Of a DNA stretch of 64,000 nucleotides, positions 1 through 64,000 are shown piece after piece. Source of the stretch: an uncultured Bacteroidales bacterium (GTDB lineage: Bacteria > Bacteroidota > Bacteroidia > Bacteroidales > F082); the NCBI GenBank assembly GCA_900317155.1, contig ONFO01000015.1, forward strand, positions 1 through 64,000, read 5' to 3'. Numbering within the stretch: the first letter of the stretch is position 1; every line of letters begins with the position of its first letter. The notes under the pieces were generated by a model that searched no databases, had not been told where the DNA came from, and saw only the letters and a program-made list of their open reading frames with translations. The translations under genes were made by a program, and so were the position numbers.

Positions 1-792
1 GGGCATCTCGGGCTCCACAACCGTGAAGTACTCCTGAGGCGTGAAGTCGATGAGGCTCACGTTCGTGGCGGGACCGTCGTTGCGCAGGGTGAAGCGGAAA
101 GGCTCCATCCAGCAGCCGTTCGGGCGGGCACCCACGACGACCGTCTCGACAACTTCACCATTCTGAAGGGCGACAAGGGCATCGCCAACCGGACCGCCAC
201 CAGCCGTGATGTCAATCTGGATGTTGGCACGGTTGGGTGAGACGTACTTGTTGCCGCTGTACGAACCCAGGTCATAAGGATCTGGATTGGCACTGTCGCT
301 GTGGTAGGACAGAGCCTTGTCCGTAGCGGAGGTGTAATAGAAGTAACGCGTGCTGTAGCCCGAGGTGTACTCGTGCATACCGATCATCAAGTTGCTGATT
401 CCGTCATATTCGAACGGAGTGTCAAGCGTGATGGTCGTCCAACCATTGTTGAAAGTCACGGTGCCGCTAAACACCATGTCTGAAGCCGTAACGGCCTCGA
501 AATCTGTGCTGCTCGAGAAACTGGCTCTCGAAACAGCCTTCATGAACACGTCCACCTGATTGGTCTGGGCGTCCGTGCTCGACATGTTGAAACTGATGGC
601 ATTAATCGTGCCTGCAGTCCCAATCTCGTCGGCAGTGTAAACCTGCTCAACGAACGAGTAGCCCCAAAGGCTGTTGAAAGGAGTCACGTATGTCGTGCTC
701 GTTCCATCACCAGTTTTCTCGTGTAAAAATGCAAAACGCCCCATGGCCAAATGGCATGGAAGCATCACTTTTCCTAAGCATATTACGAACAT
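1..792 (-). CDS. Partial secreted/surface protein, C-terminus beyond window
   Basis: The minus strand is open from an in-frame stop near 836 to the window edge, so the C-terminus is missing. The readable part contains GDGTSTTYVTPF, then WGYSFVEQVYTADEIG and INAISFNM. This is the beta-sandwich repeat seen at the start of many Bacteroidetes surface proteins. The first in-frame ATG is at 792, with others at 768 and 744. None gives a convincing signal peptide: the N-terminus reads MFVICLGKVMLPCHLAMG with no lysine-rich start. No TAnnTTTG box lies upstream. It may be a 5'-truncated remnant or a gene with a mis-set start. The repeat family is clear, the start is not. Confidence 0.55.
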   Translation of the reverse strand, partial: MFVICLGKVMLPCHLAMGRFAFLHEKTGDGTSTTYVTPFNSLWGYSFVEQVYTADEIGTAGTINAISFNMSSTDAQTNQVDVFMKAVSRASFSSSTDFEAVTASDMVFSGTVTFNNGWTTITLDTPFEYDGISNLMIGMHEYTSGYSTRYFYYTSATDKALSYHSDSANPDPYDLGSYSGNKYVSPNRANIQIDITAGGGPVGDALVALQNGEVVETVVVGARPNGCWMEPFRFTLRNDGPATNVSLIDFTPQEYFTVVEPEMP

Positions 793-1016
793 TCGAATGC
801 ATAGTAAACGCGTTGTTTTAATGTCTAGACATCCTTAAGACTCTCAACTTTCGGTTTACCCTTAGTCAAAAACCGAAAAAAATTGACTGATAGGATAATT
901 TTTGTATCCTCGCAGGGTGTTTTCTTGACGGCCTACCATACAACAAATAAGGCCGCCTCAACGGCGGCCTTATAAGTCAGTAGAGACAAATACGTCTCAC
1001 AAAGATTATTTCCTGA
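793..1016. other. Gene-free spacer with terminator and degenerate palindrome
   Basis: No gene is visible here. The stretch holds the terminator of the downstream beta-propeller gene (949-971) and, at 980-1000, a shortened copy of the GTAGAGAC palindrome described elsewhere in this window. No clear promoter for the partial gene at 1-792 was found. Confidence 0.6.
949..971 (-). terminator. Rho-independent terminator of the beta-propeller gene
   Basis: A perfect 9-bp stem (AAGGCCGCC with GGCGGCCTT, 5-nt loop) lies 46 bp beyond the stop at 1017. On the minus strand it is followed by a T-rich run. Confidence 0.8.
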
Positions 1017-3896
1017 TTAGTACACCAAGAACTTCACGCAGGACGTATTGGCACCCTGGCTGAGACGCAGGATATAAGAACCTGTGCTGAGGTTTTCGGC
1101 GTTGAGGTTGACTTGGTGTTCGCCTTCAGCAAAACGACCCATGTTCTGGCTCATCACCATACGGCCAGTCATATCGAACACCTGATAGCTGACATTGCAG
1201 CTTTCACTGAGTTCGAAGCTGAGAGTTGCCTGGCTGCTGACCGGGTTAGGATACATGCTGACAGCAATGTTTTCAACCGAAGGAGTCTCTGGAACGCCTG
1301 CGAAATCTTTCTTATAGTTCTCGCAACGATACACACCCTTACCGTAAGTGGAGGCATAGATGACACCCGTATTGTAGATGCCAGGATATACTGTCACGAA
1401 AATACCTTCATCAGTTACATTGGAAATCTGTTCATCCTCATGATAAAGCAGCTGTTGCTTGAGTTCCATAACAGGAACCTCACCCATAATATTGCCATCA
1501 TTCGACCATTCAGGATTGTTGATGTTCTTAGTTCTGTAGATGCCACGCTCAGTGCCGAGGATAACATCGCCAGTAGCCATCTCAATCAATGAAGAATAGA
1601 CTGGCATCTTGGGCAGGTTGGCCTGCTTGCTGACGAAGGTGGGTTCATCCGACATAGCGTTAGTGGAATAGAACACATAGTCATCATTGCCATAGTTACC
1701 GCAAGTGACAACAACTTTATTGTTATCGCGCGGGTCGACACAGACCGAAGTGACGCACTGGCCGCTCATGGGCAAAGTGATTTGAGTGGTAGTGACAGCA
1801 AACAACGAATCGGTGATGGTACCTGTAGCATCGTCAACAACAGAGTTGAGACCAGAGATACGGTAGAACTTACCATCCTTCAAACCAACAAAGAGGTTGT
1901 CGCCATCGGCAGAAATGCCCATGCAGAGAGGCTCGCCTCTGAAGCCTGAGTGACTCTTATCGGCCACTTTATACCATCTAGCTTCAACGTCAAATTGGAG
2001 AGGGGTGCGGGTCATTGTGACAACATCGGTGAAAGCAACAAAGAAGTTGGCAGTAATGGGGTCATGTACCTCAATGGAGTCGCCTGCAACAAGAGGAGCC
2101 GTCAATGTGTAGTGGAAAGGATAACTATTCTTGCTCATCACAATGACATCGGTTCCGCTCATCTGGGTTTCTTCAGTTTCGTTATAGTACCAAACTGTCT
2201 CAGGATTCAGTTGGTTGTTATACTTTTCGTGAAGCAGAATAGGCAGACGGAAAGAAGAAGTGCTGAGGCCAAGGCTCGAATGAGATGTAAAGTTGGTTGA
2301 CACCCAGTCTTCACCGGCAGTTTGAGTACGCTCCAATCCACCACCTTTGTAAGTGACGAAGAACGTGTTGGGGTTCAAAACCGAAATGGCGCAAGGACCA
2401 GCGTGTCCATTATCACCAAACAAACCCATATCATAGCCCAAAGGATTAATCCATTCACCCGTGCCGAGCGTATTTGCATTTTCATCGCCCTCAATCAACA
2501 CAGTGCCATGGTCAAGGCCAGCGGCCAGAATGCGATTGACTTCATTGGAGGGTGCCACATTGAACATACGAGTGGTCACATAATTGCGGTTGCAGTTGCT
2601 GAAAACGAATCTCCCTGTGCCTTTGTAGACACCACCATCGGTACCCACATAGCATTCTCCAGCGTTGTTGGGGTTAAACACCATGGTATGGATACCCACA
2701 TGGAGATAATCAGGAAAATAAGAATAAGAGTCAGTCGTTATTTGTTCAGCAAGGTAATAACCAGTGCCACTTTCAGGCTTTTGAATCTTCCAAAGGTAAT
2801 AACCCATCACATACAGAGTACCCTCATCAACGGGATCTACCACAATGCAGTGATTGTAAGTTCCAAAGCCACCATAAAGGAGGTGACCCTGATTAGCTGT
2901 CACGCTGGGCAATGCCATAGCCCAATTCTGGCCTTTATTATTGGAAACAAAGACACCACTATGGTTACCATCGGTACCAATGCACGACACATAGATAACG
3001 TTATCGTTCGTAGGAGCGATAGCAATGTCTATCATAGCTGCAGCCTTGGGAAGAAGGGTATCGCCTTGCAAGGTGGAACCCGTACCAGAATGGCAAACCA
3101 AATGCTCGACGTCAGCACCGATATAAACTTGACCATCGATACCAGCGACGATGGTGTTATCTTTAGCGACCTTCACTGCAACAGCCTTACCTTCAACAGC
3201 AACAGCCCAGGTTTGACCTTTGTCGTTTGAATACATCAAACCGTCGTCGGTAGCAGCCAAAAGTTTGCTGCCAGCAATAGCCAGGTCATTGATGTAAAGC
3301 CACTCGTCAGCTGTAGGAGCCTTAACTAATTCAAATGCATCATCAACAAGTTTGTAAAGACCTGTACCAGCGAAGCTGTTGTCGTAGCCTTGTTGGTCGA
3401 GGCCGTTGTAATTAACACCGTTGCTGCCGTCACCAGTACCGACATAGATGGTACCGTCAGCATCCTGAATCATGCAGCTGACCATCAGATTAAGATTGCC
3501 CACATGATGCCAAGTGACGCCGTAGTTGTAGGTTTTGTAAACACCGCCACCCTTGGAGCCGATGTAAACCACACCATTGGGATGACCTTGGTAAAGTCTG
3601 TTGTCATACACGACAGCAGTAGTCTGACCACCCATGTTGTCAGGACCCATGCTAATCCAATAGAGCGGGTCATTGGCACCGTTTCTTGTGGCCTGGACCT
3701 GCATTGCCTTGAACATGTCGGCAGGATCGATCAAACCAGTGTTTTGGTTAGCGCGAAGACTGCCCATAAAGCTCTCCGCATTCATAGTAGTTTGCGTACG
3801 CGGGACATAGTGTCCTCCTTGGTCAGCGATAGCCATCGATTGACCTAAGACCATGATTACCAGAAGTAAACTGAAAGGTAAAAATCTCTTTTTCAT
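1017..3896 (-). CDS. Secreted BNR/Asp-box beta-propeller protein with T9SS sorting domain
   Basis: A 959-residue protein. Residues 1-24 (MKKRFLPFSLLLVIMVLGQS) form a signal peptide. The body carries Asp-box-like motifs typical of sortilin/BNR beta-propellers (YNYGVTWHHVG, SNDKGQTWAV, SNNKGQNWAM), each following a strand-rich block, so a WD40/BNR-type propeller is expected. The last ~80 residues (MYPNPVSSQATLSFEL to the C-terminal KFLVY) are a T9SS type A sorting domain, meaning export to the cell surface or medium. It has its own -7 box at 3954-3961 and a terminator at 949-971, so it is probably monocistronic. No catalytic residues are recognisable and the ligand is unknown. Confidence 0.85.
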   Translation of the reverse strand: MKKRFLPFSLLLVIMVLGQSMAIADQGGHYVPRTQTTMNAESFMGSLRANQNTGLIDPADMFKAMQVQATRNGANDPLYWISMGPDNMGGQTTAVVYDNRLYQGHPNGVVYIGSKGGGVYKTYNYGVTWHHVGNLNLMVSCMIQDADGTIYVGTGDGSNGVNYNGLDQQGYDNSFAGTGLYKLVDDAFELVKAPTADEWLYINDLAIAGSKLLAATDDGLMYSNDKGQTWAVAVEGKAVAVKVAKDNTIVAGIDGQVYIGADVEHLVCHSGTGSTLQGDTLLPKAAAMIDIAIAPTNDNVIYVSCIGTDGNHSGVFVSNNKGQNWAMALPSVTANQGHLLYGGFGTYNHCIVVDPVDEGTLYVMGYYLWKIQKPESGTGYYLAEQITTDSYSYFPDYLHVGIHTMVFNPNNAGECYVGTDGGVYKGTGRFVFSNCNRNYVTTRMFNVAPSNEVNRILAAGLDHGTVLIEGDENANTLGTGEWINPLGYDMGLFGDNGHAGPCAISVLNPNTFFVTYKGGGLERTQTAGEDWVSTNFTSHSSLGLSTSSFRLPILLHEKYNNQLNPETVWYYNETEETQMSGTDVIVMSKNSYPFHYTLTAPLVAGDSIEVHDPITANFFVAFTDVVTMTRTPLQFDVEARWYKVADKSHSGFRGEPLCMGISADGDNLFVGLKDGKFYRISGLNSVVDDATGTITDSLFAVTTTQITLPMSGQCVTSVCVDPRDNNKVVVTCGNYGNDDYVFYSTNAMSDEPTFVSKQANLPKMPVYSSLIEMATGDVILGTERGIYRTKNINNPEWSNDGNIMGEVPVMELKQQLLYHEDEQISNVTDEGIFVTVYPGIYNTGVIYASTYGKGVYRCENYKKDFAGVPETPSVENIAVSMYPNPVSSQATLSFELSESCNVSYQVFDMTGRMVMSQNMGRFAEGEHQVNLNAENLSTGSYILRLSQGANTSCVKFLVY

Positions 3897-3953
3897 ATCA
3901 CGAAATTTTAATTAATTATCTGTTTTGACAGTTTTTCACCATAAATAGGTCTG

Positions 3954-3961
3954 CAAATATA
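3954..3961 (-). promoter_or_regulatory. -7 box TATATTTG for the beta-propeller gene
   Basis: Matches the Bacteroidetes TAnnTTTG consensus on the minus strand, about 58 bp upstream of the ATG at 3896. No clear -33 TTTG was found at the usual spacing. Confidence 0.6.
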
Positions 3962-4044
3962 TGACATTCTCTCAAAGAAATTACATTTTGAAGAAAAAAA
4001 ATTTCATTTTTTTTGAAAAAAAGTCATTTTAACCCCTAAAACGG

Positions 4045-4812
4045 TCAGAATGGGAGCATCTTATCCGCTTCAAGCCAGCCTTCGCTACCATTGGCGATTC
4101 GAACCCGATTCCAGCCGTTTGAGGTCTCCAAAACTGTCACCTTAGAACCTTCGTGCAACACGAACAAGTCGACACCGTTCTCGCTTGGTGAACTTTTCAC
4201 CGTCACCGTTGGGGTCATGATGATGGCTTTGTCTTGGGCAACGGCGGCAGACTTCAGCTGAGCGGCAAAAGTCACCGAAAGGCCAAAAACTATCAAGAAA
4301 AGAATGCCAGCAAAAAAGCCAAGCTTCCGCAAACCGATGCGCCGTGAGCGGAGGAACAGGAAGAGAGAGAAAAGCAGCAATGCAAAAGCGACTATGGAAC
4401 ACCATGCCCAGTGGTCGCTCGAAAACAAAGCTCGTGTACTGCGCCACCATCTAACGAAGAAAGGCTGAGGCATGGGATCCACCTTGTCAACAATGGCAAG
4501 ATTGGCAATAGCGAGGTTGGTCTTCACATCCTTATTTGACGGGTCAAGCTTCAAAGCTTTTTCGTAATAATAAATGGCCATGGGATAGTCGTGCTTCTTG
4601 TAATATGCGTTACCCATATTGTAATAAACTGGCACCGATTCCATGTCGGTAGCGAGAATCTTCTCATAAAGCGACACAGCAGTATCGTAATTACCGGAAT
4701 TGTATGCGGCATTGGCCTGCTCAAACCATACTTCGCCATTATCTTGGGCATGAACCATGTTCAAGCCCATCATGGTAAGAAGACATAATATTAATAAGGT
4801 GTATCTTTTCAT
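4045..4812 (-). CDS. batE: BatE: TPR and SH3-like envelope protein
   Basis: A 255-residue protein with a signal peptide (MKRYTLLILCLLTMMGLNMV), two or three TPR units at residues ~25-110 (WFEQANAAYNSGNYDTAVSL, YYNMGNAYYKKHDY), two membrane segments at ~135-155 and 163-185, and a C-terminal bacterial SH3 domain ending GSEGWLEADKMLPF. This architecture is that of BatE, the last gene of Bacteroides aerotolerance operons. It follows batD by 19 bp. The TPRs suggest a scaffolding role for a BatA/BatB envelope complex, which is inferred from the family. Confidence 0.85.
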   Translation of the reverse strand: MKRYTLLILCLLTMMGLNMVHAQDNGEVWFEQANAAYNSGNYDTAVSLYEKILATDMESVPVYYNMGNAYYKKHDYPMAIYYYEKALKLDPSNKDVKTNLAIANLAIVDKVDPMPQPFFVRWWRSTRALFSSDHWAWCSIVAFALLLFSLFLFLRSRRIGLRKLGFFAGILFLIVFGLSVTFAAQLKSAAVAQDKAIIMTPTVTVKSSPSENGVDLFVLHEGSKVTVLETSNGWNRVRIANGSEGWLEADKMLPF

Positions 4813-4831
4813 CTTTTTTCCCTTTCATTCA

Positions 4832-6694
4832 TTACAATACTTTTTCCGCTTTTGAAATCACATCAATGCCTCGACGATAAAGGTCGTCCATCTTCTCTTC
4901 GGCACTGCCTGGAGCAAAACGGGCGAACTCGCAACTGTTGAGCGTATCGACAAACTGTTGTGTCAATTCATCAGGCACGTTTTTGCTCTTCATGGTCTCG
5001 CTCACCGTGTCCATCGATAACTTGGAGCGTTCGATGCCTGTCTTGTCGGCAATGTATCCCCATAATGCCTGCGACATCTCCACATAGAACTTCTCCTGAT
5101 CCTTCACTTTCAGGTATTGCAAGGCGTTTTTCAACCTGCCTCGCGCCACCTTATCAGCCTTGCGGTTGCGGTTGGCAGCCGTATCCTTGGCCTGTTCCTC
5201 ATGTTTCTTGAGGACAAACAACAGGATGACAAAAACAAGTAGCAAGGAGAGTAGTCCCACGAAATAGGCCGATGAACCGAAGAAACTCAACTTCTGTGGA
5301 CGCAGATGGGCATTGCCTGTCATGATATGGTGGATGTCGCTACCCAAATACTTGATATCTTCCTGATTGGAAGCATAGATGCTTCCACCCTCATCTGTGT
5401 CTTTGCCTTTCTCAATCTTGATCTCATAAGGTTGTGATGACACCGTCTGATAAGCTTCACTCGAAGGGTTAAAATAAGAGAAATCAATGGTGGGGATGGT
5501 GAAACTACCTGCTCGACGCGGAATGACTAAATACTCAGCCTTCTTCGTCCCCGATAGTCCTTGAGCATTCACATTTGTTGAAGTGGTAATCTTGGGATCG
5601 TAGACTTCAAAATCGGGTGGAAAGACGGGTTCAGGCATTTGCAGCAGTTCGATGTTGCCTGTGCCACTGACGGTAAGCGTCAAAGTGAAAGCCTCGTTGG
5701 TCTTCAGTTCAGTCTTGTCGATATCCGCCTTGAAGTTATAATTGCCCACTGCACCCGCAAACGAATCGGGTTTACCAGCTTCAGGAAGATTCTTTACCTC
5801 AAGCAGGAAAGTATTCGAAGTCAATTCTTTCTTCACATTAGCGATGTTGCGGTTGAAAAACGGGTCGTTGAAGAACTCCTCAAACGGATCCATGCTGCGG
5901 CGGCGGTTGCTCTCCGTCCTGACTTGTGCGATGCATTCTATAGACATCGGGTCGATAGTAAGATTACCTGCACGCTGAGGCACAATTACGATTTTTTGAA
6001 TCTCAGCCACCGTATACTCAATGCCGTTGATGTATTCGCTGCTTTGGTGCAAACTACCGCCGTTGTTATCCGAAATGTCCTTGGTCCAAAAACCTGCATA
6101 GGTAGGCATTTTACCGACCGACAAGGAACTGACCGGCACTTTGGTATACAACTTATAGGTCAACACCACCTGCTCACCCAAATAAGCGGATTTCTTGGAG
6201 GGTATGACGCGCAAGAACAAATCCTTGCCGCTGACCTGTGGGTCATTGGTGTTTTGCTGCGACTGGCCTTGACCCGAAGAGAAGCCACTTGTTGCTGGAG
6301 CGGCATGACTTCCATCGTCGGGCACCACCTTGATGTCAAAAGGCTCACTAGAGATTTTGTTGCCTTTGACTGTCAAAGAGGCGGATCCCACATGGAACGT
6401 CCCTTCTTGTTCGGCCTGCAAGGCAAAGGTATAAGTACATTTCACACTATGCGACATCGAGCCGTTGACCATTTGGAAACTGGAACTCGTCGAAGTGAAC
6501 GGCCCGCCCACCACGGTAAAGCCATTGAACGAAGGGGCTTGAAAGCTCTTCCCTTCGGCATTGGCTTCAAACACCACTTGGAAACGCTCGCCCACCATGA
6601 CTTCTTTCTTGGCGGAGACTGTCAATCTCGGGTCGTCTTGCGCCCACAGCCACAGGGGGGCTAACATCAAAAACAAAATGATTCGTTTATTCAT
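4832..6694 (-). CDS. batD: BatD: aerotolerance-operon membrane protein
   Basis: A 620-residue protein with a signal peptide (NKRIILFLMLAPLWLWAQ), repeated beta-sandwich blocks through residue ~430 (for example LTVSAKKEVMVGERFQVVFE), one membrane segment near 470-490 (YFVGLLSLLLVFVILLFVLK) and a cytoplasmic helical tail. This matches the BatD/oxygen-tolerance family. I chose the ATG at 6694, two bases after the batC stop, over an upstream in-frame TTG at 6703. It lies between batC and batE in one operon. Its biochemical role is not established. Confidence 0.85.
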   Translation of the reverse strand: MNKRIILFLMLAPLWLWAQDDPRLTVSAKKEVMVGERFQVVFEANAEGKSFQAPSFNGFTVVGGPFTSTSSSFQMVNGSMSHSVKCTYTFALQAEQEGTFHVGSASLTVKGNKISSEPFDIKVVPDDGSHAAPATSGFSSGQGQSQQNTNDPQVSGKDLFLRVIPSKKSAYLGEQVVLTYKLYTKVPVSSLSVGKMPTYAGFWTKDISDNNGGSLHQSSEYINGIEYTVAEIQKIVIVPQRAGNLTIDPMSIECIAQVRTESNRRRSMDPFEEFFNDPFFNRNIANVKKELTSNTFLLEVKNLPEAGKPDSFAGAVGNYNFKADIDKTELKTNEAFTLTLTVSGTGNIELLQMPEPVFPPDFEVYDPKITTSTNVNAQGLSGTKKAEYLVIPRRAGSFTIPTIDFSYFNPSSEAYQTVSSQPYEIKIEKGKDTDEGGSIYASNQEDIKYLGSDIHHIMTGNAHLRPQKLSFFGSSAYFVGLLSLLLVFVILLFVLKKHEEQAKDTAANRNRKADKVARGRLKNALQYLKVKDQEKFYVEMSQALWGYIADKTGIERSKLSMDTVSETMKSKNVPDELTQQFVDTLNSCEFARFAPGSAEEKMDDLYRRGIDVISKAEKVL

Positions 6695-6696
6695 AA

Positions 6697-8328
6697 TTAC
6701 CAATCTTTATCGCTCTTCTTCTTGGGTTGTTGTCTTACTTTCTGTTCGTTGACCTTTTCCATGGTCTTTTTTTCCTGGTTTTCAAGGGCATCAAGCATTC
6801 GCTGGGCATCTTCCTTCGACATTTGCTGACTTTGCTGCTGTTGGTTTTGTTGCTGCTGTTGCTGCTGGTCTTGGTTTTGCTGCTGGTCTTGCTGTTGCTC
6901 TTGATCCTGTTGGTCTTGTTGCTGGTCCTGGTTTTGCTGCTGTTGCTGCTGGTCTTGACCTTCGCTCTTCTCAAAAATGGCCGAAACCTCCACATCGAAA
7001 TCGGGCATGGTGAAGAAGTTGCCTAAAGGCTGTACCTTAACAGCTGTATCTCCTACCTGATGGATGACGTATTCCTTAAACTGATAGCCCGGCTCAGGCG
7101 CATTGCGTAAAGCGACCGTCTCGCGGCGCGTGGCTTCAACTTGGTCGAGGAGCACATGACCTTCTTTCAGGGTCGTATCGGGAAGCACTTTGAAGTAATC
7201 CGTGGCTTCAACAAACTCGGCCTTCACCGTCACGTCAGAATCGATCATCTGGAAAACATTGTCATCCGAAACGGGCGCCGACTCGGTGGCATCCTTATCG
7301 CTAACCACCCGTAAATCACCTAACTGATAACCTTTGTCAGGCTTCACGATGATGGCAATATTATCGCCAGATTTGACCAAACTGTCGGTCACCGAAACCG
7401 TACCATAAGCCACACTATCAACACTGACTTTCAGCGCCGTACGGAAAGTAGCCGTCACAGTCACATCGAAATCGGGCATTTGGAACACCGTATCATTGAC
7501 TGGCACCGTATCGTTTCTGCTTCCTGTCTTATACACAGTGAATTTATCCACCACATATCCATCTTCACCTTTACCAGACAATTTAACCTGCTGTCCTTCA
7601 ATGGCTTTTTGTTTATCGGCAGAGACGGTTCCATGCTTGATATTCTTCTCAATCTCAATCTTATGCGCTTTCTTGAACTCAGCCGAAACCAGCACATTGA
7701 ACTTGGGCATGATGAAATTACTACCGTTTACCTGCACTTGCACCTCCTGATTGTCGGCACGCACCACCATGAATTGCGAGAGTGCATAATCCTCATCGGG
7801 TTGTGCCGTCAGCGTGACACGTTGGCCGTTAAAGGCCTCTTTCTCATTTGCCTCTACCCTACCATTTTCAGGTTGCACCACCCAAATCTTGCTCTTGACC
7901 AAATGAGCACGGCAAAACTCGAGGTTATACAAGGCATTTTCATTCTCTGGATTCAGCTTCAGTGACACCTTATATATATTAAAGGCATCGTAATACTTGT
8001 TCTGCGCCAAGAGGCAGTTGCCCATGTTGTAAACGGCATCCGACTTCAGTTTGGCATCAGGCGACATCTCTACTACTTTCTGGAACTCGTTGTAGGCTGT
8101 GTCGTAGGATTGTTTGGCATAATACACATCGCCCAAATTGAACTGAGCCTTCGCATTGTTCGGCCTGATTTCCAAGGCTTTTCTATAATTTGTAATGGCT
8201 TGCTTGTAGTTCCCGTTTTTATAGTCACGGTTACCTCTTCGAATGGCCTTCTCGTCACTCTGTGCCGAAACCGTCAACGCAGACGACAGGAAAACTATGA
8301 TGGTCAGATATTTAATGAACTTATTCAT
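6697..8328 (-). CDS. batC: BatC-like TPR protein with four InlB-like repeats and a poly-Gln tract
   Basis: A 543-residue protein starting MNKFIKYLTIIVFLSSALTV (signal peptide). Its ATG at 8328 overlaps the end of batB by 8 nt. Residues ~25-150 are TPRs (RRGNRDYKNGNYKQAITNYR, AQFNLGDVYYAKQSYDTAYN). Residues ~150-455 hold four ~75-residue units, each ending in a variant of FxMPDFDVTVxAxF, resembling divergent InlB B-repeats. A glutamine/asparagine/aspartate-rich tract (DNA 6816-6960, repeated CTG/TTG triplets on the plus strand) follows, then a charged tail ending KKKSDKDW. BatC proteins known from Bacteroides are much shorter, so the InlB-like block looks like an insertion. Upstream in-frame codons exist, but the signal peptide supports this start. 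Confidence 0.8.
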   Translation of the reverse strand: MNKFIKYLTIIVFLSSALTVSAQSDEKAIRRGNRDYKNGNYKQAITNYRKALEIRPNNAKAQFNLGDVYYAKQSYDTAYNEFQKVVEMSPDAKLKSDAVYNMGNCLLAQNKYYDAFNIYKVSLKLNPENENALYNLEFCRAHLVKSKIWVVQPENGRVEANEKEAFNGQRVTLTAQPDEDYALSQFMVVRADNQEVQVQVNGSNFIMPKFNVLVSAEFKKAHKIEIEKNIKHGTVSADKQKAIEGQQVKLSGKGEDGYVVDKFTVYKTGSRNDTVPVNDTVFQMPDFDVTVTATFRTALKVSVDSVAYGTVSVTDSLVKSGDNIAIIVKPDKGYQLGDLRVVSDKDATESAPVSDDNVFQMIDSDVTVKAEFVEATDYFKVLPDTTLKEGHVLLDQVEATRRETVALRNAPEPGYQFKEYVIHQVGDTAVKVQPLGNFFTMPDFDVEVSAIFEKSEGQDQQQQQQNQDQQQDQQDQEQQQDQQQNQDQQQQQQQNQQQQSQQMSKEDAQRMLDALENQEKKTMEKVNEQKVRQQPKKKSDKDW

Positions 8329-9373
8329 CTTTCTTTTCAAAAATGTTAAACTTTCGCTCCCAAGCTTTCTTGCCCGAGGAAATGAAAATCTCAATCAGCA
8401 AAAAGACGATGGCAGCGGCTACAAACCACTGGAACTGGTCTTCATAGTCGGTAAAGACCTTGGCATCAATTTCCGTCTTGTCAAGTTTGTTGATGTCGTC
8501 GTAAATCTTCTCCAAACCCACGTTGGAATTGCTGGCGCGCACATATATGCCGTTACCTGCTGCGGCAATCTTCTGCAACATTTGCTCATCCAAACGAGTG
8601 ATGATGGTGTTGCCGTTTTTATCCTTGCGGTAACCCGTCTGATGGCCATATTGGTTGTACTCAGGAATCGGGGCACCATCGGCGAGGCCCATACCTATAG
8701 TATATATGTGTACGCCCTGTTTGGCAGCATCTTGAGCCGCCTTAATGGCTGCATCATTCTCGTGGTCTTCACCATCAGAAATGATGATGATGGCACGACT
8801 GTGGGCTTCGTCGGGGAACGACTTCAAGGCCAAGTTGATGGCCTCAGCGATGGCTGTACCTTGCGAGGCCACAAGGCTCGTGTTGATGGTCGAAAGAAAC
8901 ATCTTCGCCGCCGAATAGTCGGTGGTGATAGGTAGCTGCACAAAGGCCTTGTCGGCAAAAACAATAACGCCGATGCGGTCGCCACACATGTCACCAATCA
9001 ACTTGTTGATAGCCTGCTTCGAGCGCTCCAAACGACTGGGTACAATATCCTCAGCGTTCATCGAGTTGGAGACATCAACTGCGATATACAGGTCAATACC
9101 TTCGCGCTTCACCTCCTCCATCTTACTGCCACTCTGCAAGTTGGCCAAAGCCAAAATCGAACAGGCGATGATAAGAAGGAAGATGATGAACTTAAAGTTG
9201 GCGCGTCGGGTGGAATAAGTCGGCACAAGGTTTTGACGCATCGCAATATGCGCGAAACGCTCAAAACGGCGCTTCTGACTTATGCGGAACAGGATATAAA
9301 TGATGACCAGTACTGGGATGATTATCAACCAGTAGAGATATTCAGAATGTTCAAAATGCAATACGTTTTCCAT
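8321..9373 (-). CDS. batB: BatB: vWA-domain membrane protein
   Basis: A 350-residue protein. Two membrane segments near the N-terminus (YWLIIIPVLVIIYILF; FIIFLLIIACSILALANL) precede a von Willebrand A domain with a MIDAS motif DVSNSMNAEDIVPSRLERSK at ~96-115, the threonine loop ITTDYSAAK and the DGEDH aspartate. A third membrane segment lies at the C-terminus (QWFVAAAIVFLLIEIFI). Metal-dependent adhesion through MIDAS suggests a protein-protein docking role at the inner membrane. The gene starts 4 bp after batA ends and overlaps batC. Confidence 0.9.
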   Translation of the reverse strand: MENVLHFEHSEYLYWLIIIPVLVIIYILFRISQKRRFERFAHIAMRQNLVPTYSTRRANFKFIIFLLIIACSILALANLQSGSKMEEVKREGIDLYIAVDVSNSMNAEDIVPSRLERSKQAINKLIGDMCGDRIGVIVFADKAFVQLPITTDYSAAKMFLSTINTSLVASQGTAIAEAINLALKSFPDEAHSRAIIIISDGEDHENDAAIKAAQDAAKQGVHIYTIGMGLADGAPIPEYNQYGHQTGYRKDKNGNTIITRLDEQMLQKIAAAGNGIYVRASNSNVGLEKIYDDINKLDKTEIDAKVFTDYEDQFQWFVAAAIVFLLIEIFISSGKKAWERKFNIFEKKDE

Positions 9374-9377
9374 GGCT

Positions 9378-10379
9378 TTAATCGGTTAAAGTTCTGAAAA
9401 TAGTCTTACGCAACAGGAATTCGAGCAGCAGCAAGGCCAAAGCCAAAGCCACCAGCGGATAGAACTCCTCATGGAGTCGGCGAAATTCTGTCACCTCGAT
9501 TTTGGAGCGCTCCAACTTGTCGATTTCCTGATAGATCTCGTCCAGCTTCTGGTTGTTGTTGGCGCGGAAATACTTGCCTCCTGTCGAGTTGGCAATGGTA
9601 GTCAGCAGTTTCTCGTCGATTTCAACCTTGATTTGTTGAAGCACTATGCCGCCAAAAGGATTCTGCATAGGGTAAGGTGCAGTCCCATAGGTACCCACGC
9701 CAATGGTATAAACACGAATACCATACAATTTGGCAATTTCGGCAGCAGTATAGGGGTCAACCGAACCAGCATTATTCATACCATCAGTAAGCAGTATGAC
9801 CACTTTCGAAACAGCCTCGCTGTCTTTGAGTCGACTGATGGCAGTGGCCAGACCGTCGCCTATGGCGGTACCGTCTTCGATAAGGCCGTTTTTCATCTCG
9901 GCCAACATGTTGAGCATCACGCCATGGTCTGTAGTCAGCGGCACTTGGGTGAAGGTCTCACCTGAGAAAATGACCAGTCCCATGCGGTCGCCAGGGCGGT
10001 CTTTCACAAAGTCGGAAGCCACATTCTTAGCGGCGGTCAAACGGTCGGGCTTGAGGTCGCGGGCCAACATGGAGCCTGAGACGTCCATGGCCATCACGAT
10101 GTCAATACCTTCAATATTGGAGGTAGAGTTGGTCGACGAGCTCTGCGGACGTGCCAAGGCTACAATCAACAAAGCCAATGCCGCCATTTTCAAGGCGAAA
10201 AGCAGGTGACGCAGATAGGCTTTCCAAGTCTTAGGCAGTTTGACCATCCCCTTTAAATCGGAGAAGTTCACAGATGCTTCTTGTTTTTTGTGGCGCAAAA
10301 TGTACCAAACGATAGCTAAAGGCACCAACAGCAAGAGCCACAGCAGCTTGGGATTCGCAAATTCAATGTTTTCAAACAT
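9378..10379 (-). CDS. batA: BatA: vWA-domain membrane protein
   Basis: A 333-residue paralogue of the adjacent batB. It has membrane segments at residues ~12-28 and 60-78, a vWA domain with MIDAS DVSGSMLARDLKPDRL at ~95-110, PLTTDHG and LLTDGMNNAG, and a C-terminal membrane helix (FYPLVALALALLLLEFLL). BatA and BatB are the core vWA pair of the aerotolerance operon. Its ATG lies inside the last codons of the preceding gene (8-nt overlap), which implies translational coupling. Confidence 0.9.
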   Translation of the reverse strand: MFENIEFANPKLLWLLLLVPLAIVWYILRHKKQEASVNFSDLKGMVKLPKTWKAYLRHLLFALKMAALALLIVALARPQSSSTNSTSNIEGIDIVMAMDVSGSMLARDLKPDRLTAAKNVASDFVKDRPGDRMGLVIFSGETFTQVPLTTDHGVMLNMLAEMKNGLIEDGTAIGDGLATAISRLKDSEAVSKVVILLTDGMNNAGSVDPYTAAEIAKLYGIRVYTIGVGTYGTAPYPMQNPFGGIVLQQIKVEIDEKLLTTIANSTGGKYFRANNNQKLDEIYQEIDKLERSKIEVTEFRRLHEEFYPLVALALALLLLEFLLRKTIFRTLTD

Positions 10380-11400
10380 TTTTCACCTCCTCTTTTACTG
10401 CGGGTTCTTCTTGTTTCTGCTTCTGCTGCTCAGCGAGTCTCGCTTCTTCCTCGGCCTTCCGCTTTTGGAATTGCGCATAGCTCTCGTTGACGAATTCCGT
10501 CATGCTGTTCATGGCGTTTTCGCTTTCCAGGTTGGCTGCCGAATACTTGGCAAACTTCACCAAATCGGCGACTTCCATCGTTTCTTTCAACTTATTGTAG
10601 GTCTCTTGCGAGAAATGCAGCGGCTTGACCTCCTCCAGGATATCGTCGGTGGTCATCTCGACAGCATTCACACCAAACTGGCCTTCTATGTACTCACGGG
10701 CAATGTCGGTGAGCGAAGAGAAATACTCCTTCACCTTGCCCGACTGCCAGAGCTTCTGCTGACGTAGGTTCTCGAGGTCGCCTACTGCTTTATCGTAAGG
10801 CGGAATGACAGGACCACGGACAATGTTATCATCAGCATCTACCTTGGTTTTGCGGTGCTTGCGCCAATACCAAATGCCAAAGACAGCCAAAGCCAACAGC
10901 AACACGGCGAGAATCCATGGGAACACCTCTTTCATCTGAATCGGAGCAGCGATAGGCTCCACAATAGGTTTGTAAGCCATGGTGGTGTCGACCGTAATGG
11001 TAGTCGAATAAAGGTTGATAGGATCCGTATAGGCTTTCAGGCGATCAGGGTCGTCGAAAGACTTGGCGTAGGTCAGACCAACAGCAGGCACTTGGATTTG
11101 GCCAGTGTCAAAGGTCATCAAGGTCAGTTGCTGCTTCACGATGACATTACTATCCGCATCAGCGGTCCGTTCCACCTCGCTGCGTTTGATAATGTCGAGT
11201 TGCTCCGACAATGTGTCGATGGCGAAATCGTTCCATTCCACAAACCAGCCATAAGGCACCTTGAGACTCAAATCGAGCGTAAAAGGCTTGCCCACTTGCA
11301 CTTTCGTGTCGTTGACCTTGCCTTCCACCTCCACGTTTTGCGCCTTAAGGCCGCCAAAGAAAGCGAACGTCGCCATCAAAAACAAAATGTATCTTCTCAT
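10372..11400 (-). CDS. Bat-operon DUF4381-like membrane protein
   Basis: A 342-residue protein with a signal peptide (RRYILFLMATFAFFGGLKAQ), an extracytoplasmic beta-rich domain (VEGKVNDTKVQVGKPFTLDL), a single membrane helix near residue 165-182 (VFPWILAVLLLALAVFGIWYW), and a cytoplasmic helical domain (YFSSLTDIAREYIEGQFGV, then MTTDDILEEV). It ends in a lysine/glutamate-rich coiled tail (QKRKAEEEARLAEQQKQKQE). Genes of this layout occupy the slot between the DUF58 gene and batA in Bacteroidetes and resemble DUF4381. It overlaps both neighbours (4 nt and 8 nt). Its function is unknown beyond membership of the Bat cluster. Confidence 0.75.
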   Translation of the reverse strand: MRRYILFLMATFAFFGGLKAQNVEVEGKVNDTKVQVGKPFTLDLSLKVPYGWFVEWNDFAIDTLSEQLDIIKRSEVERTADADSNVIVKQQLTLMTFDTGQIQVPAVGLTYAKSFDDPDRLKAYTDPINLYSTTITVDTTMAYKPIVEPIAAPIQMKEVFPWILAVLLLALAVFGIWYWRKHRKTKVDADDNIVRGPVIPPYDKAVGDLENLRQQKLWQSGKVKEYFSSLTDIAREYIEGQFGVNAVEMTTDDILEEVKPLHFSQETYNKLKETMEVADLVKFAKYSAANLESENAMNSMTEFVNESYAQFQKRKAEEEARLAEQQKQKQEEPAVKEEVKNV

Positions 11401-12275
11401 CTTCTTGCCTCCCTTTTCTTAAAGAGTTGCATCAAAGGTCTCACATAGTCTTCATCGGTATAAATCAGAGAGTTGTCGATACCGTGTTTGGTAAACTCAC
11501 GGTTCAACTCGGCCGATTTGTAGTAAATCATCTGCTGATAAGCATCATGCCAGGCACGGCTCGACGTGTCCACCCAGCGTTCCTTGCCCGTCTCCGAGTC
11601 GCGGAACTTGACCAGTCCCACCTTGGGCATGTCCATCTCACGGCGATCCGTGATGCGCAACGCCACCAGGTCATGTTTGTTGGCAGCAATCTGCATCTCC
11701 TTTTCGAAGCTCTTGTCCGTCATGAAGTCGGAAATGAGGAAAGCAGTAGTGCGGCGCTTGATGGCTGAGGTCAGGAAACGCAGGCCCTCGCCAATGTCGG
11801 TGCCGCGTTCCGTCGGCTTGAAGTCGACAATTTCGCGGATGATACGAAGGATATGGGAACTGCCTTTCTTGGGCGGGATGAACTTCTCGATTTTGCTACT
11901 GAAGAAGATGACGCCCACCTTGTCGTTGTTCTGGATGGCAGAAAACGCCAAGACGGCTGCCAATTCGGCAGTCAGGTCGCGCTTCGACTGACTCTGCGAG
12001 CCGAAGTCGTTGGAACCCGACACATCAATAAGCAGCATCACCGTCATCTCACGCTCTTCCTCGAAGATCTTGACGAAAGGCTTGTTGAAGCGGGCGGTGA
12101 CGTTCCAGTCGATGTTGCGGATGTCGTCGCCGTACTCGTACTCACGCACCTCGCTGAAGGTCATACCACGCCCCTTGAAGGCGCTGTGGTATTGCCCCGA
12201 GAAGATGTGGTTCGAGAGGCCTCGCGTCTTGATTTCGATTTTACGGACTTTTTTGAATATTTCTGTTGATTCCAT
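11397..12275 (-). CDS. DUF58 family vWA-like protein
   Basis: A 292-residue soluble protein with the DUF58 signature: RGMTFSEVREYEYGDDIRNI then DWNVTARFNKPFVKIFEEERE at ~40-75, followed by a vWA-like fold beginning LLIDVSGSNDFGSQ. DUF58 proteins accompany MoxR ATPases across bacteria and are thought to be partners or clients. Its stop overlaps the start of the next gene by 4 nt (ATGA). A 95-bp spacer with two small hairpins separates it from moxR. Confidence 0.9.
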   Translation of the reverse strand: MESTEIFKKVRKIEIKTRGLSNHIFSGQYHSAFKGRGMTFSEVREYEYGDDIRNIDWNVTARFNKPFVKIFEEEREMTVMLLIDVSGSNDFGSQSQSKRDLTAELAAVLAFSAIQNNDKVGVIFFSSKIEKFIPPKKGSSHILRIIREIVDFKPTERGTDIGEGLRFLTSAIKRRTTAFLISDFMTDKSFEKEMQIAANKHDLVALRITDRREMDMPKVGLVKFRDSETGKERWVDTSSRAWHDAYQQMIYYKSAELNREFTKHGIDNSLIYTDEDYVRPLMQLFKKREARR

Positions 12276-12370
12276 ATTTTAAACCATCTTGTTTTCTTTT
12301 TTCGGCTTGGGGATTACACCCCGTTGCCGTTTTGTCGGCTACATTGCTGTCGTCCCTACGGGACTTGGCT

Positions 12371-13363
12371 TTACGGCACCTCGATGGTATTTAGGATTTC
12401 GTTGATGATTTCTTCGGTAGTAATATTCTCAGCTTCAGCCTCATAGGTCAGGCCAATACGGTGGCGCAACACATCGGGAGCCACGGCACGGATGTCCTCG
12501 GGGATGACATAGCCACGATGCTTGATGAAGGCGTAGGCCTTGGCAGCCAAGGCCAGGTTGATGGTGGCACGCGGCGAGCCGCCATAGCTAATCATATTAG
12601 CAAACTTCTTCAGCTTGTAGTCGCTCGGGAAACGCGAAGCGAAAACGATGTCGGTGATGTAATTCTCAATCTTCTCATCAAGATAAATTTCACGGCACAC
12701 TTCGCGGGCCCGGATGATGTCCTCGGGCTTCACCACGGCCTTAATCTTGGCACCTGCATTGGCAATATTCTGACGCAGAATCAGTTTCTCCTCTTCCTTC
12801 TTGGGGTAGTTGATGACCACCTTCAGCATGAAACGGTCGACCTGGGCTTCGGGCAGCGGATAGGTACCTTCCTGCTCGATGGGGTTTTGGGTAGCCATGA
12901 CGAGGAAGGGATCCGGCAACTTGAAAGTCTCGTCGCCAATGGTCACCTGATGCTCCTGCATGGCTTCGAGCAAGGCGCTCTGCACCTTGGCAGGAGAACG
13001 GTTGATTTCATCAGCGAGGACGAAGTTGGCGAAGATGGGGCCACGACGCACCACAAACTCCTCTTTCTTCTGGCTGTAGATCAGCGTGCCGATAAGGTCG
13101 GCAGGCAGCAGGTCGGGAGTGAATTGGATACGGGCGAAGTCGGCATCGATGGCACTAGCCATTGACTTGATGGCCAAAGTCTTAGCCAAGCCTGGTACAC
13201 CTTCCAGAAGGATGTGTCCGTTGGCAAGCAGGCCAATCAAAAGGCGTTCGGTCATCTGTTTCTGTCCGACGATGACCTTGTTCATTTCAAGGTTGATGAG
13301 GTCGAGGAATTGACTTTCTCTTTGGATTTTTTCGTTCAGTTCACGAATGTCAGTTTCTATCAT
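12371..13363 (-). CDS. moxR: MoxR-family AAA+ ATPase
   Basis: A 330-residue ATPase. Walker A is LLEGVPGLAKTLAIK (~54-68), Walker B is FVLADEINRSPAKVQ (~112-126), sensor 1 is LVMATQNPIEQEGTYPLPEA (~153-172), with an arginine-finger region nearby and a C-terminal lid. It is the first gene of the eight-gene Bat operon, transcribed from the -7 box at 13470-13477 with a leader of about 100 nt containing a small hairpin. MoxR proteins act as chaperones for vWA-domain proteins, and this operon supplies such partners (DUF58, BatA, BatB). Confidence 0.92.
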   Translation of the reverse strand: MIETDIRELNEKIQRESQFLDLINLEMNKVIVGQKQMTERLLIGLLANGHILLEGVPGLAKTLAIKSMASAIDADFARIQFTPDLLPADLIGTLIYSQKKEEFVVRRGPIFANFVLADEINRSPAKVQSALLEAMQEHQVTIGDETFKLPDPFLVMATQNPIEQEGTYPLPEAQVDRFMLKVVINYPKKEEEKLILRQNIANAGAKIKAVVKPEDIIRAREVCREIYLDEKIENYITDIVFASRFPSDYKLKKFANMISYGGSPRATINLALAAKAYAFIKHRGYVIPEDIRAVAPDVLRHRIGLTYEAEAENITTEEIINEILNTIEVP

Positions 13364-13432
13364 TGTTTAGTTGTTTAGTTTGTTCTTTGCTTGGTATTGC
13401 GCGGGGAATGAATTCTCCGATAACATTGGCTC

Positions 13433-13445
13433 GCCCCTTCGGGGC
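13433..13445. repeat. Short GCCCC-TTC-GGGGC hairpin in the moxR leader
   Basis: A 5-bp stem with a 3-nt loop, followed on the plus strand by TTTTT. It falls in the divergent spacer, upstream of the aspartate kinase promoter and inside the predicted moxR leader. Similar hairpins with a CCCTACGGG core are at 12352-12364, 29742-29756 and 42887-42899. Confidence 0.5.
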
Positions 13446-13469
13446 TTTTTCGGCACGTCAAAAAGCGTG

Positions 13470-13477
13470 CAAAAGTA
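13470..13477 (-). promoter_or_regulatory. -7 box TACTTTTG for the moxR-bat operon
   Basis: Minus-strand TAnnTTTG match about 107 bp upstream of the moxR ATG. It is the only good match in the divergent spacer on this strand. Confidence 0.65.
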
Positions 13478-13530
13478 GCCGTTTTTCGGGTTAATAACTC
13501 CTATTTAATAAATTTATTGCAGGGATTTCA

Positions 13531-13538
13531 TATTTTTG
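13531..13538 (+). promoter_or_regulatory. -7 box TATTTTTG for aspartate kinase
   Basis: TAnnTTTG match 22 bp upstream of the ATG at 13560, giving a short leader. The -33 element is weak. Confidence 0.6.
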
Positions 13539-13559
13539 CATTCTCAAATTGGAACGAGA

Positions 13560-14861
13560 ATGATCAAAAAAATCTATAAATTCGGTGGTGCGTCGGTGAA
13601 GGATGCCGATGCCGTGCGCAATTTGGCTGACATTGTGAGTCAACATAAGGATGAGGATATTCTACTCGTGGTTTCCGCCATGGGCAAGACGACAAACGCC
13701 CTCGAAAAAGCATTGGCTAACTTCCGTGAACACGATGGTCAACTTGGCATGGAGGCCCTTCACGAAGTCATCACTTACCACGACGGCATCATCCAAGGCC
13801 TGTTCGATGGCAACACCGACCCGCGATTTGATGAAAACATCGCCGGCCTCTTCATCGAGCTTTGGGAGAAACTGCAAAAGACCGACACACCTTACGACTA
13901 CCAATACGACCAAACCGTATGCTACGGCGAACTCATCTCGACCAGCATCATCCAAGAATACCTCAGCAAGCGTGACATTCCGACCCGTTGGCTTGATGCA
14001 CGCCAATATGTCATCGCCGAAGACGACACCCACTACCGCGCCGCCAACCCCGATTGGGATGAGACGCGGCTCAGAATCAGCAAGTTGAACGATGAGCATA
14101 TTCGAGGCATCGTATGCCTTACGCAAGGTTTCATCGGTGGCACATCCGATGGCAAACACAGCGTCACCCTCGGGCGCGAAGGCTCCGACTTCACCGCGGC
14201 CATCTTCGCCAACTGCCTCGATGCCGAAGAAGTCACCATCTGGAAGGATGTTGACGGCCTGCTCAACGCCGACCCGAAGCGCTTCGCCGACACGGTTCAA
14301 CTGCCACATATCCCCTACTCCGAAGCTATCGAATTGGCCTTTTATGGTGCAACCATCATCCACCCCAAGACCATCAAACCGCTGCAAAACAAAGGGATAA
14401 CATTGAAGGTACAGTCGTTCCTCCACCCCGAACATGCGCCATCGCTCATCGACGGTGGTCATCGTAAAAACGACGAAAGCATTCCCTCCTATATCGTCAA
14501 GGACAACCAGACGCTGGTTTCCATCTCGCCCCGCGACTACTCGTTCATGGACGAACGCAACCTGAAAACCATTTTCACCCTTTGCGTCGAGCTCAACATC
14601 CACGCCAATATGATTCAGACTTCCGCACTGATGCTCTCCTTCTGCTTCGACAGCAACGAGCAGAAGCTGAAACAGCTGAGGGCCAACCTCAAAGAAGGTT
14701 TCAGTGTAAAATACAACGACGGTTTGCAGCTATTCACCATCCGCCACTATCAAGACGGCTTGGAGAACGACTTCATCAAGGGGAAAAAGGTTTTGGTGAA
14801 ACAAGGAAGTCGTAGTACGATGCAGTTTGTGTTGAAGCAAGAGACAGAAAAACAAGTGTAA
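13560..14861 (+). CDS. lysC: Aspartate kinase
   Basis: A 433-residue monofunctional aspartokinase, which phosphorylates L-aspartate in the first step toward lysine, threonine and methionine. The amino-acid kinase motif KFGGASVKDADAVR is at ~5-18. LGREGSDFTAAIFANCLDAE at ~206-225 contains the catalytic/substrate loop, followed by WKDVDGLLNADPKRF. ACT-like regulatory sequence occupies the last ~130 residues (from ISPRDYSFMDERNL). The start at 13560 matches the family N-terminus and sits 22 bp below the -7 box. An upstream ATG at 13536 would fall inside the promoter. No homoserine dehydrogenase domain is fused. Confidence 0.9.
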   Translation: MIKKIYKFGGASVKDADAVRNLADIVSQHKDEDILLVVSAMGKTTNALEKALANFREHDGQLGMEALHEVITYHDGIIQGLFDGNTDPRFDENIAGLFIELWEKLQKTDTPYDYQYDQTVCYGELISTSIIQEYLSKRDIPTRWLDARQYVIAEDDTHYRAANPDWDETRLRISKLNDEHIRGIVCLTQGFIGGTSDGKHSVTLGREGSDFTAAIFANCLDAEEVTIWKDVDGLLNADPKRFADTVQLPHIPYSEAIELAFYGATIIHPKTIKPLQNKGITLKVQSFLHPEHAPSLIDGGHRKNDESIPSYIVKDNQTLVSISPRDYSFMDERNLKTIFTLCVELNIHANMIQTSALMLSFCFDSNEQKLKQLRANLKEGFSVKYNDGLQLFTIRHYQDGLENDFIKGKKVLVKQGSRSTMQFVLKQETEKQV

Positions 14862-14887
14862 AACATAGCCATTTATTTGAAAATGTA

Positions 14888-14895
14888 TATCTTTG
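14888..14895 (+). promoter_or_regulatory. -7 box TATCTTTG for the toxin-antitoxin-like pair
   Basis: TAnnTTTG match 20 bp upstream of the ATG at 14916, between the aspartate kinase stop and the two-gene unit. It gives the pair its own transcript. Confidence 0.6.
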
Positions 14896-14915
14896 CAACA
14901 TCAAATTAAACGGTC

Positions 14916-15350
14916 ATGTGTCAAACGGAAACCATCACTCAAAATGTCGTCAGACTCAGCAAGCGAAGCTACAGCCATCGTTTGGAAATCATCATGCCCA
15001 ATGCATATCATGCATCACAACTGGCTCGGCTCAATCGTGAACTCGACCGTTTATACGAGATGATTTATGACGATTGGCAAAGCATCAGAGAGGAAGACTA
15101 CAAAGTATTCGGAGCACAACTTTCCATTTTGCTCCAAACTATCAAACAACTTTACAACACATGCAAGGAACAGCCCAGAGAAATGGCACTTGAAGAAGAG
15201 ACCAAAAGATTGGGCATGAACTATTCTGCCCTGTTTGAATTAAACAGCGACATCGTGAATTTCTGCATAAATATGCCTAAAAATCAGGAAATGAAGCAAC
15301 TGATGGAGCGTCTCACCCAAGTTGACAACCGCATCAAACAGGCCATCTGA
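14916..15350 (+). CDS. Small helical protein, candidate antitoxin
   Basis: A 144-residue, mostly helical, charged protein that I do not recognise. Residues ~33-60 (ASQLARLNRELDRLYEMIYD) look like a coiled coil, and no DNA-binding motif is obvious. The start at 14916 fits the nearby promoter; an alternative start is MPNAYHASQL at 14994. Its stop codon shares one base with the start of the next gene (TGATG), so the two are translationally coupled. That arrangement, with a RelE-like downstream partner, suggests an antitoxin. This is inference from context, not from family membership. Confidence 0.5.
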   Translation: MCQTETITQNVVRLSKRSYSHRLEIIMPNAYHASQLARLNRELDRLYEMIYDDWQSIREEDYKVFGAQLSILLQTIKQLYNTCKEQPREMALEEETKRLGMNYSALFELNSDIVNFCINMPKNQEMKQLMERLTQVDNRIKQAI

Positions 15351-15751
15351 TGATCGACTATTTCGCCATTACCAATTTCGTGGAACGCATCGCAGCGTTA
15401 AAAAACGCTAAACGAGGGGTCTATGCTACCGTTGAAGAAGAAGTATGCACTGCTTTTAAGGATGTGAGTATCGAACAAATCAGACAAAACCGAGACATGA
15501 TTCTGCTTGACGACCCTCGCCTTATCATCAAGCTTAGGCTTCCTGACAAAAAACACAAACTTGCCAAAAAGGACGGTTTTCGGCTCATTTACCTTGTTTA
15601 TAAAAACTCTGAAGAAGTCGCTTTTTTGGACATCTATCCAAAAAACGGCCCCATGCAACAACTTGATATTGACGACCAGCAAGTAGTCAATTTAGTCAGG
15701 CAATATGTTGACGAAAAGGAAAATGGCACTTTGCGGACATACGAAATCTGA
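15350..15751 (+). CDS. RelE/HigB-like protein, candidate toxin
   Basis: A 133-residue protein. Residues ~68-100 (LPDKKHKLAKKDGFRLIYLV, then EEVAFLDIYPKNGPMQQLD) fit the pattern of RelE/HigB-type mRNA interferases: a basic loop, a Gly-x-Arg-Ile/Leu-Ile-Tyr strand and a final xLDIYxKN strand followed by a helix. The match is by eye and the catalytic residues of this family vary. It is coupled to the gene before it by TGATG overlap. If a toxin, it would be a ribosome-dependent or free endoribonuclease. The antitoxin-first order is like relBE. Confidence 0.5.
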   Translation: MIDYFAITNFVERIAALKNAKRGVYATVEEEVCTAFKDVSIEQIRQNRDMILLDDPRLIIKLRLPDKKHKLAKKDGFRLIYLVYKNSEEVAFLDIYPKNGPMQQLDIDDQQVVNLVRQYVDEKENGTLRTYEI

Positions 15752-15819
15752 TTTTCGGGTATTTATCAGCTTTTTTATCAAAAAAACACCAAAATAGAAA
15801 CTACATTTTTTGTTTTTCC

Positions 15820-15827
15820 TAAATTTG
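15820..15827 (+). promoter_or_regulatory. -7 box TAAATTTG for the fused flavoenzyme
   Basis: TAnnTTTG match 35 bp upstream of the ATG at 15862. Confidence 0.6.
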
Positions 15828-15861
15828 CGCCCGCATTATAAGACTCAAAAATTCATCCTAT

Positions 15862-18800
15862 ATGTACAAAATCGAAAAACACCCCATCTTGGACATCCCG
15901 CAGGAAGACCTTGTGGAATTCCAATATGAAGGCAAGACCGTCAAAGGTCAACGCGGCAAGACCATAGCCGCCGCCCTTCACCAAGCCGGTTATCCCGTCC
16001 ACAGCCACTCGCTCGACGGCCGCAACCGAAGCCTCAACTGCGGCATCGGCAAATGCGGTGCCTGCGAGATGCTGGTCGATGGCAAGATCCGCCGTATCTG
16101 CATCACCAAAGTCGATGGCGTCAAGGAAGTGCGCCGCATCGACAAGGAGGACACCATCCTTCCCGAGCCCAAGGAGCAACAGCCCCGCGAGGTGAAAGTC
16201 TACAAGACTCAGGTCGCCATCATCGGCGCCGGTCCCGCTGGTCTCGCCTGCCGTGAGCAACTCAACGCCTTCGGCATCAGCAACATCGTTGTCGATAACA
16301 ACGCCAACATCGGCGGTCAGTTCAACATGCAGACCCACCAATTCTTCTTCTTCGAGAAAGAAAAGAAATTCGGCGGCATGCGTGGCTTCGACATCGCCAA
16401 AACCCTTGCGGGCGATAACCACGAAGGCATCCTGCTGAACAACACCGTTTGGGACTTGCTTGAAGGCGGTCGCGTGGCCATCAAGAACATCGTCACTGGC
16501 GAGATTGGTTACATCGACGCACAACATCTCGTGGTCGCCACGGGTGCCGTGCCTTTCATGCCGACCTTCGAGAACGACGACGTGCCGGGCGTCTATACCG
16601 CTGCCGTGTTCCAGAAGATGATGAACCAAGAGCACACCTTGTTGGGTAAGAAAGTCCTCACCGTGGGTGCAGGCAACATCGGCTACCTGACCTCCTACCA
16701 AGGCATGCAGGCTGGTGCCACCATCAAGGCCATCATCGAGGCCATGCCCCGCGAGGGCGGCTTCCCCGTGCAGGCCAACCGTGTGCGCCGTCTCGGCATC
16801 CCGATCATGACCAGCTATGTCCTGGTGCGTGCCATCCCCAATGCCGACTACACCGGCATCACGGGTGCCGTCATCGCCAAATGCGAGAACTTCAAGGCCA
16901 TCCCTGGCACTGAGCAAGTCATCGACGACATCGACATCATCAACATCTGCACCGGCCTCATCCCCGACAACCAACTGTTGGTGAAAGGTCGCGAGGTCTT
17001 TGGCCTCAACACCTACGGTGCCGGCGATGCCATCCGCATCGGTGAAGGCACCAGCGCCGTGCTGCGTGGCAAACAAGTCGCCTACGAGGTGGCCCAAGCC
17101 ATCGGCGTGCGCTTCAACTACGACGATTATCTTGAGATTTCAAGACAATATATCGACTCGCAACAACACCCTGTGCGTCTCCTTGAAAAGCCCAATTTGC
17201 CCACGCCCGAGCGCATGATGCAGAAGGCTTTCGTGCAGGCCGACTGTCTCTACGGCTTCGCCTGCAACCCCTGCTCGTTCAGCTGCCCGCAAGGCGCCAT
17301 CACCAAGCCGTCCACCAGCAGCACGCCGACCATCGACTACAACAAGTGCATCGGCTGTATGCTGTGTGTCTCAAGCTGCCCGGGTCTGGCCATCTTCGGC
17401 TACGATGTGCAGAAGTCGACCTGCTTCCTGCCTATAGAGTATGAAGCACAGGAAGGCGCAGAGGTCTACCTCGTCGACAACGACGGCCAAAAGATTGGCG
17501 AAGGCGTCATCGAGAAGATCCTCAAGAAGTCGAACAAGACCAATGTGGCCCGCGTGAAAGCCCGTTCCTCACGCCCTTCCGGCGAAGCCAGCAGAGTGTT
17601 CGAGTTGACCGATGTCAAGGGCTTCATCCTGAAAGACCGTTACAACGCCAATAAGGAACTCACCACCCCGATTTCGCCCAAGAAATTGGCTGAAGGCGAG
17701 AGCGAGACCTATGTCTGCCACTGCGAGGACATCAAACTCGACCGCGTGCTGCGCGTCATCGGCAACCGCAAGACCATCTCCGTGGATGAACTGAAACACA
17801 TCACTCGTATGGGTATGGGTCCCTGCCGCGGCAAGCGTTGCATCCCTCGTGCCCGTCAGATCCTGCGTTCCTATGGCATCGAGTTGGTCGGCGACGCCAC
17901 GCCGCGTGCCCCGCTGTCGAACCAAGTCAGCCTCGGCGACCTCTACAACCCGCACACCAAAGAGACCTTCATCTTCCCCGAAATGAACGGCGTGAAGAAA
18001 GAGCAAGTCGAGGTGTTCATCGCGGGTGGCGGTATCGCGGGTAGCGCCTTGTTCCGTTACTTCTCGGAAGCTGGCAAGAAGCCCGTGATGATCAACTACA
18101 GCCGTGGCGCTTCGTGGCGTTGCATCGGTGGTGGTCGTCCGGCTTTCTCCAACCCCGACATCGCTGACATCGCTGTGCACAACCACGAGATCTTCAAGAA
18201 GATGCAGGCCGAGCACAACATCAACTACCACTTGACGCATTATGTCAACTTGGTACACGACGAGGCGACCTACAACTCCCTCGATGCCTCACGTGCTTGG
18301 AGTGACGCCTACATGATTGAACGCAAGGACTTCAAGAAGGAGATTTCGCCGCTGTGGGACGACAGCAAGGACACCTACAGCCACGCCCTCATCACCCGCG
18401 ACTGTTGGCAAGCCACGCCTGGTCGCGTCATCGACTACATCCGTTGGATCGGCGTGCAGCAAGGCGGTCGCTACTTCGAAGACTGCGAACTGCTCCACGT
18501 GCAGAAGGTCGGCGGACACTATGTCACACTGGTGCGCACCCACGAGGGTGAGTTCATCGAGTACACCTGCGACCACTTCGTCAACGCGATGGGTTGGGGT
18601 GCCGAGAAGTTCAACGACATGCTGGGCTTAGACACAGGTCTCTATCCTGTGAAGCACCAGGCTTTCATCACGCGCCGTCTGCCTATGATGGGACCCAATG
18701 GTGGCCCGCTCGACATGATCATCGACCGCCGTCACTACAAGGGCTTCAGCGCCGTCTACGGACAGCAGTGGGCACACACCGGCCAAATCATCGGCTGCGC

Positions 18801-19131
18801 CAGCCCTGACACCGATGCCTACGAGGCACGCCAGAACATCAAGTACAACAGCAAGGAGTTCTTGGAAATCGTCTCCGAGGTCTTCGCCGAGTGGATCCCC
18901 AACTTGGGCGAAGTGAGCTTCTTGGCTTGCTGGGCTGGTCGTTACACCGAGCCGCGTTACATCGTTGACCCGGAGGTTGGTATCCTCACCGGCTTGCGCG
19001 GCCACGGCTTCATGCTCGGCCAATACCTCGCCAAGTTGTATGTGGACAAGTACCTCGGCAAGGAGGTGCCTGGCTACATGAAGGATTTGGCTTTGAGTGG
19101 CAAGGGGTTGAGCGAGAACGCGTTTAAATAA
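15862..19131 (+). CDS. Fused [Fe-S] FAD-dependent amine/amino-acid dehydrogenase
   Basis: A 1089-residue fusion. In order: a 2Fe-2S ferredoxin domain (Cys60, 65, 68, 80, in CGIGKCGACEMLVDG); a pyridine-nucleotide-disulfide oxidoreductase FAD domain (GAGPAG at ~122-127); a cysteine-rich ferredoxin segment (CNPCSFSCPQG at ~470, CIGCMLCVSSCPG at ~494-507); a BFD-like 2Fe-2S domain (CHCEDIKLDRVL at ~619, then CRGKRC); and a second FAD domain of the D-amino-acid-oxidase type (FIAGGGIAG at ~718). The same modules occur as separate subunits in hydrogen cyanide synthase HcnABC, octopine/nopaline oxidases and archaeal dye-linked L-proline dehydrogenases. Oxidation of an amino acid or amine is likely, but the substrate and electron acceptor are unknown. 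Codon use is strongly biased, suggesting high expression. It has its own promoter and terminator. Confidence 0.85.
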   Translation: MYKIEKHPILDIPQEDLVEFQYEGKTVKGQRGKTIAAALHQAGYPVHSHSLDGRNRSLNCGIGKCGACEMLVDGKIRRICITKVDGVKEVRRIDKEDTILPEPKEQQPREVKVYKTQVAIIGAGPAGLACREQLNAFGISNIVVDNNANIGGQFNMQTHQFFFFEKEKKFGGMRGFDIAKTLAGDNHEGILLNNTVWDLLEGGRVAIKNIVTGEIGYIDAQHLVVATGAVPFMPTFENDDVPGVYTAAVFQKMMNQEHTLLGKKVLTVGAGNIGYLTSYQGMQAGATIKAIIEAMPREGGFPVQANRVRRLGIPIMTSYVLVRAIPNADYTGITGAVIAKCENFKAIPGTEQVIDDIDIINICTGLIPDNQLLVKGREVFGLNTYGAGDAIRIGEGTSAVLRGKQVAYEVAQAIGVRFNYDDYLEISRQYIDSQQHPVRLLEKPNLPTPERMMQKAFVQADCLYGFACNPCSFSCPQGAITKPSTSSTPTIDYNKCIGCMLCVSSCPGLAIFGYDVQKSTCFLPIEYEAQEGAEVYLVDNDGQKIGEGVIEKILKKSNKTNVARVKARSSRPSGEASRVFELTDVKGFILKDRYNANKELTTPISPKKLAEGESETYVCHCEDIKLDRVLRVIGNRKTISVDELKHITRMGMGPCRGKRCIPRARQILRSYGIELVGDATPRAPLSNQVSLGDLYNPHTKETFIFPEMNGVKKEQVEVFIAGGGIAGSALFRYFSEAGKKPVMINYSRGASWRCIGGGRPAFSNPDIADIAVHNHEIFKKMQAEHNINYHLTHYVNLVHDEATYNSLDASRAWSDAYMIERKDFKKEISPLWDDSKDTYSHALITRDCWQATPGRVIDYIRWIGVQQGGRYFEDCELLHVQKVGGHYVTLVRTHEGEFIEYTCDHFVNAMGWGAEKFNDMLGLDTGLYPVKHQAFITRRLPMMGPNGGPLDMIIDRRHYKGFSAVYGQQWAHTGQIIGCASPDTDAYEARQNIKYNSKEFLEIVSEVFAEWIPNLGEVSFLACWAGRYTEPRYIVDPEVGILTGLRGHGFMLGQYLAKLYVDKYLGKEVPGYMKDLALSGKGLSENAFK

Positions 19132-19184
19132 GAATGCGGAATGAAGAATGATGAATGATGAATGAAGAATGATGAATGATGAAC
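19132..19184. repeat. GAATGAT heptamer tandem repeats
   Basis: Imperfect tandem copies of the 7-mer GAATGAT (variants GAATGAA, GAATGCG) directly after the flavoenzyme stop. Related heptamers occur at 23987-24030 inside a coding region and at 48672-48755. Confidence 0.75.
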
Positions 19185-19210
19185 AAGGCTGTCGCGGATG
19201 CGGCAGCCTT
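19185..19210 (+). terminator. Terminator of the fused flavoenzyme gene
   Basis: An 11-bp stem (AAGGCTGTCGC with GCGGCAGCCTT, one G-T pair, loop GGAT) followed by GTTTATTTTG. Confidence 0.85.
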
Positions 19211-19245
19211 GTTTATTTTGTTACATTTCAAGTGTTTGCAGTCAA

Positions 19246-19273
19246 GTGTTCTCTATTCGCGAACAGAGAACAC
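19246..19273. promoter_or_regulatory. 28-bp near-perfect palindrome upstream of fic
   Basis: Arms GTGTTCTCT and AGAGAACAC flank a central self-complementary TTCGCGAA, with one mismatched pair. It lies 44-71 bp upstream of the fic -7 box, so an operator is a more natural reading than a terminator, though it is followed by an A-rich run. It differs in sequence from the GTAGAGAC palindrome family. Confidence 0.6.
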
Positions 19274-19280
19274 ATAAAAA

Positions 19281-19312
19281 AGTAGGGAGAAAATGCAATG
19301 GTAGGGAGAAAA
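19281..19312 (+). promoter_or_regulatory. Two GTAGGGAGAAAA direct repeats in the fic promoter
   Basis: GTAGGGAGAAAA occurs at 19282-19293 and 19301-19312, 19 bp apart and ending 4 bp before the -7 box, where they would overlap the -33 region. The same 12-mer recurs three times inside the fic coding sequence (20130-20184). Confidence 0.65.
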
Positions 19313-19316
19313 GTTG

Positions 19317-19324
19317 TATCTTTG
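19317..19324 (+). promoter_or_regulatory. -7 box TATCTTTG for fic
   Basis: TAnnTTTG match 17 bp upstream of the ATG at 19341. Confidence 0.65.
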
Positions 19325-19340
19325 CGGCAAAAACAACAAT

Positions 19341-20354
19341 ATGAGCATCTGGGAAGAAATAGAAAAACTGATACAGACCTACGAAACCTTGGGCATTGGG
19401 CAACAAGTGGACTACGACAAGTTCTACTTATACTCACTTATCACCCACTCTACCGCCATTGAAGGCTCAACCATCACTGAGGTAGAGAACCAACTCTTGT
19501 TTGACGAAGGTTTAACTTCCAAAGGCAAAAACATCAATGAGTATTTGATGAACTTAGACTTGAAGGCGGCTTACGAAGCCAGTATTTCAATGGCAAAAAC
19601 CAACACTGTAATAACGACAGGATGGCTGAAAAAGATGGCTTCCATGGTGATGAAAAGCACGGGCAGCACTTATAAAACCGCTTTGGGTGAATTCTCATCC
19701 GCCAACGGAGACCTAAGACTGGTAAATGTTAGTGCTGGCATTGGAGGTGCATCGTATATGGATTTCCACAAGGTGCCCAATCGATTACAGAACTTCTGCA
19801 ATACTCTGAATGACAAGCGAAAAAACATCAGCAAAGAAGACAAAAAAAGCCAATACGAACTCAGTTTTGATGCGCATTATGAATTGGTGACTATCCATCC
19901 ATGGGTAGACGGCAACGGCAGAATGGCCCGACTGCTCATGAATCATCTTCAATTTGAATACGGCCTAATACCCACAAAAATCCTGAAAGAGGATAAATCT
20001 GAATACATTCAAGCGCTTATCGACACTCGAAGAGATGAAAACTTGCAGATTTTCAGAGATTTCATGTTCAAAACGCTAAGAAAAAACCTTCAGCAAGATA
20101 TCCAATCCTTTGTTGATTCGCAAAATGAAGTGGGGAGAAAATCCTCAAATAGTAGGGAGAAAAATAAAGGAAGTAGGGAGAAAATCCTTGAGCTGCTGCG
20201 TGAGAATCCCAAACTCACCACGGCAGGTTTGGCTCAAGCAGTGGGCATCTCATCCAAAGGTGTTGAGAAGCAACTCGCCAACCTAAAGCGAGAAGGGTTG
20301 CTTCGCCGCATCGGTCCCGACAAAGGAGGTCATTGGGAGGTCGTTGATTTGTAA
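19341..20354 (+). CDS. fic: Fic-family AMP transferase with winged-helix domain
   Basis: A 337-residue protein. The Fic motif HPWVDGNGRMARLLMNH starts at residue ~186 (catalytic His186, consensus HxFx[D/E]GNGRxxR with Trp for Phe). The autoinhibitory motif [S/T]xxxE[G/N] is present near the N-terminus as STAIEG (37-42), as in class II Fic proteins. Residues ~265-337 form a winged-helix DNA-binding domain (LTTAGLAQAVGISSKGVEKQ). Between them a linker reads SREK twice, encoded by repeated GTAGGGAGAAAA. Start MSIWEEI is 17 bp after the -7 box. It probably transfers AMP to a protein target, and the HTH suggests autoregulation. A terminator follows. Confidence 0.88.
   Translation: MSIWEEIEKLIQTYETLGIGQQVDYDKFYLYSLITHSTAIEGSTITEVENQLLFDEGLTSKGKNINEYLMNLDLKAAYEASISMAKTNTVITTGWLKKMASMVMKSTGSTYKTALGEFSSANGDLRLVNVSAGIGGASYMDFHKVPNRLQNFCNTLNDKRKNISKEDKKSQYELSFDAHYELVTIHPWVDGNGRMARLLMNHLQFEYGLIPTKILKEDKSEYIQALIDTRRDENLQIFRDFMFKTLRKNLQQDIQSFVDSQNEVGRKSSNSREKNKGSREKILELLRENPKLTTAGLAQAVGISSKGVEKQLANLKREGLLRRIGPDKGGHWEVVDL
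20130..20184 (+). repeat. Three GTAGGGAGAAAA repeats inside fic
   Basis: Copies at 20130-20141 (GTGGGGAGAAAA), 20152-20163 and 20173-20184, spaced 22 and 21 bp, in the linker between the Fic and winged-helix domains. Because of the spacing the copies are not all in one reading frame: the second and third both encode SREK and the first encodes a different peptide. Confidence 0.7.
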
Positions 20355-20367
20355 CAAACACGAAAAA

Positions 20368-20391
20368 AGCCCAAGAATCGCTTCTCGGGCT
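20368..20391. terminator. Bidirectional terminator between fic and a T9SS gene
   Basis: AGCCC-A-AGAA pairs with TTCT-C-GGGCT around a TCGC loop. It is flanked by GTTTTT on the plus side and TTTTTT on the minus side, so it can end both convergent genes. Confidence 0.75.
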
Positions 20392-20411
20392 GTTTTTCAG
20401 TTTTGAAACTA

Positions 20412-21701
20412 TTATTGCACCACAAATTTCCGCGTCTCCTCGCCCAGGGTGATGAAATACATGCCCTTCGGCAAACCCGACACATCAATCCGATGGTTTT
20501 CGGCAGTGATTATGCCTGTCATTAGGGCTTGGCCAATCATATTGGTGATGTGGTAGGACTGGTCTGGTAGAGACATGCCACGGCCCGTCTCTACATCCAA
20601 AATGTTGTCAGTCGGGTTAGGGAAAATGGCAAAAACATCTTCAGTTGGTTCGTCAAGGCTGTTGTAATTGGAATAGTAAAAATCCCATTGATTGATTTGC
20701 CCCAAATTATCGGATGTGACATGCTGCAACTCATTGAATACCGGTACATTCAAGTTAAAGTCGTCCAACCAATGCTCCCAAAACAAGAGAAAACCCGCTA
20801 TATTATCGATGCTTACGGTACGGTCAAATGTAAAATCCAAAGCGTTTTTCAAATTTGTCCACTGTCCTGTATCATAATCATAACCACTGTATATGCCTAT
20901 GTAGGTACAATTGTTGTTTTCGTCGTATGCCAATTCTGTCTTTTCGTTGTAATACCATTCATCGGAATTTGTTCTCGGTAGAAGAGAAACTCTGGACAAC
21001 AAGTTTCCAGCATCGTCATACTCATAACGCTCTTTATAATATGCGCCCCATTCCATAGTCCATCCTGGCTCAGTGTTGCGATAGCAACGAGTCATTTCGT
21101 CGCAAAGTCCTTGCGCATTGTAACTATAAAAGGTCTTCTCAAATGCATAATCGACCAAATAACGCAACATGGATTGAGGTAGGCCATCCTCATACTCCCA
21201 AACTTTCTTTTCCTTTTCCACCCAATGGTCATCGTCGTATTCGTATTCGATGAAAAGTGTCTGGTTCCCGTCCTCATCATACTCGTAGTCGTACTTATAT
21301 TGGAAATGCCAATTGGTGCCATTGAAATAGGATTGGATAGCTTCCGACAGCAGGCTTTGTTCGTTGTAGGTGTATTCCGTTATTTTCACCGCCCCATCAT
21401 CATACGACCTTATTGAAGTCACGCGGTCAAGGTCGTCATAGGTATACTCACGTGAAAAACAGACATACCATCCGATAGTGCCATAACAATATTCCGTTTG
21501 GCGCGTACAGTGAAATTGGGCATCGTATTCATACAGACATCTGGCCCATCCCGTCGTGAGGCTGTCCAACTTCACGGTATAACTATTATAATAGCGGTTC
21601 AATTGCTGGATTCTTAAAGCCTCCGAGTCGTCTGAGATTTGTTGTGCCGCAAGCGACACGGTGCAGCACATCAAGGCTGCAAAAAAGATGGATTTTTTCA
21701 T
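20412..21701 (-). CDS. T9SS cargo protein with YD-like repeats
   Basis: A 429-residue secreted protein: signal peptide MKKSIFFAALMCCTVSLAAQ, then beta-hairpin repeats rich in Tyr/Asp/Glu (YEYDAQFHCTRQTEY, YEYDEDGNQTLFIEYEYDDD) resembling RHS/YD repeats, and a C-terminal T9SS type A sorting domain (IFPNPTDNILDVETG through FVVQ). A 28-bp palindrome at 20567-20594 is embedded in frame in this domain, encoding VETGRGMSL. The protein at 32129-33436 has the same repeat style. Its role is unknown; surface binding is plausible. It is last in a run of three same-strand T9SS genes. Confidence 0.75.
   Translation of the reverse strand: MKKSIFFAALMCCTVSLAAQQISDDSEALRIQQLNRYYNSYTVKLDSLTTGWARCLYEYDAQFHCTRQTEYCYGTIGWYVCFSREYTYDDLDRVTSIRSYDDGAVKITEYTYNEQSLLSEAIQSYFNGTNWHFQYKYDYEYDEDGNQTLFIEYEYDDDHWVEKEKKVWEYEDGLPQSMLRYLVDYAFEKTFYSYNAQGLCDEMTRCYRNTEPGWTMEWGAYYKERYEYDDAGNLLSRVSLLPRTNSDEWYYNEKTELAYDENNNCTYIGIYSGYDYDTGQWTNLKNALDFTFDRTVSIDNIAGFLLFWEHWLDDFNLNVPVFNELQHVTSDNLGQINQWDFYYSNYNSLDEPTEDVFAIFPNPTDNILDVETGRGMSLPDQSYHITNMIGQALMTGIITAENHRIDVSGLPKGMYFITLGEETRKFVVQ
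20567..20594. repeat. GTAGAGAC palindromic element inside a T9SS gene
   Basis: A 28-bp element with arms GTAGAGAC and GTCTCTAC and an inner GCC/GGC pairing, in the coding sequence of the sorting domain. It is the same length and has the same arms as the copies at 37361-37388 and 63211-63238. Confidence 0.75.
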
Positions 21702-21738
21702 TGTATTATGGTTTTAATTGTTTCGTTTCCGTTTCGGT

Positions 21739-21827
21739 CTGTAGGGCTGTCGTACCACGGCAGCCGCGTTTTGTTGCATTCGGGCCGAATGCGAGCCGAC
21801 GGCTGCCACGATGTGACAGCCCTACAG
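21739..21827. repeat. Long inverted-repeat element, copy A
   Basis: An 89-bp imperfect hairpin with ends CTGTAGGGCTGTC and GACAGCCCTACAG and inner arms GGCAGCCGC-like and CGGCTGCC. It lies between two T9SS genes. Copy B at 23761-23838 has nearly identical arms and flanks but a different loop. Confidence 0.75.
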
Positions 21828-21835
21828 GACCGCGA

Positions 21836-23719
21836 TTAACGCACCACAAATTTCCGTGTCATTTCGCCAACGCTGATGAAATACATGCCTTGCGGCAAAC
21901 CTGACACATCAATCTGTTGGGTTTCAGCGGTGAGGCTGCCCGTTTGGACGGTTTGACCCATGAGGTTGGTGATGTGGTATTCATTGCAGGTCGGAGACGT
22001 TCCAGCAAACGTCTCCACGAAGAGGACACCATCCGTTGGGTTGGGATATATATTAAATTGATTATCAATAGATTCCTCGATACCATTATGGTATTCCTGA
22101 TACACCTCGTCGCAGTCCCTGTCGCCGTATTTGAGCACTAGTTCGCCGTTGCGCCAGTAGCAGCGGATACTTTCCACGCGATAATTCTTGCTGTGCATCA
22201 TCAGCCTTTCGGGGAAGAAACTCGTCAAATGACCAATGCCGCATAAGATACTACCGCTGAAAAGGTTGTCGGGGTCGCTGACATACATCTGTCGATAGGA
22301 TAAACCTTCGTAATCAATGTATTCCAATGCATCCACATGCATGGTTAGGCTCTGTGTTCCCACCTTGATTTCCCATTCGTCACCCACTCCGGCATTATAG
22401 TCATAAAGCAAGGTGAACTCTTCCAAATTCTCATTCCACCAATACACCTTGCCAAAGTCCTCGTAGATGTATTCACGAGTCACTTCGTTGTGTTCACCCT
22501 TGTCGTATAGCGTATTGGTACGAATGATGATTTTCACGTCCTTGTGATTGATAGTCGTGTCGGCTGCATATTCCAAATGCTGATAAGTGATACTTCCGTT
22601 CTCGTTCTGAATTTCATAGTACCATTCAGCACCGACAAAATCGTAATATTTGGCAGGAACACGATTGGAGAATGACATTTCACCTGATCCAAACACAGCA
22701 GCCACCACTGCGTCGCCATTGAAATCATCCGGGTTGTAATTGTAGATATTGGCAAAATAGCCGACCTCTTCAACGAGGCTCAACTCACCGTCAAACCAAT
22801 CGTAGATGCGATAGGCCTCAATGGAGGCACCGTTTTCAGCCTCGAAAGGAGTCCATTGCAGGATATGGTTATTTGGTCCTTGAATATGGTCGAGATGGAT
22901 GGGGCGATTCCAATAACTTTGCACGGGACATTCTTCTCCGTCAGCAGTCACACCAACCAATTGATATTGCCACTGCGTCGCCCCATTACCGATATTGTCT
23001 AGGAAACTTCCTTCTGTATAGGGCACAACTCCAACAAAATAACCATTTCTGTAGATGTTGACTTCAGTGATATAGGCAGACTGCGCATCATCGACCAACC
23101 ATCTAATTTGGTTTAAGTTGGTTGTAAGGTCGGTAGAAGCAAGGCTGATTTCGACACCATTTCGAACCTCAACACTGTCGATGACATCACCGCAATTATT
23201 ATACAATCGTGCCCAATATAATCCTGGATCTGTCACTTCAATCTCTCTCTGGCTCTCTCCCGTCGACCATTCATAATTCCAATAATACGGATTGTAGTAA
23301 TAACTGGAATTATCAGGTGCAACAAGCGTTGTCGTTTCATCCTCATGTTTCCAAGCACAAATAGGAAACCAAGGCTCTATAGAAGGGAAATCTAAAAAAC
23401 GTATCTCAAAAGTGAACCGATCATTCGTACAAGAATAATAATACACATCTAAAACATGGCTTGTTTCATCAGGAATCAATGTAAGAATTGGTTCTAACAC
23501 TTGATAGGTACTGCCTCCAAACACAGGATACACAAGCCAATGTTCAATATATGAATAGTCACACGTGGTATCAACGATGACAATACTGTCATAATCCGGA
23601 ATACAAAACTCTAAGACCTGGTCGGGTTCGATATCATCGATGTACATTAGAAGATAGTTTTGCGCTTTAACAAGCATGCAGCTTGCAAGCATCATCGTAA
23701 TTAGTAATACTTTTTTCAT
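21836..23719 (-). CDS. T9SS cargo protein, paralogue of its upstream neighbour
   Basis: A 627-residue protein with a signal peptide (MKKVLLITMMLASCMLVKAQ), a beta-rich middle with fibronectin-like segments (DLTTNLNQIRWLVDDAQSAY), a ~200-residue domain beginning GAEWYYEIQNENGSITYQHL, and a T9SS type A sorting domain (IYPNPTDGVLFVETFAGTSP to KFVVR). The ~200-residue domain is nearly identical at protein and DNA level to one in the 1297-residue protein upstream, showing recent duplication or gene conversion. A diverged member of the GTAGAGAC palindrome family lies in the sorting domain (21991-22018). Function unknown. Confidence 0.75.
   Translation of the reverse strand: MKKVLLITMMLASCMLVKAQNYLLMYIDDIEPDQVLEFCIPDYDSIVIVDTTCDYSYIEHWLVYPVFGGSTYQVLEPILTLIPDETSHVLDVYYYSCTNDRFTFEIRFLDFPSIEPWFPICAWKHEDETTTLVAPDNSSYYYNPYYWNYEWSTGESQREIEVTDPGLYWARLYNNCGDVIDSVEVRNGVEISLASTDLTTNLNQIRWLVDDAQSAYITEVNIYRNGYFVGVVPYTEGSFLDNIGNGATQWQYQLVGVTADGEECPVQSYWNRPIHLDHIQGPNNHILQWTPFEAENGASIEAYRIYDWFDGELSLVEEVGYFANIYNYNPDDFNGDAVVAAVFGSGEMSFSNRVPAKYYDFVGAEWYYEIQNENGSITYQHLEYAADTTINHKDVKIIIRTNTLYDKGEHNEVTREYIYEDFGKVYWWNENLEEFTLLYDYNAGVGDEWEIKVGTQSLTMHVDALEYIDYEGLSYRQMYVSDPDNLFSGSILCGIGHLTSFFPERLMMHSKNYRVESIRCYWRNGELVLKYGDRDCDEVYQEYHNGIEESIDNQFNIYPNPTDGVLFVETFAGTSPTCNEYHITNLMGQTVQTGSLTAETQQIDVSGLPQGMYFISVGEMTRKFVVR
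21991..22018. repeat. Diverged GTAGAGAC-family palindrome inside a T9SS gene
   Basis: GGAGACGTT pairs with AACGTCTCC. Within a 28-bp frame it aligns to the GTAGAGACG-N10-CGTCTCTAC element with a few substitutions, and sits at the equivalent place in the sorting domain as the copy at 20567-20594 (encoding VETFAGTSP). Confidence 0.6.
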
Positions 23720-23760
23720 AGGTCTAATTATTTGATTGTTATTTATCTATTCGTTTCGGT

Positions 23761-23838
23761 CTGTAGGGCTGTCGTACCACGGCAGCCGCTTATTGTCATG
23801 GCCGCATGTGCGGCTGCCACGATGTGACAGCCCTACAG
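23761..23838. repeat. Long inverted-repeat element, copy B
   Basis: A 78-bp hairpin with ends CTGTAGGGCTGTC and GACAGCCCTACAG, upstream of the 627-residue gene and downstream of the 1297-residue gene. It shares flanking GTTTCGGT and GACCGCGATTAACGCACC with copy A. Confidence 0.75.
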
Positions 23839-23846
23839 GACCGCGA

Positions 23847-26800
23847 TTAACGCACCACAAATTTCCACGTCCCCTCGCCCACGCTGATGAAATACATGCC
23901 CTGCGGCAAACATGACACATCAATCTGTTGGGTTTCAGCATTGAGGCTGCCCGTGAGAACGGTTTGACCCATCAGGTTGGTAATTCTGAATGATGAATGA
24001 GGAATGTTGAATTCTGAATGCTGAATGGTGAGGACGTCATTGGTCGGGTTAGGATAGATGGCAAACGGGATTACTGTGGGTTCATCAAGGCCGTTATGCA
24101 GTTCGGCGTAAATGGCATCGCAATCGCCTCGGTTGACAGTGAAAACCAAATCGCCATAAATCCAATAACAGCGCAGACCCGTCACGTGATAGCCTTTGTC
24201 TCGCGTCATCAGCCTTTCGGGGAAGAAGCTGGTGAGATGGCCGATGCCACTCATAATCTCTCCACTGAACAGGTTGTTTGCATCGCTCACGTGCAAAGTT
24301 CTATAGGTCGTTCCTTCATACTCATATTGCTCCACAGCATCAACATGCATAATGATGCTTTCCTCACCTACTTCAATCACCCATTCGTCTCCAACTTGGG
24401 CACCAAGGTTATACAATAAGGTAAAATCTTGAATGCTCTCATTCCACCAATACACCTTGCCGAAGTCTTCGTAGATGTATTCACGGGTCACTTCGCTGTG
24501 TTCGCCCTTGTCGTATAGCGTGTTGGTACGGATGATGATTTTCACGTCCTTGTGATTGATCGTCGTGTCGGCGGCATATTGCAGATGCTGGTAAGTGATG
24601 CTTCCATTCTCGTCCTGGATTTCGTAGTACCATTCAGAGCCAAGCGAAGACATGTTCCCGACGTGGAAATACACATAGTCTGGACTGTGAGGATTCTCAC
24701 TCCTTTTGGCAGGCGCCGACTCGCGTCCATCGGTATAGGAAGCGGTCAGTTGGTAATAGTAGTCGCCAAAAGGCTGCTCCAAGGTGTCGAAATACTCCTC
24801 TGCGTCTCTGCCTACCTCGGCAACTTTCTCCATTTCGTCCAAAGAGCTGCCTCGATAGATGTTGTAATGGTCGAGATCTTCATTGTAGCCAGCCTCCTGA
24901 TACCCCATATCATTGGTGAAATAACCTCGAATCATCCAATCGCCGCCTGTGCCTTCCACGGCCAGATAATCGTACCAACCTCCTATAAGGCTCACCCAAC
25001 GCGCATCAGGATTGCCCGAAGTCTGACAATAAGGGGCTTTGTTGCCTGCGATAAAGGGAGCTCTCATCACAATCCACAGACTCCTTCCTTCTTCACAGAT
25101 GATGGGATAACGCAGTTTGACCATCACCCATTCATCAGGACCAGGCTCAACCAACACCGAATTCCAAGCAAGGAATTCCAAGTTTTCAGGTTCCGTTTCA
25201 CCACCACTGAATGCGAAATCATATTGTGTAGCCTCATTTTGGCCTCCAACCTTATAAAAAGCCACATGCGTCAACATGTCTCCTGCATGAATTTCCTCAC
25301 CTGGAATGCGAATTCCCCACTCAAAAGCTTCAGCAGACCCTGCATAAGGTTTCTCATCGTAATGGAACCAATGGCTTGCGAAAGGTTTGTTCCACCAAAG
25401 TTGTGCACCGTAAATGCCTTGGTCGGTGGTCGGGCTACCGAAAAAGTTAAATGGTGCTTCGCAATAGGCTTCAAGCATGTCATCCCCTGCACTGAAAGGC
25501 CCAAAAACCGGAAAACCATCATTGGTACCTTCCATATCTTCCATCCATGTGCAAATGTGAGGATAGCTTGGCACCGAATCAAGTACAACGGCTGCACCAA
25601 AATTCAAGGCTTCCAAAAGGTCAGTGGTACCGTATTGGGCATCGTTGAGTGTCCAAGAAGTAGAGGTTGCACCCTGTACGAAAGCCGTGGAGCCATGCAA
25701 TTCAGGTTCGTTGACATTGCCACAAGCCGACAAGACGTCATCATCAAGCCAATAGGCATTGAGATAGTGGCTGTCTTCGAGTCCACGACCAATAATATTA
25801 CCATAGTCGTGAATGACGGAAGCAGGCAATTCGGGACCATTGACCACACCGGTATTATAGACATTGTAAATCGTTGGGTCTGGCGTTGCAGAGATACCTC
25901 CGACAAACAGCAATTCGGGATTCACAACAGAATCATCCACAGTTGCCGTCACATTACCACGATTATAACAATTGGCCACAATGCCAACACAATCTCCAAC
26001 GATGCCACCCACAAAGCCTGAAGATTTAACTATTCCCATAACATCGCCTTTGTTGACACAACGGATGATTTTGGAGCCCCAGAGGCCAACGATACCACCT
26101 ACGAAAGCATGCTGTCCCATATCGTGACACGTAACCGAGCCTTCGTTGACACAATCGATAATATCTAAAGAAGTCACATTCATATTACCATCACCATAAC
26201 CGACTATACCACCAGTGGCAAATCCACCAGAAATCTCGCCTTGGTTGATGCAGTTCTTGATCGTAACCAAATCCGCTGTTCCTGCAATACCACCTGTGCC
26301 AGGGTTACCACCCGTCACCACAAACTGATTCAGGCAACCCGAAATTGAGCCATTGCGAAACCACCCGACAATGCCACCAGCGTCGCCATCACTGGTCACT
26401 GAAAACCCTGCCGTATAGCCATCATCCCATACCCTACAATCGGCAATCACCCAAGGATTGCGGCCATCATTCTTGTTAACTTTACCCACAATACCGCCAG
26501 CGCAATCGGAGCCTTCAATCCATGTTGCTACGTCAGTGAGACAGTTGGTGAGATAAGAAAACTCTATGTCCGTTGGATAGAAACCCGTACCAAAAGGCAT
26601 GTCAGCACAACCCACCAAACCGCCAGCCACGCCTGCTTCGGTCTTGACAGAAGACTGGGTGATGCTGCAATTGGAAATGTTGCTCAGACCGGCATAGCCC
26701 ACCAAACCGCCTACATATTGTCCATTTCCTCTGATACTGCATTGCACCAATCGGACATTGCTGATTACGGCATGATCGGTGTAGCCAAACAAGCCACCCA

Positions 26801-27740
26801 CAGGCTGCAAATCCCCATCGCCGATGAACTGATTCAGATTCAGGATACTATAGCCATTGCCGTTGAAATGTCCCATGAACATATTGGTTGCGGTTCCGAT
26901 GGAGACCCACTGTATCGTTCCGCCCTCGCACCTTTGCAGATTGATGTTCGCCACCAATTCATAATAGGCATCGCTACCAGTGCCGTTGTTGGTTTCATAG
27001 GCGAGCAAAGCCAGTTGTTCCGAAGTGGCAATTTGATAGGGATTTTCGGCAGTGCCGTTACCGCCAGCGTATGCTTCGGCCACCGTGCCGTCCCAGCAGT
27101 AGGATTGTTGGTCGCAATTATACGAGCCTTCGTGATAAAGCATCTCACCGTCAACAAGATAGCAGCGCAAGTAATCTATGGAATTACCACAGTAAATCTC
27201 ACCAATGCATGCACCTGGATAAGGGAACAGTCCATTTATTTCGCCGATGCCTTCAATGATGGTTCCTTCGCCAGAATAGAAGAACGAATTGTAATACTCG
27301 TCTCCTCCTATGGCATACACATGCTGCACACGATAGGTATGGCCTTCCCATGTCTCCTCCTCAACGGATTGCACCTGTATCTCGAAAGAACAGGAATCCA
27401 CTTCACAAATCCAAGATTCTCCCACTTCGGCATCGAAGTCGTAAAGTGTGGTGAAGGCCTGCAAAGTCTGGTTATACCAATACACCTTGTGGTTTTCTTC
27501 ATAAACATACTGCACGTCGCCGTTGCCACCAAAAAAAGGTCGGGTGATGATGCTGCAAATATGCCCTTGGATGAGGGTGTCGCCTTCCACAGCCATCCGA
27601 TAATAAGTGATGGGGCTGTTCATGAAGGTGCCGACATTGAAATACCACTCCGCGCCTTGAGGTGCGAAACTGCCTTGCTGCGCCATGCCACCAAGGGCGA
27701 AGGCGAGCAGGATTGCTAAGGTTAAAAATAACTTTTTCAT
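23847..27740 (-). CDS. Large T9SS cargo protein with GLUG repeats
   Basis: A 1297-residue protein with a signal peptide (MKKLFLTLAILLAFALGGMA). A first ~200-residue domain (GAEWYFNVGTFMNSPITYYR) is a diverged copy of the one shared with the next gene. Then come many GLUG-type repeats (VGGLFGYTDHAVISNVRLVQ, VGGLVGYAGLSNISNCSI), as in IgA-peptidase-like and adhesin proteins, a cleaved-adhesin-like segment (from ~770), a second copy of the ~200-residue domain (GSEWYYEIQDENGSITYQHL) and a T9SS sorting domain. In that domain GAATGAT-type heptamers encode HSEFNIPHSSF in frame. Surface adhesion or matrix binding is the likely role; no catalytic motif is visible. Confidence 0.8.
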   Translation of the reverse strand: MKKLFLTLAILLAFALGGMAQQGSFAPQGAEWYFNVGTFMNSPITYYRMAVEGDTLIQGHICSIITRPFFGGNGDVQYVYEENHKVYWYNQTLQAFTTLYDFDAEVGESWICEVDSCSFEIQVQSVEEETWEGHTYRVQHVYAIGGDEYYNSFFYSGEGTIIEGIGEINGLFPYPGACIGEIYCGNSIDYLRCYLVDGEMLYHEGSYNCDQQSYCWDGTVAEAYAGGNGTAENPYQIATSEQLALLAYETNNGTGSDAYYELVANINLQRCEGGTIQWVSIGTATNMFMGHFNGNGYSILNLNQFIGDGDLQPVGGLFGYTDHAVISNVRLVQCSIRGNGQYVGGLVGYAGLSNISNCSITQSSVKTEAGVAGGLVGCADMPFGTGFYPTDIEFSYLTNCLTDVATWIEGSDCAGGIVGKVNKNDGRNPWVIADCRVWDDGYTAGFSVTSDGDAGGIVGWFRNGSISGCLNQFVVTGGNPGTGGIAGTADLVTIKNCINQGEISGGFATGGIVGYGDGNMNVTSLDIIDCVNEGSVTCHDMGQHAFVGGIVGLWGSKIIRCVNKGDVMGIVKSSGFVGGIVGDCVGIVANCYNRGNVTATVDDSVVNPELLFVGGISATPDPTIYNVYNTGVVNGPELPASVIHDYGNIIGRGLEDSHYLNAYWLDDDVLSACGNVNEPELHGSTAFVQGATSTSWTLNDAQYGTTDLLEALNFGAAVVLDSVPSYPHICTWMEDMEGTNDGFPVFGPFSAGDDMLEAYCEAPFNFFGSPTTDQGIYGAQLWWNKPFASHWFHYDEKPYAGSAEAFEWGIRIPGEEIHAGDMLTHVAFYKVGGQNEATQYDFAFSGGETEPENLEFLAWNSVLVEPGPDEWVMVKLRYPIICEEGRSLWIVMRAPFIAGNKAPYCQTSGNPDARWVSLIGGWYDYLAVEGTGGDWMIRGYFTNDMGYQEAGYNEDLDHYNIYRGSSLDEMEKVAEVGRDAEEYFDTLEQPFGDYYYQLTASYTDGRESAPAKRSENPHSPDYVYFHVGNMSSLGSEWYYEIQDENGSITYQHLQYAADTTINHKDVKIIIRTNTLYDKGEHSEVTREYIYEDFGKVYWWNESIQDFTLLYNLGAQVGDEWVIEVGEESIIMHVDAVEQYEYEGTTYRTLHVSDANNLFSGEIMSGIGHLTSFFPERLMTRDKGYHVTGLRCYWIYGDLVFTVNRGDCDAIYAELHNGLDEPTVIPFAIYPNPTNDVLTIQHSEFNIPHSSFRITNLMGQTVLTGSLNAETQQIDVSCLPQGMYFISVGEGTWKFVVR
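23987..24030. repeat. Heptamer repeats within a coding region
   Basis: GAATGAT/GAATGCT/GAATTCT-type 7-mers in the sorting-domain part of the 1297-residue gene, encoding HSEFNIPHSSF on the minus strand. The same 7-mers are intergenic at 19132-19184 and 48672-48755. Confidence 0.65.
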
Positions 27741-27808
27741 AGGTCTAAGTATTTAATTGTTATTTAATTCAAAATTCAAAATTTAAAATTTATAGATTCA
27801 TGATTTGA

Positions 27809-29287
27809 TTAAACCGCATTCACGATTTCCTCAAACGTCCGTGTGTCGTCCATGAGGTTCATCTTCATCTGCTTGATGCGGGTCTTGCGGCGGTAATACG
27901 ACTCGGTCTGGGTGTCCAAGAGGATGGAAATCACCTGGTTGGAAAAGCCGTTCTTGGAGAGGCAGCAGATGCGCACATCCCACTTGCCGAGTTTGGGATA
28001 GAGTTCCAAGAGACGCTGCGAAAAGCCGTCGTACACCAAGTCGGTGAGGCTGATGAAGTCGGCCCAGTCATCGTCGCTGAGGGCGAAGTTCATCGTGTCG
28101 GCGGTCACCTGGTCGCCAAGGCTCTGCGCTGTGGTGTAGACCTTGTTGCGTCCCATGATCTTGCTCGTCATCAGCAGGTCTTTTTGCGAGAGTGTCTGAC
28201 GGTCGCGGCGCAGGTCGTCGTTGGTGCGGATGAGGTTCTCCATATCGCTTACCAACTCGTGGATGCGATTTTGGTCGCGTTCCACCTGGCTACGGAACTG
28301 CTCCACGGCCAACTTGTGATCGCTCACCTTCTTCCTCACAATCAGCACGATGACCAACAGGGCAATCACGGCTGCCGCAATGATGAGCCAGAGTTTGAGG
28401 CTGCGGTTGCGGAGCAGACTCTCCATCTCACTCTTTTGGGCCTTCAGTTCGTATTCGGCCTTGAGGCGTTGAAGGTTGTCGGAGGCATGTTCCTTGTCGG
28501 CCTGCATCATATTTTGCGTGAAGAGGTCTTGGTATTCCATGGCCTGCTCGAGATGACCTTCGTTGTAGGCGATGGCGTAGAGCGTTTGGTACACCGACAT
28601 CTTTAGTCCAGCGCGCTCGCTGCGGAGGGCGGCTTCGAGGTAAGGCTTAGCTTCAGCGTAGTTATCTGTGTAGTAATATAATACACCCATCGTCATGTTG
28701 GCGATGTCAGTGTTGTTGTCATCAAGCTCGCCCTCCAAGGCACGGCGAACGCAAGTCATGGCTTCAGGATAATTGCCCACGGGCAGGTAGTAGTCGCGGC
28801 CCATCTCCAGGTAGATGTCGCTCTGCATAGCCTTATCGTTTAATAAGGTGGCGATGCTGAAGGCCGTGTCGTAATAACGCTTGGCTTGGGCAAACTGCTC
28901 CAACGACTTCGCCACACGACCGCAGTTGCGCATCGTGGTCATCACGGCAGTGGAGTCGTCGATTTGGCGGAAGCACGCGATGGCTTCGCAGTGCATCTTG
29001 AGGGCATCGTCGAAGAGGCCGTGTTTGTTGTACATCGCGCCAAGATTGTCCTTGAGTTGACCTTCGAGGCGGAGGTTTTCGGTGGTTGTCTCGCAGCCTT
29101 GCATCAGCGTGAGGGCTTGCAGGAAACACTCGGTGGCCTCTTCCGAGAGGCGTTGCTGGCGCAGTTCGGTACCTTCTTCATATAAGGCACGCGCCTGCTG
29201 CAGGCGTTTGGCGGGAGTGTCGCATGAGGACAGCATCACGCCGAGCGCGAGGGTCGTTAGGATGAGTGATTTTAGTGTTGCTTTCAT
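27809..29287 (-). CDS. Membrane-anchored TPR protein with C-terminal HTH
   Basis: A 492-residue protein starting MKATLKSLILTTLALGVMLS with a lipobox-like LSSC. The upstream Met at 29326 would hide this signal. Several TPR units fill residues ~20-260 (ALYEEGTELRQQRLSEEATE, AIACFRQIDDSTAVMTTMRN). A membrane helix lies near 297-320 (LWLIIAAAVIALLVIVLIV), then a coiled coil, and a LuxR-like helix-turn-helix near the C-terminus (WDVRICCLSKNGFSNQVISI, then SYYRRKTRIKQ). This is a Bacteroidetes family that links envelope sensing to transcription. It is the first gene before three same-strand T9SS cargo genes with no other promoter found between, so co-transcription and local regulation are plausible. 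Confidence 0.75.
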   Translation of the reverse strand: MKATLKSLILTTLALGVMLSSCDTPAKRLQQARALYEEGTELRQQRLSEEATECFLQALTLMQGCETTTENLRLEGQLKDNLGAMYNKHGLFDDALKMHCEAIACFRQIDDSTAVMTTMRNCGRVAKSLEQFAQAKRYYDTAFSIATLLNDKAMQSDIYLEMGRDYYLPVGNYPEAMTCVRRALEGELDDNNTDIANMTMGVLYYYTDNYAEAKPYLEAALRSERAGLKMSVYQTLYAIAYNEGHLEQAMEYQDLFTQNMMQADKEHASDNLQRLKAEYELKAQKSEMESLLRNRSLKLWLIIAAAVIALLVIVLIVRKKVSDHKLAVEQFRSQVERDQNRIHELVSDMENLIRTNDDLRRDRQTLSQKDLLMTSKIMGRNKVYTTAQSLGDQVTADTMNFALSDDDWADFISLTDLVYDGFSQRLLELYPKLGKWDVRICCLSKNGFSNQVISILLDTQTESYYRRKTRIKQMKMNLMDDTRTFEEIVNAV

Positions 29288-29307
29288 AGGCGTTCTATTT
29301 TTGACTC

Positions 29308-29449
29308 GGGACTTCGAGACTTTCACCCCTTGCCGTCATTGCGGGCTTGACCCGCAATCTCCTGAACGAAATGGATCCGTCTTCGCGCTCAGGAGATGGC
29401 GGATGTACCTCCGCCATGACGGTAAAGGAGTAAGGGTATTGCCCCCAGT
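29308..29449. repeat. Palindromic leader element, copy 1 (TPR/HTH gene)
   Basis: About 140 bp homologous to 49804-49944. The arms CCGTCATTGCGG (29333-29344) and CCGCCATGACGG (29411-29422) pair with one mismatch, and further inner arms are CTCCTGA/TCAGGAG. It lies between the -7 box and the start codon of the TPR/HTH gene. Confidence 0.75.
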
Positions 29450-29465
29450 CCCATGTCCGTCGATG

Positions 29466-29473
29466 CAAAAATA
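29466..29473 (-). promoter_or_regulatory. -7 box TATTTTTG for the TPR/HTH gene
   Basis: Minus-strand TAnnTTTG match giving a leader of about 170 nt that contains the palindromic element. Confidence 0.55.
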
Positions 29474-29610
29474 TACAGAAAAAACGCTTGTCAAGAGGTT
29501 TTTGGGGAGCCTCTCGGTTTTGTCCATGCTTTTTTGGATTGTCCAAATTTATTTTATTGGAAATCAATAATGTAAATTGGACATGGACAAAATTTTGTCC
29601 CTATGAAAAA

Positions 29611-29636
29611 TGGGCGACTTCCGAAAAAATCGCCCA
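29611..29636 (-). terminator. Possible secondary terminator
   Basis: TGGGCGA pairs with TCGCCCA over a 12-nt loop. On the minus strand it is followed by TTTTTC. It could back up the EF-G terminator. Confidence 0.4.
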
Positions 29637-29705
29637 AAAACCAATGAAATTACACAAAATATGTTACATAAAATGTGTAACACAAAATGTGTAATCAAAA
29701 AAAAA

Positions 29706-29727
29706 GACGCTGCCGAAAGGCAACGTC
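29706..29727 (-). terminator. Terminator downstream of EF-G
   Basis: On the minus strand GACGTTGCC, loop TTTC, GGCAGCGTC (one G-T pair), followed by nine T. It is a strong rho-independent signal. Confidence 0.85.
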
Positions 29728-29738
29728 CCAGACATAAT

Positions 29739-29871
29739 GAGATTCCCTACGGGAATGGAGGTTATTCTGTGATTATCAAGCGGCGGCATGTAACGCTTGA
29801 CATTCGTAAATTCCACAAGCCGCCGCCTTTTAACATCACAATGGTTCTCCATTCCCCGCAAGGGGAATCTC
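29739..29871. repeat. 133-bp nested palindrome beside the EF-G stop codon
   Basis: The outer arms (GAGATTCCC... and ...GGGGAATCTC) pair over the full length, and each arm is itself a hairpin (ATTCCC-TAC-GGGAAT; ATTCCCC-GCAA-GGGGAAT). An inner GCGGCGGC/GCCGCCGC pair is nested between. It begins 3 bp from the EF-G stop and precedes the terminator. Confidence 0.7.
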
Positions 29872-29874
29872 AAA

Positions 29875-31944
29875 CTACTCCTTCTCGTTCCGCATCTTGA
29901 CAATCTCTTCCTGCTTGTCCTTCGGCGTCGGCATGTACTGGTGGAACTCCATCGAATAGTTGGCGCGGCCGGAGGTGAGGTTGCGCAAGGCGGTGGCATA
30001 GCCGAACATCTCCATCAACGGGACAAAGGCATCCAGCTTCTGAGAGCCCTTACGGAAACGACGCATGGCCTCGATGCGACCACGGCGCTTGTTGACGTCG
30101 CCCGTCACATTGCCGATGTAGTCATCGGGCGTGTTGATCTCGACCTTCATCACAGGCTCAAGCAGCACGGGGCTGGCTTTCATGAAGGCCTGCTTGAAGC
30201 ACATCTGGGCGCAAAGTTGGAAGGCCATGTCGCTGGAGTCGACGGGGTGCGAGCTGCCGTCCACGAGGACACACTTCACATCGACGACGGGATAACCTGC
30301 GAAAGGACCTTTGTTCATGGCCGCTGCCAGACCCTTTTGCACTGAAGGGATGTATTCTTTCGGAATGACGCCGCCCTTGGTGATGTCGACGAACTCGAAA
30401 CCGCCGCCCGGGTTAGGCTCGAAGCGGATGACGGTGTGGGCAAACTGGCCCTTGCCGCCGGTCTGCTTCACATAGCGGTAGTTGCACTCGAAAGGTGCGG
30501 TGATGGTCTCGCGGAACGACACCGAAGGCGCGCCCACCGTGACCGGCACCTTGAATTCTTCCTTCAGGCGGTCGACGATGATTTCCAGATGCAACTCGCC
30601 CATGCCGGCGATGATGGTCTCTTCCGTCTCCTCGTCGAAGTGGGCGTGGAACGATGGGTCTTCATTGCAGAGCTTGGCCAAGGCCTCGCTCAACTTGCTG
30701 CGGTTCTTCTTGTCGTCGAGGTTGACCTTCATCTCGATGACCGCAGGCGGTATATTGATGGATTCCAACAAGATAGGTTGTTCCTCATCGCAGAGCGTGT
30801 CGCCCGTCTTGGTGTATTTCATGCCCACGAGAGCCACGATTTCGCCCGCACTGGCCTCGTTGATTTCCTCGCGTTCTTTCGCCTTGATGCGGAAGATGCG
30901 GCCCACGCGCTCACTCTTCAGCTTGTTGGTGTTGTAGACGCTCATGCCGTTGGTCAGCTTGCCGCTGAAGATACGGATAAAGGTCTGCTGGCCCACATAC
31001 GGGTCGTTGATGAGCTTGAAGGCCAAGGCCGAGAAAGGCTCATTTTCAGAAGGGTTGCGACGGTAGGTCTTCTCCTCATTGGCGGGGTCGTGCGCGATGA
31101 CAGCACCCAGGTCGTTGGGCGAAGGCAGGTAGTCGACGATGGCATCCAAAAGGAGCTGGATACCTTTATTCTTATAAGCAGCACCACAAAGCACCGGCAC
31201 CATCATCAGTTTGATGGTGGCCTGACGGATGGCGGCCATCAGTTTGTCGGTCGGGATTTCTTTGTCTTCGAGGTAAAGCTCGGCGATTTCGTCGTCGAGG
31301 TCGGCGACCTTCTCGATGAGGTTACGGCGGGCTTCCTGGGCTTGCTCCATCATGTTTTCCGGGATGGGACCCACGATGCGTTCCTTCTCGATGAAACGCA
31401 CCGAGTTCATTTGCACCAGGTCGACCATACCCTCAAAATCGGACTCTGCTCCGATGGGAAGATGCAGCGGCACGGCGTTGGCGCCCAAGTATTTATGCAT
31501 CTGGTTGACCACCTCTTGGAAGTCGGCACCCGTGCGGTCCATCTTATTGACAAAGGCGATGCGGGGCACGCGGTATTTGTCGGCTTGGTTCCACACCGTC
31601 TCCGACTGCGGCTCCACGCCACCCACGGCGCAGAACACCGCCACCATACCGTCAATGACGCGCAACGAGCGCTCCACCTCGACGGTGAAGTCGACGTGAC
31701 CGGGAGTATCGATAAGGTTGATCTGATAGCCGTTCCAATGGGCAGTAATAGCTGCCGAAGCAATGGTGATGCCGCGCTCCTGCTCTTGTTTCATAAAGTC
31801 CATGGTGGCTTGTCCATCATGCGTTTCACCCACTTTACGGTTGACGCCCGTGAAGAAAAGGATGCGTTCCGAAACCGTAGTCTTACCAGCATCGATATGC
31901 GCAGCGATACCGATGTTTCTCAATTTTGAAATGTTTAAACTCAT
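29875..31944 (-). CDS. fusA: Elongation factor G (unlinked copy)
   Basis: A 689-residue translational GTPase that drives ribosome translocation. Motifs seen: G1 AHIDAGKT (15-22), switch region [13 protein letters not shown]3 DTPGHVDF (79-86, with the catalytic His), G4 NKMDRTGA (133-140), then domains II-V including HSGD-type domain IV sequence ([20 protein letters not shown]) and a C-terminal [17 protein letters not shown]. All GTPase motifs are intact. It stands alone with its own promoter and terminator, not beside rpsL, rpsG or tuf as in a str operon. It may therefore be a second EF-G; Bacteroides species are known to carry an EF-G2. Which paralogue this is cannot be settled here. Confidence 0.88.
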
Positions 31945-32001
31945 TATTTTAGCTGATTTTCAATTTATTACAATTTTATATCGGTCTCCCGATTTGAGCG
32001 G

Positions 32002-32009
32002 CAAAAGTA
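32002..32009 (-). promoter_or_regulatory. -7 box TACTTTTG for EF-G
   Basis: Minus-strand TAnnTTTG match 58 bp upstream of the ATG at 31944. Confidence 0.65.
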
Positions 32010-32067
32010 CGGAAAAATTTTGAAACAACGTTTTATGTTCAAAACCTTTGCCATTTACAAAAAAACG

Positions 32068-32075
32068 TATCTTTG
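32068..32075 (+). promoter_or_regulatory. -7 box TATCTTTG for a T9SS gene
   Basis: Plus-strand match with an upstream TTTG at 32047-32050 (17-bp spacing, slightly short), 54 bp before the ATG at 32129. Confidence 0.65.
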
Positions 32076-32128
32076 TCGCACATAAAGTCAGCAAAACTAA
32101 TCAAACTAACCGACAAAAAGCAGATAAA

Positions 32129-33436
32129 ATGAAACGTATAATCAACACCTTACTTATTTGCGCATTTGCTATGGGTTCTTCTTTTGCTAGTTCACTTGTC
32201 GACAGCATCGCCCAACCCAGTCATATTACATTGACCAGACACGACGCCTCTGGAGACGTGCTAAGTTCGTCGTATGCAGACTTCGGCTATTATGGCGACG
32301 GAAAACTCAAGACTTTCAATTATGCCTATGGTGATCCCGGCAAGACTTATTCTTATGACGGAGATTTTCTCACGAAAATACGAATCAAGAATGGTACCGA
32401 GCCTGTATATTTTGAAACCTTCAGATACTATTATGAGAACAACAAAGTAAGCAACATCTACCATGATGGAGACGAGTATGGGATAACACACTCCTACAGA
32501 TATGGGTTTACATACGATGCATACGGCAGGCTTGAAAAGAAAGAGTTCTTCGACTATTACAATTATTATTTCAACGAAACAGATTCTCTCTGGAGTTACT
32601 GGACTTACGAGTATTTTGACAATGGGAAGACGAGAAAGGAAACGATGTATGAGCATCCGTACTCCAAAGAATATGAGGTGATTTCCATTGAAACCTATCG
32701 TTATGATGACGATTACCGATTGATTTCCATCCAAAAAGACTCGGTAACATCGCCCCTGACTTTGACGACTTACACCTACACCGACAATGGCGAATTGGAG
32801 ACCGAAACCAAGCAAAACTGGGAAGACGGCCGATGGGTCAATGCGAGCAAGTTGGTGAATGTTTTCGATTTTGAAGGTCGCATCGAGGAACATCGGATGG
32901 GCGAATGGTCGGGCAACGAATGGAATCTCAACAAGAAAGCTTTGTACGTATATGATGCAAATGGCCTATGCAAGAACATTTCGATTTTTAGAGAAAACGA
33001 GGAAACTTTGTTGGCTTGGGATTATGAAGACGACACTCTCTTTTATGTCTATCAGCCTTTCAAAAACAGCATTTCCATTTTCAACAATCCTTTGCTGTCC
33101 ATGCAGGAAAAGGATTTGCATGAATGTTGCGGTTCCTACAACGAAATGGAGATTGAGTATGTTTATACCGAAATCCCAACCTATAATTCCGTTGAAGAGA
33201 AGGACAACGAGGCCTGCAAGGTGTATCCCAATCCCGGCAACGGCTCCGTGACTATTACCGTTCCCTTCGAGCGGTCGGTCATCCGTTTCTACGACCTTCA
33301 AGGACGTTTGGTTCAAGCACAACTTTTCGACTTCCAAACCAATATCAGCACCGCCGACTGGAAATCAGGGCTTTATCTTTGGGAAATCTGGCAAGACACC
33401 CAAAAAATTGCCTCGGGTAAGTGGGTTAAGCAGTAA
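32129..33436 (+). CDS. T9SS cargo protein with YD-like repeats
   Basis: A 435-residue secreted protein: signal peptide MKRIINTLLICAFAMGSSFA, repeated Tyr/Asp/Gly-rich hairpins (YADFGYYGDGKLKTFNYAYG, YEYFDNGKTRKETMY, YRYDDDYRLISIQ) and a short T9SS sorting domain (VYPNPGNGSVTITVPFERS to KWVKQ). The start was chosen at MKRIIN, below the -7 box; the upstream ATG at 32048 overlaps the promoter. It is similar in build to the protein at 20412-21701. Function unknown. Confidence 0.75.
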   Translation: MKRIINTLLICAFAMGSSFASSLVDSIAQPSHITLTRHDASGDVLSSSYADFGYYGDGKLKTFNYAYGDPGKTYSYDGDFLTKIRIKNGTEPVYFETFRYYYENNKVSNIYHDGDEYGITHSYRYGFTYDAYGRLEKKEFFDYYNYYFNETDSLWSYWTYEYFDNGKTRKETMYEHPYSKEYEVISIETYRYDDDYRLISIQKDSVTSPLTLTTYTYTDNGELETETKQNWEDGRWVNASKLVNVFDFEGRIEEHRMGEWSGNEWNLNKKALYVYDANGLCKNISIFRENEETLLAWDYEDDTLFYVYQPFKNSISIFNNPLLSMQEKDLHECCGSYNEMEIEYVYTEIPTYNSVEEKDNEACKVYPNPGNGSVTITVPFERSVIRFYDLQGRLVQAQLFDFQTNISTADWKSGLYLWEIWQDTQKIASGKWVKQ

Positions 33437-33647
33437 TCAGAGTTTTACAATCTTTCCAAACGTCTGTTGCCTTCGACGTCAATGGTTTAGCACTCATCGA
33501 AGGCCCTAAGTTCAATTTAGAAATGCGAAAGTAACGATGAAGGCCTTGCCGTTCCACTGGCTCCCGAATTATCGTTTCAATTATAGAATTTCTATAATAG
33601 AATTTGTATAATTGAAGAACTTTGCAAACGGGCGGAAAACGCCAAAT
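33437..33647. other. Spacer with AT-rich inverted repeats
   Basis: No gene is seen. Around 33577-33618, TTCAATTAT pairs with ATAATTGAA, and nested inside is TTATAGAA-T-TTCTATAA. The position between convergent genes suits a weak bidirectional terminator or a remnant. Confidence 0.5.
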
Positions 33648-36185
33648 TCATTTCACAAACCGACCAGTTTTTTTGAAGCCATTATCTTCAATTCCTTCAA
33701 CGAAATATATCCCAGCAACCCATTCGGAAATATCCAATTTAATCTCCGAAGTGCCATTGACCGAAACCGTTTTAACGAGCTGTCCCAAAGCATTGTAGAC
33801 ATTGATGGTCTTCATTCCTTCCGCTTCAATCGTGACAAAAGACGAGGCGGGAACAGGATAAACCTTCAACGACTCCGTTTGTATTTGATTCTCAACAACT
33901 CCTGTTGGATCAAAAGTGTCGTTACCATCAGTGAGCCATTCAAGGCTGAAGTTGTAGAACACCGTCGAATAGCCCGAGGCGCCAGCGTAGGCTTCCTCGA
34001 CATAGAGTCCAATGGTGCCATCGGGCAGAATACAGAGCGAAGAATAGGCCGAGCTGTAGGGCACGATGCACTTCTTCACCGGCCAAGTCTCACCCTCGTC
34101 GTAGCTCACATAGACCGTCACATCGGTGCGTGAGTTGCCGTATGGCACCGAATGCAGCAGTCGGTTCTTGTCGTGGCCTTGGTTTTCGGAGGTATAACGA
34201 ATCATATCGCCATTGCAGGCTGGCGCAGTGATGTCGTACCAAGTGGAAGTGGTAGGCTGCCAAGTCTCACCACCGTCCTCGGAAATGTTGTACCAGCGGT
34301 TGCCCGCGTGACGGATGCTCATCAGGATGCGGCCGTCGGCCAACTCCGTGACCTTGGCTTCGTCACCCGAGGTGGAGGCACGACCCGACACATGCCAGGT
34401 CTGGCCGTTGTCATCGGAATAAACGGCATGGTTGTAGAGTACCTGTGCTGTAGTCTCACGGATGGCGGCCACGAACATGATACGACCCGTGGAGGTGCGC
34501 AAGCCATTGCCCGATCCAAAGAATGAGGCGCGCCATGTGCGCTGTTCGGGGATAATGCAGTTGTCACCAAAGATGAAGTGGGTGATGTCTTCGGGCTCCG
34601 TCCAAGTCTGACCGTTGTCATAACTCTTACAGATATAGGTGCGGATCGGATTCGATGGGGTGGAATACCACAAGCCGGGACCGCCCACGAAGCCTGCGAT
34701 GAGGCCGTTGTCATCGTTGCTCCACGCCAAGGCGCAGTCACCGAAACCGTGATTGACACCGGTGCCCAAGGCGATGGTGTAAGGCTCACTCCAGGTGTGA
34801 CCGCCATCAGTGCTGCGGTTACAAACAATGTCGATGTCCTCGGGCAGGTCGCCTTCGTTGTATTTGCGCTTGTCGGTCACCGCAACGATGCTTCCGTCTT
34901 TCGCGGTGATGACGGCAGGAATGCGATAATTCGTTGAGTTATAGTCACCTGGCCGCAAAAGCAAAGTATGGGCAAGGATGATTTCGCGGCTACCCGCGGG
35001 CGAAGGATTAGCCAATTCATAAGTCTCTTCCGTCGTCGTAATCGACTTCAGTGAAACATCAATCATGTTGCCTTCGGTAGCATTGTCTGCCACCTGGGCC
35101 ACGACCCACAAGTAGTTGGTGCCAGTAAAGAGGTTGCCTTCGAGGTTGCAGGTCAAGTCACTCGAAGCAGGTTCTATACTACCAAGCAATGTGGCATTTT
35201 GAGGATGACGCTCATCGAAAGCATTGACCGTACCCGTGGAATACACCTTAATCTCCCTGACATCGCTCAGGTCCGTCGTCCCTTCAAGGTTGAGCACCAT
35301 GGATTGCAATCCAACCAAGGCATTCTCGCCGCCAAACGAAACTGCTGCTTTCAGCAACACATCGTTAGCGTTTCCACGACCTGCCTTGCGTGTGTCTTGC
35401 GTCAAGGTGACATTCAAGATTTCAGCGCCACCAAAGTTGAAATTGACCATCTGTGCATCGTGACCTTGGCCTGAGAGGTCGGCCAACATGTTGTTGCCAA
35501 TCCAAACGGTTGAAAAATCATAGGCTGCTTTTAAATGATTTGCCATACCAGGATGCAGATCATACAAATCATCCGCACTCATGTCAACACTAATCTCGTC
35601 GGCGTCCAATGCCATATGGTAGAATCTCACGTTGCCGAACGAGCCATTGCAAAAATTAGTTGGCTGTCCACCGCTGTTGCCTGCCCCTATAAACAAGTCA
35701 TGCATGTTGGTCACAGCCCAATCGTTAACTGCCGCTGCCCAGTTATTGTTGGTCTGTCCGTTGTGATAAATACGAATCTCGTTGTTGGTGCGGTCCACGA
35801 CCAGTGCAAAATGCATCCACTCCCCTGCAGGCACCGTGACACCCGTATAGATCGACAAGGCATGACCCGATGTGGCTGTTGGCGTATTAAGTCCCAAGGA
35901 CTGTCCTGCACTACCCGTGCCAAAGAACTCATACCCCGTGCGTTCACTGCCGGCACCTTGCACCGACATATCGCGTTTGCAGACATAGCGTGGATAACTG
36001 GTATAGGTCTCGTTGCGCACCCACCCCGTGACCGTGAAGCTTTGGTCGGCAGCGATGTTGAAGTCTTCGTGATGCGGGATACGCATGTATTGGTCAGTAC
36101 CGTTGAAAGTGATGTAATGGGCAGGTTGGGCAAATGCCCCAGCCAAAGCCGTCAGCAGAACAGCGAGAGCAAATAGTTTCTTCAT
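33648..36185 (-). CDS. nanH: Secreted GH33 sialidase with LamG-like domain and T9SS tail
   Basis: An 845-residue exo-alpha-sialidase, cleaving terminal sialic acids from glycans at the cell surface. Signal peptide MKKLFALAVLLTALAGAFAQ. A laminin-G/concanavalin-like domain covers ~20-220 (HYITFNGTDQYMRIPHHEDF, ending near LKAAYDFST), then a sialidase linker. The catalytic domain begins at ~415 with the arginine motif YRIP (~419-422), the acid loop KRKYNEGDLPEDIDI, and Asp boxes STDGGHTW, SYDNGQTW, SDDNGQTW, SEDGGETW and SYDEGETW. The T9SS sorting domain is the last ~75 residues (VYPVPASSFVTIEAEGMK). Start M36185 was chosen by signal peptide and promoter. Host-mucin foraging is the likely role. 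Confidence 0.9.
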   Translation of the reverse strand: MKKLFALAVLLTALAGAFAQPAHYITFNGTDQYMRIPHHEDFNIAADQSFTVTGWVRNETYTSYPRYVCKRDMSVQGAGSERTGYEFFGTGSAGQSLGLNTPTATSGHALSIYTGVTVPAGEWMHFALVVDRTNNEIRIYHNGQTNNNWAAAVNDWAVTNMHDLFIGAGNSGGQPTNFCNGSFGNVRFYHMALDADEISVDMSADDLYDLHPGMANHLKAAYDFSTVWIGNNMLADLSGQGHDAQMVNFNFGGAEILNVTLTQDTRKAGRGNANDVLLKAAVSFGGENALVGLQSMVLNLEGTTDLSDVREIKVYSTGTVNAFDERHPQNATLLGSIEPASSDLTCNLEGNLFTGTNYLWVVAQVADNATEGNMIDVSLKSITTTEETYELANPSPAGSREIILAHTLLLRPGDYNSTNYRIPAVITAKDGSIVAVTDKRKYNEGDLPEDIDIVCNRSTDGGHTWSEPYTIALGTGVNHGFGDCALAWSNDDNGLIAGFVGGPGLWYSTPSNPIRTYICKSYDNGQTWTEPEDITHFIFGDNCIIPEQRTWRASFFGSGNGLRTSTGRIMFVAAIRETTAQVLYNHAVYSDDNGQTWHVSGRASTSGDEAKVTELADGRILMSIRHAGNRWYNISEDGGETWQPTTSTWYDITAPACNGDMIRYTSENQGHDKNRLLHSVPYGNSRTDVTVYVSYDEGETWPVKKCIVPYSSAYSSLCILPDGTIGLYVEEAYAGASGYSTVFYNFSLEWLTDGNDTFDPTGVVENQIQTESLKVYPVPASSFVTIEAEGMKTINVYNALGQLVKTVSVNGTSEIKLDISEWVAGIYFVEGIEDNGFKKTGRFVK

Positions 36186-36226
36186 GGCAATAAGTGTTAT
36201 TGGATTAAACTTCAATGTATTGGGTG

Positions 36227-36234
36227 CAAAACTA
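36227..36234 (-). promoter_or_regulatory. -7 box TAGTTTTG for the sialidase
   Basis: Minus-strand match 42 bp upstream of the ATG. It is divergent from the plus-strand box at 36266-36273, so the two promoters are back to back. Confidence 0.6.
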
Positions 36235-36265
36235 ATATTATTTCGGAAATCACACAACTTTTTCA

Positions 36266-36273
36266 TATTTTTG
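36266..36273 (+). promoter_or_regulatory. -7 box TATTTTTG for the 219-residue gene
   Basis: Plus-strand match about 73 bp before the ATG at 36346. It argues against the much earlier in-frame start at 36184, which lies upstream of it. Confidence 0.6.
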
Positions 36274-36345
36274 CCTCGTGTATTATGCCAGACACCATCA
36301 ACATTCGAAAAGGAAATAGGATTATTATTTAAACAGTATAAAACT

Positions 36346-37005
36346 ATGGGTTGGCTTGTTGATCATTACAAAATCACCTACAACGACCTATTTGTGGGCA
36401 GTTATTACGTTTACGAAGACAATACTTGCAGGTATTATGTCAACAGTTGGAAAAATGAACTGGAGCCCATCCAGGACCTCCTTGAAAAAAAAGGTCTGTT
36501 GAAAGACAAAGACACAAAGAGACCTATCGCTGCCATCACGAAGATGATGACGGCTGAAAATAGGGTAAAGGGCAGGAAGAGATCCATATATCATTGTGAC
36601 GGCCTTACTTTGGAAAGGATTCCTAATGAGACCAACGAGCGTTTTTGGGTGTATCGACATGATGCCAATAAAGGGCAACCAGGCTACTCGGACAAAGACC
36701 ATTCCGCTCCGCATTATGAAGGTGAAAAAACACCGGAAGGAATGAGAGAATGGACCACCTGGTATGCCTTCGTAAAGATGGACGATGGCACTTATGAGGC
36801 GGCACTCGATGAATCCTGGTGGTGGGGCGGCGGCCACAACGACGGCGGCACTATCCACACCGACATCCCCGAAGAATGGTTCGAATTGTCCTACGACGAG
36901 TTCCTTGAAAACGTGGTGACGCTTTCGGCGGCTTCACACTATGGTTTCACGCCAGATGAATTAAAAGAAAAGCAAGGACTGAAAGAATTCTTTGGTTTCG
37001 AATAA
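36346..37005 (+). CDS. Uncharacterised cytoplasmic protein
   Basis: A 219-residue protein starting MGWLVDHYKITYNDLFVGSY. I do not recognise the family. There is no signal peptide or membrane segment. It is rich in aromatic and charged residues, with a WWWGGGHNDGGTIHTDIPEE segment at ~168-187 and a conserved-looking acidic C-terminus. The start is set by the promoter at 36266-36273 and by the loss of low-quality N-terminal sequence seen with earlier starts. It is divergent from the sialidase and convergent with ogt, with an 11-bp gap. Confidence 0.6.
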   Translation: MGWLVDHYKITYNDLFVGSYYVYEDNTCRYYVNSWKNELEPIQDLLEKKGLLKDKDTKRPIAAITKMMTAENRVKGRKRSIYHCDGLTLERIPNETNERFWVYRHDANKGQPGYSDKDHSAPHYEGEKTPEGMREWTTWYAFVKMDDGTYEAALDESWWWGGGHNDGGTIHTDIPEEWFELSYDEFLENVVTLSAASHYGFTPDELKEKQGLKEFFGFE

Positions 37006-37016
37006 GACACAACACG

Positions 37017-37514
37017 CTATTTCCACCATCCTTCCAGTTTCAGCAACGCGATTTTGTTGTGCATGCCTCCTCCATAGCCTGTGAGGTTTCCATTAGCGCC
37101 CATCACGCGATGGCAGGGCACAATGAGGCAAATGGGGTTCCATCCCACTGCACCACCTACCGCCTGTGCAGAATTGATTTTCAACCGTTTTGCGATTTCT
37201 CCATAAGTTAGTGTATGCCCAAATGGTATCTCGCACACGATATCCAACACTACCTTGCGGAATGGTGTCAAGTCTTCCATGCGGTAAGCTGGTGTGAAAT
37301 CGGGCTGATGGCCTGTGAAATAGAGGTCCAACCAACGATAGGTATCATGGATTACAGGAGGTAGAGACGTGGCGCGCCGCGTCACTACAACGCCCAATGG
37401 ATGTTTGTTTTCATCTCGCGAACCTGCAAACCAAAGGCCTGTCAGCGCCTTGCCGTCGGTGCTCATCAAAAGGTCATCGAAACCTTCTGGTGTCGGATAA
37501 AGGTATGTAGCCAT
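37017..37514 (-). CDS. ogt: Methylated-DNA-protein-cysteine methyltransferase
   Basis: A 165-residue suicide repair protein removing O6-methyl groups from guanine. The active-site motif PCHRVMG (in ICLIVPCHRVMGANGNLTGY) is present, with the upstream helix KRLKINSAQAVGGAVGWNP. The N-terminal domain is short. The ATG at 37514 is preceded by GGAGG and lies 2 nt after the upstream stop; a TTG at 37520 is the alternative. The coding sequence contains an in-frame GTAGAGAC-type palindrome (37361-37388) encoding VVTRRATSL, which is probably an insertion in a surface loop. Confidence 0.9.
   Translation of the reverse strand: MATYLYPTPEGFDDLLMSTDGKALTGLWFAGSRDENKHPLGVVVTRRATSLPPVIHDTYRWLDLYFTGHQPDFTPAYRMEDLTPFRKVVLDIVCEIPFGHTLTYGEIAKRLKINSAQAVGGAVGWNPICLIVPCHRVMGANGNLTGYGGGMHNKIALLKLEGWWK
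37361..37388. repeat. GTAGAGAC palindromic element inside ogt
   Basis: A 28-bp element with arms GTAGAGACG and CGTCACTAC (one mismatch). It is read in the same frame as the copy in the T9SS gene at 20567-20594. Confidence 0.75.
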
Positions 37515-37516
37515 AT

Positions 37517-38002
37517 TCAATCCTCCAAAGCGAATTTTCGCAAAGCCGTTTCATCCAAACGCTGCACGGTCCATTCGTCCATAGGCACGGCACCGATGCT
37601 GCGGTAAACGGTCAGGGCGGGTTTGTTCCAATCAAGGCAGATCCATTCCATGCGGCCGCAGTTGCGCTCCACAGCGATCTTGGCTAGGTATTTCAGCAAT
37701 GCCTTGCCATAGCCCCGACCGCGTTTCTCGGGAAGGATGAATAGATCCTCCAGATAAAGGCCCTTGCGCCCGACAAAGGTGGAGAAGTTGTGGAAAAACA
37801 AAGCGAATCCAACGACCGCGCCGTCTTCCTCGGCAAAGACCACCTCGGCAGCATGCTCCACAAAAAGGGAATGATAGATGGTGGCTTCGTCGGCCACAAC
37901 TTCATCGGCGCATTTCTCATACACGGCGAGTTTTTTGATGAATTCAAGGACGAGGCCTGCCTCTTCGGGCTTCGCAGGACGGATAGTGAATTGATTATTC
38001 AT
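37517..38002 (-). CDS. GNAT acetyltransferase, SSAT-like
   Basis: A 161-residue GNAT protein. The N-terminus MNNQFTIRPAKPEEAGLVLE, the LYLEDLFILPEKRGRGYGKA block (acetyl-CoA loop RGRGYG) and LDWNKPALTVYRSIGA closely follow eukaryotic-type spermidine/spermine N1-acetyltransferase. The substrate is probably a diamine, polyamine or thialysine-like amine, which is inferred from similarity. It ends 2 nt before ogt, so the two form an operon. Its -7 box is at 38025-38032. Confidence 0.8.
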   Translation of the reverse strand: MNNQFTIRPAKPEEAGLVLEFIKKLAVYEKCADEVVADEATIYHSLFVEHAAEVVFAEEDGAVVGFALFFHNFSTFVGRKGLYLEDLFILPEKRGRGYGKALLKYLAKIAVERNCGRMEWICLDWNKPALTVYRSIGAVPMDEWTVQRLDETALRKFALED

Positions 38003-38024
38003 GGTTTGACTATTTCTGAAAGTG

Positions 38025-38032
38025 CAAAGATA
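38025..38032 (-). promoter_or_regulatory. -7 box TATCTTTG for the GNAT-ogt operon
   Basis: Minus-strand match 23 bp upstream of the ATG, abutting the stop codon of the HEAT-like gene. Confidence 0.6.
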
Positions 38033-38527
38033 TCATTTTTTCAGCATCTTTCCCCTAATATGTTTCAACGCGGCCGGCAGCACCTCTGGCTCCATCATTT
38101 GGAGTGCCGTGTTGAACTCTTCGAGCAGTTCGGGATAGAATTTGCTTTGCGCATAAGTAAGCTTAATGGCCAGAGACTTCACGCCGATGGGCTCATTGGA
38201 AAGCATGGTGTTGAAGCAGAAATCGAGGAAGTCGGTGCGGATATTGTCCGGTTCAAAAGGTGTTCTTTCCAATAGGTTCATGATGAGACGGCGCTTGGTG
38301 GTGCTGGTGGTCCGCATGACTTCATCGATAAGGGTATTTTGCCTTTTGGCCAACCAGGCATCTGCGGTTTTGGGCAGGTGTGTCATCACCCAGGCGGCAT
38401 TATCGGAAGTACGCTTGTCAGGGTCAAAGAGCAACTGAAACAGTTCTTCCTTGAAGTCGCCAACAGCCAAGGCTCGGGCGTCGCTTCCGCTGATTCTGCC
38501 GGACAATATGGTTTTCAGCTCCGACAT
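38033..38527 (-). CDS. HEAT-like helical protein
   Basis: A 164-residue all-helical cytoplasmic protein (LFQLLFDPDKRTSDNAAWVM, MRTTSTTKRRLIMNLLERTP) whose repeated helix pairs resemble HEAT/armadillo repeats. I cannot assign a function. It starts 3 nt after phzF ends and is probably co-transcribed with bcp and phzF. Confidence 0.6.
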   Translation of the reverse strand: MSELKTILSGRISGSDARALAVGDFKEELFQLLFDPDKRTSDNAAWVMTHLPKTADAWLAKRQNTLIDEVMRTTSTTKRRLIMNLLERTPFEPDNIRTDFLDFCFNTMLSNEPIGVKSLAIKLTYAQSKFYPELLEEFNTALQMMEPEVLPAALKHIRGKMLKK

Positions 38528-38530
38528 AAG

Positions 38531-39367
38531 CTAAACACACAATTCTCCTTTCGCCACAATCGCCGCCGTGCCGCCCACATAGATGGTGCCATCCTTTCGG
38601 ATTTGTGTGGCCACCACAGAGGGTCGACCCATGGCCTCACCTTGCATGAAGGCGCATTCCGCTTCGGCGCCAAGGCATCCGTTATGTTGCAGATAGAAGG
38701 TCAATGCCGCATTGGCGGTACCAGTGGCCGATTCCTCGGGCACGCCGTACAATGGCCCAAAGTCGCGGACATGGGCTGTGTAGCTGTCGTTGGCGAATGC
38801 AAAGACATGGAAACTGACCGCATCATATTTCTTGGTGATGGCAGTAATGGCTTCCATGTCGGGATTCAAGGCCTGCAAAGTGTTCACATCGGGCAAGGGA
38901 ATCATCAAATCGGGAAGGCCCGAGTAGGCAATTTGTATAGGCATAACAGGATGGTAATCATTGACGCCCAATGCCTTATAGATTTCTTCCGTTTCTTCGA
39001 CAGTAGCCACAATACGCGGCATGGCCATCTGCATCATCACCCTCTCCCCTGCTTCGATGCGTAAATCACCTGCAAGCGTGTGGCAAAGACATTGACCCGA
39101 CGCTAACCCTTCATGGTGCAACAAATAGAACGACGCTATGGTAGCATGGCCACACAGCTCCACTTCGGCTTTGGGCGTGAAATACCGGACAGTAAACTCC
39201 TTATCGGAGTGTCGCCTGATGAAAGCAGTCTCCGAATAACGCAACTCGGCAGCGATTTGCAGCATTAATTTCTCTTCGGGGAACTGTTCTGATTCGAGCA
39301 GCACCACACCCGCAGGATTGCCGCCGAAGGGTTGGTCGGTAAAGGCATCAACAACGTAATATCTCAT
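38531..39367 (-). CDS. PhzF-family isomerase/epimerase-like protein
   Basis: A 278-residue member of the PhzF / diaminopimelate-epimerase fold, shown by DAFTDQPFGGNPAGVVLLES near the N-terminus, the catalytic-type Glu in RYSETAFI, ELCGHATIASFYLLHHE and EESATGTANAALTFYL. No other phenazine genes are nearby, so phenazine synthesis is unlikely and the real substrate is unknown. It is part of a bcp-phzF-HEAT operon with 3-nt gaps. Confidence 0.85.
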   Translation of the reverse strand: MRYYVVDAFTDQPFGGNPAGVVLLESEQFPEEKLMLQIAAELRYSETAFIRRHSDKEFTVRYFTPKAEVELCGHATIASFYLLHHEGLASGQCLCHTLAGDLRIEAGERVMMQMAMPRIVATVEETEEIYKALGVNDYHPVMPIQIAYSGLPDLMIPLPDVNTLQALNPDMEAITAITKKYDAVSFHVFAFANDSYTAHVRDFGPLYGVPEESATGTANAALTFYLQHNGCLGAEAECAFMQGEAMGRPSVVATQIRKDGTIYVGGTAAIVAKGELCV

Positions 39368-39370
39368 GAC

Positions 39371-39814
39371 TTAAAGTATTTGTGCCGTATGGTTCTTCGT
39401 GTCCACCTTGCCTATGGCATCAACGATAACACCTTGTTCATCAATGACGTAGGTAGTGCGCAGCGTTCCTTCGGTCACCTTGCCGTACATCTTTTTCTCA
39501 CCCCAAGCCTCGTAGGCTTTCAGGATGGTCAAGTCGGTGTCGGCAATGAGGTGGAAAGGCAGGTTATATTTTGCAATGAAGTTTTGGTGCGACTTGGCAC
39601 TATCGCGGCTGACGCCCAGCACATTATAGCCCAACGACAGAAAACGCTCGTAGTTGTCGCGCAGGTCACAGGCCTCAGCGGTGCAGCCCGGTGTGCTGTC
39701 CTTGGGATAGAAATAAAGCACCAGTTTCTTTCCGGCGAAATCCGTCAGTTTGACAAGGTTTCCGTTTTCGTCTTGCCCTTCAAAGTAAGGGGCTTTCGTT
39801 CCTTTTTGTAGCAT
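39371..39814 (-). CDS. bcp: Thioredoxin-dependent thiol peroxidase (Bcp/PrxQ)
   Basis: A 147-residue peroxiredoxin that reduces hydrogen peroxide and organic peroxides. The active-site motif PKDSTPGCTAEACDLRDNYE (~36-55) holds the peroxidatic Cys and a second Cys five residues on, as in PrxQ. The C-terminal sequence includes TEGTLRTTYVIDEQGVI. It is first in the bcp-phzF-HEAT operon, under the -7 box at 39840-39847. Confidence 0.92.
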   Translation of the reverse strand: MLQKGTKAPYFEGQDENGNLVKLTDFAGKKLVLYFYPKDSTPGCTAEACDLRDNYERFLSLGYNVLGVSRDSAKSHQNFIAKYNLPFHLIADTDLTILKAYEAWGEKKMYGKVTEGTLRTTYVIDEQGVIVDAIGKVDTKNHTAQIL

Positions 39815-39839
39815 AGTTTGTATGTATTGTTCGTGTGTG

Positions 39840-39847
39840 CAAAGTTA
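39840..39847 (-). promoter_or_regulatory. Promoter of the bcp operon
   Basis: -7 box TAACTTTG on the minus strand, with TTG at 39866-39868 upstream (18-bp spacing), 26 bp before the bcp ATG. Confidence 0.7.
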
Positions 39848-39906
39848 CACATTTTGACACTAATTCAAGTAAAAACAAATATTTTGAGTTTATTTATATT
39901 CAACAC

Positions 39907-39936
39907 TTGCTCTTTCACGAAAAATGTGTACTTTTG
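39907..39936 (+). promoter_or_regulatory. Promoter of the orphan ncRNA
   Basis: TTG at 39907-39909 and TACTTTTG at 39929-39936, separated by exactly 19 bp, the cleanest consensus promoter in the window. The predicted transcript start is about 39943. Confidence 0.75.
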
Positions 39937-39941
39937 CAGCA

Positions 39942-40056
39942 ATGAAATACTGGTCGATGACCGCAACGGGTAGCTTCACGCCATTAAGGTGAGATTATTG
40001 TCGGTTCAACTCCGACTGCCAGTTCAAAGAGAGCGATTTCAATCGCTCTCTTATTT
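39942..40056 (+). ncRNA. Orphan cloverleaf-like small RNA
   Basis: About 115 nt from a consensus promoter to a strong terminator. The fold by eye is a closing stem ACTGG (39949-39953)/CCAGT (40019-40023) holding three hairpins: a small arm (39960-39971, CCG-CAA-CGG core), TTCAC/GTGAG with a 9-nt loop (39975-39993), and GTCGG-TTCAACT-CCGAC (40000-40016). The last has a perfect tRNA T-loop (TTCRANY). It is not a normal tRNA: the anticodon loop lacks U33 and the D-arm is not canonical. The nearest genes are on the other strand, so it is not a leader. A 16-codon ORF (39942-39992, MKYWSMTATGSFTPLR) lies inside but would start at or next to the transcript start. I know no family that fits. Confidence 0.6.
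40028..40051 (+). terminator. Terminator of the orphan ncRNA
   Basis: A perfect 10-bp stem, AGAGAGCGAT with ATCGCTCTCT and loop TTCA, followed by TATTTTAT. Confidence 0.85.
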
Positions 40057-40107
40057 TATAAGCACAAATTGAGGGTTCTCAAGAGACTTCCATGATAATA
40101 CTCCATA

Positions 40108-41640
40108 TCAACTCCCCCAATTATCCCTATCCAAACTACGATAGTTTATTGCCTCGGCGAGATGTCCCGTCTGAATGTTTTCGCTGCTGTCTAAATCGGC
40201 AATAGTGCGAGAGACTTTGAGAATCCTATCGTATGCACGGGCCGAGAGTCCTAAGCGATTCATGGCATTTTTTAGGATGGTGCGACAATCTTCGTCCAAC
40301 TCGCAATATTTCTGGATGAGTTGCGAGGTCATTTGTGCATTGGCATGGATGGTGGGATATTCGGCATAGCGTTCCTCCTGTATCTTCCTTGCCTTGATGA
40401 CACGCTCGCGCACCACTGCACTTGGCTCACCGCTGCTCTTCGATGATAAATCCTTATAGGCGACTGGCACGACTTCGACATGCAGATCGATGCGATCCAT
40501 CAAAGGCCCACTGATGCGATTAAGGTACTGTTGCACCATACCTGGCTTGCAGGTGCACTCCTTATCAGGATGGTTGTAATAGCCACAGGGGCAGGGATTC
40601 ATAGCCGCCACCATCATGAAATTGGCAGGGAAGTCAACGGTCATCTTGGCTCGTGAAATCGTTACTATCCTATCCTCCATCGGTTGACGCATCACTTCGA
40701 GGACAGTACGTTTGAATTCAGGGAGCTCGTCAAGAAAGAGCACACCGTTATGTGCAAGTGATATCTCACCAGGTTGTGGATATGTGCCACCGCCCACTAA
40801 ACCAGCATCGCTAATGGTGTGGTGCGGGCTCCGGAAAGGTCTCGTACGCACTAACGCGGCATTACGGCCAATCAATCCCGCAACGGAATGGATTTTGGTG
40901 GTTTCAAGGGCTTCAGCCATCGTCAAAGGAGGCAGGATGGTGGGCATGCGCTTGGCTAACATGGTCTTGCCGCTGCCAGGAGGACCGATAAGAATGACAT
41001 TGTGTCCACCAGCGGCCGCAATCTCCAAAGCACGCTTAATGTTTTCCTGCCCTTTCACATCGCTGAAATCGAATTCACAGCTGGTATCTTGCCATGACTC
41101 CGCTATGTCAATAGTCACAGGTTGGATTTGCTTCTCTCCATTCAGAATGGAGACTACCTCATGGATATTATCCACACCATACACTTCCAAACCTTCCACT
41201 ACAGCAGCTTCACGTGCATTGGATTTGGGGACGATGAGTCCACGGAAACCGTCTTGTTTCGCTTTGATAGCAATGGGTAAAGTACCCTTTATAGGTTTGA
41301 GTGTACCATCAAGTGAGAGCTCGCCCATGATGATGAACTGCTCCAACAAATCCCCATTCACCTGCTCCGATGCTGCCATAATTCCGATGGCAATCGGCAG
41401 GTCATAGGCAGAGCCTTCCTTACGGATGTCGGCAGGCGCCATATTGATGACGATTTTCTTGTGAGGATAGTAATATCCTAAATTAATGATGGCGGCCTCA
41501 ATACGTTGTTGGCTTTCTTTGACCGCATTGTCGGGCAGGCCGACCAGATAGAAGTTGATACCTCTGTCGATGTTCACCTCAATGGTGACCTGAATTGCTT
41601 CGATGCCGAAAAGGGCACATCCAAATGTCTTTACTAGCAT
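40108..41640 (-). CDS. comM: ComM/YifB-family Mg-chelatase-like AAA+ ATPase
   Basis: A 510-residue protein with an N-terminal Lon-protease-like domain (DRGINFYLVGLPDNAVKESQ), a Mg-chelatase AAA+ core with Walker A LIGPPGSGKTMLAKRMPTIL (~215-234) and Walker B VLFLDELPEF, a zinc-type cysteine cluster MNPCPCGYYNHPDKECTCKPG, and a C-terminal helical domain (LGLSARAYDRILKVSRTIAD). ComM is a helicase that extends branch migration of incoming single-stranded DNA in natural transformation. Start M41640 fits the family N-terminus. Confidence 0.92.
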   Translation of the reverse strand: MLVKTFGCALFGIEAIQVTIEVNIDRGINFYLVGLPDNAVKESQQRIEAAIINLGYYYPHKKIVINMAPADIRKEGSAYDLPIAIGIMAASEQVNGDLLEQFIIMGELSLDGTLKPIKGTLPIAIKAKQDGFRGLIVPKSNAREAAVVEGLEVYGVDNIHEVVSILNGEKQIQPVTIDIAESWQDTSCEFDFSDVKGQENIKRALEIAAAGGHNVILIGPPGSGKTMLAKRMPTILPPLTMAEALETTKIHSVAGLIGRNAALVRTRPFRSPHHTISDAGLVGGGTYPQPGEISLAHNGVLFLDELPEFKRTVLEVMRQPMEDRIVTISRAKMTVDFPANFMMVAAMNPCPCGYYNHPDKECTCKPGMVQQYLNRISGPLMDRIDLHVEVVPVAYKDLSSKSSGEPSAVVRERVIKARKIQEERYAEYPTIHANAQMTSQLIQKYCELDEDCRTILKNAMNRLGLSARAYDRILKVSRTIADLDSSENIQTGHLAEAINYRSLDRDNWGS

Positions 41641-41839
41641 AATACTTTGTTTTTAAAGTTTCATGCCGCAAAGATGCAACCCTTGTCAAGAAAAAGCCGT
41701 TGATTAAACGTTTGTAGTCGACAGTAGTCGTTTGTTGTCGTTTGCTGTCGGATATGTTTTTGATATTCAATAATATAAAAATTAATGGACTGACACATAG
41801 GTCTGCCCCTACTCTAAACTCTAAACACTCAACTCTAAA
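41641..41839. other. Spacer with short tandem repeats
   Basis: No gene is seen. It contains short GTCG/TTTG-type repeats near 41715-41750 and CTCTAAA heptamers at 41812-41840 just after the gldB stop. A partial -7-like CATCTTTG (41669-41676, minus) could serve comM. Confidence 0.5.
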
Positions 41840-42838
41840 CTATTTCCTCGGCTTATAGCCCGAATCCTGGAAAACATTCTGCAAATCCTTGCGTTGCATC
41901 AGATCCTGGAGCGAAACCTCATTGTTCGAGAAATAAGAGCGTGAAATGTTCAAGCCGAAGAACTCGCCCAAACGCGAAGGCGCATCGTTACTGTAGGCTT
42001 GAGTGAAAGGCCCATCCCCGAAAAACATCATGTAGGCATCCAAACTTGCATCATAAAGTCGGCGGTTGCCTACAATATCGGCCCACACTTGTCCTTCGTT
42101 TTCCACAGCCCACTGCCATTGTTTCGACGAATAGCCGAGCAATACGCTGTCGGGCAACTCGGGACACATCGCCTCAACAAAAAAATCGCGGCGACCGTAA
42201 AACACCATCTCGCCTACAATCTGACCTTGCTTGCGCCATTCGTAGAGGTAATACATATAAAGCTGTTCGGCAACTTCCTTTGCCAAAGTCGACACATTCC
42301 TACGCAACGACATGTATCTTGGCATTCCGATTTGGTCATATAACTCTTCATCGTCAAGATACCAATCCAAGGAGATCACCAGCTGGTCATCGATGATTTG
42401 AACAGGTGGCTCATCAGGGTGAACTCCTGTGATGCAAGTAAAAGCCTTTTTAGGCAGTTCAATTTCAGGATAATAGTAATGGAAATGCGCAAAAACATCC
42501 TCAACCACAGGTTCAATTTGTTTCAAGTCGGAAAAAACGGCCTTCACATTTTCATAAAGTGTGATGCTGAACGGGTCGGTGGCGAAATCCTTTAGGTATT
42601 GCACCGCATCAAGATTGTTGAGGTCACCACTGAGGAACACACGGTAGCGGTCTTGGACATTCATCAGCTCCACCTGGAAATCATTGGTATCCAAGTTGAA
42701 GAGCACCTCTTCGTAACGGTCAAATTCGAGGTTATAGGGTTTTGGGGTAATGTCAAGTTTAGCCTTATAGGCAGGATCGTTTTTTTGACAGGAGGCCATC
42801 ATCAGGCAGATGGCGAGGATGGTTAGTATTCTGTTCAT
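41840..42838 (-). CDS. gldB: Gliding motility/T9SS lipoprotein GldB
   Basis: A 332-residue lipoprotein (signal peptide MNRILTILAICLMMASC, lipid on Cys17). The DUF2268-like body (YYPEIELPKKAFTCITGVHP, ISLDWYLDDEELYDQIGMPR, YLYEWRKQGQIVGEMVFYGR) matches GldB, an essential partner of the gliding and type IX secretion machinery in Flavobacterium. It lies 66 bp after cinA on the same strand and is probably co-transcribed with it; a CCCTACGGG hairpin sits in the gap. Confidence 0.85.
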   Translation of the reverse strand: MNRILTILAICLMMASCQKNDPAYKAKLDITPKPYNLEFDRYEEVLFNLDTNDFQVELMNVQDRYRVFLSGDLNNLDAVQYLKDFATDPFSITLYENVKAVFSDLKQIEPVVEDVFAHFHYYYPEIELPKKAFTCITGVHPDEPPVQIIDDQLVISLDWYLDDEELYDQIGMPRYMSLRRNVSTLAKEVAEQLYMYYLYEWRKQGQIVGEMVFYGRRDFFVEAMCPELPDSVLLGYSSKQWQWAVENEGQVWADIVGNRRLYDASLDAYMMFFGDGPFTQAYSNDAPSRLGEFFGLNISRSYFSNNEVSLQDLMQRKDLQNVFQDSGYKPRK

Positions 42839-42904
42839 GTTCTATGTGTGTTAAATGCAAGGACTTACGTCACCTGCTTATCTTTCGCCCCTACGGGGCT
42901 TGGG

Positions 42905-44155
42905 TTAATCGATTATCTGTTGCCGAAGCATCTCATACGCCGCTATCGTGGCGCGGTTAATGACATTCTCGCGGTCCTTACCGAAGTTGAAGCGTTTGGA
43001 AACGACACTCGAAGGCGATGCCACACCTATCCACACTGTGCCTACAGGATTTTCCTCAGTTCCACCACTTGGTCCCGCAACACCCGTAGTGGCCACGCCG
43101 AAGTCGGCTTCCATCAGGTCGCGAACACCTATAGCCATACTTTCCACTACTTCCTGACTTACGACACCGTACTTTTCAATCATCTCGGCTGGTACACTCA
43201 GCACTTTAGTTTTCATCGGTGTAGCGTATGTGACCGCCGTCCCCTTGAACACCTCCGAACTACCTGGAATCAATGTGATGACATGAGCAATGTTGCCACC
43301 CGTACAACTCTCCGCCGAAGCGAAAGTCATACCTTTGTTTTTTAGCAAGTCGAAAACCGTGCGTTCAATGGGTTGGTCTTGCATGGCAAAGATGTACTCG
43401 GAAATTAAGGGTACAAGTTTTGCCACTTCATGGTCCAATGTCTCATGAAGCATCTGTGCATCCTCGTGCCTGCCGCTCAAGCGCAGGCGCACCATGCCAT
43501 ATTGTGGAAGATAGGCCAAAGAAAGGAACTCAGGCAAAGCATCTTCCCAATCCTTTATCTTGTCGGCCAAAAACGACTCGCCTATGCCCGTGGTCATGAT
43601 GACTCGTTTTTCGTAGGGAATGGCTTGGAAACGTTCCTTGATGCGAGGCAGAAGTTCATCAGTGAAGATGCCCTTCATTTCGAACGGAACACCGGGCATA
43701 AACACAAAAGCTACCCCTTTCTTTTCCAGCCACATGCAAGGTGCCGTGCCGTAGGTGTTTGGAATATACTCGCACGACTTCGGCAGCATCGCCTGACCAC
43801 GGTTGCGCTCACTCATCTGGAAGCCACGACGCTTGAACAAGGAGACCAAGTTGTCATAAGCCGCCTGACAAAACTCAAGTTCAGTATCAAAGAACTTGCA
43901 TACCGTTGGTTTAGTGATGTCGTCGGCAGTAGGTCCCAATCCACCTGTGACCAAGACAAGGTCAGCATCCATGCAAGCATCGAAAGCATCAAGGATGGCC
44001 TTTTCGGAATCACCTATTGTTATTATAGAATCCAGTTGGAAACCAGCCTCCGACAAGTGTTCACCGAGCCAGGCCGCATTGGTGTTAATCACCTGACCAA
44101 TAAGTAGTTCGTCACCAATCGAGATATTCTTTATGAGTATTTCTTTCATCTTCAA
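42905..44155 (-). CDS. cinA: CinA-family competence/NMN-deamidase protein
   Basis: A 416-residue two-domain protein: an N-terminal MoCF-like domain (ISIGDELLIGQVINTNAAWL, LVLVTGGLGPTADDITKPTV) and a C-terminal CinA/NMN amidohydrolase domain (TFASAESCTGGNIAHVITLI, GVATTGVAGPSGGTEENPVG). CinA proteins salvage pyridine nucleotides and are often linked to competence, in keeping with nearby comM. Start is M44155; M44149 is an alternative. Confidence 0.92.
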   Translation of the reverse strand: MKMKEILIKNISIGDELLIGQVINTNAAWLGEHLSEAGFQLDSIITIGDSEKAILDAFDACMDADLVLVTGGLGPTADDITKPTVCKFFDTELEFCQAAYDNLVSLFKRRGFQMSERNRGQAMLPKSCEYIPNTYGTAPCMWLEKKGVAFVFMPGVPFEMKGIFTDELLPRIKERFQAIPYEKRVIMTTGIGESFLADKIKDWEDALPEFLSLAYLPQYGMVRLRLSGRHEDAQMLHETLDHEVAKLVPLISEYIFAMQDQPIERTVFDLLKNKGMTFASAESCTGGNIAHVITLIPGSSEVFKGTAVTYATPMKTKVLSVPAEMIEKYGVVSQEVVESMAIGVRDLMEADFGVATTGVAGPSGGTEENPVGTVWIGVASPSSVVSKRFNFGKDRENVINRATIAAYEMLRQQIID

Positions 44156-44166
44156 TCAAATTTGCG

Positions 44167-44174
44167 CAAAGATA
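44167..44174 (-). promoter_or_regulatory. -7 box TATCTTTG for cinA-gldB
   Basis: Minus-strand match 12 bp above the cinA ATG, giving a very short leader. It is divergent from the plus-strand box at 44226-44233. Confidence 0.6.
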
Positions 44175-44225
44175 GGTCATTTTTCGGCTATCATTACGAA
44201 AAAAACGTCATTTCAAAATATTTCG

Positions 44226-44233
44226 TATCTTTG
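44226..44233 (+). promoter_or_regulatory. -7 box TATCTTTG for the nucleoside phosphorylase
   Basis: Plus-strand match 22 bp before the ATG at 44255. It supports that start over an earlier ATG at 44162. Confidence 0.65.
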
Positions 44234-44254
44234 CAGCTTCAAAATGAAAAAGAT

Positions 44255-45136
44255 ATGAATCAACCTATTCCTGCATCGCAACTTGTCCTCAATAATGAGG
44301 GTGCAATATACCACTTGAACCTCCATCCTGACCAACTCGCCGACGACATCATTATGGTAGGCGACCCTGGCAGGGTCGACCTGATTGCCTCGTTCTTCGA
44401 CAAGATAGAGGTGAAACGACAGAACCGTGAGCTCATCACCCGCACCGGTTATTTCAATGGCAAACGTATCACAGCGCTCTCTACCGGCATGGGCACCGAC
44501 AATCTTGACATTGTGATGAACGAACTTGATGCCTTGGCCAATATTGACCTGAAGACAAGAATGCCCAAAGAGGAACATCGCTCACTGAATTTGATTCGGC
44601 TCGGCACTTGTGGTGCACTTCAGCCTGAAATAGAAGTGGAAGACAATTATGTAGCGACCCGTTATGCAATTGGCTTGGATGGCCTACTCTATTTCTACGA
44701 AAAGCACAAAGAAGTGAACGAAATCGCCATGCGTGATGCCTTCATCGAGCAGATGGATTACCCCAAAGACCTGCCCCTCCCTTATGCAGTGGAAGGCTCA
44801 AGAGAGTTGTTCGACCGTTTGGCAGAAGGTTATTATCAAGGCATAACAGCCACAGCGCCAGGATTCTATGGACCACAAGGCCGCACACTAAGAATGCATC
44901 TCGCCTATCCCGAAAACAACCGCAGAATTGAAGCCTTCAACTATCAAGGCTGGCGTGTGTGCAACTTCGAAATGGAATCGTCGGCACTGTATGGACTCGG
45001 CAAAATGATGGGACACAACTGTCTGACCATTTGCGTGGTCGTCGCCAACCGCGTGACCGAAAAATTTGCCACGGACTATCACCCATACGTCAAAAAACTT
45101 GTTTTGAATACTTTGGAAAGGCTTTCGACAAAATAA
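44255..45136 (+). CDS. Nucleoside phosphorylase (uridine/purine type)
   Basis: A 293-residue PNP/UDP-phosphorylase-family enzyme, which cleaves nucleosides with phosphate to base and ribose-1-phosphate. Motifs are VGDPGRVDLIASFFD (phosphate/ribose site), RTGYFNGKRITALSTGMGTD, LIRLGTCGALQPEIEV and the C-terminal nucleoside-binding VCNFEMESSALYGLGKMMGH. The family contains both uridine and purine phosphorylases; the exact substrate cannot be fixed. Start MNQPIPASQL follows the promoter. Confidence 0.85.
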   Translation: MNQPIPASQLVLNNEGAIYHLNLHPDQLADDIIMVGDPGRVDLIASFFDKIEVKRQNRELITRTGYFNGKRITALSTGMGTDNLDIVMNELDALANIDLKTRMPKEEHRSLNLIRLGTCGALQPEIEVEDNYVATRYAIGLDGLLYFYEKHKEVNEIAMRDAFIEQMDYPKDLPLPYAVEGSRELFDRLAEGYYQGITATAPGFYGPQGRTLRMHLAYPENNRRIEAFNYQGWRVCNFEMESSALYGLGKMMGHNCLTICVVVANRVTEKFATDYHPYVKKLVLNTLERLSTK

Positions 45137-45202
45137 ATCGCTTATTTTCAGCAAAAAATGTCTTTTTTTTCATTATTCTATTACTAATAAAGAAAAAATG
45201 AC

Positions 45203-45210
45203 TATTTTTG
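45203..45210 (+). promoter_or_regulatory. -7 box TATTTTTG for the OmpA-like gene
   Basis: Plus-strand match 72 bp before the ATG at 45282. Confidence 0.6.
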
Positions 45211-45281
45211 CCGCGCTTTTGAGCTCATTAAAGGATTTAATTATCAATAAAACAGACAAATAGAAGCAAAACAACAACATA

Positions 45282-46544
45282 ATGAAAAAAGTATTTATCA
45301 CGCTTATCACATTACTTGCCTTTTCTTCATCGGTGATAGCAGAGGGACATGTTGATTCTGTTCGGTATCTGACAACAAGATGGCGCAGAAACTGGTTCGT
45401 TTCAGCAGATGCAACCATAAATTGGTGGCAAGGAAGTATGAGAATGCCTGAGGGTTTTACAAACAGTTACACCAAAGTTTATTGGGATCAACCCCATTTT
45501 GGTGTTACAGCCAATTTCGGAAAGTGGATTAACCACAAAACGGCTTTCAGATTGTCATACGACAACACAGTGATTAGTAGCTTCATCAATGGAAGACACC
45601 CCAATTTACCTCATATCCAATTCCTTTATGGTGACAATCCTGAAGTGGTTGAAACCGCAAATGGTATGACAGTGTACAAAACTTCGATGCATTACCAGTG
45701 CTTATCGGCCCAATTCATGGTAAGTCCGATTGACTTTTTCCAAGGCTATTATAACCCCGATAGGATTTGGACACCTGTGCTATATGCCAGTGCTGGTGGA
45801 GCATTGACTTCCAGTCGTATGTTCCTTACTCAGAATATCATCTATTACATGAATTACAACAACGGGTACGACCTTACAAAAATCGACGGTACCAACTTCG
45901 AATTATCACTGGGTGCTGGTATAGTTAACAATTTCAAACTTGGCGAACATTTCGACCTAAACCTTGATATCAGATGGAATTTCTACAGATGGACCATAGA
46001 TTCTTGGACTCATGAATTTGAAGATGGTGGTCCTGCTTTCTTTGCTGAAAATGAGCATCATATCAGACCGAAAAGATTCGACAACATGTATTCTGCCGCT
46101 TTAGGTCTCACTTATTACTTCAGCAGAATATATGAGTTATATCAACCCGATACCACCACATGTGTGGTAGAACCTCCTTGCGAGCCTGATACGGTTACTA
46201 TCTTCATCAACTCTGGTGAAATGGCCTGCTACCCATTCTCTATCTTCTTCCATCGCGACTCATATCAACTGATGTCAAACAGAGACTTGGTCAACTTGCG
46301 AGAGATTGTCAATGTGGCCACAGATAATGACTATAGGATTCGTTTAAGAGGTTCTTGCGACAGTGCTACAGCTACTGCTTCCTACAACCAAACCTTGTCA
46401 GAAAACCGTTGTAGAAGAATCATGCAAGAATTGTTGAAGATGGGTTTCCCCGAAGACAAAATTATCATCATCCCGATTGGTGGAATCAAGGAGCTTGACC
46501 CTACGGAATATGACCGCCGCGTGGTTGTTGATCTTGTGAAATAA
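45282..46544 (+). CDS. OmpA-family outer-membrane protein
   Basis: A 420-residue protein with a signal peptide (MKKVFITLITLLAFSSSVIA), an N-terminal beta-barrel of alternating aromatic strands (NWFVSADATINWWQGSMR, FGVTANFGKWINHKTAFRLS, FELSLGAGIVNNFKLGEHFD) and a C-terminal OmpA-like domain (FSIFFHRDSYQLMSNRDLVN, LSENRCRRIMQELLKMG). The OmpA domain would bind peptidoglycan, although the usual NxxLSxxRAxxV motif is degenerate (NQTLSENRCRRI). It is a single gene with its own promoter and terminator. Confidence 0.85.
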   Translation: MKKVFITLITLLAFSSSVIAEGHVDSVRYLTTRWRRNWFVSADATINWWQGSMRMPEGFTNSYTKVYWDQPHFGVTANFGKWINHKTAFRLSYDNTVISSFINGRHPNLPHIQFLYGDNPEVVETANGMTVYKTSMHYQCLSAQFMVSPIDFFQGYYNPDRIWTPVLYASAGGALTSSRMFLTQNIIYYMNYNNGYDLTKIDGTNFELSLGAGIVNNFKLGEHFDLNLDIRWNFYRWTIDSWTHEFEDGGPAFFAENEHHIRPKRFDNMYSAALGLTYYFSRIYELYQPDTTTCVVEPPCEPDTVTIFINSGEMACYPFSIFFHRDSYQLMSNRDLVNLREIVNVATDNDYRIRLRGSCDSATATASYNQTLSENRCRRIMQELLKMGFPEDKIIIIPIGGIKELDPTEYDRRVVVDLVK

Positions 46545-46573
46545 CAAAAATATTGGCAACAAGAAAAAAGAAG

Positions 46574-46598
46574 AAGGTGACTGCAAAGTAGTCACCTT
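46574..46598. terminator. Terminator after the OmpA-like gene
   Basis: A perfect 9-bp stem AAGGTGACT/AGTCACCTT with a 7-nt loop, then TTTCTTTTT on the plus strand. The minus side is also T-rich, so it may also end tatD. Confidence 0.85.
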
Positions 46599-46699
46599 TT
46601 TCTTTTTATTCGGTGGGGATAGAGCTCTGTTACCAAATACTCTATTCTCAGACAGGATTCCAGACCTATTTAGTCACCCTATTTTCTTTTCCTAAATAT

Positions 46700-47470
46700 C
46701 TAGACTAATCCAAAAAGCATCCTTGCATTCTCAGAAGTAGTCTCTGCGATATCCACGAGAGACTTCTGCAAGATTTCAGCAATCTTTTGCGCTGTATGGA
46801 CAAGAAACGCAGGCTCGTTGCGCTTGCCTCGACAGGGAACAGGAGCCAAATAAGGCGCATCCGTCTCCAAAACGATTCTATCCAAAGGCAGACTGGGAAG
46901 AAATTCTTTCACACCGCAATTTTTGTAAGTCGTCACACCACCCAAACCAAGATGGAAGCCCAATTCAAGGTAAACTTTAGCTTCTTCTTCCGTTCCCGTG
47001 AAGCAATGCATGATGCCGCACAGGCCGCCGTCTTGCTTCTTTTCCAGGATTTTCACCATCTTGTCGAAGGCATTGCGGCAGTGAATGGATAACGGCAAGC
47101 CCAGTTGTTTTGCCCAATCCAGTTGGGTCTCAAAGGCGTCAAGTTGCTGATGCTCATAGGTTGCGTCCCAGTAGAAATCGAGGCCGACCTCCCCCACTCC
47201 AATATAAATGCCGCGTTCCAGCTCCTTTTCCATCGTGGCCAGCACCTCTTTGTAGTCTTCCTTGACTTCCTCGGGCTGAAGGCCCATCATCACTCGGATA
47301 CAGTCGGGCCATTGTTCGTGCAATTCAAGCATCGGAGTGATAGTTGAGGCGTCCACATTAGGTAGAAGCATCATCTTTACGCCTGCATCCAAAGCACGAT
47401 GGACAGTCTCTTTTCGGTCTAAGCTGAATTGATGGTCGTAGATATGTGTATGGGTGTCGACGAGATACAT
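46700..47470 (-). CDS. tatD: TatD-family metal-dependent hydrolase
   Basis: A 256-residue TIM-barrel hydrolase/DNase with metal-binding motifs DTHTHIYDHQF (N-terminal HxH), YIGVGEVGLDFYW (Glu), LSIHCRNAF and MHCFTG (His) and ETDAPYLAPVPCRGKRNEP (Asp). The ATG at 47470 comes 2 nt after the hflX stop; a TTG at 47476 is an alternative. It is third in a trpS-hflX-tatD gene run. Confidence 0.92.
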   Translation of the reverse strand: MYLVDTHTHIYDHQFSLDRKETVHRALDAGVKMMLLPNVDASTITPMLELHEQWPDCIRVMMGLQPEEVKEDYKEVLATMEKELERGIYIGVGEVGLDFYWDATYEHQQLDAFETQLDWAKQLGLPLSIHCRNAFDKMVKILEKKQDGGLCGIMHCFTGTEEEAKVYLELGFHLGLGGVTTYKNCGVKEFLPSLPLDRIVLETDAPYLAPVPCRGKRNEPAFLVHTAQKIAEILQKSLVDIAETTSENARMLFGLV

Positions 47471-47472
47471 GG

Positions 47473-48666
47473 TCAATACAAGAAATTATCGTATGGATAG
47501 CGAATCGCGTGCATGTCACGGATTTCCTTATAGAGCAAATCTCTGAATTCCTGGTAATTGTCGCGATTTTTGGCGGAGATAAAGATGCAGTTTTCATTCA
47601 TCTTGGCCATCCAGGTCTTTTTCAGATCCTCGTAAGAAACATTGCGCTTGGTGGGCGGCGTCAGATCATCAGGATCCTTCTCCTCCCAGGTATAGGCGTC
47701 GGTCTTGTTGAAGACGACAATGGTCTTCTTGTCGGCACAACCCAACTCGGCTAGGGTCTGATTCACCACCTCCATCTGCGCTTCGAAATCAGGATGCGAG
47801 ATGTCGACCACGTGCAGCAGGATGTCAGATTCACGCACCTCATCCAAGGTAGACTTGAACGATTCCACAAGATGGTGCGGCAACTTACGGATAAATCCCA
47901 CAGTATCAGACAAAAGGAATGGTAGATTATCCACCACCACCTTACGCACCGTGGTGTCCAAAGTGGCAAAGAGCTTGTTCTCGGTATAAACCTCTGACTT
48001 GCTCAACAGGTTCATTATGGTCGACTTGCCCACATTGGTATAGCCAACTAAAGCAACTCGCACTAACTTGCCACGGTTCTTGCGCTGCACGGTCTTCTGC
48101 TTGTCGATATCCTTCAGCTTCTCTTTCAGCAAGGCAATGCGTTCCAAAATCAAGCGGCGGTCAGTCTCTATTTGGGTTTCACCAGGTCCACGCATACCGA
48201 TACCACCACGTTGGCGTTCCAAGTGTGTCCACATACGGGTCAGACGAGGCAGAAGGTATTGATACTGTGCTAGTTCAACTTGCGCCTTGGCATGTGCTGT
48301 ATGGGCATTGGAGGCAAAAATGTCCAAAATGAGGCTAGTGCGGTCAAGGACACGACATTCCAAAGCCTGTTCCATGTTTCGGGCTTGGGTTGCGCTGAGT
48401 TCGTCATCGACGACGGCAATCTCGATGTTCTCCGCCTTAATATATTGGTGAATCTCCTCAAGTTTACCTGAACCGAGATAGGTTACGCTGCTCGGATGGT
48501 CCAATGGCTGAATGAAACGTGCCACGGGCACACCACCGGCAGTTTCCAACAAGAAAGCCAGTTCGTCAAGGTATTCCTCAGTACGCTCACGACCTTGTTG
48601 TTTGCTAGCAACGGCAATCAAAACGGCACGTTCCGGTATTTTTTCGTATGTGATAAAGTCACCCAT
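47473..48666 (-). CDS. hflX: GTPase HflX
   Basis: A 397-residue ribosome-associated GTPase that splits stalled 70S ribosomes under stress. It has an N-terminal HflX domain (SVTYLGSGKLEEIHQYIKAE, VVDDELSATQARNMEQAL, DRTSLILDIFASNAHTAHAK), a glycine-rich RGGIGMRGPGETQIETDRR segment, and a GTPase domain with G1 GYTNVGKST, G3 DTVGFIRKLP and G4 NKTD. It lies 90 bp after trpS (spacer with GAATG-type heptamers) and directly before tatD. Confidence 0.93.
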   Translation of the reverse strand: MGDFITYEKIPERAVLIAVASKQQGRERTEEYLDELAFLLETAGGVPVARFIQPLDHPSSVTYLGSGKLEEIHQYIKAENIEIAVVDDELSATQARNMEQALECRVLDRTSLILDIFASNAHTAHAKAQVELAQYQYLLPRLTRMWTHLERQRGGIGMRGPGETQIETDRRLILERIALLKEKLKDIDKQKTVQRKNRGKLVRVALVGYTNVGKSTIMNLLSKSEVYTENKLFATLDTTVRKVVVDNLPFLLSDTVGFIRKLPHHLVESFKSTLDEVRESDILLHVVDISHPDFEAQMEVVNQTLAELGCADKKTIVVFNKTDAYTWEEKDPDDLTPPTKRNVSYEDLKKTWMAKMNENCIFISAKNRDNYQEFRDLLYKEIRDMHAIRYPYDNFLY

Positions 48667-48671
48667 TTTAT

Positions 48672-48755
48672 TGAATTATGAATGTGGGATGCTGAATGAT
48701 CGCAATGCGACGCAGGGCTTCGCCCTCATTCATCATTTTGCATTCAGCATTCAGC
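48672..48755. repeat. Heptamer-rich inverted repeat between trpS and hflX
   Basis: GATGCTGAATG near 48689 pairs with CATTCAGCATTC near 48738, and TTCATCAT/GAATGAT-type 7-mers lie between. It belongs to the same heptamer family as 19132-19184. Confidence 0.6.
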
Positions 48756-48756
48756 A

Positions 48757-49752
48757 TTAATATTGCCTAAATCCGATGATTTTACGAACCTCATTCAGCG
48801 TCTTCGCCGCACTCTCACGAGCCTTTTCAGCACCCATACGGGCGATGCGGTCGAGGCGTTCTGTATCGGACGAGAACTCGATGATGCGCTCGCGGATGGG
48901 GGCGACTGTCTTTTCAAGGTCTTCAGCTATCTGTTTTTTCATGTCGCCGTAACGGATAGAGCAGTCGTTCCATTTCTCGTCGAAATACTTCACCGTCTCA
49001 GGCTCGCTGACGATGTTCATCATCGTGAAAAGGTTCTGGATAACCTCAGGCTTGGGGCTGTTGGGAACGGTCGGACCGCTGTCGGTGACGGCGCGCATCA
49101 CCTTCTTTCGCATGGTCTTCTCGTCCTCAAAGAGATAGATGCAATTGCCGTCGCTCTTGCCCATCTTGCCGCTACCGTCCAATCCTGGCACCTTGATGGC
49201 ATCGCCACCGAAATAGTAGTTTTGCGGCTCAGGGAAGAACTCCACTTTATAGATGTTGTTGAAACGGCGAGCGCACTTGCGAGCCATCTCCATGTTTTGC
49301 TCTTGGTCCTTGCCCACGGGCACCCATTTGGCGCGATGTTGCAGGATGTCAGCAGCCATCAGTGTGGGATAGGTGAACAGGCCGGCGTTCACGTTGTCGG
49401 GTTGTTGACGTGCTTTCTCCTTGAAAGTCGTCACACGACCCAGCTCGCCAATGTAAGCGTTCATGTTGAAGTAGAGGTACAGCTCAATGGTCTCTGGCAC
49501 GTCACTTTGAATATAGATGGTGGCCTTTTCGGGATCAATGCCGCAGGCGAGGTATTCTGCCAAAATCGTGCGGGCCGATTTCTGTATGTTTTCGGGCGTG
49601 GGGTGTGTGGTCAACGAATGCCAGTCGGCGATGAAGAAATAGCAGTTGTAGTCTTCCTGCATCTTCACGAAACTACGCACGGCGCCATAATAATTACCGA
49701 GGTGAAGGTTTCCAGTGGGGCGGATGCCGCTTAAAACGATGTCTTTATTCAT
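48757..49752 (-). CDS. trpS: Tryptophanyl-tRNA synthetase
   Basis: A 331-residue class I aminoacyl-tRNA synthetase. The HIGH-like motif is in GNLHLGNYYGAVRSF (~14-28) and the KMSKS-like motif in GSGKMGKSDGN (~190-200). Its ~200-nt leader carries a palindromic element homologous to the one upstream of the TPR/HTH gene. It is first in the trpS-hflX-tatD run. Confidence 0.95.
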   Translation of the reverse strand: MNKDIVLSGIRPTGNLHLGNYYGAVRSFVKMQEDYNCYFFIADWHSLTTHPTPENIQKSARTILAEYLACGIDPEKATIYIQSDVPETIELYLYFNMNAYIGELGRVTTFKEKARQQPDNVNAGLFTYPTLMAADILQHRAKWVPVGKDQEQNMEMARKCARRFNNIYKVEFFPEPQNYYFGGDAIKVPGLDGSGKMGKSDGNCIYLFEDEKTMRKKVMRAVTDSGPTVPNSPKPEVIQNLFTMMNIVSEPETVKYFDEKWNDCSIRYGDMKKQIAEDLEKTVAPIRERIIEFSSDTERLDRIARMGAEKARESAAKTLNEVRKIIGFRQY

Positions 49753-49803
49753 GTTGAAGTGTTGACTGTTGAAATGTTTAATTGTTGTTTGAGGCGGAAC
49801 TGC

Positions 49804-49944
49804 GGGACGCGAGATTCAACCCAAACCATCATTGCAGGCTTCACCCGCAATCTCCCTCGCGAAATGATGTCGTCTTCGCGGGTAGGAGATGTCGGATGTT
49901 CCTCCGCCATGACGGTAACATGGGAATAGTTGTAAGCCCCCAGT
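49804..49944. repeat. Palindromic leader element, copy 2 (trpS)
   Basis: About 140 bp homologous to 29308-29449, sharing GGGAC...GAGA at one end and GCCCCCAGT at the other, with TCATTGCAGGC and CCTCCGCCATGACGG arms. It lies between the trpS -7 box and start codon. Confidence 0.75.
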
Positions 49945-49967
49945 AACGCGTCAGCATTAATTGGGTG

Positions 49968-49975
49968 CAAAAATA
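49968..49975 (-). promoter_or_regulatory. -7 box TATTTTTG for trpS
   Basis: Minus-strand TAnnTTTG match about 215 bp above the trpS ATG, just below the rng terminator. Confidence 0.55.
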
Positions 49976-49981
49976 AGAAAA

Positions 49982-50002
49982 AGCCCGCTCTCAGAGCAGG
50001 CT
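49982..50002 (-). terminator. Terminator of rng
   Basis: A 9-bp stem AGCCTGCTC/GAGCGGGCT (minus strand, one T-G pair, loop TGA), flanked by A and T runs. Confidence 0.85.
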
Positions 50003-50034
50003 TTTTGAGGTTTTTTTGTGGCAGTGGCTTCCGA

Positions 50035-51627
50035 TCAGAGCTTGATATCGTCGCCATTGGCGTTCTGGAAGTTGTACTGCAGCGTGTGGAATTCAGGCAT
50101 CGACTGCACTTTGAATTTCTTGCCGTATTTTTTCATCCATTTGCGGCGAATCGAAAACAGGCCATCTATGCAGAGGTAGGAATAGATGAAGGGATGCACC
50201 TGCAGGGTCAAGTGGTTCTCGTTCTGGTCGACCATGAGGTACTTGAGGTGGTTTTCGATTTCGTCGATGAAGAGAATGGCGGGGCGTATTTTGCCTTCGC
50301 CTGCACAGACAGGACATTTTTCCTGCACCTGTACTTCTGTTTCGGGGCGCACGCGTTGGCGTGTGATTTGGATGAGGCCGAACTTCGTCGGAGGAAGGAT
50401 GGTGTGCTTGGCACGGTCGTGCGACATGGCTTCGACCAAGGCGTCAAACAAATCCTTACGGTGTTTGGCTTCGTGCATGTCGATGAAGTCGACAATAATG
50501 ATGCCGCCCATGTCGCGCAAACGCAACTGGCGCGCGATTTCCTTGGCAGCTTCGATGTTGACTTGAAAAGCGTTGTCTTCCTGCGAATTCTCCTTGTTCA
50601 CCCGATGGCCGCTGTTCACGTCGATGACGTGCATGGCTTCGGTGTGCTCGATGACAAGGTAGACACCGTTTCTGATAGTGACAATCTTACCGAAAAAGCC
50701 TTTGATTTGCTTAGTTACGTTGAAAAAGTCAAAGATAGGCTCTTTGCCTTTGTAAAGTTGCACAATATCAACTTTTTGCGGAGCGAATGTCTGAATGTTT
50801 TTCTGGATCTCTTCATAGAGTTTCTCATCGTTCACATGGATATTGTTGAACGACTCGTTAAGCAAATCACGCAGCATAACGCTGGTTTGATCCATCTCGC
50901 TGACCATCCTTCCGAAGGTCGTCATCTTTTTCATCTCGATGATACACTGTTCCCACTTGGAAATCAATGAGCGGAGGTCGGCATCAAGTTCGGCTACTTT
51001 CTTGCCTTCAGCGACGGTGCGGATGATGACGCCATAGTTGGCCGGCTTAATGCTCTGCATCAGGCGACGGAGACGGTTACGTTCTTCGCTGCTACGGATT
51101 TTTTGTGATACCGAAATACGGTTAGAGAAGGGGACAAGGACGAGATAACGGCCGGCGAAAGAAATCTCGGCAGTGATTCTCGGCCCTTTGGTATGAATGG
51201 GCTCCTTGGCAATCTGCACTGGCAACAAGTCGCCTACAGCAAGCCAATCGCTGATTTTGCCATTCTTGGGCAAGTCGCCTTCAAGTTTGAACTTGTCCAT
51301 GGCCACATCATCGTTGGCAAGGACCATCTTCTTGTACTTGATCAGCGAACTGGCTTGAAGGCCAAGGTCCAGATAATGCAGGAAAGCCTCCTTGGGGTAG
51401 CCCACATCAACGAAAGCTGCATTTAGGCCAGGCAATATCTTCTTTACCCTGCCCAAATAAACGTCACCAACCGCAAATTGGTTATTGGTCTTCTCTCTGT
51501 GAAGTTCGACAAGCGTGTTGTCTTCCAGAAGAGCGATGTCAACCTCCGAAGCGTGCGAATTGATAATCAAGTCGCGCGTCACTGTCTTATTTTCCACTGC
51601 AACCTCTTGCTGTTGTTCTTCAGACAT
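50035..51627 (-). CDS. rng: Ribonuclease G/E family endoribonuclease
   Basis: A 530-residue RNase G-type enzyme that matures rRNA and degrades mRNA. It has an N-terminal S1 RNA-binding domain (VGDVYLGRVKKILPGLNAAF), a split RNase H-like/5'-sensor core (SGHRVNKENSQEDNAFQVNI), the metal-binding DxxD in MGGIIIVDFIDMHEAKHRKD and the zinc-link CPVCAGEGKI. It is RNase G-sized and lacks a long scaffold tail. It lies ~100 bp after the mS38-like gene, across an inverted repeat, and has a strong terminator. Confidence 0.93.
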   Translation of the reverse strand: MSEEQQQEVAVENKTVTRDLIINSHASEVDIALLEDNTLVELHREKTNNQFAVGDVYLGRVKKILPGLNAAFVDVGYPKEAFLHYLDLGLQASSLIKYKKMVLANDDVAMDKFKLEGDLPKNGKISDWLAVGDLLPVQIAKEPIHTKGPRITAEISFAGRYLVLVPFSNRISVSQKIRSSEERNRLRRLMQSIKPANYGVIIRTVAEGKKVAELDADLRSLISKWEQCIIEMKKMTTFGRMVSEMDQTSVMLRDLLNESFNNIHVNDEKLYEEIQKNIQTFAPQKVDIVQLYKGKEPIFDFFNVTKQIKGFFGKIVTIRNGVYLVIEHTEAMHVIDVNSGHRVNKENSQEDNAFQVNIEAAKEIARQLRLRDMGGIIIVDFIDMHEAKHRKDLFDALVEAMSHDRAKHTILPPTKFGLIQITRQRVRPETEVQVQEKCPVCAGEGKIRPAILFIDEIENHLKYLMVDQNENHLTLQVHPFIYSYLCIDGLFSIRRKWMKKYGKKFKVQSMPEFHTLQYNFQNANGDDIKL

Positions 51628-51670
51628 AGTGTTTTAACTTTGGGGTTAACGAATTGTTTGATAAAACAAT

Positions 51671-51713
51671 AACACAACAATGGTGTGAGCCAATGCTGTG
51701 TTATTGTTGTGTT
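51671..51713 (-). terminator. Inverted repeat / likely terminator between mS38-like gene and rng
   Basis: Perfect 11-bp arms AACACAACAAT and ATTGTTGTGTT with a 21-nt loop, followed on the minus strand by ATTGTTTTATC. It probably ends or attenuates the HU transcript before rng. Confidence 0.6.
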
Positions 51714-51729
51714 TAGGCTCAAGAAGAGC

Positions 51730-51819
51730 TTATTTCTTCTTGTGTCTGTCCTTTCTCAAGCGTTTTTTGCGCTTGTGCGTCGACATTTTGTGTCTTTTGT
51801 GTTTTTTACCGTTTGGCAT
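51730..51819 (-). CDS. 29-residue basic protein, mS38/AURKAIP1-COX24-like ribosomal protein
   Basis: A tiny ORF between hupB-like and rng. Minus-strand translation is MPNGKKHKRHKMSTHKRKKR followed by LRKDRHKKK. It is almost entirely basic and matches the short Bacteroidetes proteins annotated as AURKAIP1/COX24-domain, the bacterial counterpart of mitochondrial ribosomal protein mS38. It presumably binds rRNA in the small subunit. It follows HU by 29 bp and is probably in the same transcript. I have no computed score, but length, composition and position all fit. Confidence 0.75.
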   Translation of the reverse strand: MPNGKKHKRHKMSTHKRKKRLRKDRHKKK

Positions 51820-51848
51820 AATATAAAAATTTTATCTTGTTGTTTATC

Positions 51849-52121
51849 TTACTTGACAGCATTCATGAAGGTCTTAGCAGGCTTGAAGGCCGGAATCTTA
51901 TGAGCAGGAATAGTGATGGCGATGTTCTTGCCAATGTTACGGCCAGTCTTTTCAGCTCTAGTCTTGATGATGAAGCTACCGAAGCCTCTCAGATAAACGT
52001 TTTCACCCTTAGCCATAGCGTTCTTCACAACTTCCATGAAATTTTCAACAACATTCTGGACAGCACCTTTTTCAATGCCAGTCTTGCTTGCGATTTCAGC
52101 AACGATTTCTGCTTTAGTCAT
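51849..52121 (-). CDS. hup: HU-family DNA-binding protein
   Basis: A 90-residue histone-like protein that bends and compacts DNA as a dimer. It has the alpha-helical dimerisation region MTKAEIVAEIASKTGIEKGA, the signature GFGSFIIKTRAEKTGRNIGK and the beta-arm. The promoter -7 box is at 52172-52179. The mS38-like gene follows on the same strand. Confidence 0.95.
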   Translation of the reverse strand: MTKAEIVAEIASKTGIEKGAVQNVVENFMEVVKNAMAKGENVYLRGFGSFIIKTRAEKTGRNIGKNIAITIPAHKIPAFKPAKTFMNAVK

Positions 52122-52171
52122 TTTTTCTCTTATTTTAATGGTTAGTTATTATGTTTGTCGTAAATTTGCGG

Positions 52172-52179
52172 CAAAGGTA
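52172..52179 (-). promoter_or_regulatory. -7 box TACCTTTG for hup
   Basis: Minus-strand match 51 bp upstream of the ATG at 52121. Confidence 0.65.
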
Positions 52180-52265
52180 CGAACAATTTTAATACAAAGA
52201 CCTAATTAATGCAATTTTTTTATTCTAATGAGTTATAAATAAAGAATTTCGCAAAAGGGAACACG

Positions 52266-53315
52266 ATGAACATCATACAAGACACCTTAATTAATTGGTA
52301 TGCTGAAAACCACCGCGACCTGCCATGGCGGAATAACCCCACGCCTTACCAAGTCTGGCTTTCAGAAATCATCTTGCAACAGACTCGCGTCAACCAAGGT
52401 TGGGAGTATTACCTCCGTTTCGTCGAAAAGTGGCCCACGGTGAACGACCTTGCAAAAGCCTCAGAGGAAGAAGTACTAAAGATGTGGCAAGGACTCGGTT
52501 ACTACTCGCGCGCTCGTAACCTGCACAAATGTGCCAAGCAAGTTGTGGAACAATATGGAGGTCAATTCCCCGCTGATTTTGAACAGCTTAAGCAACTTCA
52601 AGGCATAGGCGACTACACTGCATCCGCCATCGCATCCATCGCTTTCAATCTGCCACATGCTGTGGTTGACGGCAATGTCTACCGCGTTCTGGCTCGCCTC
52701 TTCGACATCGACACTCCTATTAATAATAAAGAAGGCCAAAAACAATTTGCCTTGCTCGCCGACGAGCTACTCAATCGCAAGCAACCCGGTCTCCACAACC
52801 AAGCCATGATGGAATTCGGTGCCCTGCATTGCACACCCAAGAACCCCAACTGCTTGTTATGCCCACTACAACCCCAATGCCTTGCCTTTGCACATCAGAC
52901 CGTAATGCAACGACCCGTGAAATTGCCCAAAGTAAAGATCACGACAAGATATTTCAACTATTTGGTTCTCAAAATCAATGGCAGTGTTTATTTCCATAAA
53001 CGCAGCAACGACGACATTTGGAAAAACCTCTATGACTTTCCGTGTATTGAAACGCCAAAACCAATGAATGTCGATGAAGTCATTGCCTCAAATGAATTCC
53101 AGCAACTTATTGATAACAAACCGTTTACCGTTACTAAAGTTTCCCCACTCTTAACCCACAAACTGACCCATAGAACCATCATCGCACAATTCATCGAAAT
53201 AAAACTTGAAAAAAAATTGTTGCGGATTGAAACAAAAGATTTATTTTTGACGCCCGAAACGGATTTGGGCAGTTTTCCCATTCCACGCTTAATCGACTTA
53301 TACTTAAACAATTAA
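52266..53315 (+). CDS. mutY: A/G-specific adenine glycosylase MutY
   Basis: A 349-residue repair enzyme removing adenine opposite 8-oxoguanine. It has the catalytic Glu region WLSEIILQQTRVNQGWEYYL, the helix-hairpin-helix LQGIGDYTASAIASIAFNLP with the following Asp (VVDGNVYRVL), the 4Fe-4S cluster pattern C-x6-C-x2-C-x5-C (CTPKNPNCLLCPLQPQC) and a C-terminal MutT-like domain. It is the first gene of the mutY-ssb pair that precedes gldE-gldD, the order known from Flavobacterium. Confidence 0.95.
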   Translation: MNIIQDTLINWYAENHRDLPWRNNPTPYQVWLSEIILQQTRVNQGWEYYLRFVEKWPTVNDLAKASEEEVLKMWQGLGYYSRARNLHKCAKQVVEQYGGQFPADFEQLKQLQGIGDYTASAIASIAFNLPHAVVDGNVYRVLARLFDIDTPINNKEGQKQFALLADELLNRKQPGLHNQAMMEFGALHCTPKNPNCLLCPLQPQCLAFAHQTVMQRPVKLPKVKITTRYFNYLVLKINGSVYFHKRSNDDIWKNLYDFPCIETPKPMNVDEVIASNEFQQLIDNKPFTVTKVSPLLTHKLTHRTIIAQFIEIKLEKKLLRIETKDLFLTPETDLGSFPIPRLIDLYLNN

Positions 53316-53326
53316 AAAACTACACT

Positions 53327-53785
53327 ATGGCAAGTTTAAACAAAGTCATCCTTATAGGACGACTTGGGAAGACCCCAGAAATCACCACTTTTGAAAACGG
53401 CAACAAGAAGATATCGGTCACCATGGCCACTTCGGAACGTTACCGCGACCGCGACAACAACTGGGTGGAGCAAACCGACTGGCACAACATCGTAGTGTGG
53501 GGCAACCTCGCCAACGACATCGCCGACGGCCGCCGCAACTATTCGAAAGGAGACCTGATGTACATTGAAGGCAAACTCCGCACCCGCCAATATACCGACC
53601 AACAGGGCATCGTCCGTTATGTCACCGAGGTGAACGCCGACAAGATGATGCAACTGGCACCTGCACGCCCCGTCTCTCAGTCGTCATACGGTCAACCTTA
53701 TACAGCCGCACCTGAACCTACACCTGGTTATGTGCCGCAGAACAACTTCGACACTCCTGACGAAGGCAACGACCTACCTTTCTGA
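53327..53785 (+). CDS. ssb: Single-stranded DNA-binding protein
   Basis: A 152-residue SSB with an OB fold (NKVILIGRLGKTPEITTFEN, TDWHNIVVWGNLANDIADG, YVTEVNADKMMQL), a Pro/Gln-rich linker, and the acidic C-terminal tip DEGNDLPF that docks partner proteins. It begins 11 bp after mutY and is probably co-transcribed. Confidence 0.95.
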   Translation: MASLNKVILIGRLGKTPEITTFENGNKKISVTMATSERYRDRDNNWVEQTDWHNIVVWGNLANDIADGRRNYSKGDLMYIEGKLRTRQYTDQQGIVRYVTEVNADKMMQLAPARPVSQSSYGQPYTAAPEPTPGYVPQNNFDTPDEGNDLPF

Positions 53786-53818
53786 CTTTGAATTATTCAT
53801 ATAGAGTCTTTATATTAC

Positions 53819-53903
53819 AACACGAATTATCATAAATTATACACGAATTACAAAAAATATATTTCAGGGAATAATTTGTGACAAATTATTGATAATTCGT
53901 GTT
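53819..53903. repeat. Nested AT-rich palindromes between ssb and gldE
   Basis: AACACGAATTATC (53819-53831) pairs with GATAATTCGTGTT (53891-53903). A third ACACGAATTA lies at 53841-53850, and inside is a perfect palindrome ATAATTTGTGACAAATTAT (53871-53889). It could terminate ssb or act as an operator for gldE. Confidence 0.6.
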
Positions 53904-53973
53904 TTATAAATAGCAAGAATTTACGTAAACATTTTAGGCCAAAGAATATTGCCGCGAATTTAAGAGTTTTTTC

Positions 53974-53981
53974 TATTTTTG
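53974..53981 (+). promoter_or_regulatory. -7 box TATTTTTG for gldE-gldD
   Basis: Plus-strand match 27 bp before the TTG start of gldE. Confidence 0.6.
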
Positions 53982-54007
53982 CAGCCTCAATATTAAATGA
54001 TAAGATT

Positions 54008-55348
54008 TTGGAAACACCTGACCCTGACCCTCTCATAGGACTCCTCTCTGTTGTTTCAAACAACTTTTTCACTGGATTTACCGTCGACGCCGTCATTGGA
54101 TTGATTGTTTTGTGTCTTCTCCTCATAGCTTCGGCTTTGATTTCGAGTAGCGAAACAGCATATTTTTCATTGCAACCTGCCGACATCGACGACTTGGAAT
54201 CGCGCAACGATGCCAAAAGCCGTTTGGTTCTCAAACTCCGGGAAACGCCAAAGACCTTGCTCGCCTCCATCTTGATAGGCAACAACTTCGTCAACGTCAC
54301 CATCACACTGCTGTCGACCTATATCATGTCCCAGATGTTCGATATGGTGAACTATCCCGTGGCGGCTTTTCTGTTGGAAGTGGTGATCGTCACCTCATTA
54401 ATCCTTATCGTAGGCGAAATCACACCAAAGATATATGCCAGCAAACGTCCTGTCAAAATGGCTCGTTTCATGGCTCGACCGCTACGTTTTCTCATCGGAC
54501 TCTTCAAACCTTTGAGCAAGTTGCTGGTCAACTCCACCTCGTTCATGGACAAGCATTTGGAGAAGAAAAAAAGTGAAATCTCATTGGAAGACCTTTCAAC
54601 TGCCGTCGACATTGCCACTGAAGAATCCACTCCGATTGATGAAAAACAGATGCTGAAAGGCATCGCTTCATTCAGCGAAAAAGAAGTCAGTAGCGTGATG
54701 ATTCCACGCGTTGACATCATCGGTGTGGAAAAAGACATGGATTTCGCCACCATGTTGGCCATCGTCATCAAAAGCGGCTTTTCGAGGATTCCCGTTTATG
54801 ACGAAACTTTGGACAAGGTGGAAGGCATCCTTTATGTGAAAGACCTTCTCCCCTATCTTGACGCCGAGTCGTATGAATGGCAGAAGCTCATCCGCCCCGC
54901 CTTCTATGTGCCCGAGAATCGCAAAATCAACGACTTGTTTCAAGACTTCCGCGAGAAGAAAATACACATCGCTATCGTTGTAGACGAATATGGCGGCACA
55001 TCGGGCTTGATCACCATGGAAGATGTCATTGAGGAAATTGTGGGCGAAATCAATGATGAGTTTGACGAAGCTAACATAGAAGACCATTACAAAAAACTTG
55101 ATGATGGCTCTTATCTCTTTAAAGCTCAGACTAGTATCGTTGACTTCTGCAAAGTTTTTGGCGTCGATGAAGGCTATTTTGAGCCCATGCAAGGCGAAGC
55201 CGACACCTTGGCCGGACTCATCCTCGAAATCGAAGGCCGCATCCCTGAAATTGGGTTCAAGTTTAATTTCGAGAAGTTCCACATGGAAATCACTGATGCT
55301 GACTCCAAGCGTATCAAAGAAGTAAAAGTTGTTTTTGATGAAGAATAG
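54008..55348 (+). CDS. gldE: GldE: CorC/HlyC-type CBS membrane protein
   Basis: A 446-residue protein with a DUF21 membrane domain (AVIGLIVLCLLLIASALISS, then LLSTYIMSQM), two CBS domains (IPRVDIIGVEKDMDFATMLA, IHIAIVVDEYGGTSGLITME) and a C-terminal CorC/HlyC transporter-associated domain. The combination and the following gldD identify it as GldE, which supports gliding motility in Flavobacterium. It starts with TTG at 54008 (METPDPDPL); no in-frame ATG exists upstream. An out-of-frame 13-codon ORF opening at 53997 overlaps this start. Confidence 0.88.
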   Translation: METPDPDPLIGLLSVVSNNFFTGFTVDAVIGLIVLCLLLIASALISSSETAYFSLQPADIDDLESRNDAKSRLVLKLRETPKTLLASILIGNNFVNVTITLLSTYIMSQMFDMVNYPVAAFLLEVVIVTSLILIVGEITPKIYASKRPVKMARFMARPLRFLIGLFKPLSKLLVNSTSFMDKHLEKKKSEISLEDLSTAVDIATEESTPIDEKQMLKGIASFSEKEVSSVMIPRVDIIGVEKDMDFATMLAIVIKSGFSRIPVYDETLDKVEGILYVKDLLPYLDAESYEWQKLIRPAFYVPENRKINDLFQDFREKKIHIAIVVDEYGGTSGLITMEDVIEEIVGEINDEFDEANIEDHYKKLDDGSYLFKAQTSIVDFCKVFGVDEGYFEPMQGEADTLAGLILEIEGRIPEIGFKFNFEKFHMEITDADSKRIKEVKVVFDEE

Positions 55349-55925
55349 ACTATCTATATTACTTGTGGCCCTTGCTATCGCCATCATCGCCATCTCCTGT
55401 AACCGTGAGCCCAACTACCTGCCAAAGCCACGAGGCTATTTCCGCATCGACTTGCCTAAGAAGACCTACACCAAGGTTGACACCATCGAAAGATACAGTT
55501 TCGAATGTCCGGACTATGCCTTGTTGACCTATGACCGCTACTCACCTGACGAAAAAAACTGGATCAATATCGAGTTTCCACAATTCAAAGGGTCCATTCA
55601 CTTGACACATAAACCCGTCAATGGCAATCTGGGTGATTATTTGGAAGATGTCCATACCATGGTAGTGAAGCACTTGCAAAAGGCGAATGGCGTACGTGAC
55701 AGCCTAATAATCAACGAGGAGCACCAAGTCTATGGCTTATTCATCGAGATGGACGGCAAAGGTGTGGCCACCCCAATGCAGTTCTATCTTACCGACAGCA
55801 CCCGCAACTTTGTCCGAGGCGCCTTATACTTCAATTTCCAACCCAACAACGACTCGATGCAACCCGTCATCAATTTCATCCGACAGGACATTGACCACTT
55901 GATTAACACCTTCGAGTGGAAATAA
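55338..55925 (+). CDS. gldD: Gliding motility lipoprotein GldD
   Basis: A 195-residue lipoprotein: signal sequence MKNRLSILLVALAIAIIAIS with lipid Cys21, then YLPKPRGYFRIDLPKKTYTK and GALYFNFQPNNDSMQPVINF, which are characteristic of GldD. The ATG at 55338 overlaps the gldE stop by 11 nt; an earlier TTG at 55329 is less likely. GldD is needed for gliding and T9SS function in Flavobacterium. Confidence 0.9.
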   Translation: MKNRLSILLVALAIAIIAISCNREPNYLPKPRGYFRIDLPKKTYTKVDTIERYSFECPDYALLTYDRYSPDEKNWINIEFPQFKGSIHLTHKPVNGNLGDYLEDVHTMVVKHLQKANGVRDSLIINEEHQVYGLFIEMDGKGVATPMQFYLTDSTRNFVRGALYFNFQPNNDSMQPVINFIRQDIDHLINTFEWK

Positions 55926-56035
55926 ATTGCGGTTTTTTCCCGACTTTTCAACAAAAAACACTATTTTCGCGGCGCGAAACAAATTTTGCGCCGATGTAAA
56001 CTGAGTATTCACTAAAAAGAAAGGGGGAAAGGCCT

Positions 56036-56953
56036 ATGATGAACAGCCTGAAAATCGGGAACTTGACTTGGCGTCATCTCAACAACCCAACGGAAGAAGA
56101 CTTTGAATTCCTGAAAGACCGATTTCACTTCCACCCTTTGGACATCGAAGACTGCAAATCCGTCAACCAGCGTCCTAAAATCGACATCTACGACGATTAC
56201 TATTTCCTTATCCTTCATTTCCCTAACTTCGACCGTCAAAACAAGTTCGTGAAAATCAAGGAAGTGAAGATTTTCTGGGGCAAGGAATATATTATCTCCA
56301 TCGAGAAGAACCCTTGGGGTGTGTCGCAACTTTTCGAGGAATACGAGGAACGCATCCAGAACGGCGAGGAGATGAACTTCCGCAACTCCGATATCCTGCT
56401 CTACCGCATCCTCGAGAAGCTGATGACCGAGTCGGTGTATCTGTTGCGCAAGGTCGGCTTGGATGTGGAATTAATCAACCGCGAACTGTTGCAGGAGAAA
56501 CAAGTGAAGATCATTGAACGCATCAGCGTGACCCGCAAGAACCTCATCCTCATCAACACCATCTTCAAGCCGCAGCTGAGGCTCTTCCACCTCTTCGAGA
56601 CAGGTAAAGTCACAGGTTTCACCGACGATGTGGAGTACATGGAAGACTACTGGGGCAACATCCTCGACTACCTGCAGAAGGTGTGGGATATGACCGAGGA
56701 CTATGAGGAATTGATTGAAGGTCTTTCGATGACCTTCGACTCGATGCAGACCAACAAGACCAACGAGACGATGAAAATCCTGACCCTCGTGTCGACCATC
56801 ATCCTGCCTTTGACCTTCATCACAGGTCTTTACGGTATGAACGTCAAGCTACCCTTCCAGGAAGCCGCATGGGCATTTTGGGGCATCATGGGATTTATGG
56901 CTGTAGTCGCAGTAACGTTCTATATCTATTTCAGGCACAAGAAAATGATGTAA
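56036..56953 (+). CDS. corA: CorA-family magnesium/divalent cation transporter
   Basis: A 305-residue transporter with a cytoplasmic alpha/beta domain (HFHPLDIEDCKSVNQRPKID), a long helical stalk (EDYEELIEGLSMTFDSMQTN) and two C-terminal membrane helices, the first ending in the GMN selectivity motif (LTFITGLYGMNVKLPF). It imports Mg2+ as a pentamer. Its ATG at 56036 has AAGGGGGAAAGG just upstream. A weak -7 (TATTTTCG, 55963-55970) precedes it. Confidence 0.92.
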   Translation: MMNSLKIGNLTWRHLNNPTEEDFEFLKDRFHFHPLDIEDCKSVNQRPKIDIYDDYYFLILHFPNFDRQNKFVKIKEVKIFWGKEYIISIEKNPWGVSQLFEEYEERIQNGEEMNFRNSDILLYRILEKLMTESVYLLRKVGLDVELINRELLQEKQVKIIERISVTRKNLILINTIFKPQLRLFHLFETGKVTGFTDDVEYMEDYWGNILDYLQKVWDMTEDYEELIEGLSMTFDSMQTNKTNETMKILTLVSTIILPLTFITGLYGMNVKLPFQEAAWAFWGIMGFMAVVAVTFYIYFRHKKMM

Positions 56954-57011
56954 TCAGTTGTCAGTTTACAGTTTACAGTTGCTCAGTTTGTAGCTCAACA
57001 AAACTGAATGA

Positions 57012-58073
57012 CTATTTCACAAGAAGTTTCTCGTATTTCAGCACATTGCCATTGCACATCAATTTGACAATGTAGCAACCTTTGGCAAAACCATCAGGCA
57101 AAGTCACAGCAAAATCGCCGACAAGATGTCCAGAAATCTTAAACAGGGTTCGGCCACACAAGTCACAAATGGCGACAGCATCAAAAGCATTACAGTTGCT
57201 GCTCAAATGCAGGGTTTGTCCACACTCTATGGGATTGGGAAATAGATAAACCTCCATCGAGTTCTCCTCCACAACACTCCAGTTAGGATCCCAAATCATG
57301 CGGGCATACTCCGGATGGTCGACAAAAGGATTTCTATTGTGCTGGTAATCATTGTAAATTGTCTCATTACGTTCTTTTTCCTTTTCGCTCACAGGGTCCA
57401 ACTCATTCCAACGCAGCAACATTTCAATAGCCCATGGCTTGATTTCCGACTTGCTGGTCATGTCGCTACTGCTCCAGCTAGCATCTTCGCTAAAGTAACG
57501 TACACTCATGTACATGATGGCACGAGCAAAATCACCTTTGTACTCATCAATGGGCTCAAACACCGTCCCTGAAAAGCCTGGTGTTTTGCAAGCACCTAGT
57601 TTTGAGCCATTTCGAGAAGTCCAAGAAGCAGAGCCAACCTCACCAAAAGCGTAATTACCGCGACGGTTATTGACGTACCCATCAGTTGGAAAAATGTGAT
57701 GTAAGTCTGTACGCGGAGTGTTCTGATCATTAAACCAGCTCGAGGGCCATGAATGCTCACGGTTGTAGCAGTCACCCTCACCACTGTAGTTACCGCATTG
57801 GTCCTCACCAAGGTAATAAACATAAGGAGATGTCCCATTGGGGCGGTCAGAATACATGTCCCACACTACACCATTGCCTTTATTGTCGGTGCTCCAGAAA
57901 GCATTCCAAATCTGAGCATACGATATGGAAGAGTGCCCCTTGATGATATTGTGCAAGGCGACCTTCAACTGATTTCCTGTCAATCCATTGGCCGAGTTGT
58001 AATAATTGGCAGGCTGCGCTGCAACAAGCAACGCAAAAGACAAAGCTATTATAAGTGAAAATACCTTTTTCAT
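57012..58073 (-). CDS. Secreted endonuclease I with T9SS sorting domain
   Basis: A 353-residue extracellular nuclease of the EndA/endonuclease I family. Signal peptide MKKVFSLIIALSFALLVAAQ, metal-finger active-site region NREHSWPSSWFNDQNTPRTD with LHHIFPTDGYVNNRRGNYAF (catalytic His and Asn), then a T9SS sorting domain (LFPNPIECGQTLHLSSNCNA to KLLVK). It probably degrades extracellular DNA for nutrients or biofilm turnover. It starts 21 bp after the MntP-like gene, likely in the same transcript. Confidence 0.9.
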   Translation of the reverse strand: MKKVFSLIIALSFALLVAAQPANYYNSANGLTGNQLKVALHNIIKGHSSISYAQIWNAFWSTDNKGNGVVWDMYSDRPNGTSPYVYYLGEDQCGNYSGEGDCYNREHSWPSSWFNDQNTPRTDLHHIFPTDGYVNNRRGNYAFGEVGSASWTSRNGSKLGACKTPGFSGTVFEPIDEYKGDFARAIMYMSVRYFSEDASWSSSDMTSKSEIKPWAIEMLLRWNELDPVSEKEKERNETIYNDYQHNRNPFVDHPEYARMIWDPNWSVVEENSMEVYLFPNPIECGQTLHLSSNCNAFDAVAICDLCGRTLFKISGHLVGDFAVTLPDGFAKGCYIVKLMCNGNVLKYEKLLVK

Positions 58074-58094
58074 TGAACCTTAAATCTTTAAATC

Positions 58095-58658
58095 TTATAT
58101 CAAATCCGTAAACAAATAAAGAATGGCTATAACAACCATAAACACTGAAGCAGAGAATTCAACAAAACTCACCTTTTTGATGATGCCAGGAGTAAAGTCA
58201 ACGCGGACAGTGAAGAGAGCCCACAAAAAGCCCGCCACCGTGACCGCAACGAAAAACCATTTCCCAAATGGTGCATAGAACACGCTCACAATCGAATAGA
58301 GAAAGGTATTGAACGCCGCAAGGATGGTAAGCAGAAACATTTCACTCTCTTTGCTGACCGTATACATCATCTTGCCTTTCAGCACTCGCATAGAATCAAC
58401 AAACATCTTTACCGCAACCACAAGCATCATGGCAAAGACCATATAATCAGCGATATAGGTAAAAAGATGCGCTATCAGACGTCCCAATCCGCTACCCCAC
58501 AAGGCCATTACACCTTGACTGAGGCCAAAAGTTACAGGAATCCATATCTTCTGCGATGGTTTGTCGTCAGAGTTCACCAAACCCACCGAACGCGAGACCA
58601 CGCTGGAGGTCAGACAAAGGATAAAAAGGATACCAATTATTATTGATGCAGTGGTCAT
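58095..58658 (-). CDS. MntP-like manganese efflux membrane protein
   Basis: A 187-residue protein of six predicted membrane helices. Conserved-looking MntP features are FGLSQGVMALWGSGLGRLIA and the ADYMVFAMMLVVAVKMFVDS helix, with gaps in the acidic residues expected of MntP. It belongs to the DUF204/MntP-like group by layout; Mn2+ export is likely but not proven. Its own -7 box is at 58677-58684. The endonuclease gene follows. Confidence 0.65.
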   Translation of the reverse strand: MTTASIIIGILFILCLTSSVVSRSVGLVNSDDKPSQKIWIPVTFGLSQGVMALWGSGLGRLIAHLFTYIADYMVFAMMLVVAVKMFVDSMRVLKGKMMYTVSKESEMFLLTILAAFNTFLYSIVSVFYAPFGKWFFVAVTVAGFLWALFTVRVDFTPGIIKKVSFVEFSASVFMVVIAILYLFTDLI

Positions 58659-58676
58659 AATTCACTTGAATTGCTG

Positions 58677-58684
58677 CAAAAATA
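58677..58684 (-). promoter_or_regulatory. -7 box TATTTTTG for the MntP-like gene
   Basis: Minus-strand match 19 bp above the ATG at 58658. Confidence 0.65.
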
Positions 58685-58710
58685 CATATTTTTTCGTTGA
58701 CAAGACAAAA

Positions 58711-58742
58711 ATTGGAGACTCAACTTGGGTTGAGTCTCCAAT
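58711..58742 (-). terminator. Terminator of the gatE-gatD operon
   Basis: A perfect 13-bp stem ATTGGAGACTCAA/TTGAGTCTCCAAT with a 6-nt loop. On the minus strand it is followed by TTTTTG. Confidence 0.88.
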
Positions 58743-58768
58743 TTCTTTCAATCGCATGCGATTTGCTC

Positions 58769-60157
58769 TTACTTATGCACCTTGCGGATAAACTCCTCCA
58801 CCTCAGGCACGCCGCCCTGATAAACGAGATAGCCGTTGTAAGGCTCTCTCGGGGTGATTTCGCTGTTCACAGGGGTGAGCATGATGTTCTTCACCTCTTC
58901 GCGGTCGTGCGTCTGACCCAAAGCCCAGCCCAACTTGATGTAAGCGGTCTCGGCGAGCATGTTCTGTGCGGGGATGATGCCACGGTCCATGAGGTCACGG
59001 CCAGTGTCGTAAACGAACATGTGGGCATAGCCCCAGATGGTTTGCACGGTCATGTATTGGTGCACGCCCTTGTCGGTGGCACGCTGGATGGCGTCGAACA
59101 TGCCACGGTTGACGTGACCCAAGCCCGTGCCATCCCAAACGATGCCCTGATAACCATTGTCTACCAAGGCGTCAAGCACATCGGGCTTCATGCCAGGATA
59201 GTAATAGAGGATGGCCACGCGGTCGTCGAAGGTCGGGATGATCTTCACGTCGCGGTCGTTGCGGCGGTGGTTGTAGACTTCCTTAATCGGCACCACGCCA
59301 CGTTTGCGGTCGACGGTAGCGACAGGCGTGTCGCCGATGGTGCGGAAGGTGGAACGATAGGACGAGTGCATCTTACGCACACGCGTGCCACGATGCAGGA
59401 AACCATACTCGTCGGAGGTGGGACCGAACATGCAGACCATCACCTCGGCCACATCGCCGTGACCGGCAGCGGTCATGGCATGCATTAGGTTCAAGGCAGC
59501 ATCCGAAGAAGGACGGTCTGACGAACGCTGCGAGCCGACCAAGACAATCGGCACAGGCAGGTTCTGGCACATGAAGGTCAAAGCGGCGGCGGTGTGGGCC
59601 AAGGTATCGGTGCCGTGGCCAATGACGATGCCGTCGATGCCGTTCTGGATCTCCTCGCCAATCTTCTTGGCTAAGGCGATGTACTCCTTGGGCGACATGT
59701 TCTCGGAGAACACGGCAAACACCTTCTCGGTGTCGAGGTTGCAGATGTCGGCCAACTCCGGCACGGCGCCATACAGCTCACCCGGCGAGAAAGCGGGAAT
59801 CACAGCGCCCGTGCGGTAGTCCAAACGCGATGCAATGGTGCCACCCGTGCCGAGCAGCTTCACGTGCGGAAGTCCCTCAGTGTAAGGGAATTCCTTCTCC
59901 GGAATGTGGTAGTTGGCTTTCTTGTAGTCGGTCTCGACCATGCCCGTGATGGTGCTGATGTCGACACCGATGTTGTAACCCGTGTTGACCTTCATGACGA
60001 TATGTTGGTCGTCCTGGAAGGCGGCGCGAGGCAGGATCGTGCCTTTGAAAAGGCCTCCCGTGGTCTGGCACTCGGCCTGACTCCACACGCGGCAGTTGTA
60101 TTTTTTGAGCACCTCAAGCGAGGCGCCCCAATATCCTTGGAAAAAATCTTCAGCCAT
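58769..60157 (-). CDS. gatD: Glu-tRNA(Gln) amidotransferase subunit D (archaeal type)
   Basis: A 462-residue glutaminase subunit of GatDE, which with GatE converts Glu-tRNA(Gln) to Gln-tRNA(Gln). The N-terminal ~95 residues are the small beta domain typical of GatD. The asparaginase-like domain has LGTGGTIAS (102-110, catalytic Thr107), GHGTDT (180-185, Thr183 and Asp184) and Lys262 in RKMHSS, spaced as in archaeal GatD. The N-terminal domain and gatE next door distinguish it from a free L-asparaginase. It lies 8 bp after gatE. Strong codon bias suggests high expression. The family is described as archaeal, so transfer is likely. Confidence 0.9.
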   Translation of the reverse strand: MAEDFFQGYWGASLEVLKKYNCRVWSQAECQTTGGLFKGTILPRAAFQDDQHIVMKVNTGYNIGVDISTITGMVETDYKKANYHIPEKEFPYTEGLPHVKLLGTGGTIASRLDYRTGAVIPAFSPGELYGAVPELADICNLDTEKVFAVFSENMSPKEYIALAKKIGEEIQNGIDGIVIGHGTDTLAHTAAALTFMCQNLPVPIVLVGSQRSSDRPSSDAALNLMHAMTAAGHGDVAEVMVCMFGPTSDEYGFLHRGTRVRKMHSSYRSTFRTIGDTPVATVDRKRGVVPIKEVYNHRRNDRDVKIIPTFDDRVAILYYYPGMKPDVLDALVDNGYQGIVWDGTGLGHVNRGMFDAIQRATDKGVHQYMTVQTIWGYAHMFVYDTGRDLMDRGIIPAQNMLAETAYIKLGWALGQTHDREEVKNIMLTPVNSEITPREPYNGYLVYQGGVPEVEEFIRKVHK

Positions 60158-60165
60158 GTTCTTCT

Positions 60166-62112
60166 TTATTTGATGTTGTTAGCCAATTCTTTCATTTCGA
60201 TGTTGCCCATCGCTTCCTTCATCTGACCCATGATCCAGTTCTGACGGTCGAGGTCGGTGCAGGACTTCTTCTTCGGCGCGAAGCCGGCGCAGAGGTTGTC
60301 GAGCTTGGTGAGCAGGTCATCTTTAGCATAGCGCTTGAAGCCCATCTTGTTCAACACTTGCTCCATCGGCAATGATGCGTCTTCCACCAAAGCGGGAGCC
60401 ATGTTCCAAGCCAGACGATAGTCCAGACCTTGCTCCTTCAGGAAAGCAAAGAGCTTGTACAAAGTCTCGCCGTTGAACTTCGAAGCGGCGTTCTTGCCCA
60501 GCAGGTGCTTGAGTCTCATGCCAACGAAGCGGCCCACGGTGCGACCATCCACGCCGAGTTTCTCGACGACTTCGGCCATGGCGGGGAACCAGTTCTTTGC
60601 GAAGATGTAACGGAAGCAGTCCTCCGGCACGTTCCACTCCTTGAGTTTGTAGTAACGGTCGATGATCTCGGTAGGCATCTCGGCACGCAAAGCCTTGATG
60701 AAAGCCGGGTCGAGCGGGATGGGAGCCGAGTCGGTGTCGGGATACATACGGTCGGCACCAGGGAGCACGCGCTCGAAGATGGTGATGCCGTTGCAGATGG
60801 CCTTACGGGTCTCCTTCGGCACGCCGTCGAAGGCCATGAGGCAACGCTCTTCGATGGTCTCGATGGCGGTAGGCATGTCGTTCTGCGGACCCCACACGAG
60901 GATGAGGGCATCCTCATCGGTGGCATGGACACGCTTGGCCAACTTATGCCATTGGGAATGGGTCAGCACGGGTTCCAGCATCTCGTCGTGGAGCATGTTG
61001 GGACGCTCGAGGCAGGCGATGACCTTCAGGCGGTCGGCGATTTCGTCGGCAAACATCTTGCCGGGTTGGGTGAAGTGCGAAAGCACGCCACGGAACTTCG
61101 GCAACTTGACGAGTTTCAAGGCGCCACCTTTGGCTTTGTTGTCGAGGATGGGCAGGTAGTCGGTCGGGAACGACACATCGGCCACTTCCACCTTCCAGCC
61201 TTCCTTGCCCACTTCACGGTTGAGGCGCTCTTGCAGCTGCACCAACGACCACTGGCGGAAGCACTCATTGTGCGACAACTCGGGGATCCACTTGGCGTGT
61301 TGCACACCCTTCAACTCGATACGGGTGCCGCCTGTGCAACTCACATTGACGTCTTGACGGCCTGCGCCCATGCCTGTGCGGACAAGGCCAGTGCTACGGC
61401 CGAGGAAACGAATGAATTCGCAGGTCTCGCGCAACTCGTCGGGGTTCTTGCAGTCGGGATAGGTGACGGTCTCAATCAACGGCACGCCGAGACGGTCGGT
61501 CTGATAGATACGACGGTGGCCAATGTCGCTAATCTCGCGGCAGGCGTCCTCTTCGATGCTCAGTTGGATAAGGCGGATGTCCTTCTTCGGCAACTTGAGC
61601 AGGCCTTCCACGCCCACGATGGCGGTACGTTGGAAGCCCGTCGGGATGGAGCCGTCGAGGTATTGTTTACGGGTGATATGCACCTCGCCCACGATGTTCA
61701 GGTTCGAACGCAAGGCGATGATGATGGCGTTGTGCAAAGCCTCGCGGTTGATGGGGAACGGCGGGGTGTCGTCAATGTCGTAGGTGCAGGCGGTGCCGTT
61801 CTTGATGCGGTAGACGATTTCCTTCTTCGTCTTGAACTCCATCAAGGCTGTTCCGTCGTATTCGCCTAATTCTGAAAGAGTTGGGCGCATGTGACGGATC
61901 AGTTCGGCATCGTAGTCCTCAAACTTGTTGAATTGTCCGGCGGGACAGTGGCAAAACAGCTTCTCCTTGGTCTTGATCTGCTGGTGCACTTCCAGTCCCG
62001 ACATGAAGCCTATGCGGTAATAGTCTTCCTGTGTGGCTTTCTTGCGCTCGACGTAGCCAGCCTGTTGCTTGGTCAGCTCGTAGTTGGCGCGTGGGTCAAA
62101 GTTGGTGCTCAT
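60166..62112 (-). CDS. gatE: Glu-tRNA(Gln) amidotransferase subunit E (archaeal type)
   Basis: A 648-residue kinase/amidotransferase subunit. The GatB-like core holds GFMSGLEVHQQIKTKEKLFC (35-54), GEVHITRKQYLDGSIPTGFQ (142-161), LSIEEDACREI and TDRLGVPLIETVT. An aspartyl-tRNA-synthetase-like insertion spans ~310-440 (DALILVWGPQND, IEERCLMAFDGVPKETR), the hallmark of GatE over bacterial GatB. PGADRMYPDTDSAPIPLD (451-468) and a helical YqeY-like tail follow. All motifs are intact. It is the first gene of gatE-gatD, with a 40-bp repeat holding a -7-like box at 62212-62251 in its leader. Confidence 0.92.
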   Translation of the reverse strand: MSTNFDPRANYELTKQQAGYVERKKATQEDYYRIGFMSGLEVHQQIKTKEKLFCHCPAGQFNKFEDYDAELIRHMRPTLSELGEYDGTALMEFKTKKEIVYRIKNGTACTYDIDDTPPFPINREALHNAIIIALRSNLNIVGEVHITRKQYLDGSIPTGFQRTAIVGVEGLLKLPKKDIRLIQLSIEEDACREISDIGHRRIYQTDRLGVPLIETVTYPDCKNPDELRETCEFIRFLGRSTGLVRTGMGAGRQDVNVSCTGGTRIELKGVQHAKWIPELSHNECFRQWSLVQLQERLNREVGKEGWKVEVADVSFPTDYLPILDNKAKGGALKLVKLPKFRGVLSHFTQPGKMFADEIADRLKVIACLERPNMLHDEMLEPVLTHSQWHKLAKRVHATDEDALILVWGPQNDMPTAIETIEERCLMAFDGVPKETRKAICNGITIFERVLPGADRMYPDTDSAPIPLDPAFIKALRAEMPTEIIDRYYKLKEWNVPEDCFRYIFAKNWFPAMAEVVEKLGVDGRTVGRFVGMRLKHLLGKNAASKFNGETLYKLFAFLKEQGLDYRLAWNMAPALVEDASLPMEQVLNKMGFKRYAKDDLLTKLDNLCAGFAPKKKSCTDLDRQNWIMGQMKEAMGNIEMKELANNIK

Positions 62113-62211
62113 ATTTGTTGTTTAATTGTTGTTCGTTGAACTGTTTAATTGTTGAATTGACAAGGGACTTCGAGACGCGGGACGCGAGACGATGTCACCC
62201 TCATCAAAAAC

Positions 62212-62251
62212 AATCGGCTAAAATAGAAAATATTTGGATTGGTTGAGAAAA
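62212..62251. repeat. 40-bp direct repeat, copy 1
   Basis: Exact 40-bp match to 63145-63184, in the spacer upstream of gatE. On the minus strand it includes TATTTTAG (62218-62225), a 7-of-8 match to the -7 consensus. Confidence 0.9.
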
Positions 62252-62275
62252 TTGTAGGAGAAATTTGCAAAACAT

Positions 62276-63142
62276 TTATTGTTCTTGACAAGCTTTTAAG
62301 CTATCAAGCTGTTTTTTATAGACATCCAAAGTGTAAAGGTCTTCTGGCTTGAACGCTGGAGTGTAGAAATCATCACTGAAAGGAGCTTGCTCTTCAATGA
62401 CGATTTCCTTATGATATTCCTCCATAAACTTCTTCAATTCCTTCTCGGAAATACCTATCACACTCATATTCTGCTTATTGGTATAACGCATAAGTTCTGC
62501 CTGATAATGCAGCCAGCAGAGCCAGTTGTGCTTCATCACCATCGTTTGGCGCACATTGTTGTTTCGTAACCATTTTGTGCATATATATTTTCCTGGATGT
62601 TGTTCGGGGTTTCCGCTGATATCATCGAAGATTTTCTCTTCCTCTTTCACTCTGTTATTCCAGTAATCCTCGATATTGTGCATTCTTGTAAAGCAGTCAC
62701 CGACATTGTTTATAAACTGGAAATTACCCAAATTTTTCCAAGTTTCTAGATTGTTGGAAAAAATGTTCTCAGCTGCTTTGTCAAAAGAGACAAAGCTGTT
62801 GCTTATGGCATCAAAAACCAATTCCTGTAGCGTTTCTCTAGGCATCAGTTCCAGTTCGTCGACAGGCACACTAAGGAGCCACGCACAAAGCGAGTCGCAA
62901 TGCTGTTGTTGTACAACAATTTCGTCGATACCGTTGGCAAAGTCCTCTATGGTACCCATCACCATAAGAGCCGACAGCCTGCGGTCGTTGGCCCGTTCCC
63001 TGAGTTCAAGCAACATACTTGTTCCAATGGTAAGCGCCAAAGAGATAGTAGTACCGATGATAATCATACCTATTTGTTTCCAAAAACTGGTATGTTTTTT
63101 TATTTCTATGTTTTGCGGTAATTCTATTTTCATGTCTTTCAT
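62276..63142 (-). CDS. Orphan membrane-anchored protein between 40-bp direct repeats
   Basis: A 288-residue protein I do not recognise. One membrane helix near residues 22-45 (WKQIGMIIIGTTISLALTIG) is followed by a soluble, mostly helical domain with several Cys/Trp residues (HCDSLCAWLLS, KHNWLCWLHYQAELMRY), so it resembles a small membrane-anchored sensor or accessory protein. Its start (63142) abuts one copy of a 40-bp repeat, whose other copy follows the gene's stop and precedes gatE. It thus looks like an inserted single-gene cassette between the ABC exporter and gatE. Confidence 0.55.
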   Translation of the reverse strand: MKDMKIELPQNIEIKKHTSFWKQIGMIIIGTTISLALTIGTSMLLELRERANDRRLSALMVMGTIEDFANGIDEIVVQQQHCDSLCAWLLSVPVDELELMPRETLQELVFDAISNSFVSFDKAAENIFSNNLETWKNLGNFQFINNVGDCFTRMHNIEDYWNNRVKEEEKIFDDISGNPEQHPGKYICTKWLRNNNVRQTMVMKHNWLCWLHYQAELMRYTNKQNMSVIGISEKELKKFMEEYHKEIVIEEQAPFSDDFYTPAFKPEDLYTLDVYKKQLDSLKACQEQ

Positions 63143-63144
63143 AG

Positions 63145-63184
63145 AATCGGCTAAAATAGAAAATATTTGGATTGGTTGAGAAAA
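63145..63184. repeat. 40-bp direct repeat, copy 2
   Basis: Identical to 62212-62251, located 2 bp upstream of the orphan membrane protein. It contains the same minus-strand TATTTTAG (63151-63158), which would drive a nearly leaderless transcript. Confidence 0.9.
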
Positions 63185-63210
63185 ATGCGTTAGAAAAATG
63201 TATTAAAAAT

Positions 63211-63238
63211 GTAGAGACGCGATCAATCGCGTCTCTAC
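63211..63238 (-). terminator. Palindromic terminator of the ABC exporter gene (GTAGAGAC family)
   Basis: A perfect 13-bp stem GTAGAGACGCGAT/ATCGCGTCTCTAC with a 2-nt loop, 4 bp after the stop and followed by ATTTTTAAT on the minus strand. It has the same 28-bp length and arms as the in-gene copies at 20567 and 37361. Confidence 0.8.
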
Positions 63239-63242
63239 AGGG

Positions 63243-64000
63243 TTAATTCTTGTCTTCTATCGTCCTTGCAATCTTCTCGATGTTCAGGCTGCGTGCCGAG
63301 GCATCGATGATGTCCTTGTAAATGCCGCCTTTCTTGTAGATGCTGTCGGGGTCACCGTCCTCTTCAACACGGCCTTGCTGTAGGGCATAGATATAGTCGG
63401 CATCGATGATCTGAGAGATGCTGTGCGAGATGATGATGACAGTGCGGTCTTTCTTGATGGCGTCGATGCTGTTCTTGATTTGCTCGGTGGCGATGGCATC
63501 GAGGCTGGCGGTAGGCTCATCGAGGAAGATGATGGGCGGGTTCTTGAGGAACATACGTGCGATGGCCACACGCTGCTGCTGACCGCCCGAGAGGTCGGCG
63601 GCGTTGTTGTCGAACTGCTTCGGCAGTTCCATCACCTGGTCGTAGAGATGCGACTTCTTGGCGGCTTCCACCACGTCTTCGTGAGTGGCCTTGGGGTTGC
63701 CGTAGAGGATGTTTTCCTCGATGGTGCCGTCGAAGATATGGTTCTTCTGCAGCACGAGGCCGATGTTCTCGCGGAGGTATTGCGTGTCGTATTCGCGCAA
63801 ATCCACACCATCAAGCAAAATCTGTCCCACTTGAGGTTCATAGAACTTGTCCAACAGGTTGACGATGGTGCTCTTACCCGCTCCAGAGAGTCCGACCAAA
63901 GCGGTAATCTTGCCAGGGTCGATGGTCATGTTCACGTCGAAAAGGGCTTGGTTGCCATTGGGATAGGTGAAGTCGACATGCTTGATTTCGAACTTGCCGT
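63243..64000 (-). CDS. ABC exporter, C-terminal nucleotide-binding domain (partial)
   Basis: The reading frame is open to the window edge (GKFEIKHVDFTYPNGNQALF), so the membrane domain lies beyond. The visible ~250 residues form an ABC ATPase domain: Walker A GLSGAGKST, Q-loop region VLQKNHIFDGTIEENILYGN, signature LSGGQQQRVAIARMF, Walker B IIFLDEPTASLDA and H-loop ISHS. The sequence best resembles ABCB/MsbA-type exporters with a fused NBD, where the substrate cannot be told. It ends at a strong palindromic terminator. Confidence 0.88.
   Translation of the reverse strand, partial: GKFEIKHVDFTYPNGNQALFDVNMTIDPGKITALVGLSGAGKSTIVNLLDKFYEPQVGQILLDGVDLREYDTQYLRENIGLVLQKNHIFDGTIEENILYGNPKATHEDVVEAAKKSHLYDQVMELPKQFDNNAADLSGGQQQRVAIARMFLKNPPIIFLDEPTASLDAIATEQIKNSIDAIKKDRTVIIISHSISQIIDADYIYALQQGRVEEDGDPDSIYKKGGIYKDIIDASARSLNIEKIARTIEDKN

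Follow-up and report, generated by a model that had tools for sequence, protein, structure and literature searches.

How does a Bacteroidales bacterium come to encode an amidotransferase that the literature assigns to archaea, and what might the enzyme be doing there? The question is raised by two adjacent genes in a 64,000-nucleotide stretch of DNA (contig ONFO01000015.1; hereafter the window) from an uncultured member of this order. They resemble gatE and gatD, the genes for the two subunits of the Glu-tRNA(Gln) amidotransferase GatDE. In the passages cited here, this enzyme 'exists exclusively in archaea' and counts as an archaeal signature protein (PMC8762117, 2022), is found today in archaea only and was possibly present in the last universal ancestor (PMC9499178, a 2022 review), and is likewise given as archaeal (PMC8007984). 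The first-pass annotation of the window had started from this view, which these sources bear out, and had gone on to propose a horizontal acquisition from archaea that led to a replacement of GlnRS, a back-up to it or an altered specificity.

A GatDE gene pair in a Bacteroidales genome

Both genes lie on the minus strand. gatE (60166..62112) encodes 648 amino acids comprising a GatB/GatE catalytic core, interrupted by an AspRS-like (GAD) insertion at about residues 303-430, and a helical and C-terminal tail region. gatD (58769..60157) encodes 462 amino acids, in which the N-terminal GatD domain precedes a two-part asparaginase domain with T107, T183, D184 and K262. The genes are intact and retain all tested catalytic residues, and in the alignment the catalytic positions of both proteins are identical to those of archaea. 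By profile score the window's GatD satisfies the curated models TIGR02153 and NF003217. GatE passes TIGR00134 (376.8 bits against a cut-off of 319.55) and stays below the cut-off of NF003107 (431.3 against 456 bits), although 614 of its 630 positions are matched. The best match of the predicted GatE structure is a solved archaeal GatE. Both subunits, the domain order, the catalytic residues and the fold are thus the same as in archaeal GatDE, which is known from Pyrococcus abyssi (1zq1) and with tRNA(Gln) bound (2d6f). A plain asparaginase was considered and rejected: the separate asparaginase of the same genome reaches 203.8 on TIGR02153, where the cut-off is 324. Models, residues and fold therefore uphold the architecture read from the letters alone, and the pair probably encodes a Glu-tRNA(Gln) amidotransferase.

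Directly 3' of gatD, a hairpin followed by a T run (58707..58741, minus strand) resembles an intrinsic terminator; it was read by eye and is absent from the hairpin-scan list. Downstream of it follow, on the same strand, a gene for a putative manganese efflux pump (Mntp; 58095-58658) and one for a secreted endonuclease I (57012-58073), whose C-terminal type IX secretion sorting signal scores just below the cut-off. Upstream of gatE, a perfect 13-base hairpin with a T tail (63210-63239, minus strand) lies between an ABC-transporter gene and a 288-aa gene of no known function. A search of the window found no tRNA genes. Two close relatives show the pair in other forms: in G134 (L291:5342-8644) gatE and gatD make up a single open frame of 1100 codons, either a natural fusion or an assembly error, and in G083 (L289:6116-7348) a 410-aa open frame, perhaps an inserted element, separates the two genes.

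Distribution of bacterial GatDE

Is the window an isolated case? GatE scores over the cut-off in 96 of the 149 genomes of its family. At E<=0.001 this rises to 106 of 149 and all 16 of 16 genera, some of the weak matches spanning the tail region only. Within the genus a GatE match is present in 38 of 75 genomes, and in some relatives the copies are broken or contain a stop. In the phylum, 30 of 395 genomes (the window's included) exceed the cut-off. These genome counts include a few doubles, as G264/G570 (same coordinates), G118/G573 and G066/G575 each look like one genome.

A DNA pattern of three GatE motifs, which recovered 49 of the 54 loci then in hand (of the five missed, three are other genes, one is a cut GatE and the last a GatE bearing an indel), was used to scan named genomes. 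It retrieved at least 117 loci, which by a keyword reading of their titles comprise at least 62 archaeal and at least 55 bacterial ones. Among the matches listed, the bacterial loci bear 14 NCBI phylum labels, as deposited in the case of metagenome-assembled genomes (MAGs), plus six loci without a label. Most bacterial records are MAGs. Named strains among the matches listed are Marinifilum flexuosum DSM 21950, Labilibaculum sp. K2S and Perlabentimonas gracilis M08_MB. In four Pacearchaeota loci (L117, L122, L127, L152) the GatE match covers no more than roughly the initial 275 profile positions, which may reflect a GatE that is short or split, or a different protein resembling GatB/GatE.

A literature search limited to open-licence PMC papers found no description of a bacterial GatDE in the portions of text it returned. 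We are thus dealing with a known enzyme whose bacterial variant is apparently undescribed. Automatic annotation presumably already names many of these bacterial genes.

An apparently old bacterial lineage

Where did the bacterial genes come from? A quick GatE tree was built from 124 rows with at least 420 matched positions, 72 of them bacterial (the window, 24 chosen from further genomes and 47 from named ones) and 52 archaeal. All 72 bacterial rows fall on one side of a single branch (support 100), and a locus from Odinarchaeia adjoins them (99). A careful tree of 27 plus 27 hand-chosen rows, from which L071 was omitted for its long branch, recovers the bacteria with 100/100 and the archaea without Odinarchaeia with 100/99. 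The GatD tree, for which at least 300 positions were required (52 bacterial rows, 40 archaeal rows and one asparaginase), again unites the 52 bacterial rows (99), and these together with Odinarchaeia (99). The window itself groups with its family and other Bacteroidota rows. Forcing the Bacteroidota-type rows, a group picked after the first tree had been seen, to join the archaea carries a penalty of 128 log units (AU p 2.4e-53).

Gene order draws the same line between the two domains. Archaeal GatDE is mostly encoded as gatD then gatE (46 of 48 loci with both genes, one further locus having them opposed), in contrast to gatE then gatD on one strand in 87 of 88 bacterial loci (the window being counted twice) and opposed genes in the remaining one. 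The only archaeal locus among the 48 with the bacterial order is that of Odinarchaeia (L078), which is also the nearest archaeal branch in both trees. It sits on a long branch, and its genome also has GatB and a single PF00749 match only.

Rooting gives a less simple picture. When the GatE tree is rooted with GatB, the bacteria, Odinarchaeia and the other archaea meet at a root whose order is not resolved; when the GatD tree is rooted with asparaginase, the whole bacterial clade falls inside the archaea, but at a place where long branches join. This is the sole arrangement in which the window's GatDE nests among archaeal sequences.

A recent acquisition of the pair from an archaeon by this Bacteroidales lineage, along the lines proposed in the first-pass annotation and in keeping with the family names and the literature, is therefore very improbable: the phylogenies of both genes place the pair within a large bacterial lineage, the outcome that the annotation itself had named as speaking against transfer, and a grouping with archaea is rejected. 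Archaeal contamination of metagenome bins, a concern where most bacterial records are MAGs, is scarcely credible given that the three named strains carry GatDE and that the bacterial rows are not scattered among the archaea. Judged by sequence comparison, the window's GatDE looks like a member of an old bacterial lineage passed on within bacteria. We tentatively entertain the further possibility, doubtful as it is, that this lineage roughly equals the archaeal one in depth, going back either to before the split of the domains or to a single ancient exchange with an archaeon of Asgard type, and that its carriers are the first known case of bacteria encoding GlnRS alongside an indirect route dedicated to Gln-tRNA(Gln). 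Asgard archaea are represented in these trees by one locus.

GatDE beside GlnRS

Does GatDE stand in for a missing synthetase? The window's genome encodes a GlnRS of 581 aa (667.9 bits, cut-off 425.8), an AsnRS (615.8 bits, cut-off 342.6) and a GluRS of 505 aa, and a profile search found no GatB in it besides GatE. A need for Asn-tRNA made via GatDE was rejected on account of this AsnRS. Across GatDE-bearing bacterial genomes, GlnRS exceeds the cut-off in 53 of the 64 searched and AsnRS in 26 of 32. Of the 34 bacterial genomes from which named loci came, 8 have GatB alongside GatE, as do 22 of the 29 phylum genomes outside the window's family. These 29 divide into 19 with GlnRS and GatB, seven with GlnRS only, three with GatB only and none with neither; many Ignavibacteria-like genomes carry GlnRS, GatB and GatE together. 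Sixteen family genomes without GatE over the cut-off also have no GatB. In four MAGs of the 34 (G558, G562, G564, G567), their completeness not stated, GatE occurs with no GatB and with no GlnRS above the cut-off, which would be the expected pattern if GatDE sufficed for the route; in G560 a GlnRS fragment stays below the cut-off. An Acidobacteriota MAG (G554; L212 and L213) and a Cloacimonetes MAG (G559; L218 and L219) have GatDE, two GluRS genes each and a GlnRS.

Bacterial GatDE hosts thus differ from archaea, all known members of which lack GlnRS (PMC9499178, in the passage cited). Another parallel is the presence of GatCAB beside GlnRS and AsnRS in Bdellovibrio, Deinococcus and Thermus, likewise a tRNA-dependent amidotransferase in addition to both direct synthetases, which the cited section of PMC4206432 explains by Asn made on tRNA(Asn). 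This explanation does not extend to GatDE, since tRNA(Asn) is, according to the part cited of PMC7541841, never a substrate of GatDE.

Hints at the tRNA substrate

If not tRNA(Asn), is tRNA(Gln) the substrate? Among 71 family genomes with glnS in the matches listed, a few of them with GatE fragments only, 15 have gatE and glnS no more than 55 kb apart on the same contig, where 2.35 would be expected at random; the nominal P of 9e-9 takes genomes as independent and ignores kinship, and the 55 kb limit was set after the distances had been seen. In three genomes of different groups the two genes are neighbours: convergent and 3 bases apart in G162, convergent and about 0.7 kb apart with a tRNA-Gln gene between them in G035, and, by coordinates, divergent and about 0.7 kb apart in G569. 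The distance is 4.3 kb in G112, where GatE shares 96% identity with that of the window; in the window's own assembly glnS and gatE lie on different contigs. This linkage favours tRNA(Gln) as the substrate.

The tRNA genes add a qualification. According to the cited portion of PMC9499178, archaeal GatDE reads A1:U72 and the D-loop of tRNA(Gln). The tRNA-Gln(CUG) genes beside glnS at 12 family loci, drawn from 10 of 20 and 2 of 6 stretches examined, have U1:A72 in 12 of 12 cases, 10 with GatE and two without, so that among these loci the pair shows no association with GatDE. If tRNA(Gln) is the substrate, its recognition must differ from that of the archaeal enzyme.

GluRS gives less guidance. 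The window's enzyme keeps the equivalent of Arg358 of the discriminating Thermus thermophilus enzyme, and among 71 GluRS sequences this position is Arg in 64, a gap in four, Lys in two and Asn in one, alike with and without GatDE, so the residue speaks neither for nor against a GatDE route. A different GluRS occurs in part of the window's genus: two were fetched (L200 and L201, from G072 and G099; 43-44% identical), and match length places G109, G118, G124, G129, G132, G136, G139 and G141 with them. GatE is present in 10 of 10 genus genomes so classed and in 28 of 65 others (Fisher p 0.001, genomes taken as independent), a lead that this GluRS may need GatDE.

A second route to Gln-tRNA(Gln)?

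We lean towards the reading that the pair encodes a bacterial Glu-tRNA(Gln) amidotransferase of the GatDE type, inherited within an old bacterial lineage, and that this enzyme supplements GlnRS by a second, or corrective, way of making Gln-tRNA(Gln). The family chemistry, as summarised in the section cited of PMC8762117, releases ammonia from an amide donor, phosphorylates the glutamyl carboxyl group and then amidates it. For the window's enzyme we infer activity, substrate, mischarging and corrective role along these lines: GluRS would mischarge tRNA(Gln) to Glu-tRNA(Gln), GatD would split glutamine to yield ammonia, and GatE would spend ATP on activating the tRNA(Gln)-bound glutamyl group and amidate it to Gln-tRNA(Gln). 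As GlnRS is also present, GatDE is taken to use up Glu-tRNA(Gln), adding to the supply of Gln-tRNA(Gln) and keeping Glu out of Gln codons. On our best reading this route is possibly a minor one.

Of the roles suggested at the outset, replacement of GlnRS is refuted in the window's genome by its 581-aa enzyme; while it might be imagined for the four MAGs in which neither GlnRS above the cut-off nor GatB was found, it is a most improbable account of this locus. A supplementary role is what we prefer, and altered specificity may also apply. Bacterial GatDE could amidate another misacylated tRNA or another glutamyl compound and leave Gln-tRNA to GlnRS alone, a shift that would suit the U1:A72 of the tRNA-Gln genes read and the retention of GatDE where GlnRS and AsnRS, and in 19 of 29 phylum genomes GatB as well, already cover ordinary charging. 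We consider it rather unlikely, as the catalytic positions are those of archaea and linkage to glnS points to tRNA(Gln). A match in only half of the genus genomes (38 of 75) implies that GatDE is dispensable there, and one may ask whether the pair is a little-used relic on its way to being lost. Stop-containing or broken copies in some relatives, and the 16 family genomes left with no such amidotransferase at all, would agree with this; the intact window copy with every tested residue kept and a clade that covers many phyla do not, and we judge it improbable. The second, corrective route that we favour does not explain everything well either: dispensability within the genus fits it poorly, as does the co-occurrence of GlnRS, GatB and GatE in Ignavibacteria-like genomes, and a need for such a route does not account for the 19 phylum genomes where GlnRS and GatB are both at hand.

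Implications

The bacterial clade flatly contradicts the statement that GatDE is exclusive to archaea. If active, bacterial GatDE also contradicts the 2014 statement, in the passage cited of PMC4206432, that no bacteria are known to encode both routes to Gln-tRNA. The clade also allows the age of the enzyme to be tested through a sampling of bacteria and Asgard archaea; an origin older than the division between the domains, if true, is what the idea of GatDE in the last universal ancestor predicts. Named strains such as Marinifilum flexuosum, in turn, make a dual-route supply of Gln-tRNA testable at the bench.
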